DNA of 52,735 bases from Candidatus Latescibacter sp. (GTDB lineage: Bacteria > Latescibacterota > Latescibacteria > Latescibacterales > Latescibacteraceae), in the NCBI GenBank assembly GCA_030692375.1, contig JAUYCD010000020.1, forward strand, positions 1 through 52,735, given 5' to 3'. A program made the translations under genes and the position numbers. Under the pieces are notes generated by a model. The model was not told where the DNA came from, searched no databases, and saw only the letters and a program-made list of their open reading frames with translations. Position 1 is the stretch's first letter. Every line of letters starts with the position of its first letter. Positions 1 to 52,735 of the stretch are shown here, in pieces.

Positions 1-30
1 TCTCAATTCAGCAATTCCATTCTAATATTC

Positions 31-303
31 TCAAGACTTAGTAAAAAGAATTATCAAACCAGTTATCGAAAGAATCGCAGATATAACAAAACTTATTAAT
101 TTCACAATATCACTAAAAGCAAATAATGGTCTTTTCATAGGATTTGGATGATTAAAATATAAGGTGTTCCATAAATAAGGTATTAAAAGAAAAATGAATG
201 CTTTTACATTGATAATAAATGAAAGAGCCAATAATCCTAAATACAAATAGCCTATACCATTGCGCTCATCTGTAGTCAAGGTTTCACTCTTTCTGTGTAA
301 CAA
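31..303 (-). CDS. Small membrane protein of unknown function
   Basis: I do not recognise this 90-residue protein. It has two strongly hydrophobic stretches, roughly residues 18-45 (LYLGLLALSFIINVKAFIFLL) and 62-88 (SDIVKLISFVISAILSITGLIILF), so it is probably a two- or three-helix inner-membrane protein. The only in-frame start near the front is TTG and I see no clear ribosome binding site, so the start is uncertain. It lies 48 bases downstream of the FRG-domain gene on the same strand and shares its very AT-rich base use, so the two may be one transferred unit. It could be an effector or an accessory of the FRG protein, but nothing in the sequence proves that. Confidence 0.5.
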   Translation of the reverse strand: MLHRKSETLTTDERNGIGYLYLGLLALSFIINVKAFIFLLIPYLWNTLYFNHPNPMKRPLFAFSDIVKLISFVISAILSITGLIILFTKS

Positions 304-351
304 AAAAATGGTGAAATTGCTTAAAGTGAGTTATATAACTATTTAACAAAT

Positions 352-1077
352 TTACCAATATACTTGGTCATTAATAAATTGAGCAACCCCATCAAGATTT
401 GGAAAAACGGATGCGGCATGTATTCCACAATTTCGCAACTGAAGTTCTAATTCAAAAGCGCATTTACTATCAATTATCCGTTTCTCCAATTTATCATCTG
501 TAAATGTTTCAGAAGGGAAAGGGTGTGCTGTAAATAAGGCTGACTGAGCTGAAATACGGTTGGAAATATGTTTTGGATAATAAATACAAACGCTTGAAAT
601 TTCAAATGGCGATATTTTGTAATTTGTTATTTTAAGAAAATCTTTCGAATAAACATAAATTGCTGAATTATTATGAGAGTTATTATGAACAGCAAAATAT
701 GCAGCTATAAGAAGATTATCCGTCCAATCAAGTAGACGTGTTTTTAATCCATGGTGTTGAGCAAGTGCCAGCCATTCCCATTCATTGTCATATTGATATG
801 TAACATAAGGAATAGCACGTCTTTTGAATTCGTCTAATATTTCAATTTCTTGTTTTTTTTTATTAAATTTGCCGCCTTCGCCGCGTCCGATTTTAGGTAT
901 CAATTCATATTTTTCGTCCCTAACACCACGATAAATGGCATGAATGGGATCAACACCTGCAAGCCATTTAAAAAATTCATCAGAAGAATAAATTGTTTTT
1001 TTATTTATTTCCATGGATTCATGAACCTGATTTGCTTTATTTATCATGGATTCAAGTTCGGGGGTAATTTCATTCAT
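352..1077 (-). CDS. FRG-domain protein
   Basis: The protein carries the FRG domain named after its F/Y-R-G motif. IYRGVRDEKYELIPKIGRG sits near residues 47-66, followed by the second conserved block WLALAQHHGLKTRLLDWTDNLLIAAYFAV. FRG domains are widespread in bacteria, often in mobile or defence-linked regions, and their activity is mostly unknown. I start it at the ATG at 1077, which has AGAAAGG six to seven bases upstream; an in-frame ATG at 1125 would add 16 residues but lacks a good ribosome binding site. Base use is much richer in A+T than in the genes from 1214 on, which suggests horizontal transfer. It is followed by a small membrane protein on the same strand. Family assignment is firm; function is not known. 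Confidence 0.85.
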   Translation of the reverse strand: MNEITPELESMINKANQVHESMEINKKTIYSSDEFFKWLAGVDPIHAIYRGVRDEKYELIPKIGRGEGGKFNKKKQEIEILDEFKRRAIPYVTYQYDNEWEWLALAQHHGLKTRLLDWTDNLLIAAYFAVHNNSHNNSAIYVYSKDFLKITNYKISPFEISSVCIYYPKHISNRISAQSALFTAHPFPSETFTDDKLEKRIIDSKCAFELELQLRNCGIHAASVFPNLDGVAQFINDQVYW

Positions 1078-1213
1078 TTTGTACCTTTCTCCGAGCATGG
1101 TAAAGATCAGTTCAAAATCGTACATTTAGTCCCGTAAATTCTCCCAACTGTCGACAAATTGTCGGCATTTGAAATCTGTTTCCAAATTGAAGATTTCACT
1201 CCGTGACAAAATG

Positions 1214-2548
1214 TCACGAACTCATTTCTTTCACCACAATCCTCGACCCATGTACCTCGGTGACCACAATTGGCGCTCCCTTTAAAATATATTCTCCTTC
1301 GGTCACTACATCGAGGCGCTTCCCGTTTATCTCCGCTTTCCCTGCAGGACGGAGATTGCTGGTCGCGGTTCCGGTCATGCCGACAAGTTCCCCGGCGGTG
1401 TCGGCGGAAGAGAAGCCTTCGCTCCGGTTCTCCACTGCGGCCATGATGATCTTGTTGAAGAGGTTCGTTTTCGGGAGAAAGCGGATCACGAAGTATCCGA
1501 GGACAACGGTGAGGAGGAATGTCCATCCCATGGTGTGGGCGGCGGTAATGAAATCCCCGCGGCTCGGCATTTTCCCCACAAGGCTGAGAAAAAAACTGGC
1601 GAGTATGAGGACGATTCCCACCACACCCGGAATCCCGAAACCGGGGGCGATGAATATCTCGAACAGGACGAGGAGAACTCCCGCCGCGAAAAGCAGGATT
1701 TCCAGAATTCCCGCCAGTTTCACAATGTAATGACTGCCGAAGAAGAGCCCGAGGGCAATGAGGGCTATGGTTCCCCCGATGCCCCAGCCGGGGGCTTTCA
1801 GCTCCATGACAAGCCCGAGAAATCCGATGGTCAGAAGCAGGGAGCTCACGATGGGATCGGTGAGGAACCGTACCACCCGCTCCGCCCAGTTGATCCGGCT
1901 TTCGATGACCGGCGTGTTCTTTTTTCCCAGCCGGGCAAGGATGTCGTCGATACCGGTGACTGTGCCGTTGGAGATGCCGACTGCAAGCGCTTCGGAGTAG
2001 GTCAGGGTGAGGAGCTTACCTTTTGCTGTGAGGCCGGGGATGGCGATGTCTTCATCCACCATGGCCTGGGCGATGTCGGTACGGCGATGCTTTGCCTCGG
2101 CGGTGGCGCGCATCTGCGCCCGCATGTAGCTGATAACCTTCTCGGAGGCCTTTTTCCCTTCCAGGTCCACCGCTGTCGCCGCGCCGATGGAGGATCCCGC
2201 CGCCATGTAGATGCTGTCGCAGGCGAGAGAGATGAGCGAACCGGCGGAGATGGCGCTTTTGTCCACAAAGGCGATGGTGGGAACCTTCGAATTGAGTATG
2301 ACGTCCTTGATGTCCACAGCGCTGTCGATCCTTCCGCCGGGAGTGTTGACATGGAAGATGATGCCGTCCGCGTGCATCTTTTCCGCCTCGCTCACATTGC
2401 GGGATATGAATGCCGCTAGGCCGCCGTCAATGGCGCCTTCTATGGGTACTTTAAGAAAGGCAGCCCATACGAATGGAGCGGTTAAAAAAAGTAACAAGAT
2501 GATGAAGAAAGGTACTTTTTTTATAAAGGCACTATCGGGAACGTTCAT
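1214..2548 (-). CDS. nfeD: NfeD-family membrane-bound ClpP-class serine protease
   Basis: This is a long-form NfeD protein, a membrane protease of the ClpP/SppA class usually paired with a stomatin-like protein. From the chosen start it has a signal-anchor (residues 10-30), then a periplasmic protease domain. The nucleophile Ser lies in KSAISAGSLISLACD and the likely general-base Lys in the segment around GKKASEKVISYMRAQ. Several membrane helices follow (VSSLLLTIGFLGLVMEL to FLSLVG), then a C-terminal NfeD OB-fold (GMTGTATSNLRPAGKAEINGKRLDVVTEG). The start at 2548 is preceded by AAGGAAGGGAAGG; a longer frame to 2614 runs over the upstream gene and is rejected. No stomatin/prohibitin partner is in the window. 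It overlaps the end of the nucleotidyltransferase gene by 17 bases. Confidence 0.93.
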   Translation of the reverse strand: MNVPDSAFIKKVPFFIILLLFLTAPFVWAAFLKVPIEGAIDGGLAAFISRNVSEAEKMHADGIIFHVNTPGGRIDSAVDIKDVILNSKVPTIAFVDKSAISAGSLISLACDSIYMAAGSSIGAATAVDLEGKKASEKVISYMRAQMRATAEAKHRRTDIAQAMVDEDIAIPGLTAKGKLLTLTYSEALAVGISNGTVTGIDDILARLGKKNTPVIESRINWAERVVRFLTDPIVSSLLLTIGFLGLVMELKAPGWGIGGTIALIALGLFFGSHYIVKLAGILEILLFAAGVLLVLFEIFIAPGFGIPGVVGIVLILASFFLSLVGKMPSRGDFITAAHTMGWTFLLTVVLGYFVIRFLPKTNLFNKIIMAAVENRSEGFSSADTAGELVGMTGTATSNLRPAGKAEINGKRLDVVTEGEYILKGAPIVVTEVHGSRIVVKEMSS

Positions 2549-2852
2549 ACAACACCTTCCCTTCCTTTGAAGCCGGGCGAGCAATCGTTCCGGGAATCTG
2601 CCGTTCGCTTTCATACTCTTCGGGAGTCATGAGTATGATATCCTGAGCGAACCCGGAATCGCGGAGCGTCCAATATAGTTCAGCCAGTATTTCCCGTCGT
2701 TTTCCGGTGAATCGGGAAATGACAAGGAGATCTGCATCGCTCCGCTCGTCGGCGGTTCCGCGCGCCTGAGAACCAAAGAGAATGATTCGGTCCGGCTTGA
2801 ATTTTTCCACAATACTGGCAACCGCTTGGGATAAAAGTATTTTATCAACCAT
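2532..2852 (-). CDS. MNT-type nucleotidyltransferase-domain protein
   Basis: A 106-residue minimal nucleotidyltransferase. It shows the pol-beta signature GSQARGTADERSDADLLVIS (about residues 27-46) with the GSxxRG loop and the DxDL metal-binding carboxylates. Proteins of this size are normally the MntA-type partner of a HEPN toxin, which they inactivate by AMP transfer, but no HEPN gene adjoins it: the next gene downstream is nfeD. It is therefore either an orphan antitoxin or a protein with another substrate. The ATG start has no obvious ribosome binding site. Fold call is firm; role is open. Confidence 0.85.
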   Translation of the reverse strand: MVDKILLSQAVASIVEKFKPDRIILFGSQARGTADERSDADLLVISRFTGKRREILAELYWTLRDSGFAQDIILMTPEEYESERQIPGTIARPASKEGKVLYERSR

Positions 2853-2907
2853 TGTGTACCAATTTTCAGAACCCGTTTCAGAATTAACCTAATTCTCCAT
2901 GTATATC

Positions 2908-3174
2908 TAACCCGGATTATTCATAAAGTTAAATAGGTATTATCTCAACTTATTTTTAAACAAACACTTAAGCCTACTCTTTAAAGGCAGCCCCCTAAAT
3001 CCCCCAAAGGGGGACTTGGTATGGTAAAGATAATAACATGTAAGTTCAACAAAATTGTAAAATAACTGTTAGGCTTTGTCTTTCAGCCGTTTAAGTCCCC
3101 CCTTGGGGGATTTAGGGGGCTGTAGTTTAAAAGCTTACAAAAAGAAAATCCTTTTTTATGAATAATCCGGGCTA
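2908..3174. repeat. 267-bp MITE-like element with 20-bp terminal inverted repeats
   Basis: The outer ends, 2908-2927 and 3155-3174, are inverted copies of each other with one mismatch (core CGGATTATTCATAAA). Inside lies a second inverted pair, 2988-3017 and 3093-3122, based on CCCCCTAAATCCCCC. No reading frame is present. The nested structure fits a non-autonomous transposable element or a folded-RNA repeat. It fills the gap between the nucleotidyltransferase gene and the SDR gene. Confidence 0.7.
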
Positions 3175-3181
3175 ACTTTCC

Positions 3182-4708
3182 TCAACTCTTCTTTTCAATG
3201 TCCTTGATAAGATCGTTGAAAATATACCCATGAAAGGGAAGAAACACATACCAGTACAACTTCCCGGCTAATGTTTTCGTGTAATAATAGGGAATAACGG
3301 AGAGCTTTCTTTTATCTCCATCATCTTCGATGGTAAATTCCAGCCATGCCTTGCCGGGCATCTTCATTTCAGCCCGGAGGAGGAGGCGTTTATTGGGACG
3401 AAGGTCTTCGATCCGCCAAAAACCTATGACATCGTTGATATTCAACCTGTTCCGGCTTCTCCTGCCCCGCAAATCACCAACTCCCATGAATATTTTGTCG
3501 ATCAAACCGCGGAGCCTCCACATCCAGTTGTTGGAAAACCAGCCCTCTTTGCCGCCGACAGTACAGATAGATTGAAACAGCGCCGGGGCTTCCTTTTCCG
3601 TTGTAAGAGAATATCGAGTTGTATAATCGGCCCTTTCCCGGAGTTCATCGAGTTTTACAGCAAGCTCATATGCCGGAGGATAAGCGCTGGTCCACCTTGT
3701 GAATATGGTATCCTGCTCCTCGATATTCTTTGCCCGCGTGATAGCTTCCCTGTAACTAAGGCACTGAAAAGGAATGCTGACAATGATGGAGGTGGTCTGA
3801 CAAACTATATCGTTCGTGAGCCCCCCCATTAGATATCTTGTCAATTGTGCAGGCACAGGCGTCAGCAGGCTGGTGAAATATGAAAAAATACCGATATTCC
3901 AGGTGGGAAAAGGGATAAAAATTCTTTTCAGTTGATATACTTCGGCGCATACCTTGAGCATCATTTTATAGGTCAGTATATCCGGTCCGCATATATCATA
4001 AGATTTTCCCGCTGTGGCAGGTGTTTCCAGAACTCCCACCAGATATTTGATCACATCACGGATGGCAATGGGCTGGCACAGATTTTCGGCCCAGCGGGGA
4101 ATGATAAAAACCGGAATCCTTTTTACCAGGTGTCTAATAATTTCGTATGAAGCGCTCCCCGACCCGATGATAATTGCCGCTCTCAATATTGTCACCGGAA
4201 CGGACCCGTGCTGCAGCTCTTCGGAAACCTTCATGCGGCTCCGCAGATGGGGCGATAGCTCGTAATGGATATCGCCAAGACCTCCCAGGTAAATGATCCT
4301 CTTCACATGTTCCTGTTCGGCAACTTTTCTGAAATTTGTTGAAGCCTGAATTTCCGCGACTTCCAACTTCTCCGGTCCTAGGAGGAGCGAATGGATGAGA
4401 TAATAAGCGGTATCAATGCCTGATAGAGCTTTTCGAAGGCTCTCTTTATCCAATGCATCGGCGACAACTACTTCGATATTCGGCCAGAGTTCCTGAGATT
4501 CCGGCAATGCAGCTCTCACCATGACCCGAACCCGGTAACCCCTGGCCGTCAACTCAGGAACGAGCCTTCCGCCGATATATCCCGAAGCTCCGGTCACCAG
4601 GACTGTTCCCACATCAGGACAGGGTTCGGTCGGCAGATCGTGACAATAGAGATCGGGGTTCTTCCAGAGGGGTATCGATTGCTTTTCTGTATTCGTGTCG
4701 TCTGTCAT
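3182..4708 (-). CDS. SDR-family NAD(P)-binding protein with C-terminal DUF2867 domain
   Basis: The N-terminal half is an atypical short-chain dehydrogenase/reductase fold: the Rossmann motif TGASGYIGGRL is at residues 39-49, followed by VVVADALDKESL and the conserved AYYLIHSL and ILRAAIIIGSGSASYE segments. The C-terminal part (about residues 390-508, RGRRSRNRLNINDVIGFWRIEDL to the end) is the DUF2867 domain often fused to such proteins. The substrate is unknown. I start at ATG 4708, just before MTDDTNTEK; the frame is open to 4825, but that extension reads as a chance hydrophobic peptide. No strong ribosome binding site is seen, so the start is moderate. The gene stands alone between two repeat-filled gaps. 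Confidence 0.85.
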   Translation of the reverse strand: MTDDTNTEKQSIPLWKNPDLYCHDLPTEPCPDVGTVLVTGASGYIGGRLVPELTARGYRVRVMVRAALPESQELWPNIEVVVADALDKESLRKALSGIDTAYYLIHSLLLGPEKLEVAEIQASTNFRKVAEQEHVKRIIYLGGLGDIHYELSPHLRSRMKVSEELQHGSVPVTILRAAIIIGSGSASYEIIRHLVKRIPVFIIPRWAENLCQPIAIRDVIKYLVGVLETPATAGKSYDICGPDILTYKMMLKVCAEVYQLKRIFIPFPTWNIGIFSYFTSLLTPVPAQLTRYLMGGLTNDIVCQTTSIIVSIPFQCLSYREAITRAKNIEEQDTIFTRWTSAYPPAYELAVKLDELRERADYTTRYSLTTEKEAPALFQSICTVGGKEGWFSNNWMWRLRGLIDKIFMGVGDLRGRRSRNRLNINDVIGFWRIEDLRPNKRLLLRAEMKMPGKAWLEFTIEDDGDKRKLSVIPYYYTKTLAGKLYWYVFLPFHGYIFNDLIKDIEKKS

Positions 4709-4814
4709 GTTAATATTTACGTTAATCCAGTTAAGCCGGAAAAGGTGATGTTCCGAAATGAGGTGTGTAAAATAATGGAAAATTGCCCGAACAATGATTA
4801 TCAGGAATGAATTA

Positions 4815-5080
4815 CCCCACAGCAAGCTGCGAGGTATCCAAAGATGATCCCCCTGTCACCTTCGGTGACATCCCCCTTACTAAGGGAGATAAAATAGAAA
4901 AACCATTCTACCGCAGTTGGTATCGATTGCCCCCCTTAAAAAGGGGGGATGTCCGAAGGACAGGGGGGATCCTACCCCGCAGCAAGCTGCGAGGAATTCT
5001 GAGATTAAACGATGACCACGATGAATTATTCCTTAAAAATCAGGCGAATCATGTAATCAGGCGAATCATGGTTCAGACAA
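4815..5080. repeat. Cluster of GC-rich hairpin repeats and a 17-bp tandem repeat
   Basis: The gap between the SDR gene and the RseC gene holds no gene. It contains two copies of CAGCAAGCTGCGAGG (near 4820 and 4981), two GATCCCCCTGTC/ACAGGGGGATC hairpin arms with CCCCCTTA/TAAGGGGG stems between them, and a tandem pair at 5038-5054 and 5055-5071 (AATCAGGCGAATCATG). Bases 5069-5090 recur almost exactly at 32580-32601. Short frames here are repeat translations. Confidence 0.65.
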
Positions 5081-5084
5081 TCTT

Positions 5085-5528
5085 TTATTCCTTCCGACAG
5101 TATTCCGCGCCTTCCTCGAAAGATTCAACCACCGCGGTGACTTGGGGATAAAAGGTTTTACCGCCGGAAATGAGGTTGTCCAGGATTTTCAGGAAAAGAA
5201 AAGTCAGCCCCAGGAAAAGAAACGCCGCTCCGATGGGCAGAAATCCGCCTCCGAACTGTTTCCCGACCAGGTAGCCGACTATCATGGCCATGATCGGGAG
5301 TATCCAGATCAGGGCAGCGGAAAAGATGACTTTCCCCGGCTCGGCCTCGAAGATCACTTTGTCCGAGACCTGGGCGCCGAACTCATTTACCACGGTGATT
5401 TCACGGTTGGTGTGGGTGTTTGTGTAGCAATGATCTTTGCCGGCGCACCCGGTACATTCGTATTCGGAAGTAACTTTCACTGTGGCCTTGTTTCCTTTGA
5501 GCGAAACAATGACTCCCTGTCCGGTCAT
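5085..5528 (-). CDS. RseC/MucC-family SoxR-reducing-type membrane protein
   Basis: A 147-residue protein of the RseC/MucC (SoxR reducing system) family. An N-terminal cytoplasmic part has a cysteine cluster C25-x2-C28-x5-C34 (ECTGCAGKDHC). Two membrane helices follow, about residues 70-90 (FSAALIWILPIMAMIVGYLV) and 95-115, then a short tail. In other bacteria the family member either sits in a sigma-E operon or helps reduce SoxR together with the Rnf complex; neither context is present here. It is the last gene of the polysaccharide/PorX operon and overlaps tsaE by four bases (ATGA), so it is translationally coupled. Confidence 0.85.
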   Translation of the reverse strand: MTGQGVIVSLKGNKATVKVTSEYECTGCAGKDHCYTNTHTNREITVVNEFGAQVSDKVIFEAEPGKVIFSAALIWILPIMAMIVGYLVGKQFGGGFLPIGAAFLFLGLTFLFLKILDNLISGGKTFYPQVTAVVESFEEGAEYCRKE

Positions 5529-5965
5529 GGAATAGTATTCCTTTCAATTTCAATCGCACGGCTGTGATCGTTATCATTGTCGCTGCCATAACGAATGGAT
5601 ACCCGGATGGCGTTCGCCGGGAAATTTTTGCCCATCTTTTCCGCCCATTCCACCAGGCAGATGCCGTCGCTGTATAAATACTCCTCCACTCCGATATCGA
5701 GCATCTCCCGGAGGCTGTTCAGGCGGTAGAGGTCCATGTGATAAAGGGTGACCTCTCCCCGGTGCTCGTTGATGAGGGTGAAAGTCGGGCTGGTGACCTC
5801 GCCTTCTACCTTGAGAGCGGAGGCAATCCCTTTCGCGAAAACCGTTTTCCCCGCACCCAGCTCTCCGGTAAGAGCGACCACGTCCCCGGAACGGAGCGTC
5901 CGGGCGAAAGCAGCGGCAAGGGCGGTTGTTTCCCCTTCGGAGTTCGTGAAATGAATTTCTTTCAT
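5525..5965 (-). CDS. tsaE: tRNA threonylcarbamoyladenosine biosynthesis ATPase TsaE
   Basis: TsaE is the ATPase that works with TsaB and TsaD to make t6A37 in tRNAs reading ANN codons. The P-loop GELGAGKT is at residues 34-41, followed by the family block SPTFTLINEHRGEVTLYHMDLYRL and the late motif CLVEWAEKMG. The length of 146 is normal. It overlaps the end of porX by four bases and rseC by four. TsaB and TsaD are not in the window. This is a housekeeping gene carried inside an envelope operon. Confidence 0.95.
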   Translation of the reverse strand: MKEIHFTNSEGETTALAAAFARTLRSGDVVALTGELGAGKTVFAKGIASALKVEGEVTSPTFTLINEHRGEVTLYHMDLYRLNSLREMLDIGVEEYLYSDGICLVEWAEKMGKNFPANAIRVSIRYGSDNDNDHSRAIEIERNTIP

Positions 5966-7509
5966 CGCGACCTCAGAATACCGATGGGCAGGATCATCTC
6001 CTCCATGGATATCCCTCCGTGCTGGAGGGTGTTCCGATAGAGTTTTTCATACTCCCGGAAGTTGTTCGGGTACACCAGATAGTAATCGTCCTTGGCGAAA
6101 AGGTAGTTGGTGCCGGCTCCCACTGAAGGAAGGCCGTATGCCTCCGGATTATCGACGAAGAAAACCTCCGAAGGATTGCATTTCAGGTTGCGGCCGTACT
6201 TGTAGCGAACATTGGTCGAGGTGGAGCGGTCTCCGCGGACGATGCTCGCCTTTGTTCCGGTGATACTGCCGTGATCGGTGGTCAGAATCACCGTTCCTCC
6301 TTCTTCGGAGATCGACTGGAGAATGTCGAGCAGCACCGAATGGCCGAACCAGGACCGGGTGAGACTGCGGAACGCGGCGTCATCGGGGGCGATTTCCTGG
6401 AGGATATCGCTTTCCGAGCGATGGTGCGAGAGGATGTCGATAAAATTATATACTACGGTTACACAGCGGTTATCCCGAAGGTTGCCCAGTTTCTTATGAA
6501 ACGCGGTGGCATTCTCCGTATTGGCGATTTTTTCGAAATGGGGTTTGCGGTCGAGACGGATCCCTTTGCGTGCCAGATACATTTCTAAAAGGGAAGACTC
6601 ATGGAGATTCATGCCCGTCTCCTCGTGACCGCCGGAGAGATAAAGCTCCGGATAAATCTTGGCGATTTCGCTGGGGAGAAGACCGGAGAAAAGCGCGTTA
6701 CGGCAAAACGGAGTAGCGGTTGGGAGCAGGGAATAGTAATAAGAGCGCTGCACCTGGAACATCTTTTCCAGCGTTGGCTCGATCGCCAGCCAGTGATCGA
6801 GGCGGAAGCAGTCGATAACGAAGATATAGAGCTTTTCTTCGTTTTTTAAGAGCGGGGCGACATACTGGTCAAATACCTGATGGGACAAAAGCGGCCCTTT
6901 CCCCTGGATCCAGGAGAGGTAATTCTTCTCCACATATCTGGAGAACTCATGATTGAATTCCACCTTCTGGTCGGCATGAATCTGATTCAGTCCGGAGTCA
7001 TTGAATTCTTCTATCTCGATGTCCCAGGTCGAAAGACGGGAATGGATGAGCGCCCAGCGCTCATGATCCAGCCCCATGGCAAGCTCCAGCCTGTTCTGGT
7101 TGGCCTGCATGGCGTATTCCCGGCTTACCCGCTCGCTGCGGAGCTGACGGGTATCGAGCAGACGTTTGAGCGTGGTGAATATCTGGCTCGGATTTACCGG
7201 CTTGATCAGATAATCGCTTATCCGCGCCCCCATGGCGTCATTCATGATGTGCTCTTCCTCGCTCTTGGTGATCATCACTACCGGAAGACCCGGATCAAGG
7301 TTCTTGATCTCGGTCAGCACGCTTAGCCCATCGAGTCCGGGCATCATCTCATCCAGGAGTATGGCATCGAACGTCTGCTGTTTCACCAGGGTTATAGCGT
7401 CCTCGCCGTTGGAAACGGGAGTGATGTGATAGCCTTTTTTCTCGAGGAAAATGATATGCCCCTTGAGAATATCAATCTCGTCGTCCGCCCAGAGTATGTT
7501 ACGCTGCAT
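5962..7509 (-). CDS. porX: PorX-like response regulator with PglZ phosphatase-fold domain
   Basis: The 515 residues match the architecture and size of PorX, the regulator of type IX secretion in Bacteroidetes. A receiver domain spans residues 1-120, with acidic pocket D9-D10, phospho-acceptor D53 in LLDEMMPG and K103. A helical linker follows, then a PglZ/alkaline-phosphatase-superfamily domain (about 225-510) with the expected metal-site residues: D233 (FVIDCFR), T264/T266 (PTATPFCRN), D412-H413 (TTDHGS) and H497 (LQHGG). PorX enzymes hydrolyse (oligo)nucleotides after zinc-driven dimerisation; I infer the same here from residue conservation. It lies 19 bases after a histidine kinase gene, a likely cognate PorY-like sensor, in the polysaccharide operon. 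Confidence 0.92.
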   Translation of the reverse strand: MQRNILWADDEIDILKGHIIFLEKKGYHITPVSNGEDAITLVKQQTFDAILLDEMMPGLDGLSVLTEIKNLDPGLPVVMITKSEEEHIMNDAMGARISDYLIKPVNPSQIFTTLKRLLDTRQLRSERVSREYAMQANQNRLELAMGLDHERWALIHSRLSTWDIEIEEFNDSGLNQIHADQKVEFNHEFSRYVEKNYLSWIQGKGPLLSHQVFDQYVAPLLKNEEKLYIFVIDCFRLDHWLAIEPTLEKMFQVQRSYYYSLLPTATPFCRNALFSGLLPSEIAKIYPELYLSGGHEETGMNLHESSLLEMYLARKGIRLDRKPHFEKIANTENATAFHKKLGNLRDNRCVTVVYNFIDILSHHRSESDILQEIAPDDAAFRSLTRSWFGHSVLLDILQSISEEGGTVILTTDHGSITGTKASIVRGDRSTSTNVRYKYGRNLKCNPSEVFFVDNPEAYGLPSVGAGTNYLFAKDDYYLVYPNNFREYEKLYRNTLQHGGISMEEMILPIGILRSR

Positions 7510-7528
7510 GAAGTTCTGCCTTATGAGG

Positions 7529-9178
7529 TCAAATTTTTTCTTTTACTGTAGGGAGAATCACCCGGAAAATGGTTCCGGCCCCGGGCTTGCTCTCAAGAAG
7601 CATGATCCTGCCCCCGTGGTAATCGTTTATGATCCTTTGTGCCAGGCTGAGTCCCAGCCCCCATCCCCGTTTCTTTGTGGTAAACCCGGGTTTCATCACT
7701 TTCCCCTGATCGGAGTGCGGGATTCCTTTCCCGTTGTCTTTGAAATCGAGAATGACATGTTTGAAATCCTTGGTCATCATCCCGGTCACCGAGATACGGC
7801 CATCCCTGTTTTCAATGGAGGCGATGGAGTTCTTGATGAGATTTTCGAACGCCCAGTTCAAAAGCTCGTGGTTGCCCATGATCCGCAGATTTCCAGAATA
7901 GTTCCCCTCGATAGTCACACTCCTCCCCATGTGGGGAACCCTGGCGCGATAGTAATCCAGTACTTCTTCAATAACGTCCGAAAGCATTAATGGTTGCAAT
8001 TCCGGGCGGGATCCGATGCTGGAAAACCGCGCAGCCACCCTCGTCAGACGCTTTACATCATACTCCATTTCTGTAACCGCCTGGTCGAGGAGAGAGGGGT
8101 CCTGTTCCGTTTTTAAAAGCTCGAGCCAGCCGCCGATAGAGCTGATGGGCGTCCCGAGCTGATGGGCTGTCTCCTTGGCCATACCCACCCAGATAGACCG
8201 CTGCTCCGCGTTGGTAATATTCCTGAATCCGATGAATCCGACATAGAGCAGAATGAGAATAACCATGAACTGGATGATGGGAAGCCATCCGATCAACGAG
8301 AGAAATTTGAGGTCTCCGTAGTGAAGAAACCAGGTACGGTCCACAATCACCGTATAGATGGGAACGATCTCATACCAGTTCCCTTCCTTTTTTAATCTCT
8401 TTGCCGCAGCTTTAAGCTGATCCATCGCTGTCCGGGATGTATCATTCCGGACGATAGTGGGAAATCCCTTCCAGTAGATGGGCTGGCCGGTTTTTTTCAT
8501 GGCCACGATCATCGGCCAGTTTCCCATATAATTTACACCGTGGAAAATAAGCTGAGGTTTGTTCTCTGTAAGGAAGCGCTCCGGCGGAGAAAAAGAATCT
8601 ATCTCTTCGATGGAGGAATGAATCTTCAGCCGGTCTTCTTTTGACGGAATGTTCCTGCCGTACAGAAACACACCCAGCGAATCGGTAACCACCACCGGAA
8701 AAAACCGCGAAGGAGGTTCCTCGTAAACAATGAGAGTATCGATATGCAGCTCCAGCCGGGGCATGGAGATCGGCTCTGGTCGATTTGTCCTGTCCATCTT
8801 TTTCATGAGATCGATAAGTTTCAGCCGCGCTTTCAGGGTGGTGTCGGCGGGGTCTATGCCGACATTTCTCCAGTAACCTTGCACCGGATTCAAATACTTG
8901 TCTGAAAAAATGATATCGTAGGGCGATTCCTGGACAACATTTTGGAACATGCTGGTGCTCAGTCCGGTTGTATCGGGATACTTGGGGTCAATGATGCTGA
9001 TGTAAATCTCCACCTGAGTTTTTATTACCGATTTCTGATAATTCCGCACATGATCGAAAATCATCTGGGTATACAGCCAGAAAGTGAGAGCTATGCCGAC
9101 AAGGAGGATGAAGATGGTGGCTTTTACAGTCCCTGAAGAGAACCCGGAGAATTTACGTTTTGATGTTATAGAATTCAC
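7529..9178 (-). CDS. Membrane sensor histidine kinase, probable partner of PorX
   Basis: Residues 20-40 form a first membrane helix and 292-316 a second, enclosing a periplasmic sensor region of about 250 residues with no domain I recognise. The kinase core follows without an obvious HAMP: the H-box MAKETAHQLGTPISS has phospho-acceptor H339, then the N-box NLIKNSIASI, G1 DNGKGIP and G2 GWGLGLSLAQ. The HQLGTP form of the H-box is common in FCB-group kinases. The start is GTG, overlapping the stop of the preceding gene by one base (TAGTG), with AAGGTG upstream. Being 19 bases ahead of porX makes it the natural candidate for PorY function, although PorX and its kinase are not adjacent in well-studied Bacteroidetes. 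Confidence 0.9.
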   Translation of the reverse strand: MNSITSKRKFSGFSSGTVKATIFILLVGIALTFWLYTQMIFDHVRNYQKSVIKTQVEIYISIIDPKYPDTTGLSTSMFQNVVQESPYDIIFSDKYLNPVQGYWRNVGIDPADTTLKARLKLIDLMKKMDRTNRPEPISMPRLELHIDTLIVYEEPPSRFFPVVVTDSLGVFLYGRNIPSKEDRLKIHSSIEEIDSFSPPERFLTENKPQLIFHGVNYMGNWPMIVAMKKTGQPIYWKGFPTIVRNDTSRTAMDQLKAAAKRLKKEGNWYEIVPIYTVIVDRTWFLHYGDLKFLSLIGWLPIIQFMVILILLYVGFIGFRNITNAEQRSIWVGMAKETAHQLGTPISSIGGWLELLKTEQDPSLLDQAVTEMEYDVKRLTRVAARFSSIGSRPELQPLMLSDVIEEVLDYYRARVPHMGRSVTIEGNYSGNLRIMGNHELLNWAFENLIKNSIASIENRDGRISVTGMMTKDFKHVILDFKDNGKGIPHSDQGKVMKPGFTTKKRGWGLGLSLAQRIINDYHGGRIMLLESKPGAGTIFRVILPTVKEKI

Positions 9179-10575
9179 TAATGAGCACCTTTTGCACCGA
9201 TTACGACAAAAACTGTGGCGATGAGAATCTTGAAATCCATCGAGAGCGACATGTTCTCGATGTAATAGAGATCATATTTCAACTTTTCCCGTACATCATC
9301 GAGCGAGCGGTCATAGTTATGCTTTATCTGCGCCCACCCGGTCAGTCCGGGTTTCACCTTGAGCCGCAGGGGATAGTAGGGAATTTTCTTTTTGAGCTGT
9401 TCCACGAAAAACTCCCTCTCCGGGCGCGGGCCGACCAGGCTCATATCCCCTTTGAGAACATTGTACATCTGGGGAAGCTCATCCATGCGCGCTTTACGGA
9501 TAAATCTGCCGACCCCGGTGATGCGGATGTCGTTCTTATCAGCCCAGACCGGCCCGCTCAATTTTTCGGCGTCAACAAACATGGAACGGAATTTCCAGAG
9601 CTTGAACGGTACTCCGCGATACCCGACCCTTTCCTGGATGTACATCACCGGGCCGCGGGTTTCAATCTTTATCGCCGCCGCAATGAGCACCATTACGGGG
9701 AGAAACAAAATGATCGCCGCGAGACTTGCCGTAATATCGAAAACCCGTTTAACATTCTTTTCCCAGGGCGGCATAGGTTCTGAAAGTATCCGTATCATCG
9801 GGAAACCGTACAGATGGTTGAACATCATTCTCCGGGCCAGAATATCCGCCGGCCCCGGGAGGATGGAAAAGTCCACTTCGTACGAATCCGCTGCTGAAAC
9901 AAGCCGGAAAATCTCCTCTTCTTCCCTGAATTCAAGGGCGATGAGAACATCGGTGATTTTCAGAGATTGTATAATGGTGTGCAGATCTTTGACAGTTCCT
10001 ATGACCATGATTCCTTCTACCGATTTCGGGTGACGGCCCCGGTCGATGAGCACCACCCCTTTAACATCATAGCCGAGGGCAGGCGCCTTTTTTATTTTCT
10101 TCAACATGTCGGCGGTATACTCGAGCGTGCCGACAATCACCGATGGTCTCAGCCCGATTCCCTTAAGAAGCAGCATCCGCTGCACCGTCCTCACAGCCAG
10201 CCGTTCCGCGCCCACCAGGAATACCAGTGATGCCCAGTATCCGAGAACGATGAGTTTAGAGGTGGAAAGAGAGATATCCGAGGAAAAAGCGATCAGGAGG
10301 AAAAAAACCCCTCCGACCGTAATTGTCTTGTACACCGAGATAAGCTCATCAAACCGCGAGGCGTATTTCCATTTTCCATAGAGGCCGAACAGCGCAAAAA
10401 GAAGAAGCCAGAAGACATTGATGAGCACGAGGGGAAGCAGGAGATGGCTCAGCGGAATGAAAATCTTGTTGGGGGAGATTCCGCTCTGAAAGGACAGCCA
10501 GTAAGTGAACACAAACGCCGACAATATCATGATCTGGTCCAAAACCAGAAGAATTTTTACATAGGGCGATTTCAC
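9178..10575 (-). CDS. Undecaprenyl-phosphate sugar-1-phosphate transferase (WbaP/WcaJ-type)
   Basis: This is a polyprenyl glycosylphosphotransferase that loads the first sugar phosphate onto undecaprenyl phosphate to start polysaccharide repeat synthesis at the inner membrane. It has four or five N-terminal membrane helices (residues 5-120), a Rossmann-like CoA-binding-type middle domain, then a reentrant helix (FDITASLAAIILFLPVMVLIAAAIKIETRGPVMYIQERVG) and the catalytic domain with KFRSM, KARMDELPQMYNVLKGDMSLVGPRPE and PGLTGWAQI. The GTG at 10575 is the best start: GGGAGGG lies nine bases upstream and the GTGA overlaps the stop of the glycosyltransferase gene. A longer frame begins with TTG at 10596. 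Confidence 0.93.
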   Translation of the reverse strand: MKSPYVKILLVLDQIMILSAFVFTYWLSFQSGISPNKIFIPLSHLLLPLVLINVFWLLLFALFGLYGKWKYASRFDELISVYKTITVGGVFFLLIAFSSDISLSTSKLIVLGYWASLVFLVGAERLAVRTVQRMLLLKGIGLRPSVIVGTLEYTADMLKKIKKAPALGYDVKGVVLIDRGRHPKSVEGIMVIGTVKDLHTIIQSLKITDVLIALEFREEEEIFRLVSAADSYEVDFSILPGPADILARRMMFNHLYGFPMIRILSEPMPPWEKNVKRVFDITASLAAIILFLPVMVLIAAAIKIETRGPVMYIQERVGYRGVPFKLWKFRSMFVDAEKLSGPVWADKNDIRITGVGRFIRKARMDELPQMYNVLKGDMSLVGPRPEREFFVEQLKKKIPYYPLRLKVKPGLTGWAQIKHNYDRSLDDVREKLKYDLYYIENMSLSMDFKILIATVFVVIGAKGAH

Positions 10576-11735
10576 CGTAAACAACCCTCCCTGCAAACCT
10601 CTTCATATACCTTCACAATCCGTTTTGCGATTTCTGAAAGGGAGAAACGCTCCCTCACAGATTCCGCAAGCCGTTCCGGTCCAAGAATGCCTCTCCGAAA
10701 CAGCGCTTTCACTATCGCATCCCCCAATGGTTCCGAATCACCGGGCGGTACAAGAAATCCAAGACCCTCCTTTACAATTTCTTCAGGGCCGCCGGAGCGT
10801 GTCGCGACTACCGGCCTTCCGCAGGCGAGAGCCTCAACCGCTACAATTCCGAAACCCTCGCTGATACTCGGGAGAGCGAGAACATCCGAAGCCCGTATCC
10901 ATACGGGGAGTTCATAGTTCGGCACTTTTTCATGGATTCTCACCCGCCGCTCGATCCCCAGATCCCGTATCTGTTTCCGATAGACAGCGCTGTCCTTTCC
11001 GCCGGGACCGGCCCCGACGAGTACAAGCTCGCACTCCGGATGAAAATACTGCACCTCAGGCAATGCCCCGATAAGATATTCAATGCCTTTAACCGGTAAA
11101 AAGTTCCCGATGAAGATGACTCGCGGCAGGTCAGGGTCAAATCCGAGCTTCTTACACGCCTCCCGCTTTTCTCCGGGAGTAAAAAGGGAAGTATCGATTC
11201 CGTTCGGAATAATTTCAATTTCCGTGGTTACACCGATTTCCCGGAGGGTGTTTTTCAGATCGCGGCTGACAGAAATTATGCGTGCGGAAGAGTTAAGAGT
11301 TCCGACTATCGCCGGTCTGAGAGATGGGTTCATGGCGCAGATATTGACATCGCTTCCGTGCACGGTCACCACCACCGGATACAGACGTCTGAAAGCCTTC
11401 ACAGCAGCTACCGCGTCGGGAAAAGCATTATGCACATGCACAAGGTCGCACCCTGAGAAGAATTTTCCGGCCAGCGAAAGAGAAACGGACAGGCTTTTCG
11501 GACAAAGCGATTGGAAAAACCATCGGGGGAAACCCAGCGAAAACGGCCGCAGCACCGGGTATCCGCGCGGCGCTGTCCAGGAATGCGGCTCACCCAGCCA
11601 GAACTGGTTAAAAAAGGGCGCTATTAATCGTATATCAACATGTTCCATCAGGCTGTCCAACTCTTCTTTGACATACGTCCCGAAGAATGGGTTGCGGGCA
11701 GAGGGGTAATACAGGGAAACCACACCTATTCTCAT
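10572..11735 (-). CDS. Glycosyltransferase family 4 (GT-B)
   Basis: A 387-residue GT-B enzyme. The N-terminal domain holds the glycine-poor acceptor region and VTVHGSDVN; the C-terminal nucleotide-sugar domain has GNFLPVKGIEYLI, the E-x7-E-type motif EGFGIVAVEALACGRPVVATRSGG, and a C-terminal helix that folds back. It should add a sugar to the lipid-linked intermediate made by the next gene product; the sugar cannot be read from the sequence. The ATG at 11735 has GAGGAG about seven bases upstream. It lies ten bases after the flippase gene and overlaps the next gene by four. Confidence 0.93.
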   Translation of the reverse strand: MRIGVVSLYYPSARNPFFGTYVKEELDSLMEHVDIRLIAPFFNQFWLGEPHSWTAPRGYPVLRPFSLGFPRWFFQSLCPKSLSVSLSLAGKFFSGCDLVHVHNAFPDAVAAVKAFRRLYPVVVTVHGSDVNICAMNPSLRPAIVGTLNSSARIISVSRDLKNTLREIGVTTEIEIIPNGIDTSLFTPGEKREACKKLGFDPDLPRVIFIGNFLPVKGIEYLIGALPEVQYFHPECELVLVGAGPGGKDSAVYRKQIRDLGIERRVRIHEKVPNYELPVWIRASDVLALPSISEGFGIVAVEALACGRPVVATRSGGPEEIVKEGLGFLVPPGDSEPLGDAIVKALFRRGILGPERLAESVRERFSLSEIAKRIVKVYEEVCREGCLR

Positions 11736-11745
11736 GCCGGGCTCC

Positions 11746-13050
11746 TCAGAAATATTTTTTTAGCCTCGCAGCAACGTAGGTGATATCAGAAAAGCGCGGA
11801 ACATAAAGCTCGATGAGACCTGTCCCCGAAATCTTTTTGAAGTAAAGACTGGTATACAGCATCCAGCCCAGGCTTGCCAGAGTGAAAGACAAAGCGACCC
11901 CACTCACTCCCATATGGCCGATGAGCAAAAAGTCAAGAAGCAAAGCCAGCCCGGCGGCCACAAAAGATGAAAGGATAATCCGCAGGGGATACCCGTGCGC
12001 CCAAAAAAAACCGTTCAACACACTCCCCGAATTAATGGCTATCATACCGGGAAACATGATGAGCAGGGGGAAATATGCCGCCATATACTGGGAACTGGAT
12101 ATAATGGTAATGAGGTTTTTGCCCAGGAGTACACCGGCCGCCGAAGCTACCAGGGAAAAGAGCATCACATTTCGGGCGGTAAGAACGGTCATCCTGGATC
12201 CCGAAGTTATATCCTGCCGAACTACATTGGAAAGGAGAAACCCTGAGGTCACATCGGCGAAACGCTGTAGAACTTGGAATACCCTGAAACATACGGAGAA
12301 AACCGCCAGCATGGTGAATGTTTTCACCGGGTCACCGATTATCGGCCCGATGGCGAAAACATGAATATTGATCATGAGAAACATGCCTATTATGGCCAGC
12401 CAGGACCGTACACCAAGTTTGCGTGATTGATTAAAAACACTCCACGACGGCCGTAGAGAATATCCATGAACTGCCATATGAGAAAATAAAGCCCAAACCA
12501 TTCCAGCCAGTCCGCTTATCGCCCAGGCAAGAAGCACCGCATGAAGCCCCTTGTGAAAAACCGTCAGGAACAAGAGATTGAGAAAGAAGAAAACACTTCC
12601 CCCGACGATATGCGTAAGCCCGTAAGACATCGGCCGCTGGCTCACCAGGAGAAGCACCTGAGAGCTGTCCCGTATGATAAGAATAATCGCCACCCCGACC
12701 GCTGCCAGGATATACAACCAGGGAATACCGGGAAAGAGTGTCTCTATTAAGGGGGTTAAAATGTATAGAACAGGGATGAGAATGATTCCGAGAATGATAC
12801 AATACCAGATTGTATTGGCGACCAGGGTTTTACTCAGACTTTTGGCGCGGCCGGCGATGTTCATATTGGAGAGCCGGAGCCAATCACTGGAAAAAAAGGA
12901 AATAAATAGAGAGAAACGCACGATAAGGAAGAAAAGGCCGTTATTCTCCTTATCCAGACAAATATAGAGAAGCTTATTATTAAGGAAGGTGAGAGCCAAC
13001 AATATCATGTTGGCCCCCAGTACGATAGAATACCCTTTAAGAAAACCCAT
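11746..13050 (-). CDS. Polysaccharide flippase-like membrane protein (Wzx/MOP superfamily)
   Basis: A 434-residue protein with about twelve evenly spaced hydrophobic helices, starting GFLKGYSIVLGANMILLALTF and ending in a short basic tail. This pattern, with charged residues in the first cytoplasmic loop, and its place between chain-length and glycosyltransferase genes fit a Wzx-type flippase moving lipid-linked oligosaccharide to the periplasm. Sequence motifs in this superfamily are weak, so the call rests on topology and context. There is no strong ribosome binding site; it begins 12 bases after the chain-length gene. A Wzy polymerase is not evident in the window. Confidence 0.8.
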   Translation of the reverse strand: MGFLKGYSIVLGANMILLALTFLNNKLLYICLDKENNGLFFLIVRFSLFISFFSSDWLRLSNMNIAGRAKSLSKTLVANTIWYCIILGIILIPVLYILTPLIETLFPGIPWLYILAAVGVAIILIIRDSSQVLLLVSQRPMSYGLTHIVGGSVFFFLNLLFLTVFHKGLHAVLLAWAISGLAGMVWALFSHMAVHGYSLRPSWSVFNQSRKLGVRSWLAIIGMFLMINIHVFAIGPIIGDPVKTFTMLAVFSVCFRVFQVLQRFADVTSGFLLSNVVRQDITSGSRMTVLTARNVMLFSLVASAAGVLLGKNLITIISSSQYMAAYFPLLIMFPGMIAINSGSVLNGFFWAHGYPLRIILSSFVAAGLALLLDFLLIGHMGVSGVALSFTLASLGWMLYTSLYFKKISGTGLIELYVPRFSDITYVAARLKKYF

Positions 13051-13062
13051 ATCGGCGTGACA

Positions 13063-14238
13063 TTACCTGTCAATCCTCATAAACCGGCTTAATTGCTCGA
13101 GTTTTCTCTGGTTTTCCATGCTCAAGCCGGACAAACGGTTGAAATACTCGATCATGATGATCGTAACCAGGGAGAAAAAGATCGATGCGGCGCCGGCGAT
13201 CAGGACCATTAGGAAAGGTTTCGGTCTCGAAGGTTTTATCGGGGGTCTGGCCCGGTCGATAACCGAAACCGTGGAAGTGTTGTTCACCTGCTCGATTCTC
13301 GATTCCTCGTACTGGTTCCGGAGGAGTTGTTCCAGCATGCCTAGAGCCGTGATGCGCCGTGACAGCTTTTGGTACTCCATTACCAGCGCCGCCGATTCCT
13401 GCAAGGGGACAAACAACGTTTCACGTCCCTCCTTGGAACCGCCGAACCGCATGTCATGGAGCTGCTCTTCACGGAACTGGAGTTTTTTCTGCGAATCTTT
13501 GACCATGGGATTATCGTTGGTGAACGACTTCGATTTCATTTCCTTGAGCTGGTTTTCAATCCTCATGATGTCCATTTCCAGTTCAGCGGTCACCGTAAGA
13601 GCGATTCGTTCCTGCTGGAAAGGAGAAATCGCCTTGGTTTCCGTCTGAAATTTTTTCAGATCCATCTCCGCCTGTTTCAGCGCCTGGTAATTCTCAATCA
13701 GCATCTGCTCGATGAAATCCGCCCGTTCTCGTGATACACGCTGATTAATGGACTGGTTTACCGAATCGAGCACGACAATGTACATATTGCAGAGGTCAGC
13801 CGCCCGCACCGGGTCCTTGTCTTCATAATCGACCTTAATCAGACCTTCCTTGGTAAGGGACACATTGGTCAGTTTTTTCAATCGGGCGACAGCGGTATCC
13901 CGGTCTGGGACTCCATAGAATTTTACCAGATTGAATTTATCGACCAGGATGATTTCTACTGTCTGGCTTTTGAGAATACCCATGAATATATCGGTTGGAG
14001 AACCTTGGGTGCCGAGACGGAGCGTTGTAACCTGGCTGGCGAGCTGTTCGGCGAAACCGAATCCCTTTTTTATTTCATGGGGAGGCATTAAAATTGTAGC
14101 AGTCTTGTAATACCTCGTCATGAATATGCTGGCAACGCCGGTGAGAAGGCAAATGACGATAAAATTCAAAAGGATCAATTTTCTGGCTTTATAAAAAATA
14201 TACACATATTCCAGGATATTTATTTCTTTATTCTCCAT
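13063..14238 (-). CDS. Wzz-type polysaccharide chain-length determinant
   Basis: It has the co-polymerase architecture: a short cytoplasmic start, a first membrane helix at about residues 22-45, a long periplasmic coiled-coil region (roughly 150-310, rich in ENYQALKQAEMDLKKFQTE-like heptads), a proline-rich PPIKPSRPKPFLMV block, and a second membrane helix (LIAGAASIFFSLVTIIMIEYF). The C-terminus has no tyrosine-kinase domain, so unlike Wzc this is the kinase-free form. The ATG at 14238 is preceded by AGGAG with five bases between; a GTG two codons earlier overlaps that site. It controls chain length together with a polymerase not seen here. Confidence 0.9.
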   Translation of the reverse strand: MENKEINILEYVYIFYKARKLILLNFIVICLLTGVASIFMTRYYKTATILMPPHEIKKGFGFAEQLASQVTTLRLGTQGSPTDIFMGILKSQTVEIILVDKFNLVKFYGVPDRDTAVARLKKLTNVSLTKEGLIKVDYEDKDPVRAADLCNMYIVVLDSVNQSINQRVSRERADFIEQMLIENYQALKQAEMDLKKFQTETKAISPFQQERIALTVTAELEMDIMRIENQLKEMKSKSFTNDNPMVKDSQKKLQFREEQLHDMRFGGSKEGRETLFVPLQESAALVMEYQKLSRRITALGMLEQLLRNQYEESRIEQVNNTSTVSVIDRARPPIKPSRPKPFLMVLIAGAASIFFSLVTIIMIEYFNRLSGLSMENQRKLEQLSRFMRIDR

Positions 14239-14275
14239 ACTCACTCCTGAAAGACAACTTAAGCGAACGGCTTGT

Positions 14276-16057
14276 TTAGAAGTTTTTAAGCTGTTTGGCT
14301 AAAATAACAATCGTGGCCGCATTGGCTAAAAAGGTGGCGGCATCCTTTACTGCGTTCCACGTAGCGAATGGTTTTGTTTCCGGCACATGAATGGTATCGC
14401 CGGCTTCTAAAGGAATGTTTTTGCTCAATTTGAAATATTGCCCGGTTTTGGCTTTAATAATCCGTGACTTGCTGATGTCTGCATTGAAATTGTACCCGCC
14501 TGCTTTCCCGATGTAAAAATTAACGTCCGATTTCTGCTCCCACTTGATGTAGCCGGGCTGCTGCACCGCTCCGGTAACCCTTACCAGATCACGGTTTGCC
14601 GGGATGGTGATAACATCCCTGTTCACCAAGAAGATATCATTGCTCAGATCGTTACCGGTGAAAAGCTTGACGAAATCAATAGAGATTTCTCCGGGCCGTG
14701 ACCGGGACAGGCTTTTGAAGAAGTCGTATTCCTGCGGGGTCATGTCCGCTACCGCCATTGTGCGAAGGCGCTGGTATTCAAGGTCCTGGGCGGTAGTGGA
14801 GGATCTTCGGATGATACGGGCCTCATCCAGGTTGGCATTCACGGTAAATCCGCCCGCCATAGTGATGATATCAGTCAGCGTGGTTTGATTCTCAGTGATG
14901 GGATATACGCCGGGATACCGCACTTCTCCGCCAAGGATCACATCGGCGATGGTTTTGTAGTCGAATTTCTTCCAGACGGAAAGACGGTCTGACTCATGGA
15001 TAAGATATTTGGGATCATCAGGATTGAGGTACAGGGCATCATAAAGGTTAATATCAATATTGATAAGGTCTTTCCCTTTACCATCAAAGCGGACGAGAGT
15101 GGCACGGGCAGTATCTGCTACCGAAGTGATTCCACTTCCAAATTTAACAAGATCAAGCACCCGGTCACCGGGTTTAAATTCATACCTGCCCGGGTTATTG
15201 ACATTGCCGTAAATAAACGTGCTGCCGATATAGGGAGGCACCTCGATACGGTCCCCGGCGCTCACGTAAGGGTTTGCTTCGAGATCGCCGAATTTACGGA
15301 AACGCTGGAGATCTACTGGAATATCCTTGTCTCCCCGGTGTACCACAATGGATCGCTGACTCGATTCTCTCCTGAGAGAAGGTTCATACTCTTGTTCCTG
15401 CTGACGGGTCAAGACCACATTTTGAATCTCCATTATATTTAAACCTGCACGTTCTACAACATCGGACACCCGCTGGATTGGATGGGAAACCACTGCACCC
15501 GCTCTGCTTACGACTCCAGAAACATACAAACGAAAATATCTCGGCCGGACGAGAGTCACGGAAATATCAATACCGCTGTATTTTTTGCTAACAAATTTTT
15601 TAATCAGTTCTTTCGATTCTGCGAGCGTATGGTCGGCAACTTCCACGGAACCGACAGTACGGATATTGACTGTGCCTTCAGGAGATACCGTTAAACGAAA
15701 CTGCATATCCAGTTCTCCCCAGAGATAGAGATTAAGCAAGTCGTCCGCACCGATGATATATTTGTCCGGGTCTATTTTATTCATGTCGAAAAAGACTGGC
15801 AAAGCCTCAGGAGCCGGTTGCTCCCCGGGTAGTAATTGTTCCTTTTTCTCTTCCGGAATAATACTTGGCACATTGACATCTCCCACTTCCATGCCTGCCT
15901 GGGGATTAACCGGCTGGTTGGCCATGGTTCTCAGACCCGGCAGATTGCTGTAATCTATCATTTGATCAAAAGACTGGCAGGGAGAAAACGGAGCATTAAT
16001 AAATACACACATCATGACGAGAAGAAAAACAAGAAATCGTTTTATGGAAAAACTCAC
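14276..16057 (-). CDS. Wza-like polysaccharide export outer-membrane protein with SLBB repeats
   Basis: The protein has a signal peptide (residues 1-28, ending near PFSPCQS), a Poly_export domain beginning at DKYIIGADDLLNLYLWG with FRLTVSPEGTVNIRTVGSVEVADHTLAE, and at least three SLBB repeats (YVSGVVSRAGAVVSHPIQ, FIYGNVNNPGRYEFKPGD, ILGGEVRYPGVYPITENQ, VTGAVQQPGYIKW). A C-terminal hydrophobic segment (WNAVKDAATFLANAATIVILA) may cross the outer membrane. At 593 residues it is longer than Wza, as usual for FCB proteins with extra SLBB units. The GTG at 16057 is chosen because AAGGAGG lies eight bases upstream; the open frame to 16081 would put the start before that site. First gene of the operon that runs to 5085. 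Confidence 0.93.
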   Translation of the reverse strand: MSFSIKRFLVFLLVMMCVFINAPFSPCQSFDQMIDYSNLPGLRTMANQPVNPQAGMEVGDVNVPSIIPEEKKEQLLPGEQPAPEALPVFFDMNKIDPDKYIIGADDLLNLYLWGELDMQFRLTVSPEGTVNIRTVGSVEVADHTLAESKELIKKFVSKKYSGIDISVTLVRPRYFRLYVSGVVSRAGAVVSHPIQRVSDVVERAGLNIMEIQNVVLTRQQEQEYEPSLRRESSQRSIVVHRGDKDIPVDLQRFRKFGDLEANPYVSAGDRIEVPPYIGSTFIYGNVNNPGRYEFKPGDRVLDLVKFGSGITSVADTARATLVRFDGKGKDLINIDINLYDALYLNPDDPKYLIHESDRLSVWKKFDYKTIADVILGGEVRYPGVYPITENQTTLTDIITMAGGFTVNANLDEARIIRRSSTTAQDLEYQRLRTMAVADMTPQEYDFFKSLSRSRPGEISIDFVKLFTGNDLSNDIFLVNRDVITIPANRDLVRVTGAVQQPGYIKWEQKSDVNFYIGKAGGYNFNADISKSRIIKAKTGQYFKLSKNIPLEAGDTIHVPETKPFATWNAVKDAATFLANAATIVILAKQLKNF

Positions 16058-16274
16058 CGGTACAGCCTCCTTGTACAACATAGAGGAAAAGCTCGAAATT
16101 GTATGATATGTAACTTCCTAAGATAATAATTTTGTTTCGTTTTGCAATACAATTTTTTATGTTAGTCAGTATCTGCCTGTTTGACATGATGTGTTACAGA
16201 TTACCCCGGTTACTTCTCATTTTGGGGAATTGAGTAAAAAGAGAAGAAATTCTTTCCGCAGAAAAATATTTTTC

Positions 16275-16300
16275 GGAACCGAAAGCTTCCTTCGGTCGTA
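16275..16300 (+). promoter_or_regulatory. Predicted ECF-type promoter of the sigma/anti-sigma operon
   Basis: GGAACC at 16275-16280 and TCGTA at 16296-16300 are separated by 15 bases, the -35 GGAAC / -10 TC-N2-A layout of many ECF-dependent promoters. It lies about 30 bases before the sigma start codon, so the sigma factor probably drives its own operon. The rest of the 273-base gap back to 16057 is AT-rich and must hold the divergent promoter for the polysaccharide operon, which I could not fix. Confidence 0.55.
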
Positions 16301-16330
16301 TGCTTATATACGAAAGCAGGAGGTGATAAC

Positions 16331-16942
16331 ATGCTGATGGCGCCACTTATGAAAACCAATCATGATACTGTTCCTGATAAAGATCTCCTTTTCGATCTGG
16401 TAAACGGAGATATGGATGCCTTCGATGTTATCGTGGGAAGATACAAAAACAGGCTTATCAACTTTGTGTACCGTTTTGTCAAAGATTTTGATGTGGCCGA
16501 GGATATAGTCCAGGAAACATTCCTCAGAGTGTTTCGAAAAAGACGTGATTATAAAGCGATAGCGAATTTTTCCACGTGGATTTTCACCATAGCGGGCAAC
16601 CTTGCGAAAAGTGAACTCCGTCGCCGTAAACGATGGAAATTTCTTTCCATAGATGCTACAACCGAAGATGAGAAAACCTTCGATATTCTAGATCCCGGTA
16701 TGAAACCGGACCGGGCTACGGCTGTACGGATGCTGGATGAACATGTTCATGATTCCATCGATCTCCTTCAGAGCAAGTATAAGGAGGCATTGATTCTGAG
16801 GGATATCGAAGGGATGAGCTACCAGCAGATAGCCGAAATCATCGGTGTTCCGGTCGGAACGGTGAAATCGAGGGTAAACCGCGCCCGGATCAAGCTTCAG
16901 AAAAAACTGAAAGGGCATACCCCGCAGGATGAACTCCTGTAA
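16331..16942 (+). CDS. ECF-type RNA polymerase sigma factor
   Basis: A 203-residue sigma-70 family protein with region 2 (MDAFDVIVGRYKNRLINFVYRFVKDFDVAEDIVQETFLRVFRKRRDY, then FSTWIFTIAGNLAKSELRRRKR) and region 4 (LQSKYKEALILRDIEGMSYQQIAEIIGVPVGTVKSRVNRARIKLQKKL), and no regions 1.1 or 3, which defines the ECF class. The ATG has AGGAGG seven bases upstream. The next genes encode a zinc-finger anti-sigma factor and an inactive PDZ protease-like protein, so the system probably senses envelope stress. A matching ECF promoter lies just upstream. Confidence 0.95.
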   Translation: MLMAPLMKTNHDTVPDKDLLFDLVNGDMDAFDVIVGRYKNRLINFVYRFVKDFDVAEDIVQETFLRVFRKRRDYKAIANFSTWIFTIAGNLAKSELRRRKRWKFLSIDATTEDEKTFDILDPGMKPDRATAVRMLDEHVHDSIDLLQSKYKEALILRDIEGMSYQQIAEIIGVPVGTVKSRVNRARIKLQKKLKGHTPQDELL

Positions 16943-16956
16943 TCCGGGTTAAAATA

Positions 16957-17039
16957 GATGCCGAAACGGTTTTATCGTTCCCGCGAAGCGGCAACAAGTT
17001 CGGCATGACACGAGTCATCCTGAACTCGTTTCAGGATCT
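16957..17039. repeat. Dispersed hairpin repeat, family A, copy 1
   Basis: It contains the pair ATGCCGAA...TTCGGCAT enclosing CGTTCCCGCGAAGCGGCAA, followed by a second hairpin CATCCTGAACTCGTTTCAGG. Five more copies lie at 35259-35390, 45335-45392, 47224-47287, 48537-48674 and 50030-50168. All are between genes. Confidence 0.85.
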
Positions 17040-17063
17040 GTTCAATAATAAATTGTAATTGAA

Positions 17064-17213
17064 GAGCCAATTGCAAAAGTCGATTTTAAATGAAAAAATG
17101 ATAAGTTTTATTACTTCAGCCCCCTACCCCTCAGTCCCTTGCCGCTTCGCGGGAACGATGAAACCGTTTACCCCCGAAGGGGGCTGCTTCAAATATCGAC
17201 TTTTGCAAAAAGC
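17064..17213. repeat. Repeat element between sigma and anti-sigma genes
   Basis: The ends are inverted: TTGCAAAAGTCGAT near 17067 and ATCGACTTTTGCAA near 17194. Inside are CAGCCCCCT and AGGGGGCTG arms and a piece of family A (GCCGCTTCGCGGGAACGATG). The element is open in the anti-sigma frame, which gives a false N-terminal extension of that protein. Confidence 0.7.
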
Positions 17214-17262
17214 TCTGAATATTCAGAATAAAGCAATAATCAAACGGAGGTTCAACGATATC

Positions 17263-17847
17263 GTGAAAAGTGCTCATGAAGGGTTTTATACCTGTTCCAT
17301 CTTTCGAAAGTACATTATGGATTTTGTTGATGATGAACTTTCCGGGGAACTACGATCGGACTTCCTTGCTCACGCACTGAGTTGTCCGGTATGCGAAAGA
17401 GAGTTGCAGAAAATTCAATATGTAAGAAGGCTTCTGGCCAATCTTACCCCTTTAACCGCTTCACCTGAGTTTGATTTCGAATTGAGGGCGCGCCTCATTC
17501 GAGAGAATACTCTCATACGCAATCCATTCTATCGTATGCGCCTTTATATCAGTGAAAATATAAGGGCTTTCATCACCGTACCGGCTGCTGCGGCGCTCCT
17601 TATAGCGGGATTATTTTTCTACTCCGGGAACGGAGTGAATCATAATTCCGGCACTCAGATTACCAGCAAAATTACGATAGAAAATAATGATCCTGCTGTC
17701 CGGGCTTTTGCTGATGCTCCCGACGAAGATGTGAATTATGTGCTGGAGTCAGTCGGAGAGAGCGAGACCGGGATCGGTACTGCGCCACGGAACACCTCCG
17801 CGGCGAGAGCAATTTCAACCAATACTGTTACCTTGATAAGTTTTTAA
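17263..17847 (+). CDS. Zinc-finger anti-sigma factor, single membrane span
   Basis: The N-terminus has the zf-HC2 anti-sigma zinc-binding pattern: C11 then H37-x3-C41-x2-C44 (HALSCPVC), embedded in YIMDFVDDELSGELRSDFLAH. A single membrane helix follows at residues 103-121 (FITVPAAAALLIAGLFFYS), then a periplasmic tail of about 70 residues without a recognised domain. I choose the GTG at 17263, with GGAGG twelve bases upstream. The frame is open back to an ATG at 17059, but those 68 codons translate an intergenic repeat. It should bind and silence the ECF sigma factor encoded upstream. The stop overlaps the next start by one base (TAATG). Confidence 0.85.
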   Translation: MKSAHEGFYTCSIFRKYIMDFVDDELSGELRSDFLAHALSCPVCERELQKIQYVRRLLANLTPLTASPEFDFELRARLIRENTLIRNPFYRMRLYISENIRAFITVPAAAALLIAGLFFYSGNGVNHNSGTQITSKITIENNDPAVRAFADAPDEDVNYVLESVGESETGIGTAPRNTSAARAISTNTVTLISF

Positions 17848-18857
17848 TGGTGATGAAAAAAACTCTTTTATTCGGGAAAACATTCCTTGCCGCGGTGATA
17901 CTTTCCGGGGTAAACGGTCTGACTGCTCAAGCAGGCGCCCCGGGTGATAACTCCTCTATCCCGCTCGGGATAAAAGAGAAATTCGGCAGCTCTGTTTTTA
18001 CCGTACACGCCTATCCAAAAATGCCTTCCCTGAAAAACGGAGAAAACGGTATAAAAAAACGCCGTAATGTGGGAACTGCTTTCCCCCTGGACAACCAGGG
18101 GTATCTCCTGACCCTGAATTGTGTGTGCAAGGAAGCAGAAAAAATTATGATTCAGGGAAACCGGGGGGTAAAATTTGATGCCGTAGCAGTGGGATGTGAT
18201 GAAACCGGCAGAATCGCTGTCCTGAAAACTGGTATTCAGACCCTGTTTTCCATACCTCCCATCAGGCCGATGAATTCCATGAAACCTGGCAGCAAAGTAG
18301 TTTTCCTGGGAATTCCTCCGGGGAAAAATCTTTCTACCATGACAGGGATTGTACAGTCTGTTCATGAATCCGACGGCACCATCCTCGTTACAGTTTCAGG
18401 GGAGCCAGGCACTGCGGGTACCCCGGTTTTCGATGAAACGGGGCAGATTGTCGGGATTCTTGCATACCGCCTCGACGAGAAGGAAAATCCGGCTGTATTT
18501 CCATCGCCGAAAAAAACCTATGTGGTTTTTTCCATGGAATATGTTTCCGTAGTGGCGCGGTCTGTTATCCACAACGCTGAAGCCCGTGGCGGCTGGCTGG
18601 GTGTATCCGTTGCTGTCAACGGAGGTTTTATTCAGAATGTGGTCAAGGCAAGCCCCGCAGATAAATGCGGTATCAAACCCGGAGATACGATCGCAGAGAT
18701 TAACGGATCGCCGGTTTCTTCACCCGACTGCCTTGTCGGGGTGATGAGTTCCACCCGTTCGGGAGAAACAGTACGCCTCAAAATTCTCCGCAGCGGTGAA
18801 CCGCTCTTTTTTACCGTAAAACTGTCCGAACATCCCCCAATGACCCCCATGAAATAA
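17847..18857 (+). CDS. HtrA-like PDZ protein with all three catalytic residues replaced (pseudoprotease)
   Basis: The order is a signal peptide (about residues 1-28), a trypsin-like domain (40-235) and one PDZ domain (249-328, GGWLGVSVAVNGGFIQNVVKASPADKCGIKPGDTIAEINGSPV), as in DegP/DegS. When aligned by eye to HtrA motifs, the His of LTNNHVV is Cys92 (LTLNCVC), the Asp of D-(L/I)-AVL is Arg122 (TGRIAVLK), and the nucleophile of GNSGGP is Ala190 (GTAGTPVF). All three catalytic positions are lost while fold residues (G-T-A-F, D-x2-G-Y-L-L-T, G-x-I-V-G-I) remain, so it is probably a binding or sensing protein. It is coupled to the anti-sigma gene, and an in-frame ATG at 17853 is an alternative start. 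A role in protecting or presenting the anti-sigma factor is inference. Confidence 0.85.
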   Translation: MVMKKTLLFGKTFLAAVILSGVNGLTAQAGAPGDNSSIPLGIKEKFGSSVFTVHAYPKMPSLKNGENGIKKRRNVGTAFPLDNQGYLLTLNCVCKEAEKIMIQGNRGVKFDAVAVGCDETGRIAVLKTGIQTLFSIPPIRPMNSMKPGSKVVFLGIPPGKNLSTMTGIVQSVHESDGTILVTVSGEPGTAGTPVFDETGQIVGILAYRLDEKENPAVFPSPKKTYVVFSMEYVSVVARSVIHNAEARGGWLGVSVAVNGGFIQNVVKASPADKCGIKPGDTIAEINGSPVSSPDCLVGVMSSTRSGETVRLKILRSGEPLFFTVKLSEHPPMTPMK

Positions 18858-18884
18858 CTGAGGCGCCCCCTCGGCAGATATACA

Positions 18885-18958
18885 ATAAAAAAGCCACAGC
18901 GGATAGAGAATCGAACCATCCGGTAAGTGATCTCTGTATTCCCTGCGGCTTTTTTTAT
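18885..18958 (+). terminator. Probable rho-independent terminator after the sigma operon
   Basis: AAAAAAGCC-x-CAG and CTG-x-GGCTTTTTT pair as an outer stem, with a smaller AGAGA/TCTCT stem inside, and the T-run follows. It closes the sigma/anti-sigma/PDZ operon 28 bases after its last stop. Confidence 0.6.
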
Positions 18959-18976
18959 AAAAATTAAAAAAAGTTC

Positions 18977-19017
18977 TTGACAAATCATCTAAACTGGTAA
19001 TATTATACATGTAGTAT
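18977..19017 (+). promoter_or_regulatory. Sigma-70-type promoter with overlapping BlaI-like operator
   Basis: TTGACA (18977-18982) and TATTAT (19001-19006) are 18 bases apart. The palindrome TACATGTA follows at 19006-19013, centred on 19009/19010 and extended by TAGTA on the right. BlaI/MecI repressors bind related TACA/TGTA dyads, so the repressor encoded 32 bases downstream probably controls its own operon. Confidence 0.55.
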
Positions 19018-19048
19018 TAAAGCCTTAGCTTATAATTGGGAGGAGCAG

Positions 19049-19417
19049 ATGCAAAAACTGGAAATAGGAAAAGGGCAGATGAAAGTCCTTAGGGTGCTCT
19101 GGGAAAGAAAACGGGCAACCGCGCAGGAAATCACCGACATCCTGAACAAGACCGAACCCATCAAGTTCAGTACCGTATCTACATTTCTCCGCACCCTGGT
19201 GCATAAGGGAGTGGCGGGGTACGATATCGAGCAGCGCACCTACATCTACTATCCGCTGGTGAAAGAGGAGAGTATTGCGAACCATGCTGTGAAAGACCTG
19301 ATCGACCATGTTTTTGCGGGTTCCATGGAGGGGCTTGTCTCTTTTATTCTGAATAAAAAATATATATCGTTGGAAGAACTTGCGAAAATTCAGGAGAAGC
19401 TCGACAAAAAGGAGTAA
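19049..19417 (+). CDS. BlaI/MecI/CopY-family transcriptional repressor
   Basis: A 122-residue winged-helix repressor: LEIGKGQMKVLRVLWERKRATAQEITDILNKTEPIKFSTVSTFLRTLVHKGVAGYDIEQRTYIYYPLV is the full DNA-binding domain with the usual wing, and the helical C-terminal part mediates dimerisation. In beta-lactam resistance systems an M56 membrane peptidase (BlaR1/MecR1) cuts such repressors; here the next gene, six bases on, encodes an M56 protein. GGAGGAG precedes the ATG. There is no beta-lactamase or PBP gene nearby, so the regulated target is probably something else, perhaps the operon itself. Confidence 0.93.
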   Translation: MQKLEIGKGQMKVLRVLWERKRATAQEITDILNKTEPIKFSTVSTFLRTLVHKGVAGYDIEQRTYIYYPLVKEESIANHAVKDLIDHVFAGSMEGLVSFILNKKYISLEELAKIQEKLDKKE

Positions 19418-19422
19418 CAGCG

Positions 19423-22400
19423 ATGTGGGCGGCCTTTCTTAACCGGTTTCCCGGCTTGTCGGATATCACAATGCTTTTTGGACTCAACCTCCTGATCCAT
19501 TCTACCCTGATCATCCTCATCGGGCTGGGGGGACTCTATATCCTGAGGAAGAAGCGGAGAGGAACCGCTTCTCAATCGCTTTTGCTGTGGTTCTGCCTCA
19601 TTGCAGTGCTATTAACTTCTCCGGCGTTACTTATTTCTTCTGCTGCCGGGGTGAGAGGGCTGTATATACCAATTCCGCTGCCCCGTGTTCCGGCTGTCTC
19701 TGCGCCGGTTGTATCCGCACCGCAGGCTTACCCGCCCATATCGCCTTCAACCCCGACCGGAGGGCAATCAGGCCTGGAAGAAAACTCTGCCGGACAGCAG
19801 CCTGCTGGAAAGATACTGGCAACTGCGCCTCCCGCCAAACAACAGCCGGTTACGACAGCGCCGGTGAAACCACGATCTGTTCCCGCCGCGCCGAAATCAG
19901 CTCTCTTGCCGAAGAAAACAGTAATTCCACATACATCTACTCACAGTATACTGCCAAGTATTGCAATCCTGTTTTCTCTCTTCTGGATCGCGCTCTCCCT
20001 GTTTCTCGCTTTGAGGTTCGGAGCGATTACCCTGTATATCCGCCGTATCCGCCGCCTGTCTTCACCCGCCGAACCGCGCCATACCGCACTGTGCAGGGCG
20101 GTCGCCGATGAACTGGGGATTTCTGCGCCCCAAATCCTCCAGAGTCCCTATGTAACGAGCATCCTCCTCACCGGGTTGTTCCGTCCGGCGATTCTCCTGC
20201 CTTCCGGCGGGAACGAAATTGTCCTGGCTACCCGTGAGGTTTTCCTCCATGAACTCGCCCACCTGGCGCGCCGTGACCCGTTCTGGCTCCACCTGTGCCA
20301 ACTGGCGAAAATTATTTTTCCGTTCCAGCCCCTTTTATGGGTACTCTCACGGCATATAGAGGAGTTGAGCGATTTTGCCTGCGATGATTTTGTCATCCGT
20401 CACACCGGTTTGAACAGGCCGTATGCGACTCAGCTTTTCAATCTCGCCCGATCGTTCCAGCCCCAGGGCATCGAGGCGAGAGCCGGATCAGGCATTCTTT
20501 CCTCCCGATTCCCGCTTTTGCGGCGCATCGAGCGAATCCTTGACAATACATATACCCGTCACATTACAGCGAGCGCAAACGAGGTCATGTCTTTCTCGAT
20601 CCTCTTCCTCTGTGCGGTCACCATGACGGGATTCATCGGTTTACGCGCAGAGGGCGCAGTCGGCAAAACCTATGCCTCTGAACACCGCTTACGGGATAAT
20701 GGGAAACCCAAAGCGAAGATGAGTACTCTTCTCCATAAACCGCTTTCTGCCGTACTCGCCGGACGTACCATGATACAGGAGCAGGCAGCCGCGGAGGAAA
20801 GCCGTGAAGAAGAAACTACACCGGCTGGAGAGCGGGAAAACGATCCTTCTCCATCTGCCGAATCCATTCCGCCCGCCGGTGAATCTACTCCTGCAGAATC
20901 GCCAGCCCCGGTTATCCTGGCTATGGCGTCCATAGATCAGGAAATGACACGGATTTCATCCCAGCCCGATGCAGTTTCCTCGCAAAAACCGGAGGAACAG
21001 AAACCGGGAGCCGACGCAGATAGTGCCGTTTTTGAAGTTCGCCCTGAAGAAGCGAAGCCGGTGCAAAAGGAACTGTCTGGAAAAACCACCGCATCGTCTG
21101 CCACCGAATCCCGCGAAAAATCTTCTTCAAAAACGGAAAACGCACAATCCATGCAATTCTTCCCCGATCTCCGTGAACTCAGTTCTGCTGTTACCGACAA
21201 AAGGGAAACAGTGACTGCCAAGACTGGCCCGCTGGAGATTTCCATCCCTGGCGGGCTTCCTTCCGCTCTTCGCGAAAGCCTGGAGAGCGGCCAGCAGAAT
21301 CCGGTGTGGTCACCTTCGGGTAAGATTATCGCGTTTACAGGTAGCAGTGGCATGGGTATCTGGGCGGTTTCAGCGCAGGGAGGAAAGCCGATTCTCGTTC
21401 TTGACAACACGAACGAACCTGTTTCCAAAGAAATCGTATCGTCGGGGGGAATTTCCCGCACCCTCTGCTTCACACCCGACGGCAGGGAAATTACATACTT
21501 GAAATTCATCCCCAAACCCGCAGGAAGCGGTGTAAAAAAGGAAGCATCTGCGGAAGCTGTCTCCCTCATGCCGGTCATCGAGAATATCAATCTTTTCACC
21601 GGCGAGCGGCGGGTTATTGCGGAGGGCGCGACCGAAGGCTCCTGGAGCAGGGACGGGCGATATTTCGTATACGCGGAAGGCGATTCGCGCGGCATCGGCG
21701 TCCTCGACACTTCGACCGGGAAACGGCGAGTGATTTCGGAAACCGGGCTTTCGCCCTGCCTGACCCCAGACGGCCTCTCCATCATTTATGTGGACCAGGG
21801 CTGGGTTGATCTCTTCTATCAGCTTTACCGGGCGCCCATCGCCGGAGGGAAACCGGAGCAGCTCACCACCGACGGGAACTGGTGGGGGCCCCAAATCTCC
21901 CCCGACGGCGAATGGGTGCTTTGCACGGGATACGGAATCTCCCGATACAGTCAGTACGCTCTGCTGCGGGTTTTCAACCTTCGCGAACGCATGAGTTACT
22001 TTATCAGGGTCGAAGGCGCGGAGACCGCTGAAATGGGCGCCTGGTCACCCACCGGCCGCCAATTCTGCTACACTCGCATCAGTGACATGATAAAAGATGG
22101 ATTCACCTCCCGCCGGAGCACCATATACATCGATAATTTCCAGTCGTCGAGCCTCAACCGGCCGGCGGCGGAAACAACCAAACCCTCAGAATTCAAACTG
22201 GTCGGCAACTTTCCCAACCCGTTCAATCCTTCCACTACGATCCGCTTCTCTATCCCCTCGGCGGGGCCAGCGGAACTGGAAGTATACAACATGATGGGCC
22301 AGAAAATCCGCTCGCTCGTCTCCGGCCGCCTGGAAGCGGGAATGCATTCCATCGTCTGGAACGGACGCGACCAGGAGAACAGACCGGTGTCATCCGGAAC

Positions 22401-22464
22401 CTATGTGGCTCGACTGAAGATGGAAGGAAAGGTTGAGACCCGCCGGATGACGCTGGTTAAATAA
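19423..22464 (+). CDS. M56 (BlaR1-like) membrane peptidase fused to PD40 propeller and C-terminal sorting domain
   Basis: Three modules are joined in 1013 residues. First is an M56 peptidase: membrane helices near residues 12-40, 48-72, 178-205 and 384-405, with the zinc motif H276-E-L-A-H280 in REVFLHELAHLARRDPF. Second, after a low-complexity Pro/Glu/Ser linker (about 425-600), is a WD40-like PD40/TolB-type propeller (about 620-900; repeats such as NPVWSPSGKIIAFTGSSG, TEGSWSRDGRYFVYAEG, PQISPDGEWVLCTG, MGAWSPTGRQFCYTR). Third is a sorting/FlgD-like module at about 925-1013, starting VGNFPNPFNPSTTIRF and ending in SGTYVARLKMEGKVETRRMTLVK. BlaR1 proteins normally carry a penicillin-binding sensor; here the propeller takes that place. 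The repressor gene upstream supports a sensor-protease role. Confidence 0.9.
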   Translation: MWAAFLNRFPGLSDITMLFGLNLLIHSTLIILIGLGGLYILRKKRRGTASQSLLLWFCLIAVLLTSPALLISSAAGVRGLYIPIPLPRVPAVSAPVVSAPQAYPPISPSTPTGGQSGLEENSAGQQPAGKILATAPPAKQQPVTTAPVKPRSVPAAPKSALLPKKTVIPHTSTHSILPSIAILFSLFWIALSLFLALRFGAITLYIRRIRRLSSPAEPRHTALCRAVADELGISAPQILQSPYVTSILLTGLFRPAILLPSGGNEIVLATREVFLHELAHLARRDPFWLHLCQLAKIIFPFQPLLWVLSRHIEELSDFACDDFVIRHTGLNRPYATQLFNLARSFQPQGIEARAGSGILSSRFPLLRRIERILDNTYTRHITASANEVMSFSILFLCAVTMTGFIGLRAEGAVGKTYASEHRLRDNGKPKAKMSTLLHKPLSAVLAGRTMIQEQAAAEESREEETTPAGERENDPSPSAESIPPAGESTPAESPAPVILAMASIDQEMTRISSQPDAVSSQKPEEQKPGADADSAVFEVRPEEAKPVQKELSGKTTASSATESREKSSSKTENAQSMQFFPDLRELSSAVTDKRETVTAKTGPLEISIPGGLPSALRESLESGQQNPVWSPSGKIIAFTGSSGMGIWAVSAQGGKPILVLDNTNEPVSKEIVSSGGISRTLCFTPDGREITYLKFIPKPAGSGVKKEASAEAVSLMPVIENINLFTGERRVIAEGATEGSWSRDGRYFVYAEGDSRGIGVLDTSTGKRRVISETGLSPCLTPDGLSIIYVDQGWVDLFYQLYRAPIAGGKPEQLTTDGNWWGPQISPDGEWVLCTGYGISRYSQYALLRVFNLRERMSYFIRVEGAETAEMGAWSPTGRQFCYTRISDMIKDGFTSRRSTIYIDNFQSSSLNRPAAETTKPSEFKLVGNFPNPFNPSTTIRFSIPSAGPAELEVYNMMGQKIRSLVSGRLEAGMHSIVWNGRDQENRPVSSGTYVARLKMEGKVETRRMTLVK

Positions 22465-22555
22465 AGACAGGCACTTAGGCACTCAGGCGCTGCTTTTTTA
22501 ATTGACTTTTCTCCATCTTCAGTTCCACTCACACCCCTTTCAAGGGAGATATGTT

Positions 22556-24784
22556 ATGTACCGTACTCATCACACCATGCAGAACGCCGGGCTGTGGTTT
22601 CTTTACATCCTGGCTGCGGCGATTTTGTTCCTTGCCGCACCTGTGGCCGCGCAGGAATCGACCGTCAGCTATCCCAACGGTAACTTCATCTGGGACATGG
22701 AAATCCAGGGCAACTATGTCTGGTGCGCAACAACCGGGAGTCTTGTCCGATGGAACAAAGCGGACGGAACCTACCGTCAGTACACCGAAAAAGACGGGCT
22801 TGCGGATTACGGGGTTTATTCCATAACCAAGGATGCCCAGGGCAATCTCTGGCTCGGAACGAGGAAAGGAGCACAGCGCTTTGACGGCGCCGCGTTTACC
22901 ACGTTCAATACCGCGAACAGCGGGCTGGTGAACAACGCCGTTCATGCTGTCGCAGTGGCGCAAAACGGCGTGATCTGGATCGGTACCACAGCAGGTCTTT
23001 CCCGTTTCGACGGGAAAACCTGGACGAATTACACAACCCAGAACAGCGGCATCCCCTATAACTATATCAATTCCCTTGCGGTGGACCGAAACGGTGTGGT
23101 CTGGCTCGCGCACTATGAGTATCTGAAATATAGGGGAGTGAGCAGCTTTGACGGAACCACCTGGAAAACCTACACCACAGAAAACAGCGGGTTGAAAGAC
23201 AATTCCGTCATCACCATCGCGGTGGATGACAAGAACACAAAGTGGTTCGGCGCATCCCTGACACTCATCAGCTTCGACGGGCAGACCTGGGCCGAGCATG
23301 CGGTTCCCTATGTAAACGATATGACCGTGGACAGCAAGGGGGCGCTCTGGGCCGCCGCGGGCGGCGTGCCCTCCGGAATCTCACCGCCCTCGGCGTACAG
23401 TTTGTCGAGCTATAACGGCAAGTCCTGGACCACATACCCCCTTGACGCCAAATTTGACCGCCCCACACTGGCTTACACCCGGGTCCGTGTCGATGCCGAC
23501 GGCACGGTCTGGTTTGTCACTCAGGAGTATTATGGGTCGTTGAGCCTCCACAGCTATAACGGCACGATGGTCAAAACTTACCTTACTGATGGCCCTCTCA
23601 ACTATTCTTTCTCGGGAATTGCGATAGACAGCATGAACCGGAAATGGTTCGCCACTTACCACGGCGTCTCGTGTTTCGATGGCAAGTCCTGGGTAAATCA
23701 CCTCTTTACCCTTACGACTGATGATGTCGGCACGACTGTGAATCTTCAAAGCACGAATTTATTTGCTAATTGGATTAAGGGGATAGTAGTAGACCGGGAA
23801 AATGTGGTATGGGTATGCTCCGAAATCGGTCATGTTGCAAGCTATGACGGGAAAGCATGGAAACTCTATACTCATACCAGGGACTCAACATTCGTGGGCG
23901 GACTTACCTATACTATTGTTGTGGACCGGAATAATGTCAAATGGTTTGCCGGAATATATATCAAGAGCTACGACGGGAAAACCTGGACAAACTATCAACA
24001 ATACAAGACCTTCGCGGCGTACTCCGGGGCAGTGGATAATGATAATGTAAAATGGTTCGGCACGTTCAAAGAAGGCGTCTGGAGCTTCGACGGCACAACC
24101 TGGACGAATTATTATACTTCCAACAGCCCGCTCAAAGGCTCTATCTTGAGTGCAGCGGCAGACCAGAACAACGTCAAATGGTTCGCCAGCAATGATGGTA
24201 TGATTTATAGCTTCGACGGCGCAGCCTGGAAAACATACGGCCAGGAGGTCACCGGCGTTAAGTATCCCTATAGTCTCTATGTGGATCGCAACAATGTCCT
24301 GTGGGTGCTTCACAACCCCCTGATATCTTTCGACGGTAAAACCTGGAAAACCTGGCCTGACATTAAGCTCGGGTCTCTGAGCGCCATTGCATTGGATGCC
24401 GACGGTTATATGTGGGTTGCCTCGATCTACAGCGTCGGCGAGGGCGGCACACTCTCCGCGATGAAGCTCTCCACCGGGCCGACCGTGGTGGCGGAAACCG
24501 TGCCGGTGAATTTCGCCATCACCGGGAATTATCCCAACCCATTCAACCCTTCCACCACCATCTCCTTCTCACTGACTGAAACCGGGCGGGCCAGCCTGGC
24601 AGTCTACAATGTAACCGGCCAGAAGGTACGTGAGCTCGTGTCAGGAACCCTGCCTGCCGGGTGGCATTCCGTGGTCTGGGACGGCCGTGACCAGAACGGC
24701 AAACCCGTTTCGTCCGGGATATACATTTCCCGCCTGATGATGAGAGATAAGGTTACGGCGAACCGGATGCTGCTGATGAAGTAG
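22556..24784 (+). CDS. Secreted two-component-regulator-propeller protein with C-terminal sorting domain
   Basis: The 742-residue product begins with a signal peptide (LWFLYILAAAILFLAAPVAAQES). More than a dozen Reg_prop-like units follow to about residue 640, each with a pattern like SFDGKTWTNYTTQNSGI... then VDRNGVVWLA, which should fold into one or two beta-propellers. Residues 655-742 are a sorting/FlgD-like module (ITGNYPNPFNPSTTISFSLTE to SGIYISRLMMRDKVTANRMLLMK) almost the same as that of the upstream gene. Unlike hybrid two-component sensors, it has no membrane anchor and no kinase. The ATG at 22556 has AAGGGAG upstream; the open frame to 22502 is not used. It is probably exported and anchored or released by a sorting system; its ligand is unknown. 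Confidence 0.88.
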   Translation: MYRTHHTMQNAGLWFLYILAAAILFLAAPVAAQESTVSYPNGNFIWDMEIQGNYVWCATTGSLVRWNKADGTYRQYTEKDGLADYGVYSITKDAQGNLWLGTRKGAQRFDGAAFTTFNTANSGLVNNAVHAVAVAQNGVIWIGTTAGLSRFDGKTWTNYTTQNSGIPYNYINSLAVDRNGVVWLAHYEYLKYRGVSSFDGTTWKTYTTENSGLKDNSVITIAVDDKNTKWFGASLTLISFDGQTWAEHAVPYVNDMTVDSKGALWAAAGGVPSGISPPSAYSLSSYNGKSWTTYPLDAKFDRPTLAYTRVRVDADGTVWFVTQEYYGSLSLHSYNGTMVKTYLTDGPLNYSFSGIAIDSMNRKWFATYHGVSCFDGKSWVNHLFTLTTDDVGTTVNLQSTNLFANWIKGIVVDRENVVWVCSEIGHVASYDGKAWKLYTHTRDSTFVGGLTYTIVVDRNNVKWFAGIYIKSYDGKTWTNYQQYKTFAAYSGAVDNDNVKWFGTFKEGVWSFDGTTWTNYYTSNSPLKGSILSAAADQNNVKWFASNDGMIYSFDGAAWKTYGQEVTGVKYPYSLYVDRNNVLWVLHNPLISFDGKTWKTWPDIKLGSLSAIALDADGYMWVASIYSVGEGGTLSAMKLSTGPTVVAETVPVNFAITGNYPNPFNPSTTISFSLTETGRASLAVYNVTGQKVRELVSGTLPAGWHSVVWDGRDQNGKPVSSGIYISRLMMRDKVTANRMLLMK

Positions 24785-24828
24785 TTGACTGAGCTTGTCG
24801 AAGTCAGCGGTATTTCCCTCACCCCCTA

Positions 24829-24856
24829 CCCCCTCTCCCGCAAGCGGGCGAGGGGG
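24829..24856. terminator. GC-rich hairpin between convergent genes (repeat family C)
   Basis: CCCCTCTCCCGC and GCGGGCGAGGGG form a near-perfect stem around AA, followed by CTTCTTTAGTTTTT. It lies between the ends of a plus-strand and a minus-strand gene and can serve both as terminator. The same sequence recurs at 52492-52519. Confidence 0.6.
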
Positions 24857-24861
24857 CTTCT

Positions 24862-26226
24862 TTAGTTTTTCATAGACGCCGGCTGGCCGGTGGATTCCAG
24901 AACGCTCAACCAGTCGGGCCCGGCGGGATCGAGCTGCTTTCTCTTCGAGATGACTGCGGTGATCGGGACATGGGTGAATGTATTGTTCCAGAGTCCCATC
25001 ACCATCTTGGTACGACCGGCAAGGGCAGCATGGACTGCATTCTGTCCCAGGCGGCTGCAGAAAATGCTGTCGTCGGCGCTGGCCCGGGACGATCGGATGA
25101 TGTAGCTCGGATCGATGTATTTCACCGTGGCTGCATTCCAGCCGCAGCTGAAGTGCCGGGCGATACGGTCACGGAGATAGGTGCCGATGTCGAAGAGTTT
25201 GACATTCCCCGAAGCATCGAACTGCTGAGAGGCCTTTTCTTCTTCAAACAGGTTCTGGCCTGCGCCCTCCGCGACTACGATCAGGGCATGACGGCGCTCT
25301 TCAAGGCGGCGTTCCAGTACTCTCAGAAGGCCCTTTTCACCTCCCAGGTCGAATGGAACCTCAGGCACCAGCACAAAATTGACATCCCCGTTCGCCACCG
25401 CCGACATGGCCGCGATGAAACCCGACTGCCTCCCCATGAGCTTTACCACCGTTACTCCGTTGAAAGCTCCCCGCGCTTCTTCATGTCCGTTGCTCAGGAT
25501 GTCGCGGGCGATGGAAACTGCAGTCTGGAATCCGAAAGAGCGCTCCATATAGGAGATATCATTGTCTATGGTCTTGGGTATTCCCACCACCCCAATCTTT
25601 TGGCCCCGCCTCTCGATTTCAATCGCAAGGTCCAGGGCGCCCCGCTGGGTGCCGTCGCCGCCGATGGTGAATATGGCGTTAATACGTTCCCGTTCGAGAA
25701 AATCCACCATCTCCTTCGGGTCCTGCGGCCCCCGTGAAGAGCCGAGGAATGTGCCGCCGTTGACATGGATATTCGCCACCATTGAAGGAGTGAGCACCAG
25801 CGGAGGCTGCCCGACCCGTGGAACCAGCCCCTGGAAGCCATACCGGCACCCGAGAACTTCTTTCACCCGGTAGCGGTAATGCAGTTCCATGACAAGCGCC
25901 CGGATGACATCGTTCAAACCTGGACAGATCCCCCCAGCGGTAACTATAGCAGCACGGAAGGAAGCGGGATTGAAGAAAAGTTTCTTCCGCGGACCGGCTA
26001 TTTCCAGGGAAGGAGGTTCCTTACCCTGTGAAATCCATTGATGAATGATCGTAACCCGGGGATCGTGGACCACCCGTTCCGATTCCTGCACAAAACCAAA
26101 AGTGTACGAGCCTTCCGTCAGGGGCTCACTCAATGGCGAATCATACTGCGCCGGGCCGAGAGATTCGATGGTGAAATCAGTCATGGCATTATGTTCTGCA
26201 TGGCTTTCGGAATTTTCTTGAGACAT
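24862..26226 (-). CDS. 6-phosphofructokinase (group with GGDGT and PKTIDND motifs)
   Basis: A 454-residue PFK that phosphorylates fructose 6-phosphate in glycolysis. An N-terminal extension of about 85 residues precedes the core: AAIVTAGGICPGLNDVIRAL, GSSRG (162-166), GGDGT (189-193), the catalytic segment PKTIDND (217-223) and MGRQSGFIAA. A Gly in GGDG usually means ATP use, whereas PPi enzymes have GGDD; the Lys in PKTIDND is shared by PPi enzymes and by the long plant/spirochaete-type ATP enzymes. ATP as donor is the better guess. GGAGGG lies six bases before the ATG. It is divergent from the hydrogenase operon, with a CRP-type palindrome between them. Confidence 0.92.
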   Translation of the reverse strand: MSQENSESHAEHNAMTDFTIESLGPAQYDSPLSEPLTEGSYTFGFVQESERVVHDPRVTIIHQWISQGKEPPSLEIAGPRKKLFFNPASFRAAIVTAGGICPGLNDVIRALVMELHYRYRVKEVLGCRYGFQGLVPRVGQPPLVLTPSMVANIHVNGGTFLGSSRGPQDPKEMVDFLERERINAIFTIGGDGTQRGALDLAIEIERRGQKIGVVGIPKTIDNDISYMERSFGFQTAVSIARDILSNGHEEARGAFNGVTVVKLMGRQSGFIAAMSAVANGDVNFVLVPEVPFDLGGEKGLLRVLERRLEERRHALIVVAEGAGQNLFEEEKASQQFDASGNVKLFDIGTYLRDRIARHFSCGWNAATVKYIDPSYIIRSSRASADDSIFCSRLGQNAVHAALAGRTKMVMGLWNNTFTHVPITAVISKRKQLDPAGPDWLSVLESTGQPASMKN

Positions 26227-26304
26227 GACTGCCCTCCGATTTGTAGGTGACTAAAGGAAATATAATTTACTTTTTCTGCGGAAAGTCAAGATAAATCACA
26301 TAAG

Positions 26305-26330
26305 ATAATTGTGAAATGATTCACAATTAT
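26305..26330. promoter_or_regulatory. Perfect CRP/FNR-type palindrome between pfk and hydrogenase operon
   Basis: Two 11-base arms (ATAATTGTGAA / TTCACAATTAT) flank ATGA, which gives TGTGA-N6-TCACA at 26310-26325. It sits 79 bases before the pfk start and 138 bases before the response-regulator start in a 241-base divergent gap. It could serve either promoter or both. Confidence 0.65.
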
Positions 26331-26467
26331 TGTTGCTTTCATTTATTCCATGTATTAGTTTAGTAGGATTAAAAATAAAAAGATAATATGTAATAATGCA
26401 TATATTTTTCCAATAAACCTGTAAACCTGCTACCTTTCACCGAATCAAGAGAAGAAGGAGGTCTCAT

Positions 26468-26848
26468 GTGAAAAAGATAGTCCTGGTAGACGACGATCTT
26501 GATATCCAGGAATCCATTAAAATGGTTCTTGAAAATGCCGGGTTTATTTTCAGAGGGGCTATGGACCGTGAAAAGGGCATGAGCTTGATCAAAGAGGAGA
26601 AACCGGACCTGGTCATCCTCGATGTCATGATGGAAGAGCCGGATGACGGTTTTTTCATGGCTCAGGAGCTTCATGCCCAAAACAACCATATTCCTATCAT
26701 CATGCTGACATCCATCGGCAGCGTCACCGGCATGCATTATGCCAAGGATAACGAGATGATAATGGTAGATGAATATCTGGAAAAACCGGTTACTCCGGAT
26801 GAACTCCTCAGAAAGATCAACAATCTGCTCGAGAATGGAAAGGATTGA
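26468..26848 (+). CDS. Single-domain response regulator
   Basis: A 126-residue receiver domain with nothing attached: acidic residues D8-D10, phospho-acceptor D52 (LVILDVMMEEPDDG), the switch Thr/Ser near IIMLTSIGSV and Lys in YLEKPVTPDELL. The start is GTG, with AAGGAGG upstream; an ATG two bases earlier is out of frame and stops at once. The longer beta3-alpha3 loop (MMEEPDDGFFMAQEL) is typical of receivers found in hydrogenase and heterodisulfide clusters. It begins the hydCBA operon and is three bases from hydC, so it may link redox signalling to the enzyme. No kinase is adjacent. Confidence 0.92.
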   Translation: MKKIVLVDDDLDIQESIKMVLENAGFIFRGAMDREKGMSLIKEEKPDLVILDVMMEEPDDGFFMAQELHAQNNHIPIIMLTSIGSVTGMHYAKDNEMIMVDEYLEKPVTPDELLRKINNLLENGKD

Positions 26849-26851
26849 TCC

Positions 26852-27367
26852 ATGTTAGCAACGGAACGCCAAACTTTAGGGGATGAAATCTCCCTTTTGG
26901 CTGAAAAATACGGCAATCAGCGAACCGGGCTTCTTTCGATCCTTCAGGCGATTCAGGAGAAATACAATCATATCTCCGATTTTGCCATGCAGGAAGTAGC
27001 CAGGCAGCTCGACATACACCCTGTAGAGGTGTACGGGGTGGTCACCTTCTACAGCTTCCTTCAAACTGAAACCACCGGTGAGTTTGTTATTCGTCTCTGC
27101 CGGACCATCTCCTGCCACATGGCCGGGAAGTCCGGAGTGGCTCGTCAGTTGGAAAATGAACTGGGAATCACCTTCGGCGAGACCTCGCCCGATGGACATT
27201 TCACTTTGGAATATGCCAACTGTCTCGGGCTGTGCGACCAGGCCCCCGCACTCCTGGTGAACGATCTGGCTTTCACCAATGTCACTCCCGAAAAAGTGCA
27301 CGATATTATCAAGGGATGCCAGCGTGCTTTCAGCGTTTATGCACAGGGGGGACCAGCGCATGCCTGA
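26852..27367 (+). CDS. hydC: [FeFe] hydrogenase subunit HydC, NuoE-like [2Fe-2S] protein
   Basis: A thioredoxin-like [2Fe-2S] protein of the NuoE/HydC family (171 residues). An N-terminal helical part (LLSILQAIQEKYNHISDFAMQEVARQLDIHPVEVYGVVTFYSFL) precedes the cluster ligands C83, C88, C124 and C128 (LCRTISCHMAG and NCLGLCDQAP). In trimeric hydrogenases it shuttles electrons next to the NADH-oxidising HydB. It overlaps hydB by eight bases, so the genes are coupled. Without hydB and hydA next to it, NuoE of complex I would be the alternative; no other nuo genes are present. Confidence 0.93.
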   Translation: MLATERQTLGDEISLLAEKYGNQRTGLLSILQAIQEKYNHISDFAMQEVARQLDIHPVEVYGVVTFYSFLQTETTGEFVIRLCRTISCHMAGKSGVARQLENELGITFGETSPDGHFTLEYANCLGLCDQAPALLVNDLAFTNVTPEKVHDIIKGCQRAFSVYAQGGPAHA

Positions 27368-28544
27368 AAAAAAGGGACATATCATTTTCGTAAGCGGCAT
27401 CGAACCCAATGCCGGTCTGAAGAACGCTCTCTCCAAGTCACGCGCCGAAGTGATTGCAGAAATTCGTAACTCCGGTCTCAAAGGACGCGGGGGAGCGGGC
27501 TTTTCCACAGGGGTGAAATGGAACCTTGCAGCAGCCGCCGATTCAGCAAAAAAGTATGTGGTCTGCAATGCCGACGAAGGAGAACCGGGGACGTTCAAGG
27601 ACCGGGTGCTCCTTTCCGATTATTCCAATGATCTCATGGAGGGGATCACCATCGCCGGGTATGCTGTCGGAGCGTATCTGGGAATCATTTACCTTCGGGG
27701 AGAATACCGCTACCTGAAAAAGCACATTGAAGAAACTATCAGAAAACGTCACGAAGAAGGTTTTCTGGGAAAAGATGCCGGAAGTAAGAAGGGATTCAAT
27801 TTCGATATAGAAATCCGTATGGGTTCAGGCGCGTATGTGTGCGGGGAGGAAACCGCCCTTATCGAATCTCTCGAAGGACAGAGAGGCGAGCCTCGCAACC
27901 GGCCTCCAATTCCGGTGAATACCGGCTATCTGGGCTGTCCGACCATTGTCAACAATGTGGAAACCCTGGTCACCGCCGCGCGGATAATGGAAAAAGGCGC
28001 CGACTGGTTCAAGACCTACGGCCTGGGAAAATCCACCGGCTCAAAGCTCTACAGCATCTCCGGCGACTGTAAGCGGCCTGGAGTATATGAATTTCCCATC
28101 GGCATCACGGTATCTGATCTCCTGATAGAGGTGGGTGGCGAGGACGCCAAGGCAGCAGCCATCGGCGGGGCTTCAGGGAGAGTCATTCCGGCGAAGGATT
28201 TCGCCAAAACGGTGGCCTTTGTCGATGCTCCGACTGGTGGTTCGGTCATCGTCTTTGGTAAGGATCGGGATATGCTCGATGTGGCGGAAAATTTCCTCGA
28301 ATTCTTTGTCGATGAGTCTTGCGGCCAGTGCACTCCCTGCCGCGAGGGGAATTCCAATCTGCTCGATGCGGTGTTCAAGCTCCAGAAAGGTGAATGCTCC
28401 GTCGCCTACCTGCGAACCATTGAGGGTTTGGCCGAAACCATGCAGCTTGCATCGAAATGCGGTCTCGGACAGTCGAGCCCAAATGCTTTTTTATCAATCA
28501 TAGAAAATTTCAAGCACGAAATATTCGGCAGGATGCCGTTATAG
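27360..28544 (+). CDS. hydB: [FeFe] hydrogenase subunit HydB, compact NuoF-like flavoprotein
   Basis: The NADH/FMN module: the FMN/NAD loop GLKGRGGAGFSTGVKW, NADEGEPGTFKDR, GSGAYVCGEETALIESLEGQRGEPRNRPP and the [4Fe-4S] motif SCGQCTPCREG with a fourth Cys in ASKCGLGQ. At 394 residues it lacks both the N-terminal thioredoxin-like domain and the C-terminal two-[4Fe-4S] ferredoxin domain of the Thermotoga maritima HydB, so it is nearer NuoF in size. The ATG at 27360 lies inside the end of hydC; the open frame to 27279 is not used. It should oxidise NADH (or reduce NAD+) and pass electrons to HydA. Whether this compact form bifurcates electrons with ferredoxin cannot be told from the sequence. 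Confidence 0.93.
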   Translation: MPEKKGHIIFVSGIEPNAGLKNALSKSRAEVIAEIRNSGLKGRGGAGFSTGVKWNLAAAADSAKKYVVCNADEGEPGTFKDRVLLSDYSNDLMEGITIAGYAVGAYLGIIYLRGEYRYLKKHIEETIRKRHEEGFLGKDAGSKKGFNFDIEIRMGSGAYVCGEETALIESLEGQRGEPRNRPPIPVNTGYLGCPTIVNNVETLVTAARIMEKGADWFKTYGLGKSTGSKLYSISGDCKRPGVYEFPIGITVSDLLIEVGGEDAKAAAIGGASGRVIPAKDFAKTVAFVDAPTGGSVIVFGKDRDMLDVAENFLEFFVDESCGQCTPCREGNSNLLDAVFKLQKGECSVAYLRTIEGLAETMQLASKCGLGQSSPNAFLSIIENFKHEIFGRMPL

Positions 28545-28558
28545 ATATAGGGGGAACC

Positions 28559-30499
28559 ATGGAACCAACAATACACGACGACACCTCCCGCGCTCCCAAG
28601 AGTGTCCAGCCGCACACGGTGAAAGTGGAAGGCCCGGAGGAAGCTATCGGGGCGAAGGTGAAAGTCAACATAGACGGTGTCGAAATGCGTGTGCCGTACG
28701 GAACATCAATTCTCAACGCGGCGAAAATGATCAATGTACATATCCCTACACTCTGCTTTCACGATGACCTGTGTATTGCCGGAGTGTGCCGTGTCTGCGT
28801 GGTGGAGGTTGAAGGGCAGCGTACTCTTCAGGCTTCCTGCGCTTATCCCATCACCCAGCCGATCACGGTGTACACAACCTCTCCGAATGTGCGCCGCGCC
28901 CGCCGCAACATTATCGATCTGCTCATTTCCAAGCATTACGGCGAATGTTACACCTGCTTCCGAAACAACAACTGCGAACTTCAGAGTCTGTCCAAGGAGT
29001 ACGGGGCAGATTCTTACAGGTTCGGTCATGTGCAGGAGCCTCGGTTCGAGATAGACAGGAGCAGTTACTCGGTGGTCAGGGACATGGACAAGTGTGTGCT
29101 CTGTCGCAGATGTGTGCGCACCTGCATCGACCTCCAGGAAGTCGGAGTGCTCGAAGCGATCAACCGGAGCGACCGTACCAAAATCTGCACTTTCATGGAC
29201 AAGCCTCTTGCCGAAGTGATCTGTATCAATTGCGGCCAGTGCATAAATCGCTGTCCAACCGGCGCGCTCCGCGCCAACGATTCTTCGGATGAGATATGGG
29301 ACGCCATCGACGACCCGAATAAGCACGTGGTAATCCAGACCGCGCCCAGCCCGCGGGCAGGCATCGGCGAGGAATTCGGCCTTGAGCCGGGGCATCCGCT
29401 GACGTTCGAGATGAACACAGCTCTGCGCCGCTGCGGGTTCGACCGGGTGTTCGACACCAATTTCACCGCCGACCTCACCATCATCGAGGAAGGAACCGAA
29501 TTGATCCTGCGCCTCTATAACGCGCTGGTCAAGGGCGATCCGCAGGTGGCGCTGCCCCAGTTTACCTCCTGCTCGCCGGGATGGATCAAGTATATCGAGC
29601 ATTTCTATCCCGAATACCTTCCCCATGTATCTTCGGCGAAAAGCCCCCAGCAGATGTTTGGCGCGGTAATCAAAACCTATTATTCCAAGATCAACAACAT
29701 CGATCCGGCGGATATTGTCACTGTGGCGCTGATGCCCTGCTCTGCAAAGAAGTTCGAGTGCAACCGTCCCGAGATGCGGGACTCCGGTTTCAAGGATGTG
29801 GATTACGGCCTGACTACCCGCGAGCTTGCCCAGATGATCCGTGAGGCTGGAATCGATCTTCCCAATGTACCCAAGAGTGATTTCGATGATCCGTTCGGAA
29901 CAGCCACCGGCTCTGGTGTGATTTTCGGCGTCACCGGCGGGGTGATGGAAGCAGCTCTCCGGACGGTTTACGAAATCGTTACCGGCCTGGTTGCCGACCC
30001 GGATGCCCTAGCCGGACAGGTGAGTGAAATCCGCGGATTCGAGGGGATAAAATACAAGGAATTAACCCTGCCCACTAAGCTCGGCCCGGTTCCCGACATC
30101 CTCAAGATGCGGAAGGACCTGCCGTTCAAGGACTGGAACTGGCTCAGCGGCGCCACTCTCAAGCTGGCGGTTGCCCACGGAACCGCTAATGCCAAGAAGG
30201 TTCTCGAGGACATCAAGGCCGGCGGGAAATTCAGCCAGGCGCACTTCATCGAGTTCATGGCCTGCCCCGGCGGCTGCCTCGGCGGCGGCGGTCAGCCCAT
30301 CCCGACCTCGAAGGAAATCCGTAAGGCCCGCGCCCGCGCCATCTACGCTGAAGACCAGGCTTACGAAATCCGCAAATCGCACGACAACCCCGCGGTGGTG
30401 GAACTCTACACCAAATTCCTCACCGAAGGTCCCTGCGGTCATAAGAGCCACAAGCTCCTGCATACCCATTATGTGGCAAGGGGAAAGTATATCGTGTAG
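28559..30499 (+). CDS. hydA: [FeFe] hydrogenase catalytic subunit HydA
   Basis: The 646 residues hold a NuoG-like [2Fe-2S] domain (C66, C77, C80, C94), the His-Cys3 [4Fe-4S] site (H126, C130, C133, C139), two [4Fe-4S] clusters (C179/182/185/189 and C222/225/228/232) and the H-cluster domain. H-cluster motifs are L1 TSCSPGW (C338), L2 MPCSAKKFE (C394) and L3 EFMACPGGCLGGGGQP (C569, C573), followed by a small-subunit-like C-terminus. L1 usually reads TSCCPxW; here the second Cys, the proton-relay residue in well-studied enzymes, is Ser339. The ATG at 28559 follows GGGGGAA; the open frame to 28457 overlaps hydB. A terminator follows. Maturases HydE, HydF and HydG are not in the window. Confidence 0.95.
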   Translation: MEPTIHDDTSRAPKSVQPHTVKVEGPEEAIGAKVKVNIDGVEMRVPYGTSILNAAKMINVHIPTLCFHDDLCIAGVCRVCVVEVEGQRTLQASCAYPITQPITVYTTSPNVRRARRNIIDLLISKHYGECYTCFRNNNCELQSLSKEYGADSYRFGHVQEPRFEIDRSSYSVVRDMDKCVLCRRCVRTCIDLQEVGVLEAINRSDRTKICTFMDKPLAEVICINCGQCINRCPTGALRANDSSDEIWDAIDDPNKHVVIQTAPSPRAGIGEEFGLEPGHPLTFEMNTALRRCGFDRVFDTNFTADLTIIEEGTELILRLYNALVKGDPQVALPQFTSCSPGWIKYIEHFYPEYLPHVSSAKSPQQMFGAVIKTYYSKINNIDPADIVTVALMPCSAKKFECNRPEMRDSGFKDVDYGLTTRELAQMIREAGIDLPNVPKSDFDDPFGTATGSGVIFGVTGGVMEAALRTVYEIVTGLVADPDALAGQVSEIRGFEGIKYKELTLPTKLGPVPDILKMRKDLPFKDWNWLSGATLKLAVAHGTANAKKVLEDIKAGGKFSQAHFIEFMACPGGCLGGGGQPIPTSKEIRKARARAIYAEDQAYEIRKSHDNPAVVELYTKFLTEGPCGHKSHKLLHTHYVARGKYIV

Positions 30500-30520
30500 G
30501 AAGCAAGTAATAAAAAGGCA

Positions 30521-30556
30521 AAAAAAAAGCTCCTCATTAAACGGGGGAGCTTTTTT
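30521..30556 (+). terminator. Rho-independent terminator after hydA
   Basis: AAGCTCC and GGGAGCTT pair around a short loop and are followed by TTTTTT. It ends the hydrogenase operon 22 bases after the hydA stop, just before a convergent gene. Confidence 0.8.
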
Positions 30557-30581
30557 GTGAAAAATGGTATACAAACCAGCT

Positions 30582-31556
30582 TCAGCATCCGCCTAGGTAA
30601 AAATCAATGACCTTTGTAATCCCCATCTGATCGACTTGATATATCACACATGACTCGCTTTCATATCCCGGACGGTCGATGATCCAGTACATTTTGTTTT
30701 GAAGAACGAGCATCCCCCAGGGGATATCATTATTATGAAAGATATAATTATTAATGTCAGGGATAAAGAATTCACTTGTGCCATAGTTTTCTTTTTTCAT
30801 AACCGCCAACTCTCCCGTCTGATTCTTTCGTATCCATCCTTCCCCATTGAGAGTTTTACACCGGTACCGTTTGTCTGATTCCAGGATGTGAGATAACTTT
30901 TCAACTTCATAATAGTAGTAGTACTCGTCGTGAAAAGGCAGTTCATTTCGAATAATTGATATATTCATTTTTATTACCACCTTCTCCTTTTCCGAGAAAG
31001 TAGACCCCTTTCCCGCCTCTTTCTTTTTCACCATTGATTCAACCAAAAGCAATAATTCTTTCCATTCCGGTGAATCCGGACGAATCGATATAATCTGTGA
31101 CAAGGGAAGCCGAGCACTTGCAGCGATACTGTTAAAAGGTACATACGCATGGGTGTTAAGCGGCGGTTTTCTGCCGGAAAGCAGGAGCGCCCAGAGCTTT
31201 ACACAATATGATGGAATTATGACCGGTTTTGATACGGTAAAGAGCGAATCACCTTTGGTTCCCAATTTCCACCAGCGGGTGGGAATTGTTTTCTGCGAGC
31301 CGGACCAGGAAGTGGGTATTTTGGAAAGGGTGGTAATAGTGGAGTCATTCAGTATTTTGGAAGGGGAGCTGGGAAAATCCGGATTGAAATAACTCGGCCA
31401 CGGGCTAGACCATTTTCCGGAATCGTAGAGAGCAAAGGGGATCAGGACGCCGTCGGAACGGATGGCGCCTATGAAAAAGGGACTGGCGGTTTCAGCGCAG
31501 AAAGGGGATGAACTGAGCAGAAATCCCAAGCAGAACAACGGAATGAATCTCATCAT
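30582..31556 (-). CDS. Secreted protein of unknown function
   Basis: I do not recognise this 324-residue protein. It starts with a signal peptide (MMRFIPLFCLGFLLSSSPFCAETAS) and is otherwise soluble, with no repeated units. Aromatic-rich stretches such as GKWSSPWPSYFNPDF and SWSGSQKTIPTRWWKLG stand out. The likely cleavage is after FCAE or FCA; the Cys is not in a convincing lipobox. The ATG at 31556 has AAAAGGAG eight to nine bases upstream; the frame is open a further 13 codons. It stands alone, convergent with the hydrogenase operon, and is probably periplasmic. Confidence 0.75.
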   Translation of the reverse strand: MMRFIPLFCLGFLLSSSPFCAETASPFFIGAIRSDGVLIPFALYDSGKWSSPWPSYFNPDFPSSPSKILNDSTITTLSKIPTSWSGSQKTIPTRWWKLGTKGDSLFTVSKPVIIPSYCVKLWALLLSGRKPPLNTHAYVPFNSIAASARLPLSQIISIRPDSPEWKELLLLVESMVKKKEAGKGSTFSEKEKVVIKMNISIIRNELPFHDEYYYYYEVEKLSHILESDKRYRCKTLNGEGWIRKNQTGELAVMKKENYGTSEFFIPDINNYIFHNNDIPWGMLVLQNKMYWIIDRPGYESESCVIYQVDQMGITKVIDFYLGGC

Positions 31557-31742
31557 ATAGCGTACTCCTTTTCCCTGAAAGAAGAGTATATTCAATTCAT
31601 CGGCTAATTTGTAATCTATTCATTTGAATGATCAACAGCAAGGGCTTCTTTTCAGGACATTCATTCACTGTTCTCCTTCCCTGCACCTGGTATTTCAGTT
31701 TGCCAGGAGATGAATATTCGCCGGTCAACAGCGATTATTTGC

Positions 31743-31797
31743 CATTGGGGCGGTGGCGGACAGCCCATACCGACCTCGAATGAGATACGCAAGGCGT
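31743..31797 (+). pseudogene. Fossil of the hydA 3' region (H-cluster L3 segment)
   Basis: About 55 bases match hydA near 30285-30340. The translation keeps GGGGQPIPTS-EIRKA, as in the C-terminal L3 region of HydA, with roughly four in five bases the same by eye. There is no start, no other hydrogenase sequence and no function expected. It runs straight into a higA-like fragment. Confidence 0.8.
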
Positions 31798-31891
31798 GCG
31801 CCGCATCAATGAGATCGTCCACGGCAAGAGTTCCATCAGCGCCGATACATCACTCCTGCTGTTACGGTATTTCGGATTCTTCAACGAACTG
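31798..31891 (+). pseudogene. Fossil of the higA helix-turn-helix region
   Basis: It matches the intact higA at about 32350-32430 (CGCCGCATCAATGAGATCGT and then ACGGTATTTCGG), with about ten mismatches in the first 77 bases. It is fused to the hydA fossil at a GCGCC-type junction shared by both parents. It lies just upstream of the intact higBA promoter, so it marks an old duplication or an earlier toxin-antitoxin copy. Confidence 0.8.
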
Positions 31892-31914
31892 GTCGGTAAG
31901 AAAAAAAATAGCAC

Positions 31915-31943
31915 TTGACATTAATAACGTAACGCGCTATTAT
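31915..31943 (+). promoter_or_regulatory. higBA promoter with overlapping operator dyad
   Basis: TTGACA (31915-31920) and TATTAT (31938-31943) are 17 bases apart, a near-consensus sigma-70 promoter. The spacer holds an inverted repeat, TAATAACG (31922-31929) and CGCTATTA (31935-31942), with one mismatch. This is where a HigA repressor would be expected to bind. The -10 is eight bases from the higB start, so the leader is very short or absent. Confidence 0.65.
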
Positions 31944-31950
31944 TTTAATT

Positions 31951-32232
31951 ATGATAAAAACTTTCCGCGACAAAGAAACTGCGCACCTCTTTTCAAGGCG
32001 TTTTTCTCGTCGTTTTCCATCCAGTCTGCACCGCACCGCATTGCGGAAGCTTACCATACTGGATGCCGCGGAACAACTGGATGACCTTCACATACCTCCC
32101 GGAAACCATCTCGAAAAACTATCGGGAAACCGTGAGAACCAATACTCTATTCGCATTAATGACCAATGGCGAATATGTTTCCGCTGGAGTGACGGCCACG
32201 CTTACGATGTTGAAGTAACAGATTACCATTAG
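31951..32232 (+). CDS. higB: HigB/RelE-family toxin
   Basis: A 93-residue mRNA interferase of the HigB (plasmid maintenance system killer) group: MIKTFRDKETAHLF at the start, LRKLTILDAAEQLDDLHIPPGNHLEKLSG in the middle and the C-terminal QYSIRINDQWRICFRWSDGHAYDVEVTDYH. The last block contains the Arg and aromatic residues that form the ribosome-dependent RNase site in this family. The toxin comes before the antitoxin, as in other higBA pairs, and nine bases separate the two genes. Confidence 0.95.
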   Translation: MIKTFRDKETAHLFSRRFSRRFPSSLHRTALRKLTILDAAEQLDDLHIPPGNHLEKLSGNRENQYSIRINDQWRICFRWSDGHAYDVEVTDYH

Positions 32233-32241
32233 GAGACTGCC

Positions 32242-32562
32242 ATGACGAGGAAATTAGATCCCATTCATCCCGGCGAGATTCTTCTGGAAGAATTTCTCAA
32301 GCCCATGGGGATCAGCCAGTACAAATTAGCCAAGGACATCACCGTCCATCCGCGCCGCATCAATGAGATCGTTCACGGCAAGCGTTCCGTCAGCGCCGAT
32401 ACCGCGCTTCGGCTGTCACGGTATTTCGGCCTATCGGAGCGTTTCTGGATGAACCTTCAATCTCGGTATGACCTTGAAGTAGAAAAAGACAAGCTGAACG
32501 GACGGCTGGAAAATGAAGTGAAGATTCTGGCATCCGATCATATATCTCCCGTGCATACCTGA
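32242..32562 (+). CDS. higA: HigA-family antitoxin, XRE helix-turn-helix
   Basis: The 106-residue protein begins with the HigA signature IHPGEILLEEFLKPMGISQYKLAKDITVHPRRINEIVHGKRSVSADTALRLSRYFGLSERFWMNLQSRYDLE, which is the whole helix-turn-helix domain. The remaining 25 residues probably cap the toxin. AGGAG precedes the ATG. It should bind HigB and repress the shared promoter through the TAATAACG/CGCTATTA dyad. A decayed copy of its helix-turn-helix region lies upstream of the pair. Confidence 0.95.
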   Translation: MTRKLDPIHPGEILLEEFLKPMGISQYKLAKDITVHPRRINEIVHGKRSVSADTALRLSRYFGLSERFWMNLQSRYDLEVEKDKLNGRLENEVKILASDHISPVHT

Positions 32563-32606
32563 CCGTTTGCATGAATCAGTGGTTCAGACAATCTTTTATT
32601 CTGTCT

Positions 32607-33179
32607 TTATTTCCTTTCCATAATCTCTTTCATTTCCGCCAGGCGCAATTCGATCTCGAGGAGTTTTTCCTGGAGTTTCAGTGTCGCCTGGTTGATGTTG
32701 TTCTGGAGCATACCAACCACGCCGAAAATATTGAAGAATACCAGTCCGTTCAGTACCATGGCAATTCCCCTGACCTGATCGCGCATATTGCCGGCGACGA
32801 TCATGAAGAGAGTAATCATGATGATCATGAAGACCCAAACCATACCCACTCCGGCGTTGGAGTCCTTTTTTTCATTAAAACTTCCCTTTCTCACTATGGA
32901 GAACAGGAGAGCGGCAAATGACAGTGCGAAGATCACCCCTACTCCGAAGCCGACACGGGCGAGTAAAGGAAGCTCGCCGCCAGCAATCACGGCATAAAGG
33001 AAAAGTGCCGCCTGTCCCAGCATTACAGCAATCATCGCTGTCATGATCCATTTTCTCGGTGCGGTAAGTTTTTTCTCGAACAGCATGTGTACCTCCCGGT
33101 TGTATTTTTCTCTGAGTTCCGTATTAAAGTGTTCGGATTCCAAAAGTTTTTTACGGAAATTATCCTGCATATTATCCAT
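32607..33179 (-). CDS. Membrane protein linked to an ECF sigma factor
   Basis: A 190-residue protein with a charged N-terminus (about 40 residues), four hydrophobic helices (WIMTAMIAVMLGQAALFLYAVI, LARVGFGVGVIFALSFAALLFSIV, VGMVWVFMIIMITLFMIVAG and GIAMVLNGLVFFNIFGVVGML) and a C-terminal amphipathic coiled coil (NINQATLKLQEKLLEIELRLAEMKEIMERK). It begins three bases after the ECF sigma gene, the usual place for an anti-sigma factor. The soluble N-terminus (DNFRKKLLESEHFNTELREKYNREV) could be the sigma-binding part. It resembles DUF6768-type partners, but I hold that name loosely. Confidence 0.75.
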   Translation of the reverse strand: MDNMQDNFRKKLLESEHFNTELREKYNREVHMLFEKKLTAPRKWIMTAMIAVMLGQAALFLYAVIAGGELPLLARVGFGVGVIFALSFAALLFSIVRKGSFNEKKDSNAGVGMVWVFMIIMITLFMIVAGNMRDQVRGIAMVLNGLVFFNIFGVVGMLQNNINQATLKLQEKLLEIELRLAEMKEIMERK

Positions 33180-33182
33180 TCT

Positions 33183-33728
33183 TTATTCCTCCTTTTCCAG
33201 CACCAGCCGAAGCGCCCGTTTCGCGTAATGGAGCCTTGATTTGACAGTTCCCGGAGAAACATTCAGGATGGAGGCAATCTCATCTATGGAGAAATCCTCC
33301 AGGAAAAAGAGGGTCAGCGCCTCACGGTGGGCGAGCGAAATGAGGTCGAGCCCACGGTGCACTCGTTCGGCGTCATCAAAATCCGGTGAATTGTCATCTT
33401 GGATTTCTGCCAGCGTCTCCTCATCCATCTCTTCTGCCTGAACTTCGGAGTACCTGTCTATAAAGTGATCCATGACTGTGTGACGGGCGATACTGTAAAG
33501 CCATGAAGCCAGCGAGCCGGGATTTTTCAGCGAGCCGATACCCTGAAGAACTTTCACCCAGGTCTTCTGCAGTATATCCCAGGCATCTTCTTCATCCGAA
33601 ACCAGGCGCCGGATGTAGAAAAAAAGCTTCGTTTCCCAGAGCCTGATCAATTCTTCGAATGCGCCCCTGTCCTTTCGACGGCACCGGAGAACCAGAAGCT
33701 CGCTGTATATCCGCTCTTTTTCAGTCAT
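33183..33728 (-). CDS. ECF-type RNA polymerase sigma factor
   Basis: A 181-residue ECF sigma factor: region 2 (RKDRGAFEELIRLWETKLFFYIRRLVSDEEDAWDILQKTWVKVLQGIGSLKNPGSLASWLYSIARHTVMDHF) and region 4 (LISLAHREALTLFFLEDFSIDEIASILNVSPGTVKSRLHYAKRALRLVLE), joined by an acidic linker. It differs clearly from the sigma factor at 16331 (for example, DAWDILQKTW instead of DVAEDIVQETF), so it belongs to another ECF group. It is co-transcribed with the four-helix protein, which may restrain it. A TGAACC / CGACTT pair upstream may be its own promoter. Confidence 0.95.
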   Translation of the reverse strand: MTEKERIYSELLVLRCRRKDRGAFEELIRLWETKLFFYIRRLVSDEEDAWDILQKTWVKVLQGIGSLKNPGSLASWLYSIARHTVMDHFIDRYSEVQAEEMDEETLAEIQDDNSPDFDDAERVHRGLDLISLAHREALTLFFLEDFSIDEIASILNVSPGTVKSRLHYAKRALRLVLEKEE

Positions 33729-33764
33729 GAAATGCCTTTTTTATCGGTTCGTGCCTTATGCATA

Positions 33765-33792
33765 AAGTCGTGAAAAGGAGGAAAAAGGTTCA
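33765..33792 (-). promoter_or_regulatory. Possible ECF-type promoter for the second sigma operon
   Basis: Read on the minus strand, TGAACC (33787-33792) and CGACTT (33765-33770) are 16 bases apart, about 37 bases ahead of the sigma start codon. The GAAC-type -35 suggests autoregulation. The -10 assignment is weaker than for the promoter at 16275. Confidence 0.35.
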
Positions 33793-33857
33793 AAGGAATG
33801 GACAAAAAAAATCCGGGAAATCTGATCAATCCCGGGAAATAACTATCAATCTCTGAT

Positions 33858-34025
33858 TTGTTTCTCGCATAGTTCGCAAAGAAAAAACAAAGAAAAATCA
33901 GACAGGATTAACAAGATTAACATGATTAGAATTAAAAAGAAAATATAAAATCTTGTAAATCTTGTAAATCATGTCCAATATTTTTTTCTTTCTATTATTG
34001 ACTTTGCAAACTTTGCGAGAAAATA
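33858..34025. repeat. 168-bp inverted-repeat element
   Basis: The ends pair as TTTCTCGCATAGTTCGCAAAG (33861-33881) against CTTTGCAAACTTTGCGAGAAA (34002-34022). The inner arms are AGGATTAACAAGATTAACAT and the facing AAATCTTGTAAATCATGTCC. The whole piece could fold into one long hairpin. It has no gene and fills most of the 312-base gap between the sigma and Rid genes. Confidence 0.65.
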
Positions 34026-34040
34026 TTCTTCAAAGGCTTT

Positions 34041-35222
34041 TCATAAAAACGGCGGATACTCGTTTGCGTCCGGGATGATCCCGGTTCCCTCGATTTCCAC
34101 CAGCCAGGAAGGACGGCAGACCGCTCCTTCGACAAAAAGCAGAGGAATTTCCGGCGGAATTTCACGCTCCAGAACCCGCATCACCTTCGGCTGTTCCTTG
34201 AAATCGCGGAGGTAGACAATCAGGTACGCCATATCCGAAAGGTCGGCGCCATGGGGGGCAAGAAGCGCCCGGATGTTCTCGATGGTACGGCTTGTCTGAC
34301 GGATGACATCACCCGGATAGAGAATTTCCCCCGCGCTGTCGATGCTTGCCGTTCCCGAAATGTACAGGTGAGAGCGGTCGCCGAATTGAATCCGGGATCC
34401 CCGCTCAAAGGTGACTCCGTAATCGATGGTTGGACAGAGATGATCGAGAGCTTCCATGAGGATTATCTGTTCCCGCCGTAAATTCTTTATCGAAATGGCA
34501 TCAAGTGAAACGAGTGTGTTGGTCTCTTTCAGTTTGCCCTCGATGCCGGTGCTGGCGATGAAGCGGGTATCGCTTGTCAGCCCGTGCTCGGCAAAATACT
34601 CCCGCCGGGCTTTGACCATGCCGTTATAATGGTTGTCGATGTCACGGACATAAACCCATTTCCGCACAGTATTCCCGAGCATGGTGAGACCGTTGTCCTC
34701 CAGTACTCCGTTGAATGTCCGGAGAATCTCTCCGGTCTGTCTGTAGGAATCGAAGTCGCCGTTCCCGCTGAAATTGGCTGTCAATACCAGGGAATAGTGT
34801 TTTCCGGACAGCACAGCCCCGTTACGCCATCCTTCCGTATCGCAGGCAAGAATTTTTTTTTCGTAGGAAGCGGCTGTGTTTCTGACATGATAAGCCAGAA
34901 GACTCACCGGTCCGTGGCTCAACGGCGACTGCTGGATAATGGAAACGGCGCCGCTGCGGGCCATGCGACAGGCACGTGACCGGAGTAATTCTTCTTTCTG
35001 GTTGGCGATGTCGCTCAGGTAAAAGCGGCAGAATACCTGGGTGTCTTCCGAAAGTCCGCATTCCCTGAGCATTTCGCAGTAGACGGTATGAAGCTCCTCC
35101 AATGACAGAAAGAAAGGCGCCTCATCATTGGTATCGCAGGTCATGTAAAACTCTTCCGCCCCCTGAGGGGTAGAGAAAGAGGAATAAGCAGCCAGTATGT
35201 TCCTTCTATGAAAATTCATCAT
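34041..35222 (-). CDS. Two-domain Rid/YjgF-like protein (chorismatase-fold family)
   Basis: The C-terminal part (from about residue 255) is a recognisable Rid domain: RGSRIQFGDRSHLYISGTASIDSAGEILYPGDVIRQTSRTIENIRALLAPHGADLSDMAYLIVYLRDF, then PLLFVEGAVCRPSWLVEIEGTGII, with the conserved Arg in CRPSWLVEIE. The N-terminal half looks like a second, diverged copy of the same fold. This two-domain layout is that of the FkbO/Hyg5/XanB2 chorismatase family, though many members of this length are uncharacterised Rid proteins. Simple Rid proteins hydrolyse reactive imines. It stands alone with no aromatic-acid or polyketide genes nearby, so the substrate stays open. Confidence 0.75.
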   Translation of the reverse strand: MMNFHRRNILAAYSSFSTPQGAEEFYMTCDTNDEAPFFLSLEELHTVYCEMLRECGLSEDTQVFCRFYLSDIANQKEELLRSRACRMARSGAVSIIQQSPLSHGPVSLLAYHVRNTAASYEKKILACDTEGWRNGAVLSGKHYSLVLTANFSGNGDFDSYRQTGEILRTFNGVLEDNGLTMLGNTVRKWVYVRDIDNHYNGMVKARREYFAEHGLTSDTRFIASTGIEGKLKETNTLVSLDAISIKNLRREQIILMEALDHLCPTIDYGVTFERGSRIQFGDRSHLYISGTASIDSAGEILYPGDVIRQTSRTIENIRALLAPHGADLSDMAYLIVYLRDFKEQPKVMRVLEREIPPEIPLLFVEGAVCRPSWLVEIEGTGIIPDANEYPPFL

Positions 35223-35258
35223 TCAGCATACTCCGAACTGATGTAAAAAGGGATAAGA

Positions 35259-35390
35259 CTTGTGAAAAGGGTTAACATTTAGACCCTGAAACAAGTTCAG
35301 GGTGACCGCGTCATGCCGAACTTGTTGCCGCTTCGCGGGAACGATGAAACCGTTTCGGCATCTATCAATTAAACATGGGTTTTTCACAAG
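35259..35390. repeat. Dispersed hairpin repeat, family A, copy 2
   Basis: The ends are inverted (CTTGTGAAAA at 35259 and TTTTCACAAG at 35381), with the CCTGAAACAAGTTCAGG and ATGCCGAA...TTCGGCAT hairpins between. The orientation is opposite to copies 1 and 5. A short frame over it is not a gene. Confidence 0.8.
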
Positions 35391-35478
35391 CTTTGAGAAA
35401 ACAAAATATAATACAAAAACTGTAAGTTCACGTCAAGTTTTTTCCTCTTGTTTCGGGGAAGTTCATTGGCTTGAGGTA

Positions 35479-36561
35479 TCAATCTCCCGAAGGCGACCCG
35501 ATGCCGGGCTTGTAGATGATGGAATCTTCCTTGGATTCCACCTTGCCGTAGTACCGGGAGTCCAGGGTCATGGGAGGAGCGATCATGGAATACCCGTATC
35601 CCAGGAGCACCCCGCCGATGAGGGTTACCGCCAGGTAGACGAGAGCGACCTGTTTACGGAGAACCGCATGGAGGGAAACGATAGTAGAGATTTTTGTGGC
35701 AGGTCCGGTGATGAAAAAAGCGAGCGCCGCGCCCTGGCCCATGCCCATACTGACCAGGACGCCGATGAGGGCGACCGTTCCGCCTCCGCATACATAAAGG
35801 GGGATGCCCAAAAGCCCGCCGAGGAGCACAGATTTGAAACCTCCTCCTCCCAGGAGTGCTGCAATCCACTCGGGTTTGATGAAAGCCTGAACCGCTCCGG
35901 CGAGGAACAACGCCAGAATGAAATATTTCGATATATATACAAACATTTTGTAGGTATGTTTGATGAAACCTCGCACCCGCGCCCGTGAGGGTAAAGGTGA
36001 GCCGTCCGAAGGGCAGGAACGGATAATATTTCCCGCGGTGAAACCTTCCTTTAGAGGATTTTTGAAATATACCGCGCCGCGTGACAGGGAAAACTCCACA
36101 GTCCATCCGCCGATCACCCCCAAAAGGAGAGCCGAGAATGTGCGCGCCAGGGCCATTTCCGGCCCCATGACCCCCCAGGTGATAATGAATAGGGAGGGGT
36201 TCATCAGGGGCGAGGCTATCAGGAATGCCATCAGCGGCGCCAGGGGGACGCCGACCGCCGCAAGTCCGCCCACCAGGGGTATGGCGGCGAATGTGCACAT
36301 CGGGGAGAGTATTCCCAGAACCGCGGCAAAAAGAATGGGGATTCCGCCGCTCCGGTTCAGGAATCCCCGCACTTTTTCATGGGACATCAGCTCGGAGATA
36401 AAGACAGCCGCCAGGACGCCGAACAGCACATAATACCAGAGGCTCTGGAAAAGCGCCCAGGTGTTGGCGATGATTTTCTCTGTGTAGGTCCCGTAAAACA
36501 GTTTCTCTATGGTGAAATAGAGATTGTAAAAGAAATTCAGTATTTCATAAACATGAGTCAA
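35479..36561 (-). CDS. YraQ/ArsP-type permease (DUF318 family)
   Basis: A 360-residue membrane protein with eight to ten helices. It shows the two inverted family blocks: GIPILFAAVLGILSPMCTFAAIPLVGGLAAVGVPLAPLMAFLIASPLMNPSLFIITWG, and GLLGIPLYVCGGGTVALIGVLVSMGMGQGAALAFFITGPATKISTIVSL. The Cys in SPMC and in YVCGGG fall where metal- or metalloid-binding cysteines occur in relatives. Family members export organoarsenicals or Cu/Zn, or are uncharacterised. No ArsR or metal-binding gene is adjacent, so substrate and regulation are unknown. It is preceded by an ACAGGATTTACAAGATT-type repeat. Confidence 0.85.
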   Translation of the reverse strand: MTHVYEILNFFYNLYFTIEKLFYGTYTEKIIANTWALFQSLWYYVLFGVLAAVFISELMSHEKVRGFLNRSGGIPILFAAVLGILSPMCTFAAIPLVGGLAAVGVPLAPLMAFLIASPLMNPSLFIITWGVMGPEMALARTFSALLLGVIGGWTVEFSLSRGAVYFKNPLKEGFTAGNIIRSCPSDGSPLPSRARVRGFIKHTYKMFVYISKYFILALFLAGAVQAFIKPEWIAALLGGGGFKSVLLGGLLGIPLYVCGGGTVALIGVLVSMGMGQGAALAFFITGPATKISTIVSLHAVLRKQVALVYLAVTLIGGVLLGYGYSMIAPPMTLDSRYYGKVESKEDSIIYKPGIGSPSGD

Positions 36562-36622
36562 GAAAAGCTGCCTTGTAAAAAATGAAAAGAATCCAAAAAC
36601 GAGGAGCCGGAAACTGAAAGAT

Positions 36623-36705
36623 TTTTTGACAGGATTTACAAGATTTACAGGATTATATTTTTTGTTTTTTCTAAAATCTTGGGAATCCTGTCAATCCTGT
36701 CAAAT
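36623..36705. repeat. Inverted repeat of the ACAGGATTTACAAGATT type
   Basis: TTGACAGGATTTACAAGATT and the facing AATCCTGTCAATCCTGTCAA pair around an AT-rich centre. Related words occur inside the element at 33858-34025. It lies between the permease gene and the DUF362 genes; nothing else is visible in that gap. Confidence 0.65.
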
Positions 36706-36773
36706 TTCTCTCTTAGCATCTTTCTATTTGGAGTGCTGATTAACGCAGTACCCTTTTTTGTAAGAGATATTCT

Positions 36774-38480
36774 CTATAGCCTGGCGTTTTTGACCGGCAT
36801 GACCATCCCTTTTTCCTGTGGAACCACTACTTTCAGGTCGTAGAGCATGGTTTTGGAGGTGTCCTCGATGGAGGAGGCGAATCCAGCCGGCCCGAAGCGG
36901 TTCTTCAGCTTGATAAGCAGATGATTCTCCCCTTTTTCCAAAACCACCGGTAGGGCCTGTTCCCGCAGCTTGTACTCGTGGGGACCGTCATCACGAAAGA
37001 TTACCTTCCCGTTCAGAAATACTTTCGCGCCGTCATCGTAACCGAACATGAATCTCCCTTCCTGCTTACCGGGGGATTCCAGGCAGAGATAGGCATAGGT
37101 GACCGTGTTGGCCAGATCGTCGGTGAGCGTTTCATTCAGGCTCACATACGCTTCCGGGAAACCAAAGGGATGCTTGAACACCCACCAGGGCTTGCCGGTG
37201 GAGGCAGTCTGTCCGTCTTTCGGTTTGGCAGCGGCTTCCCCGCCAAGAATGTCCTTGTCCAGATCGGTTTCCTTGTATGGCCCGTTCATGAGGTAGTTCT
37301 GAAATCCGATTCCCTGGTATCCGGAATGCTTCACAAAGTTCCTGCGCACTTCACGGACCGGTTTCCCCACAACGGTGATGTCTTTCTCCTCAAAGCTGCC
37401 GATTCCCTTGTTCCGCGCGAGATGCATTACTACTACATCCGCCGGATTCACCCCCATAGCCCTCAGCGCTGTGGCTTCCGTGGCAACCGGGTTGCCGCCC
37501 GCGATAACGATGTTATGGTGGAGATTTTGAGTATAGGTGGGCCAGTCCTTCTCCGATGCCCAGAAACCGGCGATCACCCCGTAATCGGTGGGCCGGTAGC
37601 TGAAAATGTCCAGCATGCCGTAAGGAAAACCGTACTTGTCCATCTGGCTTTTACCGCGCCCGTCGCCGTAGGGGATGGAGGCGAACGCCCCCACATAATT
37701 CTTGAAAAGCAGGGTGCCGCCGCCGATGTTCATCTTCATGGCCGGGATATTTATCAACTTGTCGGCGCTGAGGATGGCTTCCGGCATATAGTACCCGTCA
37801 CGGGGTGTGCCGGTTCCGGGTATCGGTACACCATAGCCGAATTTGCCGCCCCGGAATTTCACATCCACTCTCTGAAACGCGCCCCCGGGCACCGGTTCAA
37901 AACGGTATTTGTCCTCGTTCAGGTCGACATAATCCACTACCGTATGGTTCTGGGACCGGGTGAATTCCGCGCACATCTCCTTGTAGGAGATGTTGTCGAA
38001 TCCTTCCCAGCGGAGAGTCCAGCCGTCCTCATCGTAGGAGGCTTCATACAGCGGCCCCTGGCCCCGTTTCCCCGCCACTGTCCAGGTAGCGCCCTCCACC
38101 AGGGTGATATGGCGGGGTTTCATCTTTTCCACGAGGTATTTCACCACGCTTTTCACAACCCGGGCATCGGTGACATCGCCCCAGTGTCCCGCTCCGTTAT
38201 TAAAAAAACGATCATTCCTGCGTTTACCGTCATGGTCATACACCGGGGCACTGACAATATTGAGTTTGATCGCCACATGATCGGAGGGTTTGATGACTTT
38301 GGCGAGGCTGGTTTCGGACCGGTCCATCTCCAGCGCCCGGCGAACGACTCCATCTACCTGTTCGAAAGTAACTTTCCCGGCAGCCAGAGGAACCGGATTC
38401 TTCATCTCCTTGTCTTCGGAAGTGGCAATGGCAACCACCGCACGGCCTGTTTTGGCCTGCGAATTATCCACCAGAGACAC
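36774..38480 (-). CDS. DUF362-domain protein, downstream tandem copy, start codon unclear
   Basis: A DUF362 protein (about residues 20-420, e.g. KPSDHVAIKLNIVSAPVYDHDGKR, VVKYLVEKMKPRHITLVEGATW, NPVATEATALRAMGVNPADVVVMHLA) with a C-terminal beta-rich module of about 110 residues (YAYLCLESPGKQEGRFMFGYDDGAKVFLNGKVIF...ENHLLIKLKNRFGPAGFASS) resembling a PA14/carbohydrate-binding jelly roll. It closely parallels the gene just upstream. The first canonical start is GTG 38480, but coding similarity continues upstream: codons to about 38588 give KKRKKLVFSFALVLAFFLSIGIDIRLAHREHGSSP, matching the membrane anchor of the neighbour. That stretch holds no ATG, GTG or TTG; CTG at 38588 or a lost start are possible. 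DUF362 function is not settled. Confidence 0.85.
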   Translation of the reverse strand: MSLVDNSQAKTGRAVVAIATSEDKEMKNPVPLAAGKVTFEQVDGVVRRALEMDRSETSLAKVIKPSDHVAIKLNIVSAPVYDHDGKRRNDRFFNNGAGHWGDVTDARVVKSVVKYLVEKMKPRHITLVEGATWTVAGKRGQGPLYEASYDEDGWTLRWEGFDNISYKEMCAEFTRSQNHTVVDYVDLNEDKYRFEPVPGGAFQRVDVKFRGGKFGYGVPIPGTGTPRDGYYMPEAILSADKLINIPAMKMNIGGGTLLFKNYVGAFASIPYGDGRGKSQMDKYGFPYGMLDIFSYRPTDYGVIAGFWASEKDWPTYTQNLHHNIVIAGGNPVATEATALRAMGVNPADVVVMHLARNKGIGSFEEKDITVVGKPVREVRRNFVKHSGYQGIGFQNYLMNGPYKETDLDKDILGGEAAAKPKDGQTASTGKPWWVFKHPFGFPEAYVSLNETLTDDLANTVTYAYLCLESPGKQEGRFMFGYDDGAKVFLNGKVIFRDDGPHEYKLREQALPVVLEKGENHLLIKLKNRFGPAGFASSIEDTSKTMLYDLKVVVPQEKGMVMPVKNARL

Positions 38481-38612
38481 TGGCGAGGAACCGTGCTCAC
38501 GGTGCGCGAGCCTGATGTCAATCCCGATGCTGAGAAAAAATGCCAGTACAAGGGCGAAAGAAAATACTAATTTCTTCCTTTTTTTCAGGGTATCCGTACT
38601 CTTGTCTCCTTT

Positions 38613-40439
38613 TCAAAGTTTCGCGCTCTTGCCCGGCTGGGCCATCCCTTTTTCTTTGGGAACCACCACCTCCATATCATACAGCATGGTCTTGGAGGTA
38701 TCCTCTATTGAAGAGGCAAATCCCGCTGGCCCGAAACGGTTTTTCAGCTTGATAAGCAGATGATTCTCACCCTTTTCCAGAACTACCGGAATGGCCTGCT
38801 CCCGCAGTTTAAACTCGTGGGGGCCGTCATCGTTTAGGATAACTTTTCCATTCAGATATACTTTGGCGCCGTCATCAAATCCGAACATGAAATTCCCTTC
38901 CTGTTTGCGCGGGGATTTCAGGCAGACATAGGCGTAGGTAATTGTGTTGGCCAGGTCGTCATTCATGGCTTCGTTCAAGCTCACATACGCTTCGGGTAAT
39001 CCGAGGGGATGTTTGAACACCCACCAGGGCCTGCCTGTAGAAGCGCTCTGGCCGTCGCTTGGTTTGATAGAGGCTTCTCCGCCCAGAATATCCTTGTTCA
39101 GGTCGGTTTCCTGATAGGGGCCGTTCATCAGGTAATTCTGGAACCCGATGCCCTGGTATGCCGAGTGCTTGATGAAGTTCCGGCGCACTTCCCGAACCTG
39201 TTTCCCCACCACCGTGATGTCTTTTTCATCATAGCTCCCGAATCCCTTGTTTACCGCCAGATGGGTCCAGACCACATCATCGGGATTGACTCCCATGACA
39301 CGGAGAGCGGTGGCTTCCGTGGCCACCGGGTTGCCGCCGGCGATCACGACGTTATGGTGAAGGTTCAGCGTCCAGCTCGGCCAGTCCTTTTCCGAGCCCC
39401 AGAACCCGGCGATAACCGCGTAATTGGTGGGACGGTAGCTAAAAATGTCCACCATTCCCTGCGAGATTCCATAGCGGTCCATCTGGCTCTTCGCCACTCC
39501 GTCATTATAGGGGAACGATGAGAACGCCCCCACATAGTTCTTGAAAACGAGGGTTCCCCCCATCGAATTCATCTTCATAGCCGGGATATTGACCAGTTTG
39601 TCGGCATTGAGCATGGTTTCCGGCATGTAGTATCCTTCACGCAGCTTTCCGGTGCCGGGAATCCAGGCTTCTTTCCCGAATTTCTGGCCTCGTGATTTCA
39701 TATCCGTTCGTTGGAGTCCATATCCCGGGACGGGGACAAATTTGTACTTGTCCTCGTTCAGGTCAACATAATCCACCACCGTATGATTCTGGGATTTGGT
39801 GAATTCTTCACAGAGTTCCTTGTAGCAGATATTGTCGAACTCTTTCCAGTGTATCGTCCAGCCGTCATCGTCAAAGGAAGCCCGGTCGTACTGGGAACCC
39901 TGGCCGCGTTTCCCGGCCACTGCCCAGGTTCCCGAACCTTCTACTATGGTGATGCGTTTGGGTTTCACTTTTTCCACCATGTATCCGATTACGCTTTTCA
40001 CCACCCGTGCATCGGTTACATCGCCCCAATGCTCGAAGTCGTGGTTCCAGAAATTGGAATTCTTCCTTTTCCCGTCCTTGTCCTGCACCGGGGCGGACAC
40101 CATGTTGATCTTGACAAGCACCCAATCGGTCGGCTTGATGACTTTGACTAGGCTGGTTTCCGATTTATCCATATCAAGCGCACGGCGCACCGCGGCATTA
40201 ACCTGCTCGTCGGTAACCTTTTCGGTATCGAGAGGCGCCGGGTTTTTCAGCTCTTTGTCCATGGAAGTGACCAGGGTCACTACCGCTTTGTTTCCCGATT
40301 TGGCTGCCGCATCGTTCACGAGCGACACCGGAGATTTGCCGTTCTCCTGACGGGCCACATGAACATCGAGGATGACAAAAACAGCGAGGGCCACTAAGAC
40401 GGCCCATCCAAACACGACTCTTTTTCTCTTTTCACTCAT
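38613..40439 (-). CDS. DUF362-domain protein, upstream tandem copy, membrane anchored
   Basis: The 608 residues begin with a signal-anchor (KRKRVVFGWAVLVALAVFVILDVHVARQ), then a DUF362 domain (KPTDWVLVKINMVSAPVQDKDGKR, IGYMVEKVKPKRITIVEGSGTWAVAGKRGQGSQYD, LVNIPAMKMNSMGGTLVFKNYVGAF, NPVATEATALRVMGVNPDDVVWTHLA) and a C-terminal jelly-roll-like module ending in a short basic tail. No cysteine cluster is present, so it does not carry a ferredoxin domain as some DUF362 proteins do. GGAGATGGGAA precedes the ATG. It is followed, in the same frame and only nine codons past the TGA, by the coding sequence of its paralogue. The domain faces outward by topology. Confidence 0.9.
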   Translation of the reverse strand: MSEKRKRVVFGWAVLVALAVFVILDVHVARQENGKSPVSLVNDAAAKSGNKAVVTLVTSMDKELKNPAPLDTEKVTDEQVNAAVRRALDMDKSETSLVKVIKPTDWVLVKINMVSAPVQDKDGKRKNSNFWNHDFEHWGDVTDARVVKSVIGYMVEKVKPKRITIVEGSGTWAVAGKRGQGSQYDRASFDDDGWTIHWKEFDNICYKELCEEFTKSQNHTVVDYVDLNEDKYKFVPVPGYGLQRTDMKSRGQKFGKEAWIPGTGKLREGYYMPETMLNADKLVNIPAMKMNSMGGTLVFKNYVGAFSSFPYNDGVAKSQMDRYGISQGMVDIFSYRPTNYAVIAGFWGSEKDWPSWTLNLHHNVVIAGGNPVATEATALRVMGVNPDDVVWTHLAVNKGFGSYDEKDITVVGKQVREVRRNFIKHSAYQGIGFQNYLMNGPYQETDLNKDILGGEASIKPSDGQSASTGRPWWVFKHPLGLPEAYVSLNEAMNDDLANTITYAYVCLKSPRKQEGNFMFGFDDGAKVYLNGKVILNDDGPHEFKLREQAIPVVLEKGENHLLIKLKNRFGPAGFASSIEDTSKTMLYDMEVVVPKEKGMAQPGKSAKL

Positions 40440-40460
40440 TTCCCATCTCCTTTGTTGGTC

Positions 40461-40620
40461 ACCAGCCCCCTAACCCTCAGTCCCTTTCCCCCGTTCCGGG
40501 GGCAAGGGAAGCAAGAAACCCGCTTGTATCTTTACCTGCCCCCGGAACGGGGGAAGGATGTCCGAAGGACACGGGGTCCCCGCTCGTACGAAGTACGTGC
40601 GGGGTGGATTGAAGGGGGCT
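40461..40620. repeat. GC-rich hairpin repeat cluster before valS
   Basis: CAGCCCCCTAACCCTCAGTC at the left and GAAGGGGGCTTC at the right frame inner arms CCCCCGTTCCGGGGGCA / TGCCCCCGGAACGGGGG and CGTACGAAGTACG. The 398-base gap holds no gene. Similar words occur at 17110-17190 and 4840-5000. The valS promoter must lie between 40620 and 40830, in AT-rich sequence where I could not fix it. Confidence 0.65.
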
Positions 40621-40837
40621 TCATCAAATATAGAATAAAATATAAGATTTTTCAATGTAAATGATATAAAAAGTTAAGGTACAAAGTGACAAAGTCTGGA
40701 CAATTAGTGGAAATTCGGAGACCGGGGTGCATTCCCTTTTCTTTTTGCGCCGTTCCATTGACATACCATGCGAGAGATAGTATATTGTAACCTTTATCAA
40801 TTGAACTTTCACGCCGAAAGATGTACGGGGGGTTCAG

Positions 40838-43525
40838 GTGGGCGCCGCCGATATAGATAAAATTTACAATTCCAAAACAGTCGAAGAAAAATGGCTGGAA
40901 TTCTGGGGAAAAAACGGGTTCGGTCATGCGGCGCCGGGGACCGGGAAAAAATCCTATTCCATCGTTATTCCTCCTCCGAATGTTACCGCAGTGCTTCATC
41001 TGGGACATGCCCTGAACAATACCATCCAGGATATTCTCATCCGTTTGAAAAGAATGCAGGGTTTTGAGAGCGAATGGATGCCGGGAACAGATCATGCCGG
41101 CATCGCCACCCAGAACGTAGTGGAACGGAAAATCTCCTCCGAGATGGGAAAAACCCGCCAGGAATTGGGCCGCGAGGCCTTTATCCGCGAAGTATGGAAA
41201 TTCAGGGAAGAGACCGGCGGCGTCATCATCAAGCAGCTCAAGCGGATGGGCTGTTCCTGTGACTGGGAGCGTGAGCGGTTCACCATGGATGAGGGACTTT
41301 CACGGGCGGTGACAGAGGTATTTGTCCGCCTCTACGAAAAAGGGCTTATCTACCGCGGCAAGTATATTATCAACTGGTGCCCGCGCTGCCAGACCGCTCT
41401 CTCGGATGAGGAAGCCGAACACGAAGAACGCTCCGGGCATCTCTGGTATATCCGCTATCCGGCTAAAGACGGCTCTGAGGGGATCGTGGTTGCTACAACA
41501 CGGCCGGAAACCATGCTCGGAGATGTGGCGGTGGCGGTGAATCCCGCAGACCGGCGCTATAGCCATTTTTTGGGGAAAACACTGATTCTGCCCCTGGTCG
41601 GCCGTGAGATACCGGTAATCGCCGATGATTTCGTGGACCCGGCTTTCGGCACCGGGGCGGTCAAAGTCACCCCGGCCCATGATCCGAACGACTTCGAGAT
41701 CGGTCTCCGTCACCACCTGGAGCCGGTTACCGTCATGCACGGCGACGGCACCATGAACGCCCACACTGGGACCGAATTCGATGGCCTTACCCGTGAGGCG
41801 GCGCGGAAGAAGGCGGTTGAAATGCTAACCGGCCTCGGCCTCCTGGTCAAAGTGGAGGATCACCGTCATGCGGTGGGGCACTGCTATCGCTGCCATACCG
41901 TTACCGAGCCGTATCTTTCAAACCAGTGGTTTGTCCGTATGAAAACCCTTGCCAGGCCCGCGATAGAAGCGGTAAACGACGGCCGTATCGCTTTCTATCC
42001 CGAGCGCTGGACCAAAGTATACCTGGGCTGGATGGAGAATATAAGAGACTGGTGCATATCCCGTCAGCTCTGGTGGGGGCATCGGATTCCGGTATATTAC
42101 TGCGGGCAATGCGGTGAGGTCATGGTTTCAAAGACTCCGGTGACCGAGTGCACGAAGTGCCGGAGCGCCGATGTGGTTCAGGACCCCGATGTCCTCGATA
42201 CCTGGTTCAGCTCCTGGCTGTGGCCGTTCTCCACTTTCGGCTGGCCGGAAGACACCCCCGATCTGCGTACTTTCTATCCCACCAGCACACTTTCTACCGC
42301 GCCGGAGATCATCTTTTTCTGGGTGGCGAGGATGATCATGGCGGGAATGGAATTCATGGGGGACATCCCCTTCTCCAAGGTGTATCTCCACGGCACAGTA
42401 CGGGATGAACAGGGACGGAAGATGTCCAAATCGCTCGGAAACGGAGTCGACCCTCTCGAAGTTATCGAGACCCACGGCGCCGATGCCCTGAGGTTCAGCA
42501 TGATTATCATTACGGCGCAGGGGCAGGATGTGTTCATCTCCTATGCCGGGAAGAGCGGGAAAAAGAAGGAGCACAACACTTTCGATATCGGCCGGAACTT
42601 TGCCAATAAAATCTGGAATGCGGCCCGTCTCATCCTGACATTCTCCGGCGGTTCAATAGGGCGGACCGATGCAGTAAAACCGGATTTAGCCGATACATGG
42701 ATAAAGTCCCGGTACAATCGCGAAGTGATATATGTGACTCAAATGCTGGAAAACTTTAAATTCAATGAAGCCGCTCAGACCATGTATCATTTCATCTGGC
42801 ATGATTTCTGCGACTGGTATCTGGAGATCATCAAGCCCCGTGTGGCCCGCGGGGGTGATGAAAAAACGTTCGTGCTTCGGAACGCGGCGGAGATTCTGGC
42901 AGGAAGCATGCAGCTTCTCCACCCGATCATGCCTTTTATTACCGAGGAAATCTGGCAGCTTCTCACCGGGCTTTTGGGTGAAAAACCGGCGAAGAGCATT
43001 ATGGTCTCGAAGTGGCCGGATGTTAAAATGCATATAATCGACCCGGATATCGAGCGTGAGATGGAGATGGTGCAATCTCTCATCAGCGCCATCCGCACCA
43101 TCCGAAACGAGATGAATGTCCCTCCGGGTGAAAAGGCCGAGGTGATCGTGGTTCCGGCGGATGAAAAGGCAAAGCGCATTCTAGAGGAAAATATTGCCTA
43201 TATTCTGGATCTGGCCGCGGTGAAGCATATCACCTTTACCGGAGAGTCCGCCCGGCCGCCTAAATCGGCGGCAGGAATCAGCGATAAAAATGAAGTGTTC
43301 GTTCTCCTCGAAGGGCTTGTGGACTTCGACCGTGAACGGGCGCGGCTTTCCAAAGAGATCGAGAGACGCCGTAATTTCATCGCCTCCATCGAGACAAAAC
43401 TGGCGAACGAAAACTTTCTCTCCCGGGCGCCGAAGGACATTATCGAACAGGAGCGCCGCAAGGGAAACGATACGCGTGAAGAAATGAAAAAACTGATTGC
43501 CAACCTTGAAGCTCTCGGAGACTGA
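40838..43525 (+). CDS. valS: Valyl-tRNA synthetase
   Basis: A class I synthetase of 895 residues that charges tRNA-Val. HLGH is at residues 54-57 within PPPNVTAVLHLGHALN; the CP1 editing domain (TTRPETMLGDVAVAVNP, VKVTPAHDPNDFEIG) follows; the WCISRQLWWGHRIPVYYC segment, a zinc-binding-like C-x2-C pair (CGQCG and CTKC) and K528MSKS come next. The anticodon-binding helical domain and the C-terminal coiled coil typical of ValS (LVDFDRERARLSKEIERRRNFIASIETKLANENFLSRAP) complete it. The GTG start has a GGGGGG run nine bases upstream. Asp in the PPNVT pocket region and the C-terminal coiled coil favour ValS over IleS. Confidence 0.97.
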   Translation: MGAADIDKIYNSKTVEEKWLEFWGKNGFGHAAPGTGKKSYSIVIPPPNVTAVLHLGHALNNTIQDILIRLKRMQGFESEWMPGTDHAGIATQNVVERKISSEMGKTRQELGREAFIREVWKFREETGGVIIKQLKRMGCSCDWERERFTMDEGLSRAVTEVFVRLYEKGLIYRGKYIINWCPRCQTALSDEEAEHEERSGHLWYIRYPAKDGSEGIVVATTRPETMLGDVAVAVNPADRRYSHFLGKTLILPLVGREIPVIADDFVDPAFGTGAVKVTPAHDPNDFEIGLRHHLEPVTVMHGDGTMNAHTGTEFDGLTREAARKKAVEMLTGLGLLVKVEDHRHAVGHCYRCHTVTEPYLSNQWFVRMKTLARPAIEAVNDGRIAFYPERWTKVYLGWMENIRDWCISRQLWWGHRIPVYYCGQCGEVMVSKTPVTECTKCRSADVVQDPDVLDTWFSSWLWPFSTFGWPEDTPDLRTFYPTSTLSTAPEIIFFWVARMIMAGMEFMGDIPFSKVYLHGTVRDEQGRKMSKSLGNGVDPLEVIETHGADALRFSMIIITAQGQDVFISYAGKSGKKKEHNTFDIGRNFANKIWNAARLILTFSGGSIGRTDAVKPDLADTWIKSRYNREVIYVTQMLENFKFNEAAQTMYHFIWHDFCDWYLEIIKPRVARGGDEKTFVLRNAAEILAGSMQLLHPIMPFITEEIWQLLTGLLGEKPAKSIMVSKWPDVKMHIIDPDIEREMEMVQSLISAIRTIRNEMNVPPGEKAEVIVVPADEKAKRILEENIAYILDLAAVKHITFTGESARPPKSAAGISDKNEVFVLLEGLVDFDRERARLSKEIERRRNFIASIETKLANENFLSRAPKDIIEQERRKGNDTREEMKKLIANLEALGD

Positions 43526-43527
43526 CC

Positions 43528-44226
43528 GTGGAGACCTTTTTGCTGCTGCTTCTCCTGGGGGGCATCGTATCCATGGACACCACCAGCGGGCCACAGGTGA
43601 TGGTATCCGAACCGCTGGTATCCTGCTCCCTTCTGGGAATTCTTCTCGGCATGCCCGTTATCGGTCTCCTGATGGGGATAGTGTTCCAGCTCCTTTGGTT
43701 CGATTACATGCCCCTCGGGGCGGTGCGACTCACCGATAACAATATGGCTTCCTTTATTTCCACCGCTTCGCTTTTGACGGCTGCGAAAGTCTATGGTTTC
43801 GACAACACGATTGTGAGGGCGGCGCTCCTACCCGCCATGCTTTTCGGAATTGCGGTTGGTTTTTCAGGGCTTTACATGACAGTTTTCATCAGGAAAAGAA
43901 ACGGCATGCGCAGCGAAGAGATCGTCTCCGGTCTGGAACGCGGCGAGAGGCCCTCTCTAGGGATGAAGCACGTTTTCGGAATCGGGACGTGTTTCCTTAA
44001 AGGTGTTCTGATGGCTTTGGTGTTTGTACCGGTTGGAGCGTATTTATGCGGTTTGGTGAGGCATTTGCCGTTCAAAGCGGTCCATGTTCTCGTGGTGGGG
44101 TCGTACATCATCTGGGGTACGGTTGCCGCATCAGCCCTCCATTTTTACTGGCAATACAACAAAAAAAGGTATTTCCTTATCGGTTCGATAGGCGGATTCC
44201 TATGGCTTTTGGTAAACGTGATATGA
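43528..44226 (+). CDS. PTS mannose-family EIIC component
   Basis: A 232-residue membrane protein of the mannose/fructose/sorbose PTS IIC family, starting METFLLLLLLGGIVSMDTTSGPQVMVSEPLVSCSLLGILLGMPVIGLLMGIVFQLLW, with about six helices. It forms the sugar channel with EIID. The start is GTG, two bases after the valS stop, so it may be co-transcribed with valS. It is somewhat shorter than the usual 250-270 residues, but no core block is obviously missing. It overlaps the EIID gene by four bases (ATGA). Confidence 0.9.
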   Translation: METFLLLLLLGGIVSMDTTSGPQVMVSEPLVSCSLLGILLGMPVIGLLMGIVFQLLWFDYMPLGAVRLTDNNMASFISTASLLTAAKVYGFDNTIVRAALLPAMLFGIAVGFSGLYMTVFIRKRNGMRSEEIVSGLERGERPSLGMKHVFGIGTCFLKGVLMALVFVPVGAYLCGLVRHLPFKAVHVLVVGSYIIWGTVAASALHFYWQYNKKRYFLIGSIGGFLWLLVNVI

Positions 44227-44969
44227 AAAAAATTGGCTTCGCAGCTCTGGTGGAAATATACCTGCGAAGCTTTTTTGCTCAGGGATCTTTTTCGGGAAAA
44301 TACCGTCAGAACCTTGGTTTTGCCTGGTGCATCGAACCGGCGGGGAACTGCATTTGGGAGGGTGATGATGAGAGGAGGAAATTTTATCTCCGCCACCTTG
44401 AATATTTCAACGCCAACCCGTTCATGTTTCCCTTAGTCCTCGGTGCAGTAATAAAGATGGAGGAACGTTTCCGTGATGATGACGGTATAAGTGAAGAGGA
44501 CATTCGGCGTTTCAAGCTTGCGGTCGGGCAGGCGACCGGCTCGGTAGGGGATAGGTATTTCTGGAGAACTTTACGGCCATTTGCTGTTGTAATGGGATTG
44601 TTTTCATCGTATTTTTATGGATTATGGGGAGCAGCGGTTTTTCTGGCGCTCTTTAATCTTCCCCTGTTCTATTTAAAATGGCGCTGGCTTTTGAACGGAT
44701 ATCAACTCGGGCCACAGGTGGTGATAGAGATTAAGAATAGAAAGCTGGAGTCTGCGGTATCGACAATGGAGTTGCTCGGCTGTCTGGTTCTCCCCTATCT
44801 GACGGTAATCTTTCTGGCTCATCCTCCGTACAGGGCGAGCTGGATAACGGTGGGAGTTTGCCTGGTATTTCTTCTCAGCGTTTTCCTCTTCCGTAGGAAG
44901 CAGCCGCCGTCGAAGGCGCTGGTGTGGTCGGCAGGAGCCGCTCTGATTCTGGGAATGATTATATCGTAA
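44223..44969 (+). CDS. PTS mannose-family EIID component
   Basis: A 248-residue EIID protein: MKKIGFAALVEIYLRSFFAQGSFSGKYRQNLGFAWCIEP, then the family block RRKFYLRHLEYFNANPFMFPLVLGAVIKMEER and GDRYFWRTLRPFAVVMGLFSSYFYGLWGAAVFLALFNLP, with C-terminal helices. It assembles with EIIC in the inner membrane. The ATG at 44223 overlaps the EIIC stop; the frame is open further upstream inside EIIC but is not used. No EIIA or EIIB gene lies in the window, so those parts must be encoded elsewhere or the complex has another job. Confidence 0.9.
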   Translation: MKKIGFAALVEIYLRSFFAQGSFSGKYRQNLGFAWCIEPAGNCIWEGDDERRKFYLRHLEYFNANPFMFPLVLGAVIKMEERFRDDDGISEEDIRRFKLAVGQATGSVGDRYFWRTLRPFAVVMGLFSSYFYGLWGAAVFLALFNLPLFYLKWRWLLNGYQLGPQVVIEIKNRKLESAVSTMELLGCLVLPYLTVIFLAHPPYRASWITVGVCLVFLLSVFLFRRKQPPSKALVWSAGAALILGMIIS

Positions 44970-45015
44970 TGTAAAAAGGCAAAAACCTCCTGCCGAAGCT
45001 TTTTTAGGGGAGAAA

Positions 45016-45285
45016 ATGGTTGTTGAAAAGGTGGTATATATTCAAAACAAACTGGGAATGCATCTACGGCCTGCTACGCTCCTGGTCCGGGAGGCGTCAC
45101 GCTTCAAATCAAAAATAGAGCTGGAAGTGGACGGCACCCGGGTAAACGGTAAATCCTTCATGGGAGTGATGATGCTTGCCGCCGCTTACGGCAGCAAAGT
45201 GACCATAAACGCCACGGGTGAAGATGCGGAAGAGGCTGTGGAAAAAATAAAGGCTATTATCGACAGTAAATTTGATGAAGAATAA
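45016..45285 (+). CDS. ptsH: Phosphocarrier protein HPr
   Basis: An 89-residue HPr. The phosphorylated His is H16 in NKLGMHLRPATLLV, and the Ser-46 region reads NGKSFMGVMML, so the regulatory Ser is present. It accepts phosphate from EI and passes it to EIIA. AGGGGAG precedes the ATG. It lies 46 bases after EIID and 172 bases before ptsI, with a family A repeat in the latter gap. No HPr kinase gene is seen nearby. Confidence 0.96.
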   Translation: MVVEKVVYIQNKLGMHLRPATLLVREASRFKSKIELEVDGTRVNGKSFMGVMMLAAAYGSKVTINATGEDAEEAVEKIKAIIDSKFDEE

Positions 45286-45334
45286 AGCATGTATAGCTTA
45301 AATGGCATGTGAAAAAGTTGGCTTTATTATCATG

Positions 45335-45392
45335 TAGACCCTGAAACGAGTTCAGGGTGACAGCGTCATGCCGAACTTGTTTCGGCATCTAT
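45335..45392. repeat. Dispersed hairpin repeat, family A, copy 3 (short form)
   Basis: CCTGAAACGAGTTCAGG and ATGCCGAACTTGTTTCGGCAT are adjacent, without the CGTTCCCGCGAAGCGGCAA insert. The flanks ATGTGAAAAAGTTGG and TTTTGCAAAAGTC resemble the ends of other copies. It sits between ptsH and ptsI. Confidence 0.85.
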
Positions 45393-45457
45393 TATGAGCC
45401 TTTTGCAAAAGTCTATCATGTAAAAAAAGTTTTTCAAATACCTTATAAAGGTACAGG

Positions 45458-47221
45458 GTGACTTCTTTGGAAAAAGAAAAAAAACTCATATCTCGGGAAT
45501 ATACCGGTATTGCGGGGTCACCCGGCATTGCTATCGGTCATGCGTTTATCTACGACAGCGAGAATATCTGGATCGAGGAAAAATACATTGCCCCGGAGGA
45601 GATCGAACACGAAAAACTCCGGCTTCAGGAAACGCTCGCCAAAGTGGTCAGGGATATCAAGGAGCTGCGTTTCAAGCTTGAGATAAAAGCGGGTAAGGAA
45701 AATGCCAGCATATTCGATCCCTACATCATGCTCCTTGAGGATCCCCAGCTCATCGATGAAACCAATACGCTCATCGAGGAAGGCAAAAGCGCTGAATACG
45801 CCTTTTTCCGTACCACCCGCAAGATAATAAAAGCTTATAAGCGTGTCGAAGATGAGTACCTGCGCGAGCGGATCGGCGATATAACCGATATTCTTCGCAG
45901 GGTATATGTCAAGCTTCTCGGGAAGGATCATTTCACCCTTGAAAATATTGAATACCCGGTGATTGTAATAGCCAAGATTCTTAATCCCTCCGATACAGCG
46001 AACATGCACTCGGGGAAAATCCAGGCTTTTGTGACTGATTACGGGGGGAAAACCTCCCACGCCACCATCATTGCCCGTGCTCTTAAAATTCCCGCCGTTC
46101 TGGGTGCAAAAACCGCTTCGCTGGATATAAGCGCCGGGGATGCGGTTATCGTCGACGGCTCCAGCGGAAAAGTGTTTGTTAACCCGGATCAGAAAACCAT
46201 CGACCGCTACCGTGAGGAACAGAAACAGCTTGAACAGGACCGCCTGAACCTGCAGGATATCAAGGATCTGCCGGCGGTCACCACCGACGGCAGACATATC
46301 GCTCTTATGGCCAATATCGAATTTACCGAAGAGGGAGAAGCGGCGCTGGAAAATGGCGCAGAAGGCATCGGATTATTTCGCAGCGAATTTCACTACATCA
46401 TGAAAGATACTCTCCCCAGCGAAGAGGAAATGTATACCGCTTACAAGTCGGTGGCGGACAAGATGGCGCCGCGGCCGGTAGTCATTCGAACCTTTGACCT
46501 CGGCGGCGATAAGATTTCCTACCTTTCTCCCCCGGAACCGGAAGAAAACCCCTACCTGGGCTGGCGGGCCATTCGGGTGAGCCTCACCTTGAAGGATCTT
46601 TTCAAGATACAGCTCAGGGCCATCGTGCGCGCTTCCGCTGCACGGAATGTTAGCGTGATGTTTCCGATGGTTTCCAACATTGCGGAGTTGAACGAAACCC
46701 TGGCCATTGTGGAAGAGGTGAAGGAGGAGATCCGTAAGGAGGGCCGGGATTACGACCCCAATATGCCTGTGGGAGTAATGATCGAGGTGCCGGCTGCTGT
46801 GATGATCGCCGACCGCATGGCAAAAAAGGTGAAATTCTTCTCCATCGGAACGAACGATCTGATCCAGTATTCGGTGGCGGTGGACCGCGCCAACGACAAG
46901 ATTTCCGCGCTGTTCGAGCCTTTTCATCCGGGGGTTCTGAGGCTGATCCAGATCACTGCACAAGCGGCTCATGAGAACGGCATAAAAGTTGCTGTTTGCG
47001 GAGAGATGAGCGGCGATCCGGCAACCGCTCTTATGCTCATTGGGCTGGAGATCGATGAATTGTCCATGACCCCTTCTTTCATACCGGCAATAAAACGTCT
47101 TATCCGCTCGGTAAGTCTGGAGGAGGCGAAAAAAATCGCTGACCGGTCCCTTACCTTCGATACCGCCGAGGAGGTCAAGGAATTGGTGAAAAAAGAGATG
47201 AACAGGTTCAATATAATATAA
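45458..47221 (+). CDS. ptsI: PTS enzyme I (phosphoenolpyruvate-protein phosphotransferase)
   Basis: A 587-residue EI of normal length. The N-terminal HPr-binding helices precede the phosphohistidine domain with H201 in GGKTSHATIIARALKIPAVLG, and the C-terminal PEP-binding barrel carries GIGLFRSEF, FDLGGDKISYL, RAIRVSL, MFPMVSN, GVMIEVPAAVMIAD, FSIGTNDLIQYSVAVDR and the active-site Cys in VAVCGEMSGD. It transfers phosphate from PEP to HPr. The start is GTG, with only a weak AAAGG-like site upstream. The gene is separated from ptsH by a repeat but probably shares its transcript. Confidence 0.96.
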   Translation: MTSLEKEKKLISREYTGIAGSPGIAIGHAFIYDSENIWIEEKYIAPEEIEHEKLRLQETLAKVVRDIKELRFKLEIKAGKENASIFDPYIMLLEDPQLIDETNTLIEEGKSAEYAFFRTTRKIIKAYKRVEDEYLRERIGDITDILRRVYVKLLGKDHFTLENIEYPVIVIAKILNPSDTANMHSGKIQAFVTDYGGKTSHATIIARALKIPAVLGAKTASLDISAGDAVIVDGSSGKVFVNPDQKTIDRYREEQKQLEQDRLNLQDIKDLPAVTTDGRHIALMANIEFTEEGEAALENGAEGIGLFRSEFHYIMKDTLPSEEEMYTAYKSVADKMAPRPVVIRTFDLGGDKISYLSPPEPEENPYLGWRAIRVSLTLKDLFKIQLRAIVRASAARNVSVMFPMVSNIAELNETLAIVEEVKEEIRKEGRDYDPNMPVGVMIEVPAAVMIADRMAKKVKFFSIGTNDLIQYSVAVDRANDKISALFEPFHPGVLRLIQITAQAAHENGIKVAVCGEMSGDPATALMLIGLEIDELSMTPSFIPAIKRLIRSVSLEEAKKIADRSLTFDTAEEVKELVKKEMNRFNII

Positions 47222-47223
47222 TT

Positions 47224-47287
47224 AGATCCTGAAACGAGTTCAGGATGACAAGCGTATTGTGTCATGCCGAACTTGTTTCGGCATCTA
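47224..47287. repeat. Dispersed hairpin repeat, family A, copy 4 (short form)
   Basis: It begins three bases after the ptsI stop: CCTGAAACGAGTTCAGG then ATGCCGAACTTGTTTCGGCAT. The position is suitable for forming a hairpin in the 3' end of the ptsI transcript, but no T-run follows directly. Confidence 0.85.
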
Positions 47288-47365
47288 TTCATAAAAAAAT
47301 CTGTAATGTTGAAATAAAATATCCAAACTCCGATTAACACCAGAAATAGAAATGAAAGGAATCGC

Positions 47366-48532
47366 ATGAGGGGGAAATTCGTTTTTACATCCGAGTCTGT
47401 ATCTGAAGGACATCCTGATAAAGTAAGTGACCGTATATCGGACAGCGTTCTGGATGCTGCTTACGCCCAGGACCCCATGAGCCGAGTTGCCTGCGAGACG
47501 CTCTGCACAACCGGACTGATCGTTATTTCAGGCGAGATCACTACGAACGCCTTTATCAATTTCGCCGATGTGGCCCGTCAGGCCTGCCGTGAGATCGGCT
47601 ATACGGACAGCGACATCGGGTTCAACGCCGATAGCTGCGGAGTTATCGTGTCCATTCACCCGCAATCCCCCGATATTTCCCAGGGAGTGACCGAAGGGCA
47701 GGGCCTCTACGGGGAAATGGGCGCCGGAGACCAGGGAATGATGTTCGGATTTGCCTGCGATGAGACTCCCGAGCTTATGCCCATGCCCATCCAACTGGCT
47801 CACCAACTGGTCTATAAATTGTCGAAACTGCGAAAATCCGGGGAGCTTACCTACCTGAAACCAGATGCCAAATCCCAGGTTACCATCGAGTACCAGGACG
47901 GCAGGCCCCATCATGCGGATGCCGTGGTCATTTCAACCCAGCACAGCCCCGATGTTTCCCTTGAAACCATACGCAGGGACATGGTCAACATGGTGATCCG
48001 TGAGGTGATTCCCTCCCGTCTCCTCGATGACAAAACCAAGATATTTGTAAATCCCACCGGGCGATTTGTAGTAGGCGGCCCCCACGGCGATACGGGATTG
48101 ACAGGCCGTAAGATCATTGTGGACACCTACGGCGGCATGGGCCATCACGGGGGCGGGGCATTTTCCGGCAAGGACTGCACCAAGGTGGATCGCTCCGCAG
48201 CGTACGCAGCGCGCTGGGCTGCCAAGAACATCGTGGCCGCTGGAATCGCCTCGAGGTGTGAGGTGGCTCTCTCCTATGCCATCGGTGTGGCCGAACCTAC
48301 CCATATAAATGTAGACATGTTCGAAAACGGCAAGGTCGATAACGAGGTTCTCTGCAAAGCGCTGCGCGATTGTTTCGATTTCACTCCCAAGGGTATCATC
48401 GATTCTCTGAAACTGCGCAGGCCCATTTATGCCAAAACTTCCGCCTATGGGCATTTCGGACGCAGCGACCCGGATTTCACCTGGGAAGCGACAGATAAGG
48501 CCGAAGAACTGCGGAAAGCGCTGAAACTCTGA
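47366..48532 (+). CDS. metK: S-adenosylmethionine synthase
   Basis: MetK makes S-adenosylmethionine from methionine and ATP. Motifs in the 388 residues: [25 protein letters not shown] with the ATP-site His, GEITTNAF, the mobile-loop region [55 protein letters not shown] and [29 protein letters not shown] lies before the ATG. With ahcY next, the pair covers both ends of the methyl-transfer cycle. I saw no SAM riboswitch in the short leader, which is mostly the family A repeat. Confidence 0.98.
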
Positions 48533-48536
48533 AAAG

Positions 48537-48674
48537 ACTTGTGAAAAACCCTGTTTAATTGATAGATGCCGAAACGGTTTTATCGTTCCCGCAAAGCGGC
48601 AACAAGTTCGGCATGACGTCATCCTGAACTCGTTTCAGGATCTAAATGACAATAAAAACAAACTTTTTCACAGG
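48537..48674. repeat. Dispersed hairpin repeat, family A, copy 5 (full length)
   Basis: The most complete copy: the left end CTTGTGAAAAA faces the right end TTTTTCACAGG, and both hairpins and the CGTTCCCGCAAAGCGGCAA insert are inside. The left flank CCCTGTTTAATTGATAGATG recurs inverted in copy 2 with one extra base. The ends make a mobile, non-autonomous origin plausible. Confidence 0.85.
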
Positions 48675-48685
48675 CCTCTGAAAAG

Positions 48686-48701
48686 TGTGATAGTTATCAC
48701 A
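48686..48701. promoter_or_regulatory. CRP/FNR-type palindrome before ahcY
   Basis: TGTGATAGTTATCACA is a perfect 16-base palindrome apart from the two central bases (GT) and fits TGTGA-N6-TCACA. It lies 63 bases before the ahcY start. It matches the site at 26310-26325 in all ten conserved positions. Confidence 0.6.
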
Positions 48702-48763
48702 GAAATTTACCGGGCGGCAGATTTCATTATGCATCTAACCGCATACCCTTTGAAAGGAAAACC

Positions 48764-50014
48764 ATGCCGTACGAAGTAAAAGACATAACCCTAGCGGACC
48801 AGGGCCGGAGAAACATAGAATGGGCGGAGCGTCAGATGGGGGCTCTTCTCAAAATCCGGAGCCGTTTTGAGAGTGAGAAACCTCTTGCAGGTCATCGTAT
48901 TGGTCTGGCTCTCCATATAACCAAGGAAACAGCAGTGCTGGTGCAAACGCTTATTGCCGGAGGAGCTGAGGTAGCCATCACCTCCTGCAACCCGCTCTCC
49001 ACCCAGGATGATGTGGCCGCCGCGCTGGCCGCAGACGGCATTGCCACTTACGGAGTCAAAGGCGAATCGGTCGAGGATTACTACCGGTATATCCGGGCGG
49101 TTCTGGATTTCAATCCCGATATTACCATCGATGACGGCTGCGATCTGGTTACCGCGGTCCATATGGAGAGGAAAGACCTGATCCCCGGAATGGTCTGCGG
49201 CTGCGAGGAAACCACCACCGGCATCATACGTCTGAAATCCATGGAGAAAGACGGCGCTCTTCTCTATCCTATCATCGCGGTCAATGACTGCGACACCAAG
49301 CATCTCATGGATAATTACTACGGAACCGGGCAGTCCACCATCGATGGGATTCTCCGGGCCTCGAACATCCTTATCGCCGGAAAAACCGTTGTGGTTGCCG
49401 GTTACGGCAACTGCGGAAAGGGAGTGTCGCTCCGGGCCAAGGGTTTGGGCGCCAATGTTATAATTACCGAAATCAATCCCTTCCGGGCGCTCCAGGCGGT
49501 AATGGATGGGTTCCGGGTTATGAAAATGGCCGAAGCCGCTCCGCTCGGCGACCTGTTCATAACTGTGACCGGGGATCTGCATGTGGTGGCCCTGGAACAT
49601 ATCCGAGCCATGAAAGACGGTGCGGTACTGGCCAATTCCGGGCATTTCAACAATGAGATAGATGTGGCGGGCATGGAGAAAACCGCTTCAGCCAAACGCG
49701 CCATCCGTCCTTACTTCGATGAGTACATCATCAAGGGCAAGGCGGTGTTCCTCTGCGGCGAGGGACGGCTGGTGAACCTTGCCTGTGCTGAGGGGCATCC
49801 TTCAACAGTTATGGCCATGTCTTTCTGCGACCAGGCGCTGGGAGTGGAATACGGCATCAAGAACCGCGGGAAACTGGCGCCCGGTGTGCACCGGTTGCCG
49901 GAGGAGGTGGACATGCAGGTGGCGAAACTCCAGCTTGATGCGATGAGTGTCAGCATCGACCGGCTCACCCCGGAGCAGATAGAATACCTTAATTCCTGGA
50001 AAGAAGGCACTTGA
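48764..50014 (+). CDS. ahcY: Adenosylhomocysteinase
   Basis: A 416-residue SAH hydrolase that splits S-adenosylhomocysteine into adenosine and homocysteine using bound NAD+. It has WAERQMGALLKIR, HITKETAVLVQTLIAGGAEVAITSCNPLSTQDDVAAAL, TIDDGCDLV, CGCEETTTGIIRLKSM, the NAD-binding VAGYGNCGKGVSLRAKGLGANVIITEI and GHFNNEID, and ends YLNSWKEGT. The length matches the shorter bacterial/archaeal form, without the 40-residue insert of the long forms. AAAGGA precedes the ATG. A CRP-type palindrome lies in its upstream gap. Confidence 0.97.
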   Translation: MPYEVKDITLADQGRRNIEWAERQMGALLKIRSRFESEKPLAGHRIGLALHITKETAVLVQTLIAGGAEVAITSCNPLSTQDDVAAALAADGIATYGVKGESVEDYYRYIRAVLDFNPDITIDDGCDLVTAVHMERKDLIPGMVCGCEETTTGIIRLKSMEKDGALLYPIIAVNDCDTKHLMDNYYGTGQSTIDGILRASNILIAGKTVVVAGYGNCGKGVSLRAKGLGANVIITEINPFRALQAVMDGFRVMKMAEAAPLGDLFITVTGDLHVVALEHIRAMKDGAVLANSGHFNNEIDVAGMEKTASAKRAIRPYFDEYIIKGKAVFLCGEGRLVNLACAEGHPSTVMAMSFCDQALGVEYGIKNRGKLAPGVHRLPEEVDMQVAKLQLDAMSVSIDRLTPEQIEYLNSWKEGT

Positions 50015-50029
50015 TCCGGGGTTTCTTAT

Positions 50030-50168
50030 AGACCCTGAAGCAAGTTCAGGGTGACGCTGTCATGCCGAACTTGTTGCCGCTTCGCGGGAACGATGAAGCC
50101 GTTGCCGTATCACGGGAACGATAAAACCGTTGCCGTATCGCGGGAACGATGAAGCCGTTTCGGCATCT
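50030..50168. repeat. Dispersed hairpin repeat, family A, copy 6, with internal tandem expansion
   Basis: It starts CCCTGAAGCAAGTTCAGGG and ends CCGTTTCGGCAT. Between them the 28-base unit beginning GTTGCCG and containing CGGGAACGAT is repeated three times head to tail (50073-50100, 50101-50128, 50129-50156) with few differences. Other copies have this unit once or not at all. Confidence 0.85.
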
Positions 50169-50298
50169 TTCTATAATCGAATACTGAGGAGGTGAATACT
50201 TCACGGCATGAGGTAGCCGTTTGCAATGTAACACGAGAAATGTTTCCACGCTGTTCGTTAGAGGGTTACAGAAATGACATACGCAATGGGAGGGCAGC

Positions 50299-51357
50299 AT
50301 GAGTATACGAATTCGTTTTTTAACATCAGTATTAACATTTTTGATGGGTATAGCTCTGTTTGCCGGATGCAATATATTCAGTTTCGCCGGCGACACAGAG
50401 AAGACGCCGATTGAAAAAGCTGAAGAAGCCATACGAGATGGGAATTACGCTCAGGCCAAACAGGATCTGGTGAATCAGGCTACCGGCGCACTTATAGATT
50501 CTACCGATTCTATGGTGCTCTATACCTACTCGAAGGCGACGCTCCTTCAATCCGGGCTGAACATCACCAGGATAGTCGACCTCGTTCAGTCCAGCAAAGG
50601 CTCTCAGGCAGGTACCGGCAGTCTGGCGCTCCTGACTACGCTCGACCAGATGGGTACAGGCCAGCAGACCGCCTGGTACAAGGCAAATGTGGATATAACC
50701 CAAAAGCTTTCGGCTATATGGAACAACACTGCCAGAGGCGACCTTCAGAAAAAGGATATCGCCCTTGATTACACGGTGTCGAGTATCCTGTCCGGGGTGC
50801 TCAGTCTCCGTGACACCAACGGCGACGGTGTCATCGACTCGAACGATTTCCAGCTTAACCTCGGCGCAATAAAGACCGGAAACCTTGACGGGTATAAGTT
50901 CACCGGCGCATCGATCACCGATGCAACCGGGAAGCAGATCAATTTCGACGGCTTGACCGCATTCCTCGGCCAAACCGCCAAACCGGCCGGTATTACCGCC
51001 GGAGTCCCCGGATATACTCCGGATGACATCAACCGTCTCATCAATATCTTTCTTAATCTGCTCGAGAACGGGGAAGACAGCATTGTCTTCATGGTACAGA
51101 ACAGCACAAATACCACCTTCGATACGGCGGACATCAAGAAGTATGTCCACCAGATAGCAAGCATTATCAATTTCTACTGGTACGATGACGGCATCGATAA
51201 CGACGGCGACGGCCGGGTGGATGAGGAAGTCATCGACGGAAAAGATAATGACGGCGACGGCCTGACCGATGAGGATTCCAAGTATTATTCTACCGATCCC
51301 ACCAATGTGAGAAACACCCAGTATAGAGCAGTCTGGGAAAAATGGAGAAACAAATAA
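50299..51357 (+). CDS. Lipoprotein with EF-hand/type-3-repeat calcium motifs
   Basis: The 352-residue protein has a lipoprotein signal: LMGIALFAGC with lipid Cys24. A helical, TPR-like part follows (EKAEEAIRDGNYAQAKQDLVNQ). A dockerin/EF-hand-like loop DTNGDGVIDSNDF lies near residue 174 and a thrombospondin type-3-like string DDGIDNDGDGRVDEE...GKDNDGDGLTDED near residues 294-327. These acidic loops should bind calcium. GGGAGGG precedes the ATG. It is 27 bases before the outer-membrane barrel gene, so the two probably act together in the outer envelope. Specific function unknown. Confidence 0.8.
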   Translation: MSIRIRFLTSVLTFLMGIALFAGCNIFSFAGDTEKTPIEKAEEAIRDGNYAQAKQDLVNQATGALIDSTDSMVLYTYSKATLLQSGLNITRIVDLVQSSKGSQAGTGSLALLTTLDQMGTGQQTAWYKANVDITQKLSAIWNNTARGDLQKKDIALDYTVSSILSGVLSLRDTNGDGVIDSNDFQLNLGAIKTGNLDGYKFTGASITDATGKQINFDGLTAFLGQTAKPAGITAGVPGYTPDDINRLINIFLNLLENGEDSIVFMVQNSTNTTFDTADIKKYVHQIASIINFYWYDDGIDNDGDGRVDEEVIDGKDNDGDGLTDEDSKYYSTDPTNVRNTQYRAVWEKWRNK

Positions 51358-51384
51358 TCTCTTGAAAAAGATGGAGAAGAAATC

Positions 51385-52476
51385 GTGAAAAAGACAATTT
51401 TGCTTTTCGGCTTTATCTGTGCGATGATCTTCAGTCTTACGGCTGTTTCATTCGCCGATCAGGGGATATCCTACAGAAATGTGAAGGCGATCGGCATGGG
51501 CGATGCCCGTATCGCCGGAGGGATGGGATACAACGGCTTTGTCGACAATCCCGCTTTACTGACCCGGATTAATACAATACGGTTTTCCATCGTAAATTTC
51601 GCTATATTCGGAAACAAAGACCTCCTGGATATGGCAAAGTTCATCAACGACCACAAGGACTCATTCCAGAATTTTGACACCCTGTCCCCGGACGACAAGG
51701 ACAAGTTTGTCAAGGATCTTGAACCCTATGACAGCAAATGGGGAAGAATAAATGCCGCTCCGATGGTGGATATTGGAGTGAATGCGTTTGGTTTGGGAGT
51801 AGGACTTGCGGTTTTCAGCACCGAAGATGTGGCTTTCAAGGTCGACCGGGGCATCTATGAGCCGCGCGTCTGGGGCGAGGGAGAAGCGAACACCGCTGTT
51901 GTACTCGGATTCGCCAGACCGCTGACCATGCTGTATCCCGGGCTGAAAGTCGGTGTGAATCTCAAGTACATGGAACGCCGTACAGCGCCGCTTTTCCAGA
52001 TCAAGGCCACCGACCTCGGGAATATTCAGGATACCATGAATCCGGTCATAGATAACGCCAAGAACAACAAAACCACCCATTATGCCGTTGATGTGGGCAC
52101 ACTCTGGAGTGTTCCGCTCATCGAGTCCGAAGTTGGCGCCGCCATCCGTGACATCGGGTACGGGAGAAACTCATCCGTCGATCTCGGTATCGCCAAGCGG
52201 TTCTATAACGACCGGATTGTTCTCCTCGCCGATTACCTTGATTTTCTCAACTCCAACGGCGAGAATATGTTTAAGAAAATTCATTTTGGCGGAGAGCTGG
52301 ACCTGACCGTGCTTTCACTGCGCGCCGGAATCAATTCCGGTTACCCCACTGTCGGGGTGGGTCTCAATCTCAAACTTATACAGATCGACGCCGCTTATTT
52401 CACCGACGAGCTTTCCAAAACTCCCGGAACTAATGGCGACACGCGAGGAGCAGTCCAACTGAGACTGGGCTGGTGA
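51385..52476 (+). CDS. PorV/TraF-like outer-membrane beta-barrel protein
   Basis: The product (363 residues) has a signal peptide (KKTILLFGFICAMIFSLTAVSFA), then the family opening YRNVKAIGMGDARIAGGMGYNGFVDNPALLTRI, which is shared by PorV, UPF0164 and TraF-like barrels related to FadL. Alternating amphipathic strands with terminal aromatic residues follow (GVNLKYMERRTAPLFQIKATD, VDLGIAKRFYNDRIVLLADYLDF, AGINSGYPTVGVGLNLKLIQIDAAYF), ending in VQLRLGW, a typical barrel C-terminus. In type IX systems PorV shuttles cargo; here that role is only a possibility. The start is GTG with GGAGAAGA upstream, and it follows the lipoprotein gene. Confidence 0.8.
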   Translation: MKKTILLFGFICAMIFSLTAVSFADQGISYRNVKAIGMGDARIAGGMGYNGFVDNPALLTRINTIRFSIVNFAIFGNKDLLDMAKFINDHKDSFQNFDTLSPDDKDKFVKDLEPYDSKWGRINAAPMVDIGVNAFGLGVGLAVFSTEDVAFKVDRGIYEPRVWGEGEANTAVVLGFARPLTMLYPGLKVGVNLKYMERRTAPLFQIKATDLGNIQDTMNPVIDNAKNNKTTHYAVDVGTLWSVPLIESEVGAAIRDIGYGRNSSVDLGIAKRFYNDRIVLLADYLDFLNSNGENMFKKIHFGGELDLTVLSLRAGINSGYPTVGVGLNLKLIQIDAAYFTDELSKTPGTNGDTRGAVQLRLGW

Positions 52477-52491
52477 TTCCCTCATCCCCTA

Positions 52492-52519
52492 CCCCCTCTC
52501 CCGCAAGCGGGCGAGGGGG
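52492..52519. terminator. GC-rich hairpin, second copy of repeat family C
   Basis: It is the same stem as at 24829 (CCCTCTCCCGC / GCGGGCGAGGG), 15 bases after the barrel gene stop. It may end that operon, although no T-run follows here. Confidence 0.5.
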
Positions 52520-52618
52520 CATGGAATTGTAAATTGATACTCGTTCCGGTTACCGGTGTATCAGGAAACTACCGCGAGAGCCCGGTGTTAAGTCAATCAG
52601 ATAATGTCTGGTGCTGAA

Positions 52619-52735
52619 GTTTTTTTTACCCCCTTAAAAAGGGGGTCGCCGCTCAAGCGGCGGGGGGATCTTTATTCGCCGGGAAGAAGAAATCCCCCCT
52701 GCCTTTGGCATCCCCCCTTGTTAAGGGGGGAATAT
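52619..52735. repeat. GC-rich hairpin repeats at the right edge
   Basis: ACCCCCTTAAAAAGGGGGT, GCCGCTCAAGCGGC and a pair GATCCCCCC / GGGGGAT-type arms occur within 117 bases, cut by the window end. The words match those near 4850-4980. No gene is visible after 52476. Confidence 0.6.

Follow-up and report, generated by a model that had tools for sequence, protein, structure and literature searches.

The stretch of DNA analyzed here (52,735 nucleotides from Candidatus Latescibacter sp.; henceforth, the window) encodes a receptor protease of the M56 family in which a BlaR1-like membrane part is joined, within one polypeptide chain, to a beta-propeller and to a sorting domain of the kind carried by proteins exported through the type IX secretion system (T9SS). 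We suggest, and put the probability of this reading at about 0.6, that the protein is a BlaR1-like receptor with a transplanted cargo-type sensor that derepresses the operon of a T9SS cargo protein, and that its sorting domain would address this sensor to the T9SS or the outer membrane. To our knowledge, nearly all that is known of M56 receptors comes from beta-lactam resistance, and the literature that we searched holds no description of an M56/BlaR1 protein with a propeller, with a connection to the T9SS, from Latescibacterota, or with this domain architecture.

The gene for the M56 receptor (19423-22464, forward strand) forms a single, uninterrupted reading frame with an ATG start and specifies a protein of 1013 amino acids that is composed of four transmembrane (TM) helices, the M56 domain, a linker, a PD40 propeller and a T9SS sorting domain. 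The combination of protease, propeller and sorting domain in one frame, first noticed in a preliminary description of this DNA, is borne out by profile matches above the respective cut-offs and by its presence in 12 complete proteins. The helices are arranged as in BlaR1: TM1 (residues 23-41) and TM2 (residues 53-71; together 19489-19635) precede a periplasmic loop, and one helix flanks each side of the protease domain, with TM3 (residues 179-197) lying within the Peptidase_M56 match itself (residues 176-370; 19948-20532; PF05569, 64.5 bits, Pfam cut-off 31) and TM4 (residues 388-406) at 20584-20640; this four-helix topology is a hydropathy prediction whose sidedness is taken from homology. 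Among the sequences of the PDB, the protease finds its best match in S. aureus BlaR1 and the sensor in a TolB-like propeller. The score of the window receptor on the BlaR1 model (52.9 bits) is below the cut-off of 400, and its Pfam matches do not include a penicillin-binding (class D beta-lactamase-like) C-terminal sensor. The PD40/TolB-like beta-propeller (residues 620-912; 21280-22158; PD40 31.5 bits, cut-off 20.9) finds its top fold matches in the propellers of TolB and of S9 peptidases when searched with Foldseek. TolB is its best structural match, but the identity in these fold matches amounts to only about 15%, and the propeller scores 37.7 bits on the TolB model, far under the cut-off of 343. 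The chain ends in a T9SS type A C-terminal sorting domain (NFPNPFNPSTTI...MTLVK; residues 921-1013; 22183-22461), which is recognized by TIGR04183 at residues 930-1009 (32.6 bits, NCBIfam cut-off 23) and by the Pfam model FlgD_ig at residues 946-997 (31.4 bits, cut-off 27).

The zinc-binding and catalytic motif HELAH (residues 276-280; 20248-20262) conforms to the HExxH pattern present in all 16 members of the subfamily, and residue D210 of BlaR1 is conserved as D285. The third zinc ligand of S. aureus BlaR1 is E242 (in the arrangement E242 XXXD) (PMC9834060). The corresponding residue of the window receptor, D317 (20371-20373), departs from the glutamate that characterizes gluzincins at this position, and an aspartate is likewise found there in 15 of the 16 subfamily members, L006 alone having Glu. 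An aspartate may still bind zinc, and a functional zinc site is likely to be present in the subfamily; given this prevalence of Asp as the third ligand, protease activity should not be assumed.

In the preliminary description, the propeller was named next after the four helices; both elements are indeed present, but a disordered, low-complexity spacer of about 200 residues lies between them. This Pro/Glu/Ser/Thr-rich linker (residues 407-610; 20641-21252), predicted to be disordered, follows TM4, consists to 63% of P, E, S, T, Q, K, N, D and G, and varies in length between 182 and 248 amino acids among the 12 complete members, whose linkers have a mean identity of about 14%. Residues 400-601 have pLDDT values below 50 throughout in an AlphaFold2 model, and the protease, the propeller and the sorting domain mostly reach values of 70-90 (from a shallow alignment of six rows); the C-terminal 413 residues modelled alone have a mean pLDDT of 79.8. 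Judged from chain length, an unfolded tether of 200 residues would be long enough to cross the periplasm. Its length alone is no proof of this, however, because two variants (L060 and L061) keep a similar spacer and carry TPRs in place of the propeller and the sorting domain. Hence, neither the tether nor the subfamily requires a sorting domain.

The same order of domains recurs in 12 complete proteins, the window receptor and 11 further ones found through the search for relatives that had been proposed in the preliminary description, from four genomes of a single Latescibacterota family; two additional members with this order are cut by contig ends. The window lies on contig C20 of a draft genome of 3.9 Mb that has four M56 genes, and contig C109 of the same genome carries a second copy, a protein of 1034 amino acids with an identical order of parts that is 32% identical to the window receptor from end to end (E = 2e-144). 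Between 2 and about 9 M56 receptors of this family were found per genome, with many subfamily paralogues in two of the four positive genomes. Among 64 genomes of the phylum, the subfamily (scores above 200 bits) is confined to these four members of family f1. A scan of genome contigs with two narrow peptide patterns, which distant cases would escape, detected the subfamily in 'Candidatus Latescibacterota bacterium Zod_Metabat.481' and, outside the Latescibacterota, gave only one weak match from the Verrucomicrobiales that covers part of the protease domain. All genomes are drafts, and at least one of them stems from a metagenome.

The BlaR1-like plan envisaged earlier included a BlaI-type partner, and this partner is found in its expected place: a BlaI/MecI/CopY-type winged-helix repressor of 122 amino acids (19049-19417, forward strand; Penicillinase_R, 91.9 bits) is encoded five bases upstream of the M56 gene. 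Wherever upstream sequence is available for a subfamily locus (15 of 15), a blaI gene directly precedes the receptor gene, which answers in the affirmative the question raised in the preliminary description of whether such proteins always follow a BlaI gene. The stop codon of blaI and the start codon of the M56 gene overlap or sit a few bases apart in most loci, an arrangement that suggests translational coupling.

The gene that follows in the window (22556-24784, forward strand) starts with an ATG at 22556 behind an AGGGAG ribosome-binding site. It encodes a cargo protein of 742 amino acids with a hydrophobic N-terminus that, by eye, resembles a signal peptide, a Reg_prop propeller (85.9 bits) and a T9SS sorting domain (FlgD_ig 38.4 bits; TIGR04183 27.1 bits, cut-off 23). 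Since no match to a promoter or a terminator was found in the 91-bp gap between the M56 and the cargo gene, blaI, the M56 gene and the cargo gene likely form one operon. At all ten complete loci whose following gene is intact, this gene is read in the same direction and codes for a secreted propeller protein of the Reg_prop or PD40 type that carries a T9SS sorting domain, and three such genes follow one another at locus L057. Only about 71 FlgD_ig matches exist in the whole 3.9-Mb genome of the window, and the presence of a cargo gene downstream is therefore beyond background; the ten loci share ancestry and are not to be multiplied as independent events. The preliminary description had overlooked that the downstream gene itself codes for a T9SS-sorted propeller protein, and that the sensor module is of one family with cargo of this type and exchanges with it.

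The promoter of the blaI-M56 operon (18977-19006, forward strand) consists of TTGACA, an 18-nt spacer and TATTAT (11/12) and is the top match between positions 15900 and 25000. Its -10 box is overlapped by a candidate BlaI operator (ATTATACATGTAGTAT; 19002-19017, forward strand) with the dyad core TACATGTA and 12 of 16 palindromic positions. Each blaI gene of the subfamily is preceded by a TTGACA box, behind which the sequence is AT-rich and in many cases includes a dyad. A classical TACA-NN-TGTA operator at all loci was looked for and not found; the operators vary between paralogues. The window operator has no further copy within the window when up to 3 mismatches are allowed, and no exact or 1-mismatch copy elsewhere in its own genome. 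The circuit of the window thus looks local, and its operator as part of a larger regulon of this genome was discarded for want of a good second site. The sister loci share sites: the combination TTGACA-N14-20-GTAAATTTA occurs 13 times in the four genomes versus once for a reversed control. Seven of these sites precede blaI-M56, one has no clear target, and five precede unlinked genes for secreted proteins (three Reg_prop, one PD40 and one FGE-like, with the families assigned by eye), four of them propellers. The genome of the window contains no copy of the GTAAATTTA operator. BlaI would be expected to bind these candidate operators and probably acts on the whole operon, in the sister genomes also on the unlinked genes for secreted propeller proteins, a reach that the preliminary description had overlooked.

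The protease and sensor halves of these receptors have separate histories, a point that had also been overlooked. In two orthologous receptor pairs, the propellers are about 75% and the sorting domains about 73% identical, with corresponding values of 56% and 43% for the protease regions and of 66% and 47% for the BlaI proteins. The propellers of paralogues are about one-third identical, as is to be expected for receptors with different ligands. The protease half of the window receptor groups with that of L048 (support 95/96) and its propeller half with that of L058 (100/99); a grouping of the window receptor with L058 in the protease tree is rejected (AU p 6.6e-6, for a pair picked after the propeller matches had been seen). 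A uniform co-descent of both halves is thereby ruled out for the window receptor, and the different grouping of its halves indicates that sensor cassettes were swapped. For L054 and L059, co-descent of the halves is not rejected (p 0.41), and the low identity of their protease regions may therefore simply reflect fast divergence.

When sensor and cargo propellers are placed in one common tree, the sensors do not form a clade of their own (AU p 1.7e-25), and a single ancient fusion of M56 and propeller without later exchange is thereby rejected. The L057 sensor pairs with its own first cargo, cL057a (support 100/99; 57.7% propeller identity), the L054 and L059 sensors group with their own cargo proteins cL054b and cL059b (100/99), and the L006 sensor groups with its own cargo (89/95), the groups that were tested having partly been picked after inspection. 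From this interleaving and the pairs within operons it follows that sensors have repeatedly passed to M56 receptors from the adjacent T9SS cargo or been exchanged with it. The pairing of sensor and own cargo is not universal, since the window cargo is a Reg_prop protein and not a close relative of the window sensor.

The genome of the window encodes SprA (670.6 bits, cut-off 200) and the PorU sortase (615.7 bits, cut-off 420) of the T9SS, and SprA is above its cut-off in nine of ten other genomes of the phylum. We envision that BlaI represses its own operon, comprising blaI, the M56 gene and the gene for the secreted propeller protein, and that the M56 protein would be an inner-membrane protein whose zinc site faces the cytoplasm. 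On a flexible tether of about 200 residues, the head formed by the propeller and the sorting domain could act far off, at the T9SS translocon or the outer membrane. Either a ligand of the propeller or engagement of the sorting domain by the secretion machine would provide the cue that activates the M56 protein; this would then inactivate BlaI, presumably by cleavage, and the operon, including the gene for the exported propeller protein, would be switched on. The mechanism given in the preliminary description, in which a propeller reads an extracytoplasmic cue and the BlaI-type repressor is the substrate, stands in its BlaR1-like outline; what it overlooked is that the sorting domain marks the sensor as one derived from T9SS cargo. 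We know of no precedent for an inner-membrane protein as a T9SS client.

Tentatively, one may go further and regard the receptor as a trans-envelope device with the T9SS as part of the sensor. The translocon might hold the sorting domain, or SprA might pull the propeller to the cell surface, with the protease remaining in the inner membrane and being switched by the state of the tether. This state would be set by the binding of an outside ligand or by the occupancy of the secretion machine, and the output of an exported protein would thus be governed by a tethered mimic of the same kind of protein.

We consider it rather unlikely that the receptor is a plain periplasmic sensor, whose propeller reads a soluble periplasmic cue and signals to the M56 part, and whose sorting domain is a passenger, an Ig-like cap carried along when cargo genes were fused to M56. 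Such hitch-hiking would be expected from the movement of propeller and sorting domain as one cassette, the TPR variants manage without a sorting domain, and a different family of the phylum (f10) has M56 proteins with FlgD_ig-like C-termini that lack NPFN, some with extra terminal residues. A passenger should decay, however, as it seemingly did in family f10: its C-termini score only 55-75 bits on an HMM of the downstream cargo sorting domains and look like worn-out or repurposed sorting domains. The sensor sorting domains score 121-145 bits against this HMM of cargo sorting domains (n = 12), with 139.6 bits for that of the window, and the cargo domains themselves, left out one at a time, reach 102-151 bits. 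All 12 sensors retain the NPFN motif, the full set of strands and a Lys as the exact terminal residue, and between orthologues (two pairs) the sorting domain matches the propeller in conservation and exceeds the protease. The cargo-like scores rule out a degenerate sorting domain on receptors of the window type, and by sequence the domain appears to be in working order. The sorting domain that the preliminary description found contradictory on an inner-membrane protein is therefore real, in a genome that encodes a T9SS; of the two ways out that were offered, a plain Ig-like fold agrees less well with these findings than a functional address does.

It is improbable that the receptor is a split product, in which cleavage of the linker, by the M56 half or a signal peptidase, frees the half with propeller and sorting domain for export as ordinary cargo, the gene then being a fused regulator and cargo. 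The C-terminal half does resemble a free cargo protein, the linker is long and unconserved, and self-cleavage is known for BlaR1 (PMC9834060, PMC7593790), but a separate cargo gene is already present downstream at every complete locus, the length of the linker is kept within 182-248 residues by all complete members, and the spacer also occurs in the TPR variants. A sequencing or assembly join of two genes, or a frameshift fusion, against which the preliminary description had cautioned along with a lack of homologues of the same order, is practically excluded, as we found no point in its favor, the 11 other complete proteins come from four independent assemblies, and the second copy on another contig of the same genome, together with the ten further homologues, leaves no place for a join inside the gene.

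The receptor with a transplanted cargo-type sensor suggests that the cell controls its exports through a receptor fashioned from the exported product. A whole M56 family appears to have been turned to the regulation of secreted proteins, drawing its sensors from the products under control, and its protease halves appear to recombine with different sensors. Provided that the sorting domain is functional, bacteria would have a single protein that monitors, from its seat in the inner membrane, type IX export or the world outside the cell. Moreover, the module provides a handle on the function of many secreted propeller proteins in uncultured T9SS bacteria.

Occupation of the BlaR1 sensor shifts the cytoplasm-facing protease towards cleavage of BlaI (PMC9834060, PMC7593790). 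With the BlaR1/MecR1-BlaI/MecI systems, the window shares four TM helices, a cytoplasm-facing HExxH protease, an extracytoplasmic C-terminal sensor, blaI alongside, an operator-like dyad at the promoter, and D285 as the counterpart of D210. It differs from them through the propeller and T9SS sorting domain on a tether of about 200 residues, which stand in place of a penicillin-binding sensor, through the third zinc ligand, usually Asp and not Glu, and through the link to secreted propeller proteins and not to a beta-lactamase or PBP. An intact C-terminal sorting domain with a cargo-level score is the feature in common with T9SS type A cargo (TIGR04183); unlike such cargo, the receptor has no cleavable Sec signal peptide, as its N-terminus is a TM helix of a protein anchored by four of them.

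PorA of Porphyromonas gingivalis possesses a T9SS sorting domain that binds PorV, and it acts upstream of PorXY-SigP (PMC7712824). In common with what is proposed for the window, a surface signal enters gene regulation by way of a protein that bears a T9SS sorting domain; PorA, however, is a separate outer-membrane or surface protein that operates through a two-component system, whereas sorting domain and regulator are united here in one inner-membrane polypeptide. The closest regulatory logic, by analogy, is that of RsgI-SigI in Clostridium thermocellum, where RsgI proteins display surface modules related to the secreted enzymes that are induced; the GH10 module of RsgI6 is 57% identical to Xyn10D (PMC4711584). 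The sensor likewise copies the secreted product in the M56 receptors, as is evident from the 57.7% identity between the L057 sensor propeller and that of its own cargo. RsgI is an anti-sigma factor of a Gram-positive bacterium, whereas a protease-repressor pair is used here and an outer membrane and the T9SS lie in between; the window has M56 and BlaI where RsgI systems have the RsgI N-terminal domain and a SigI partner, and the similarity is one of logic alone. Together, the precedents of RsgI and PorA make sense of a receptor whose sensor is built like an exported protein.

Two members of the M56 subfamily to which the receptor protease of the window belongs (L060, 5345-7420; L061, 3998-5986) carry TPR repeats in the place that the propeller and the sorting domain occupy in other members. 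The M56 gene is followed in L060 by a gene for a Reg_prop and sorting-domain protein and by an M16 peptidase gene, and in L061 by an M16 peptidase gene. Additional putative M56 sensor types are represented by three other M56 proteins of these genomes, with lengths of 830-1330 amino acids, encoded in L005 (5708-8209; CarboxypepD_reg domains), L062 (733-4587; CarboxypepD_reg domains and a terminal AhpC/TSA domain) and L066 (4475-8455). The short, BlaI-partnered M56 proteins of another family of the phylum, f10 (L031, L035, L043, L045, L047), end in a FlgD_ig-like domain without NPFN, and some contain an ExbD/TolR-like stretch; they are possibly a separate, decayed fusion of an M56 peptidase with a sorting domain.

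The TTGACA...GTAAATTTA operator of the BlaI-M56 operons also precedes a gene for an FGE/sulfatase-modifying-factor-like lipoprotein, assigned by eye (L132, 794-1966). A protein of similar look is encoded 5' of the BlaI-M56 pair in L056 (2631-4145).

Within the window, an HtrA/DegP-like gene (17847-18857; Trypsin_2 and PDZ) is directly preceded by two genes, of which the first (16331-16942) encodes an ECF sigma factor and the second (17059-17847) a zf-HC2 anti-sigma-like protein. Since the catalytic His and Ser of the HtrA/DegP-like protein are both substituted (TLNCVCK, GTAGTP; read by eye), it may be a pseudoprotease sensor.

The third zinc-ligand position of the subfamily M56 peptidases is occupied by Asp in 15 of the 16 members compared (residue 317 in the window protein), whereas gluzincins possess Glu at this position.
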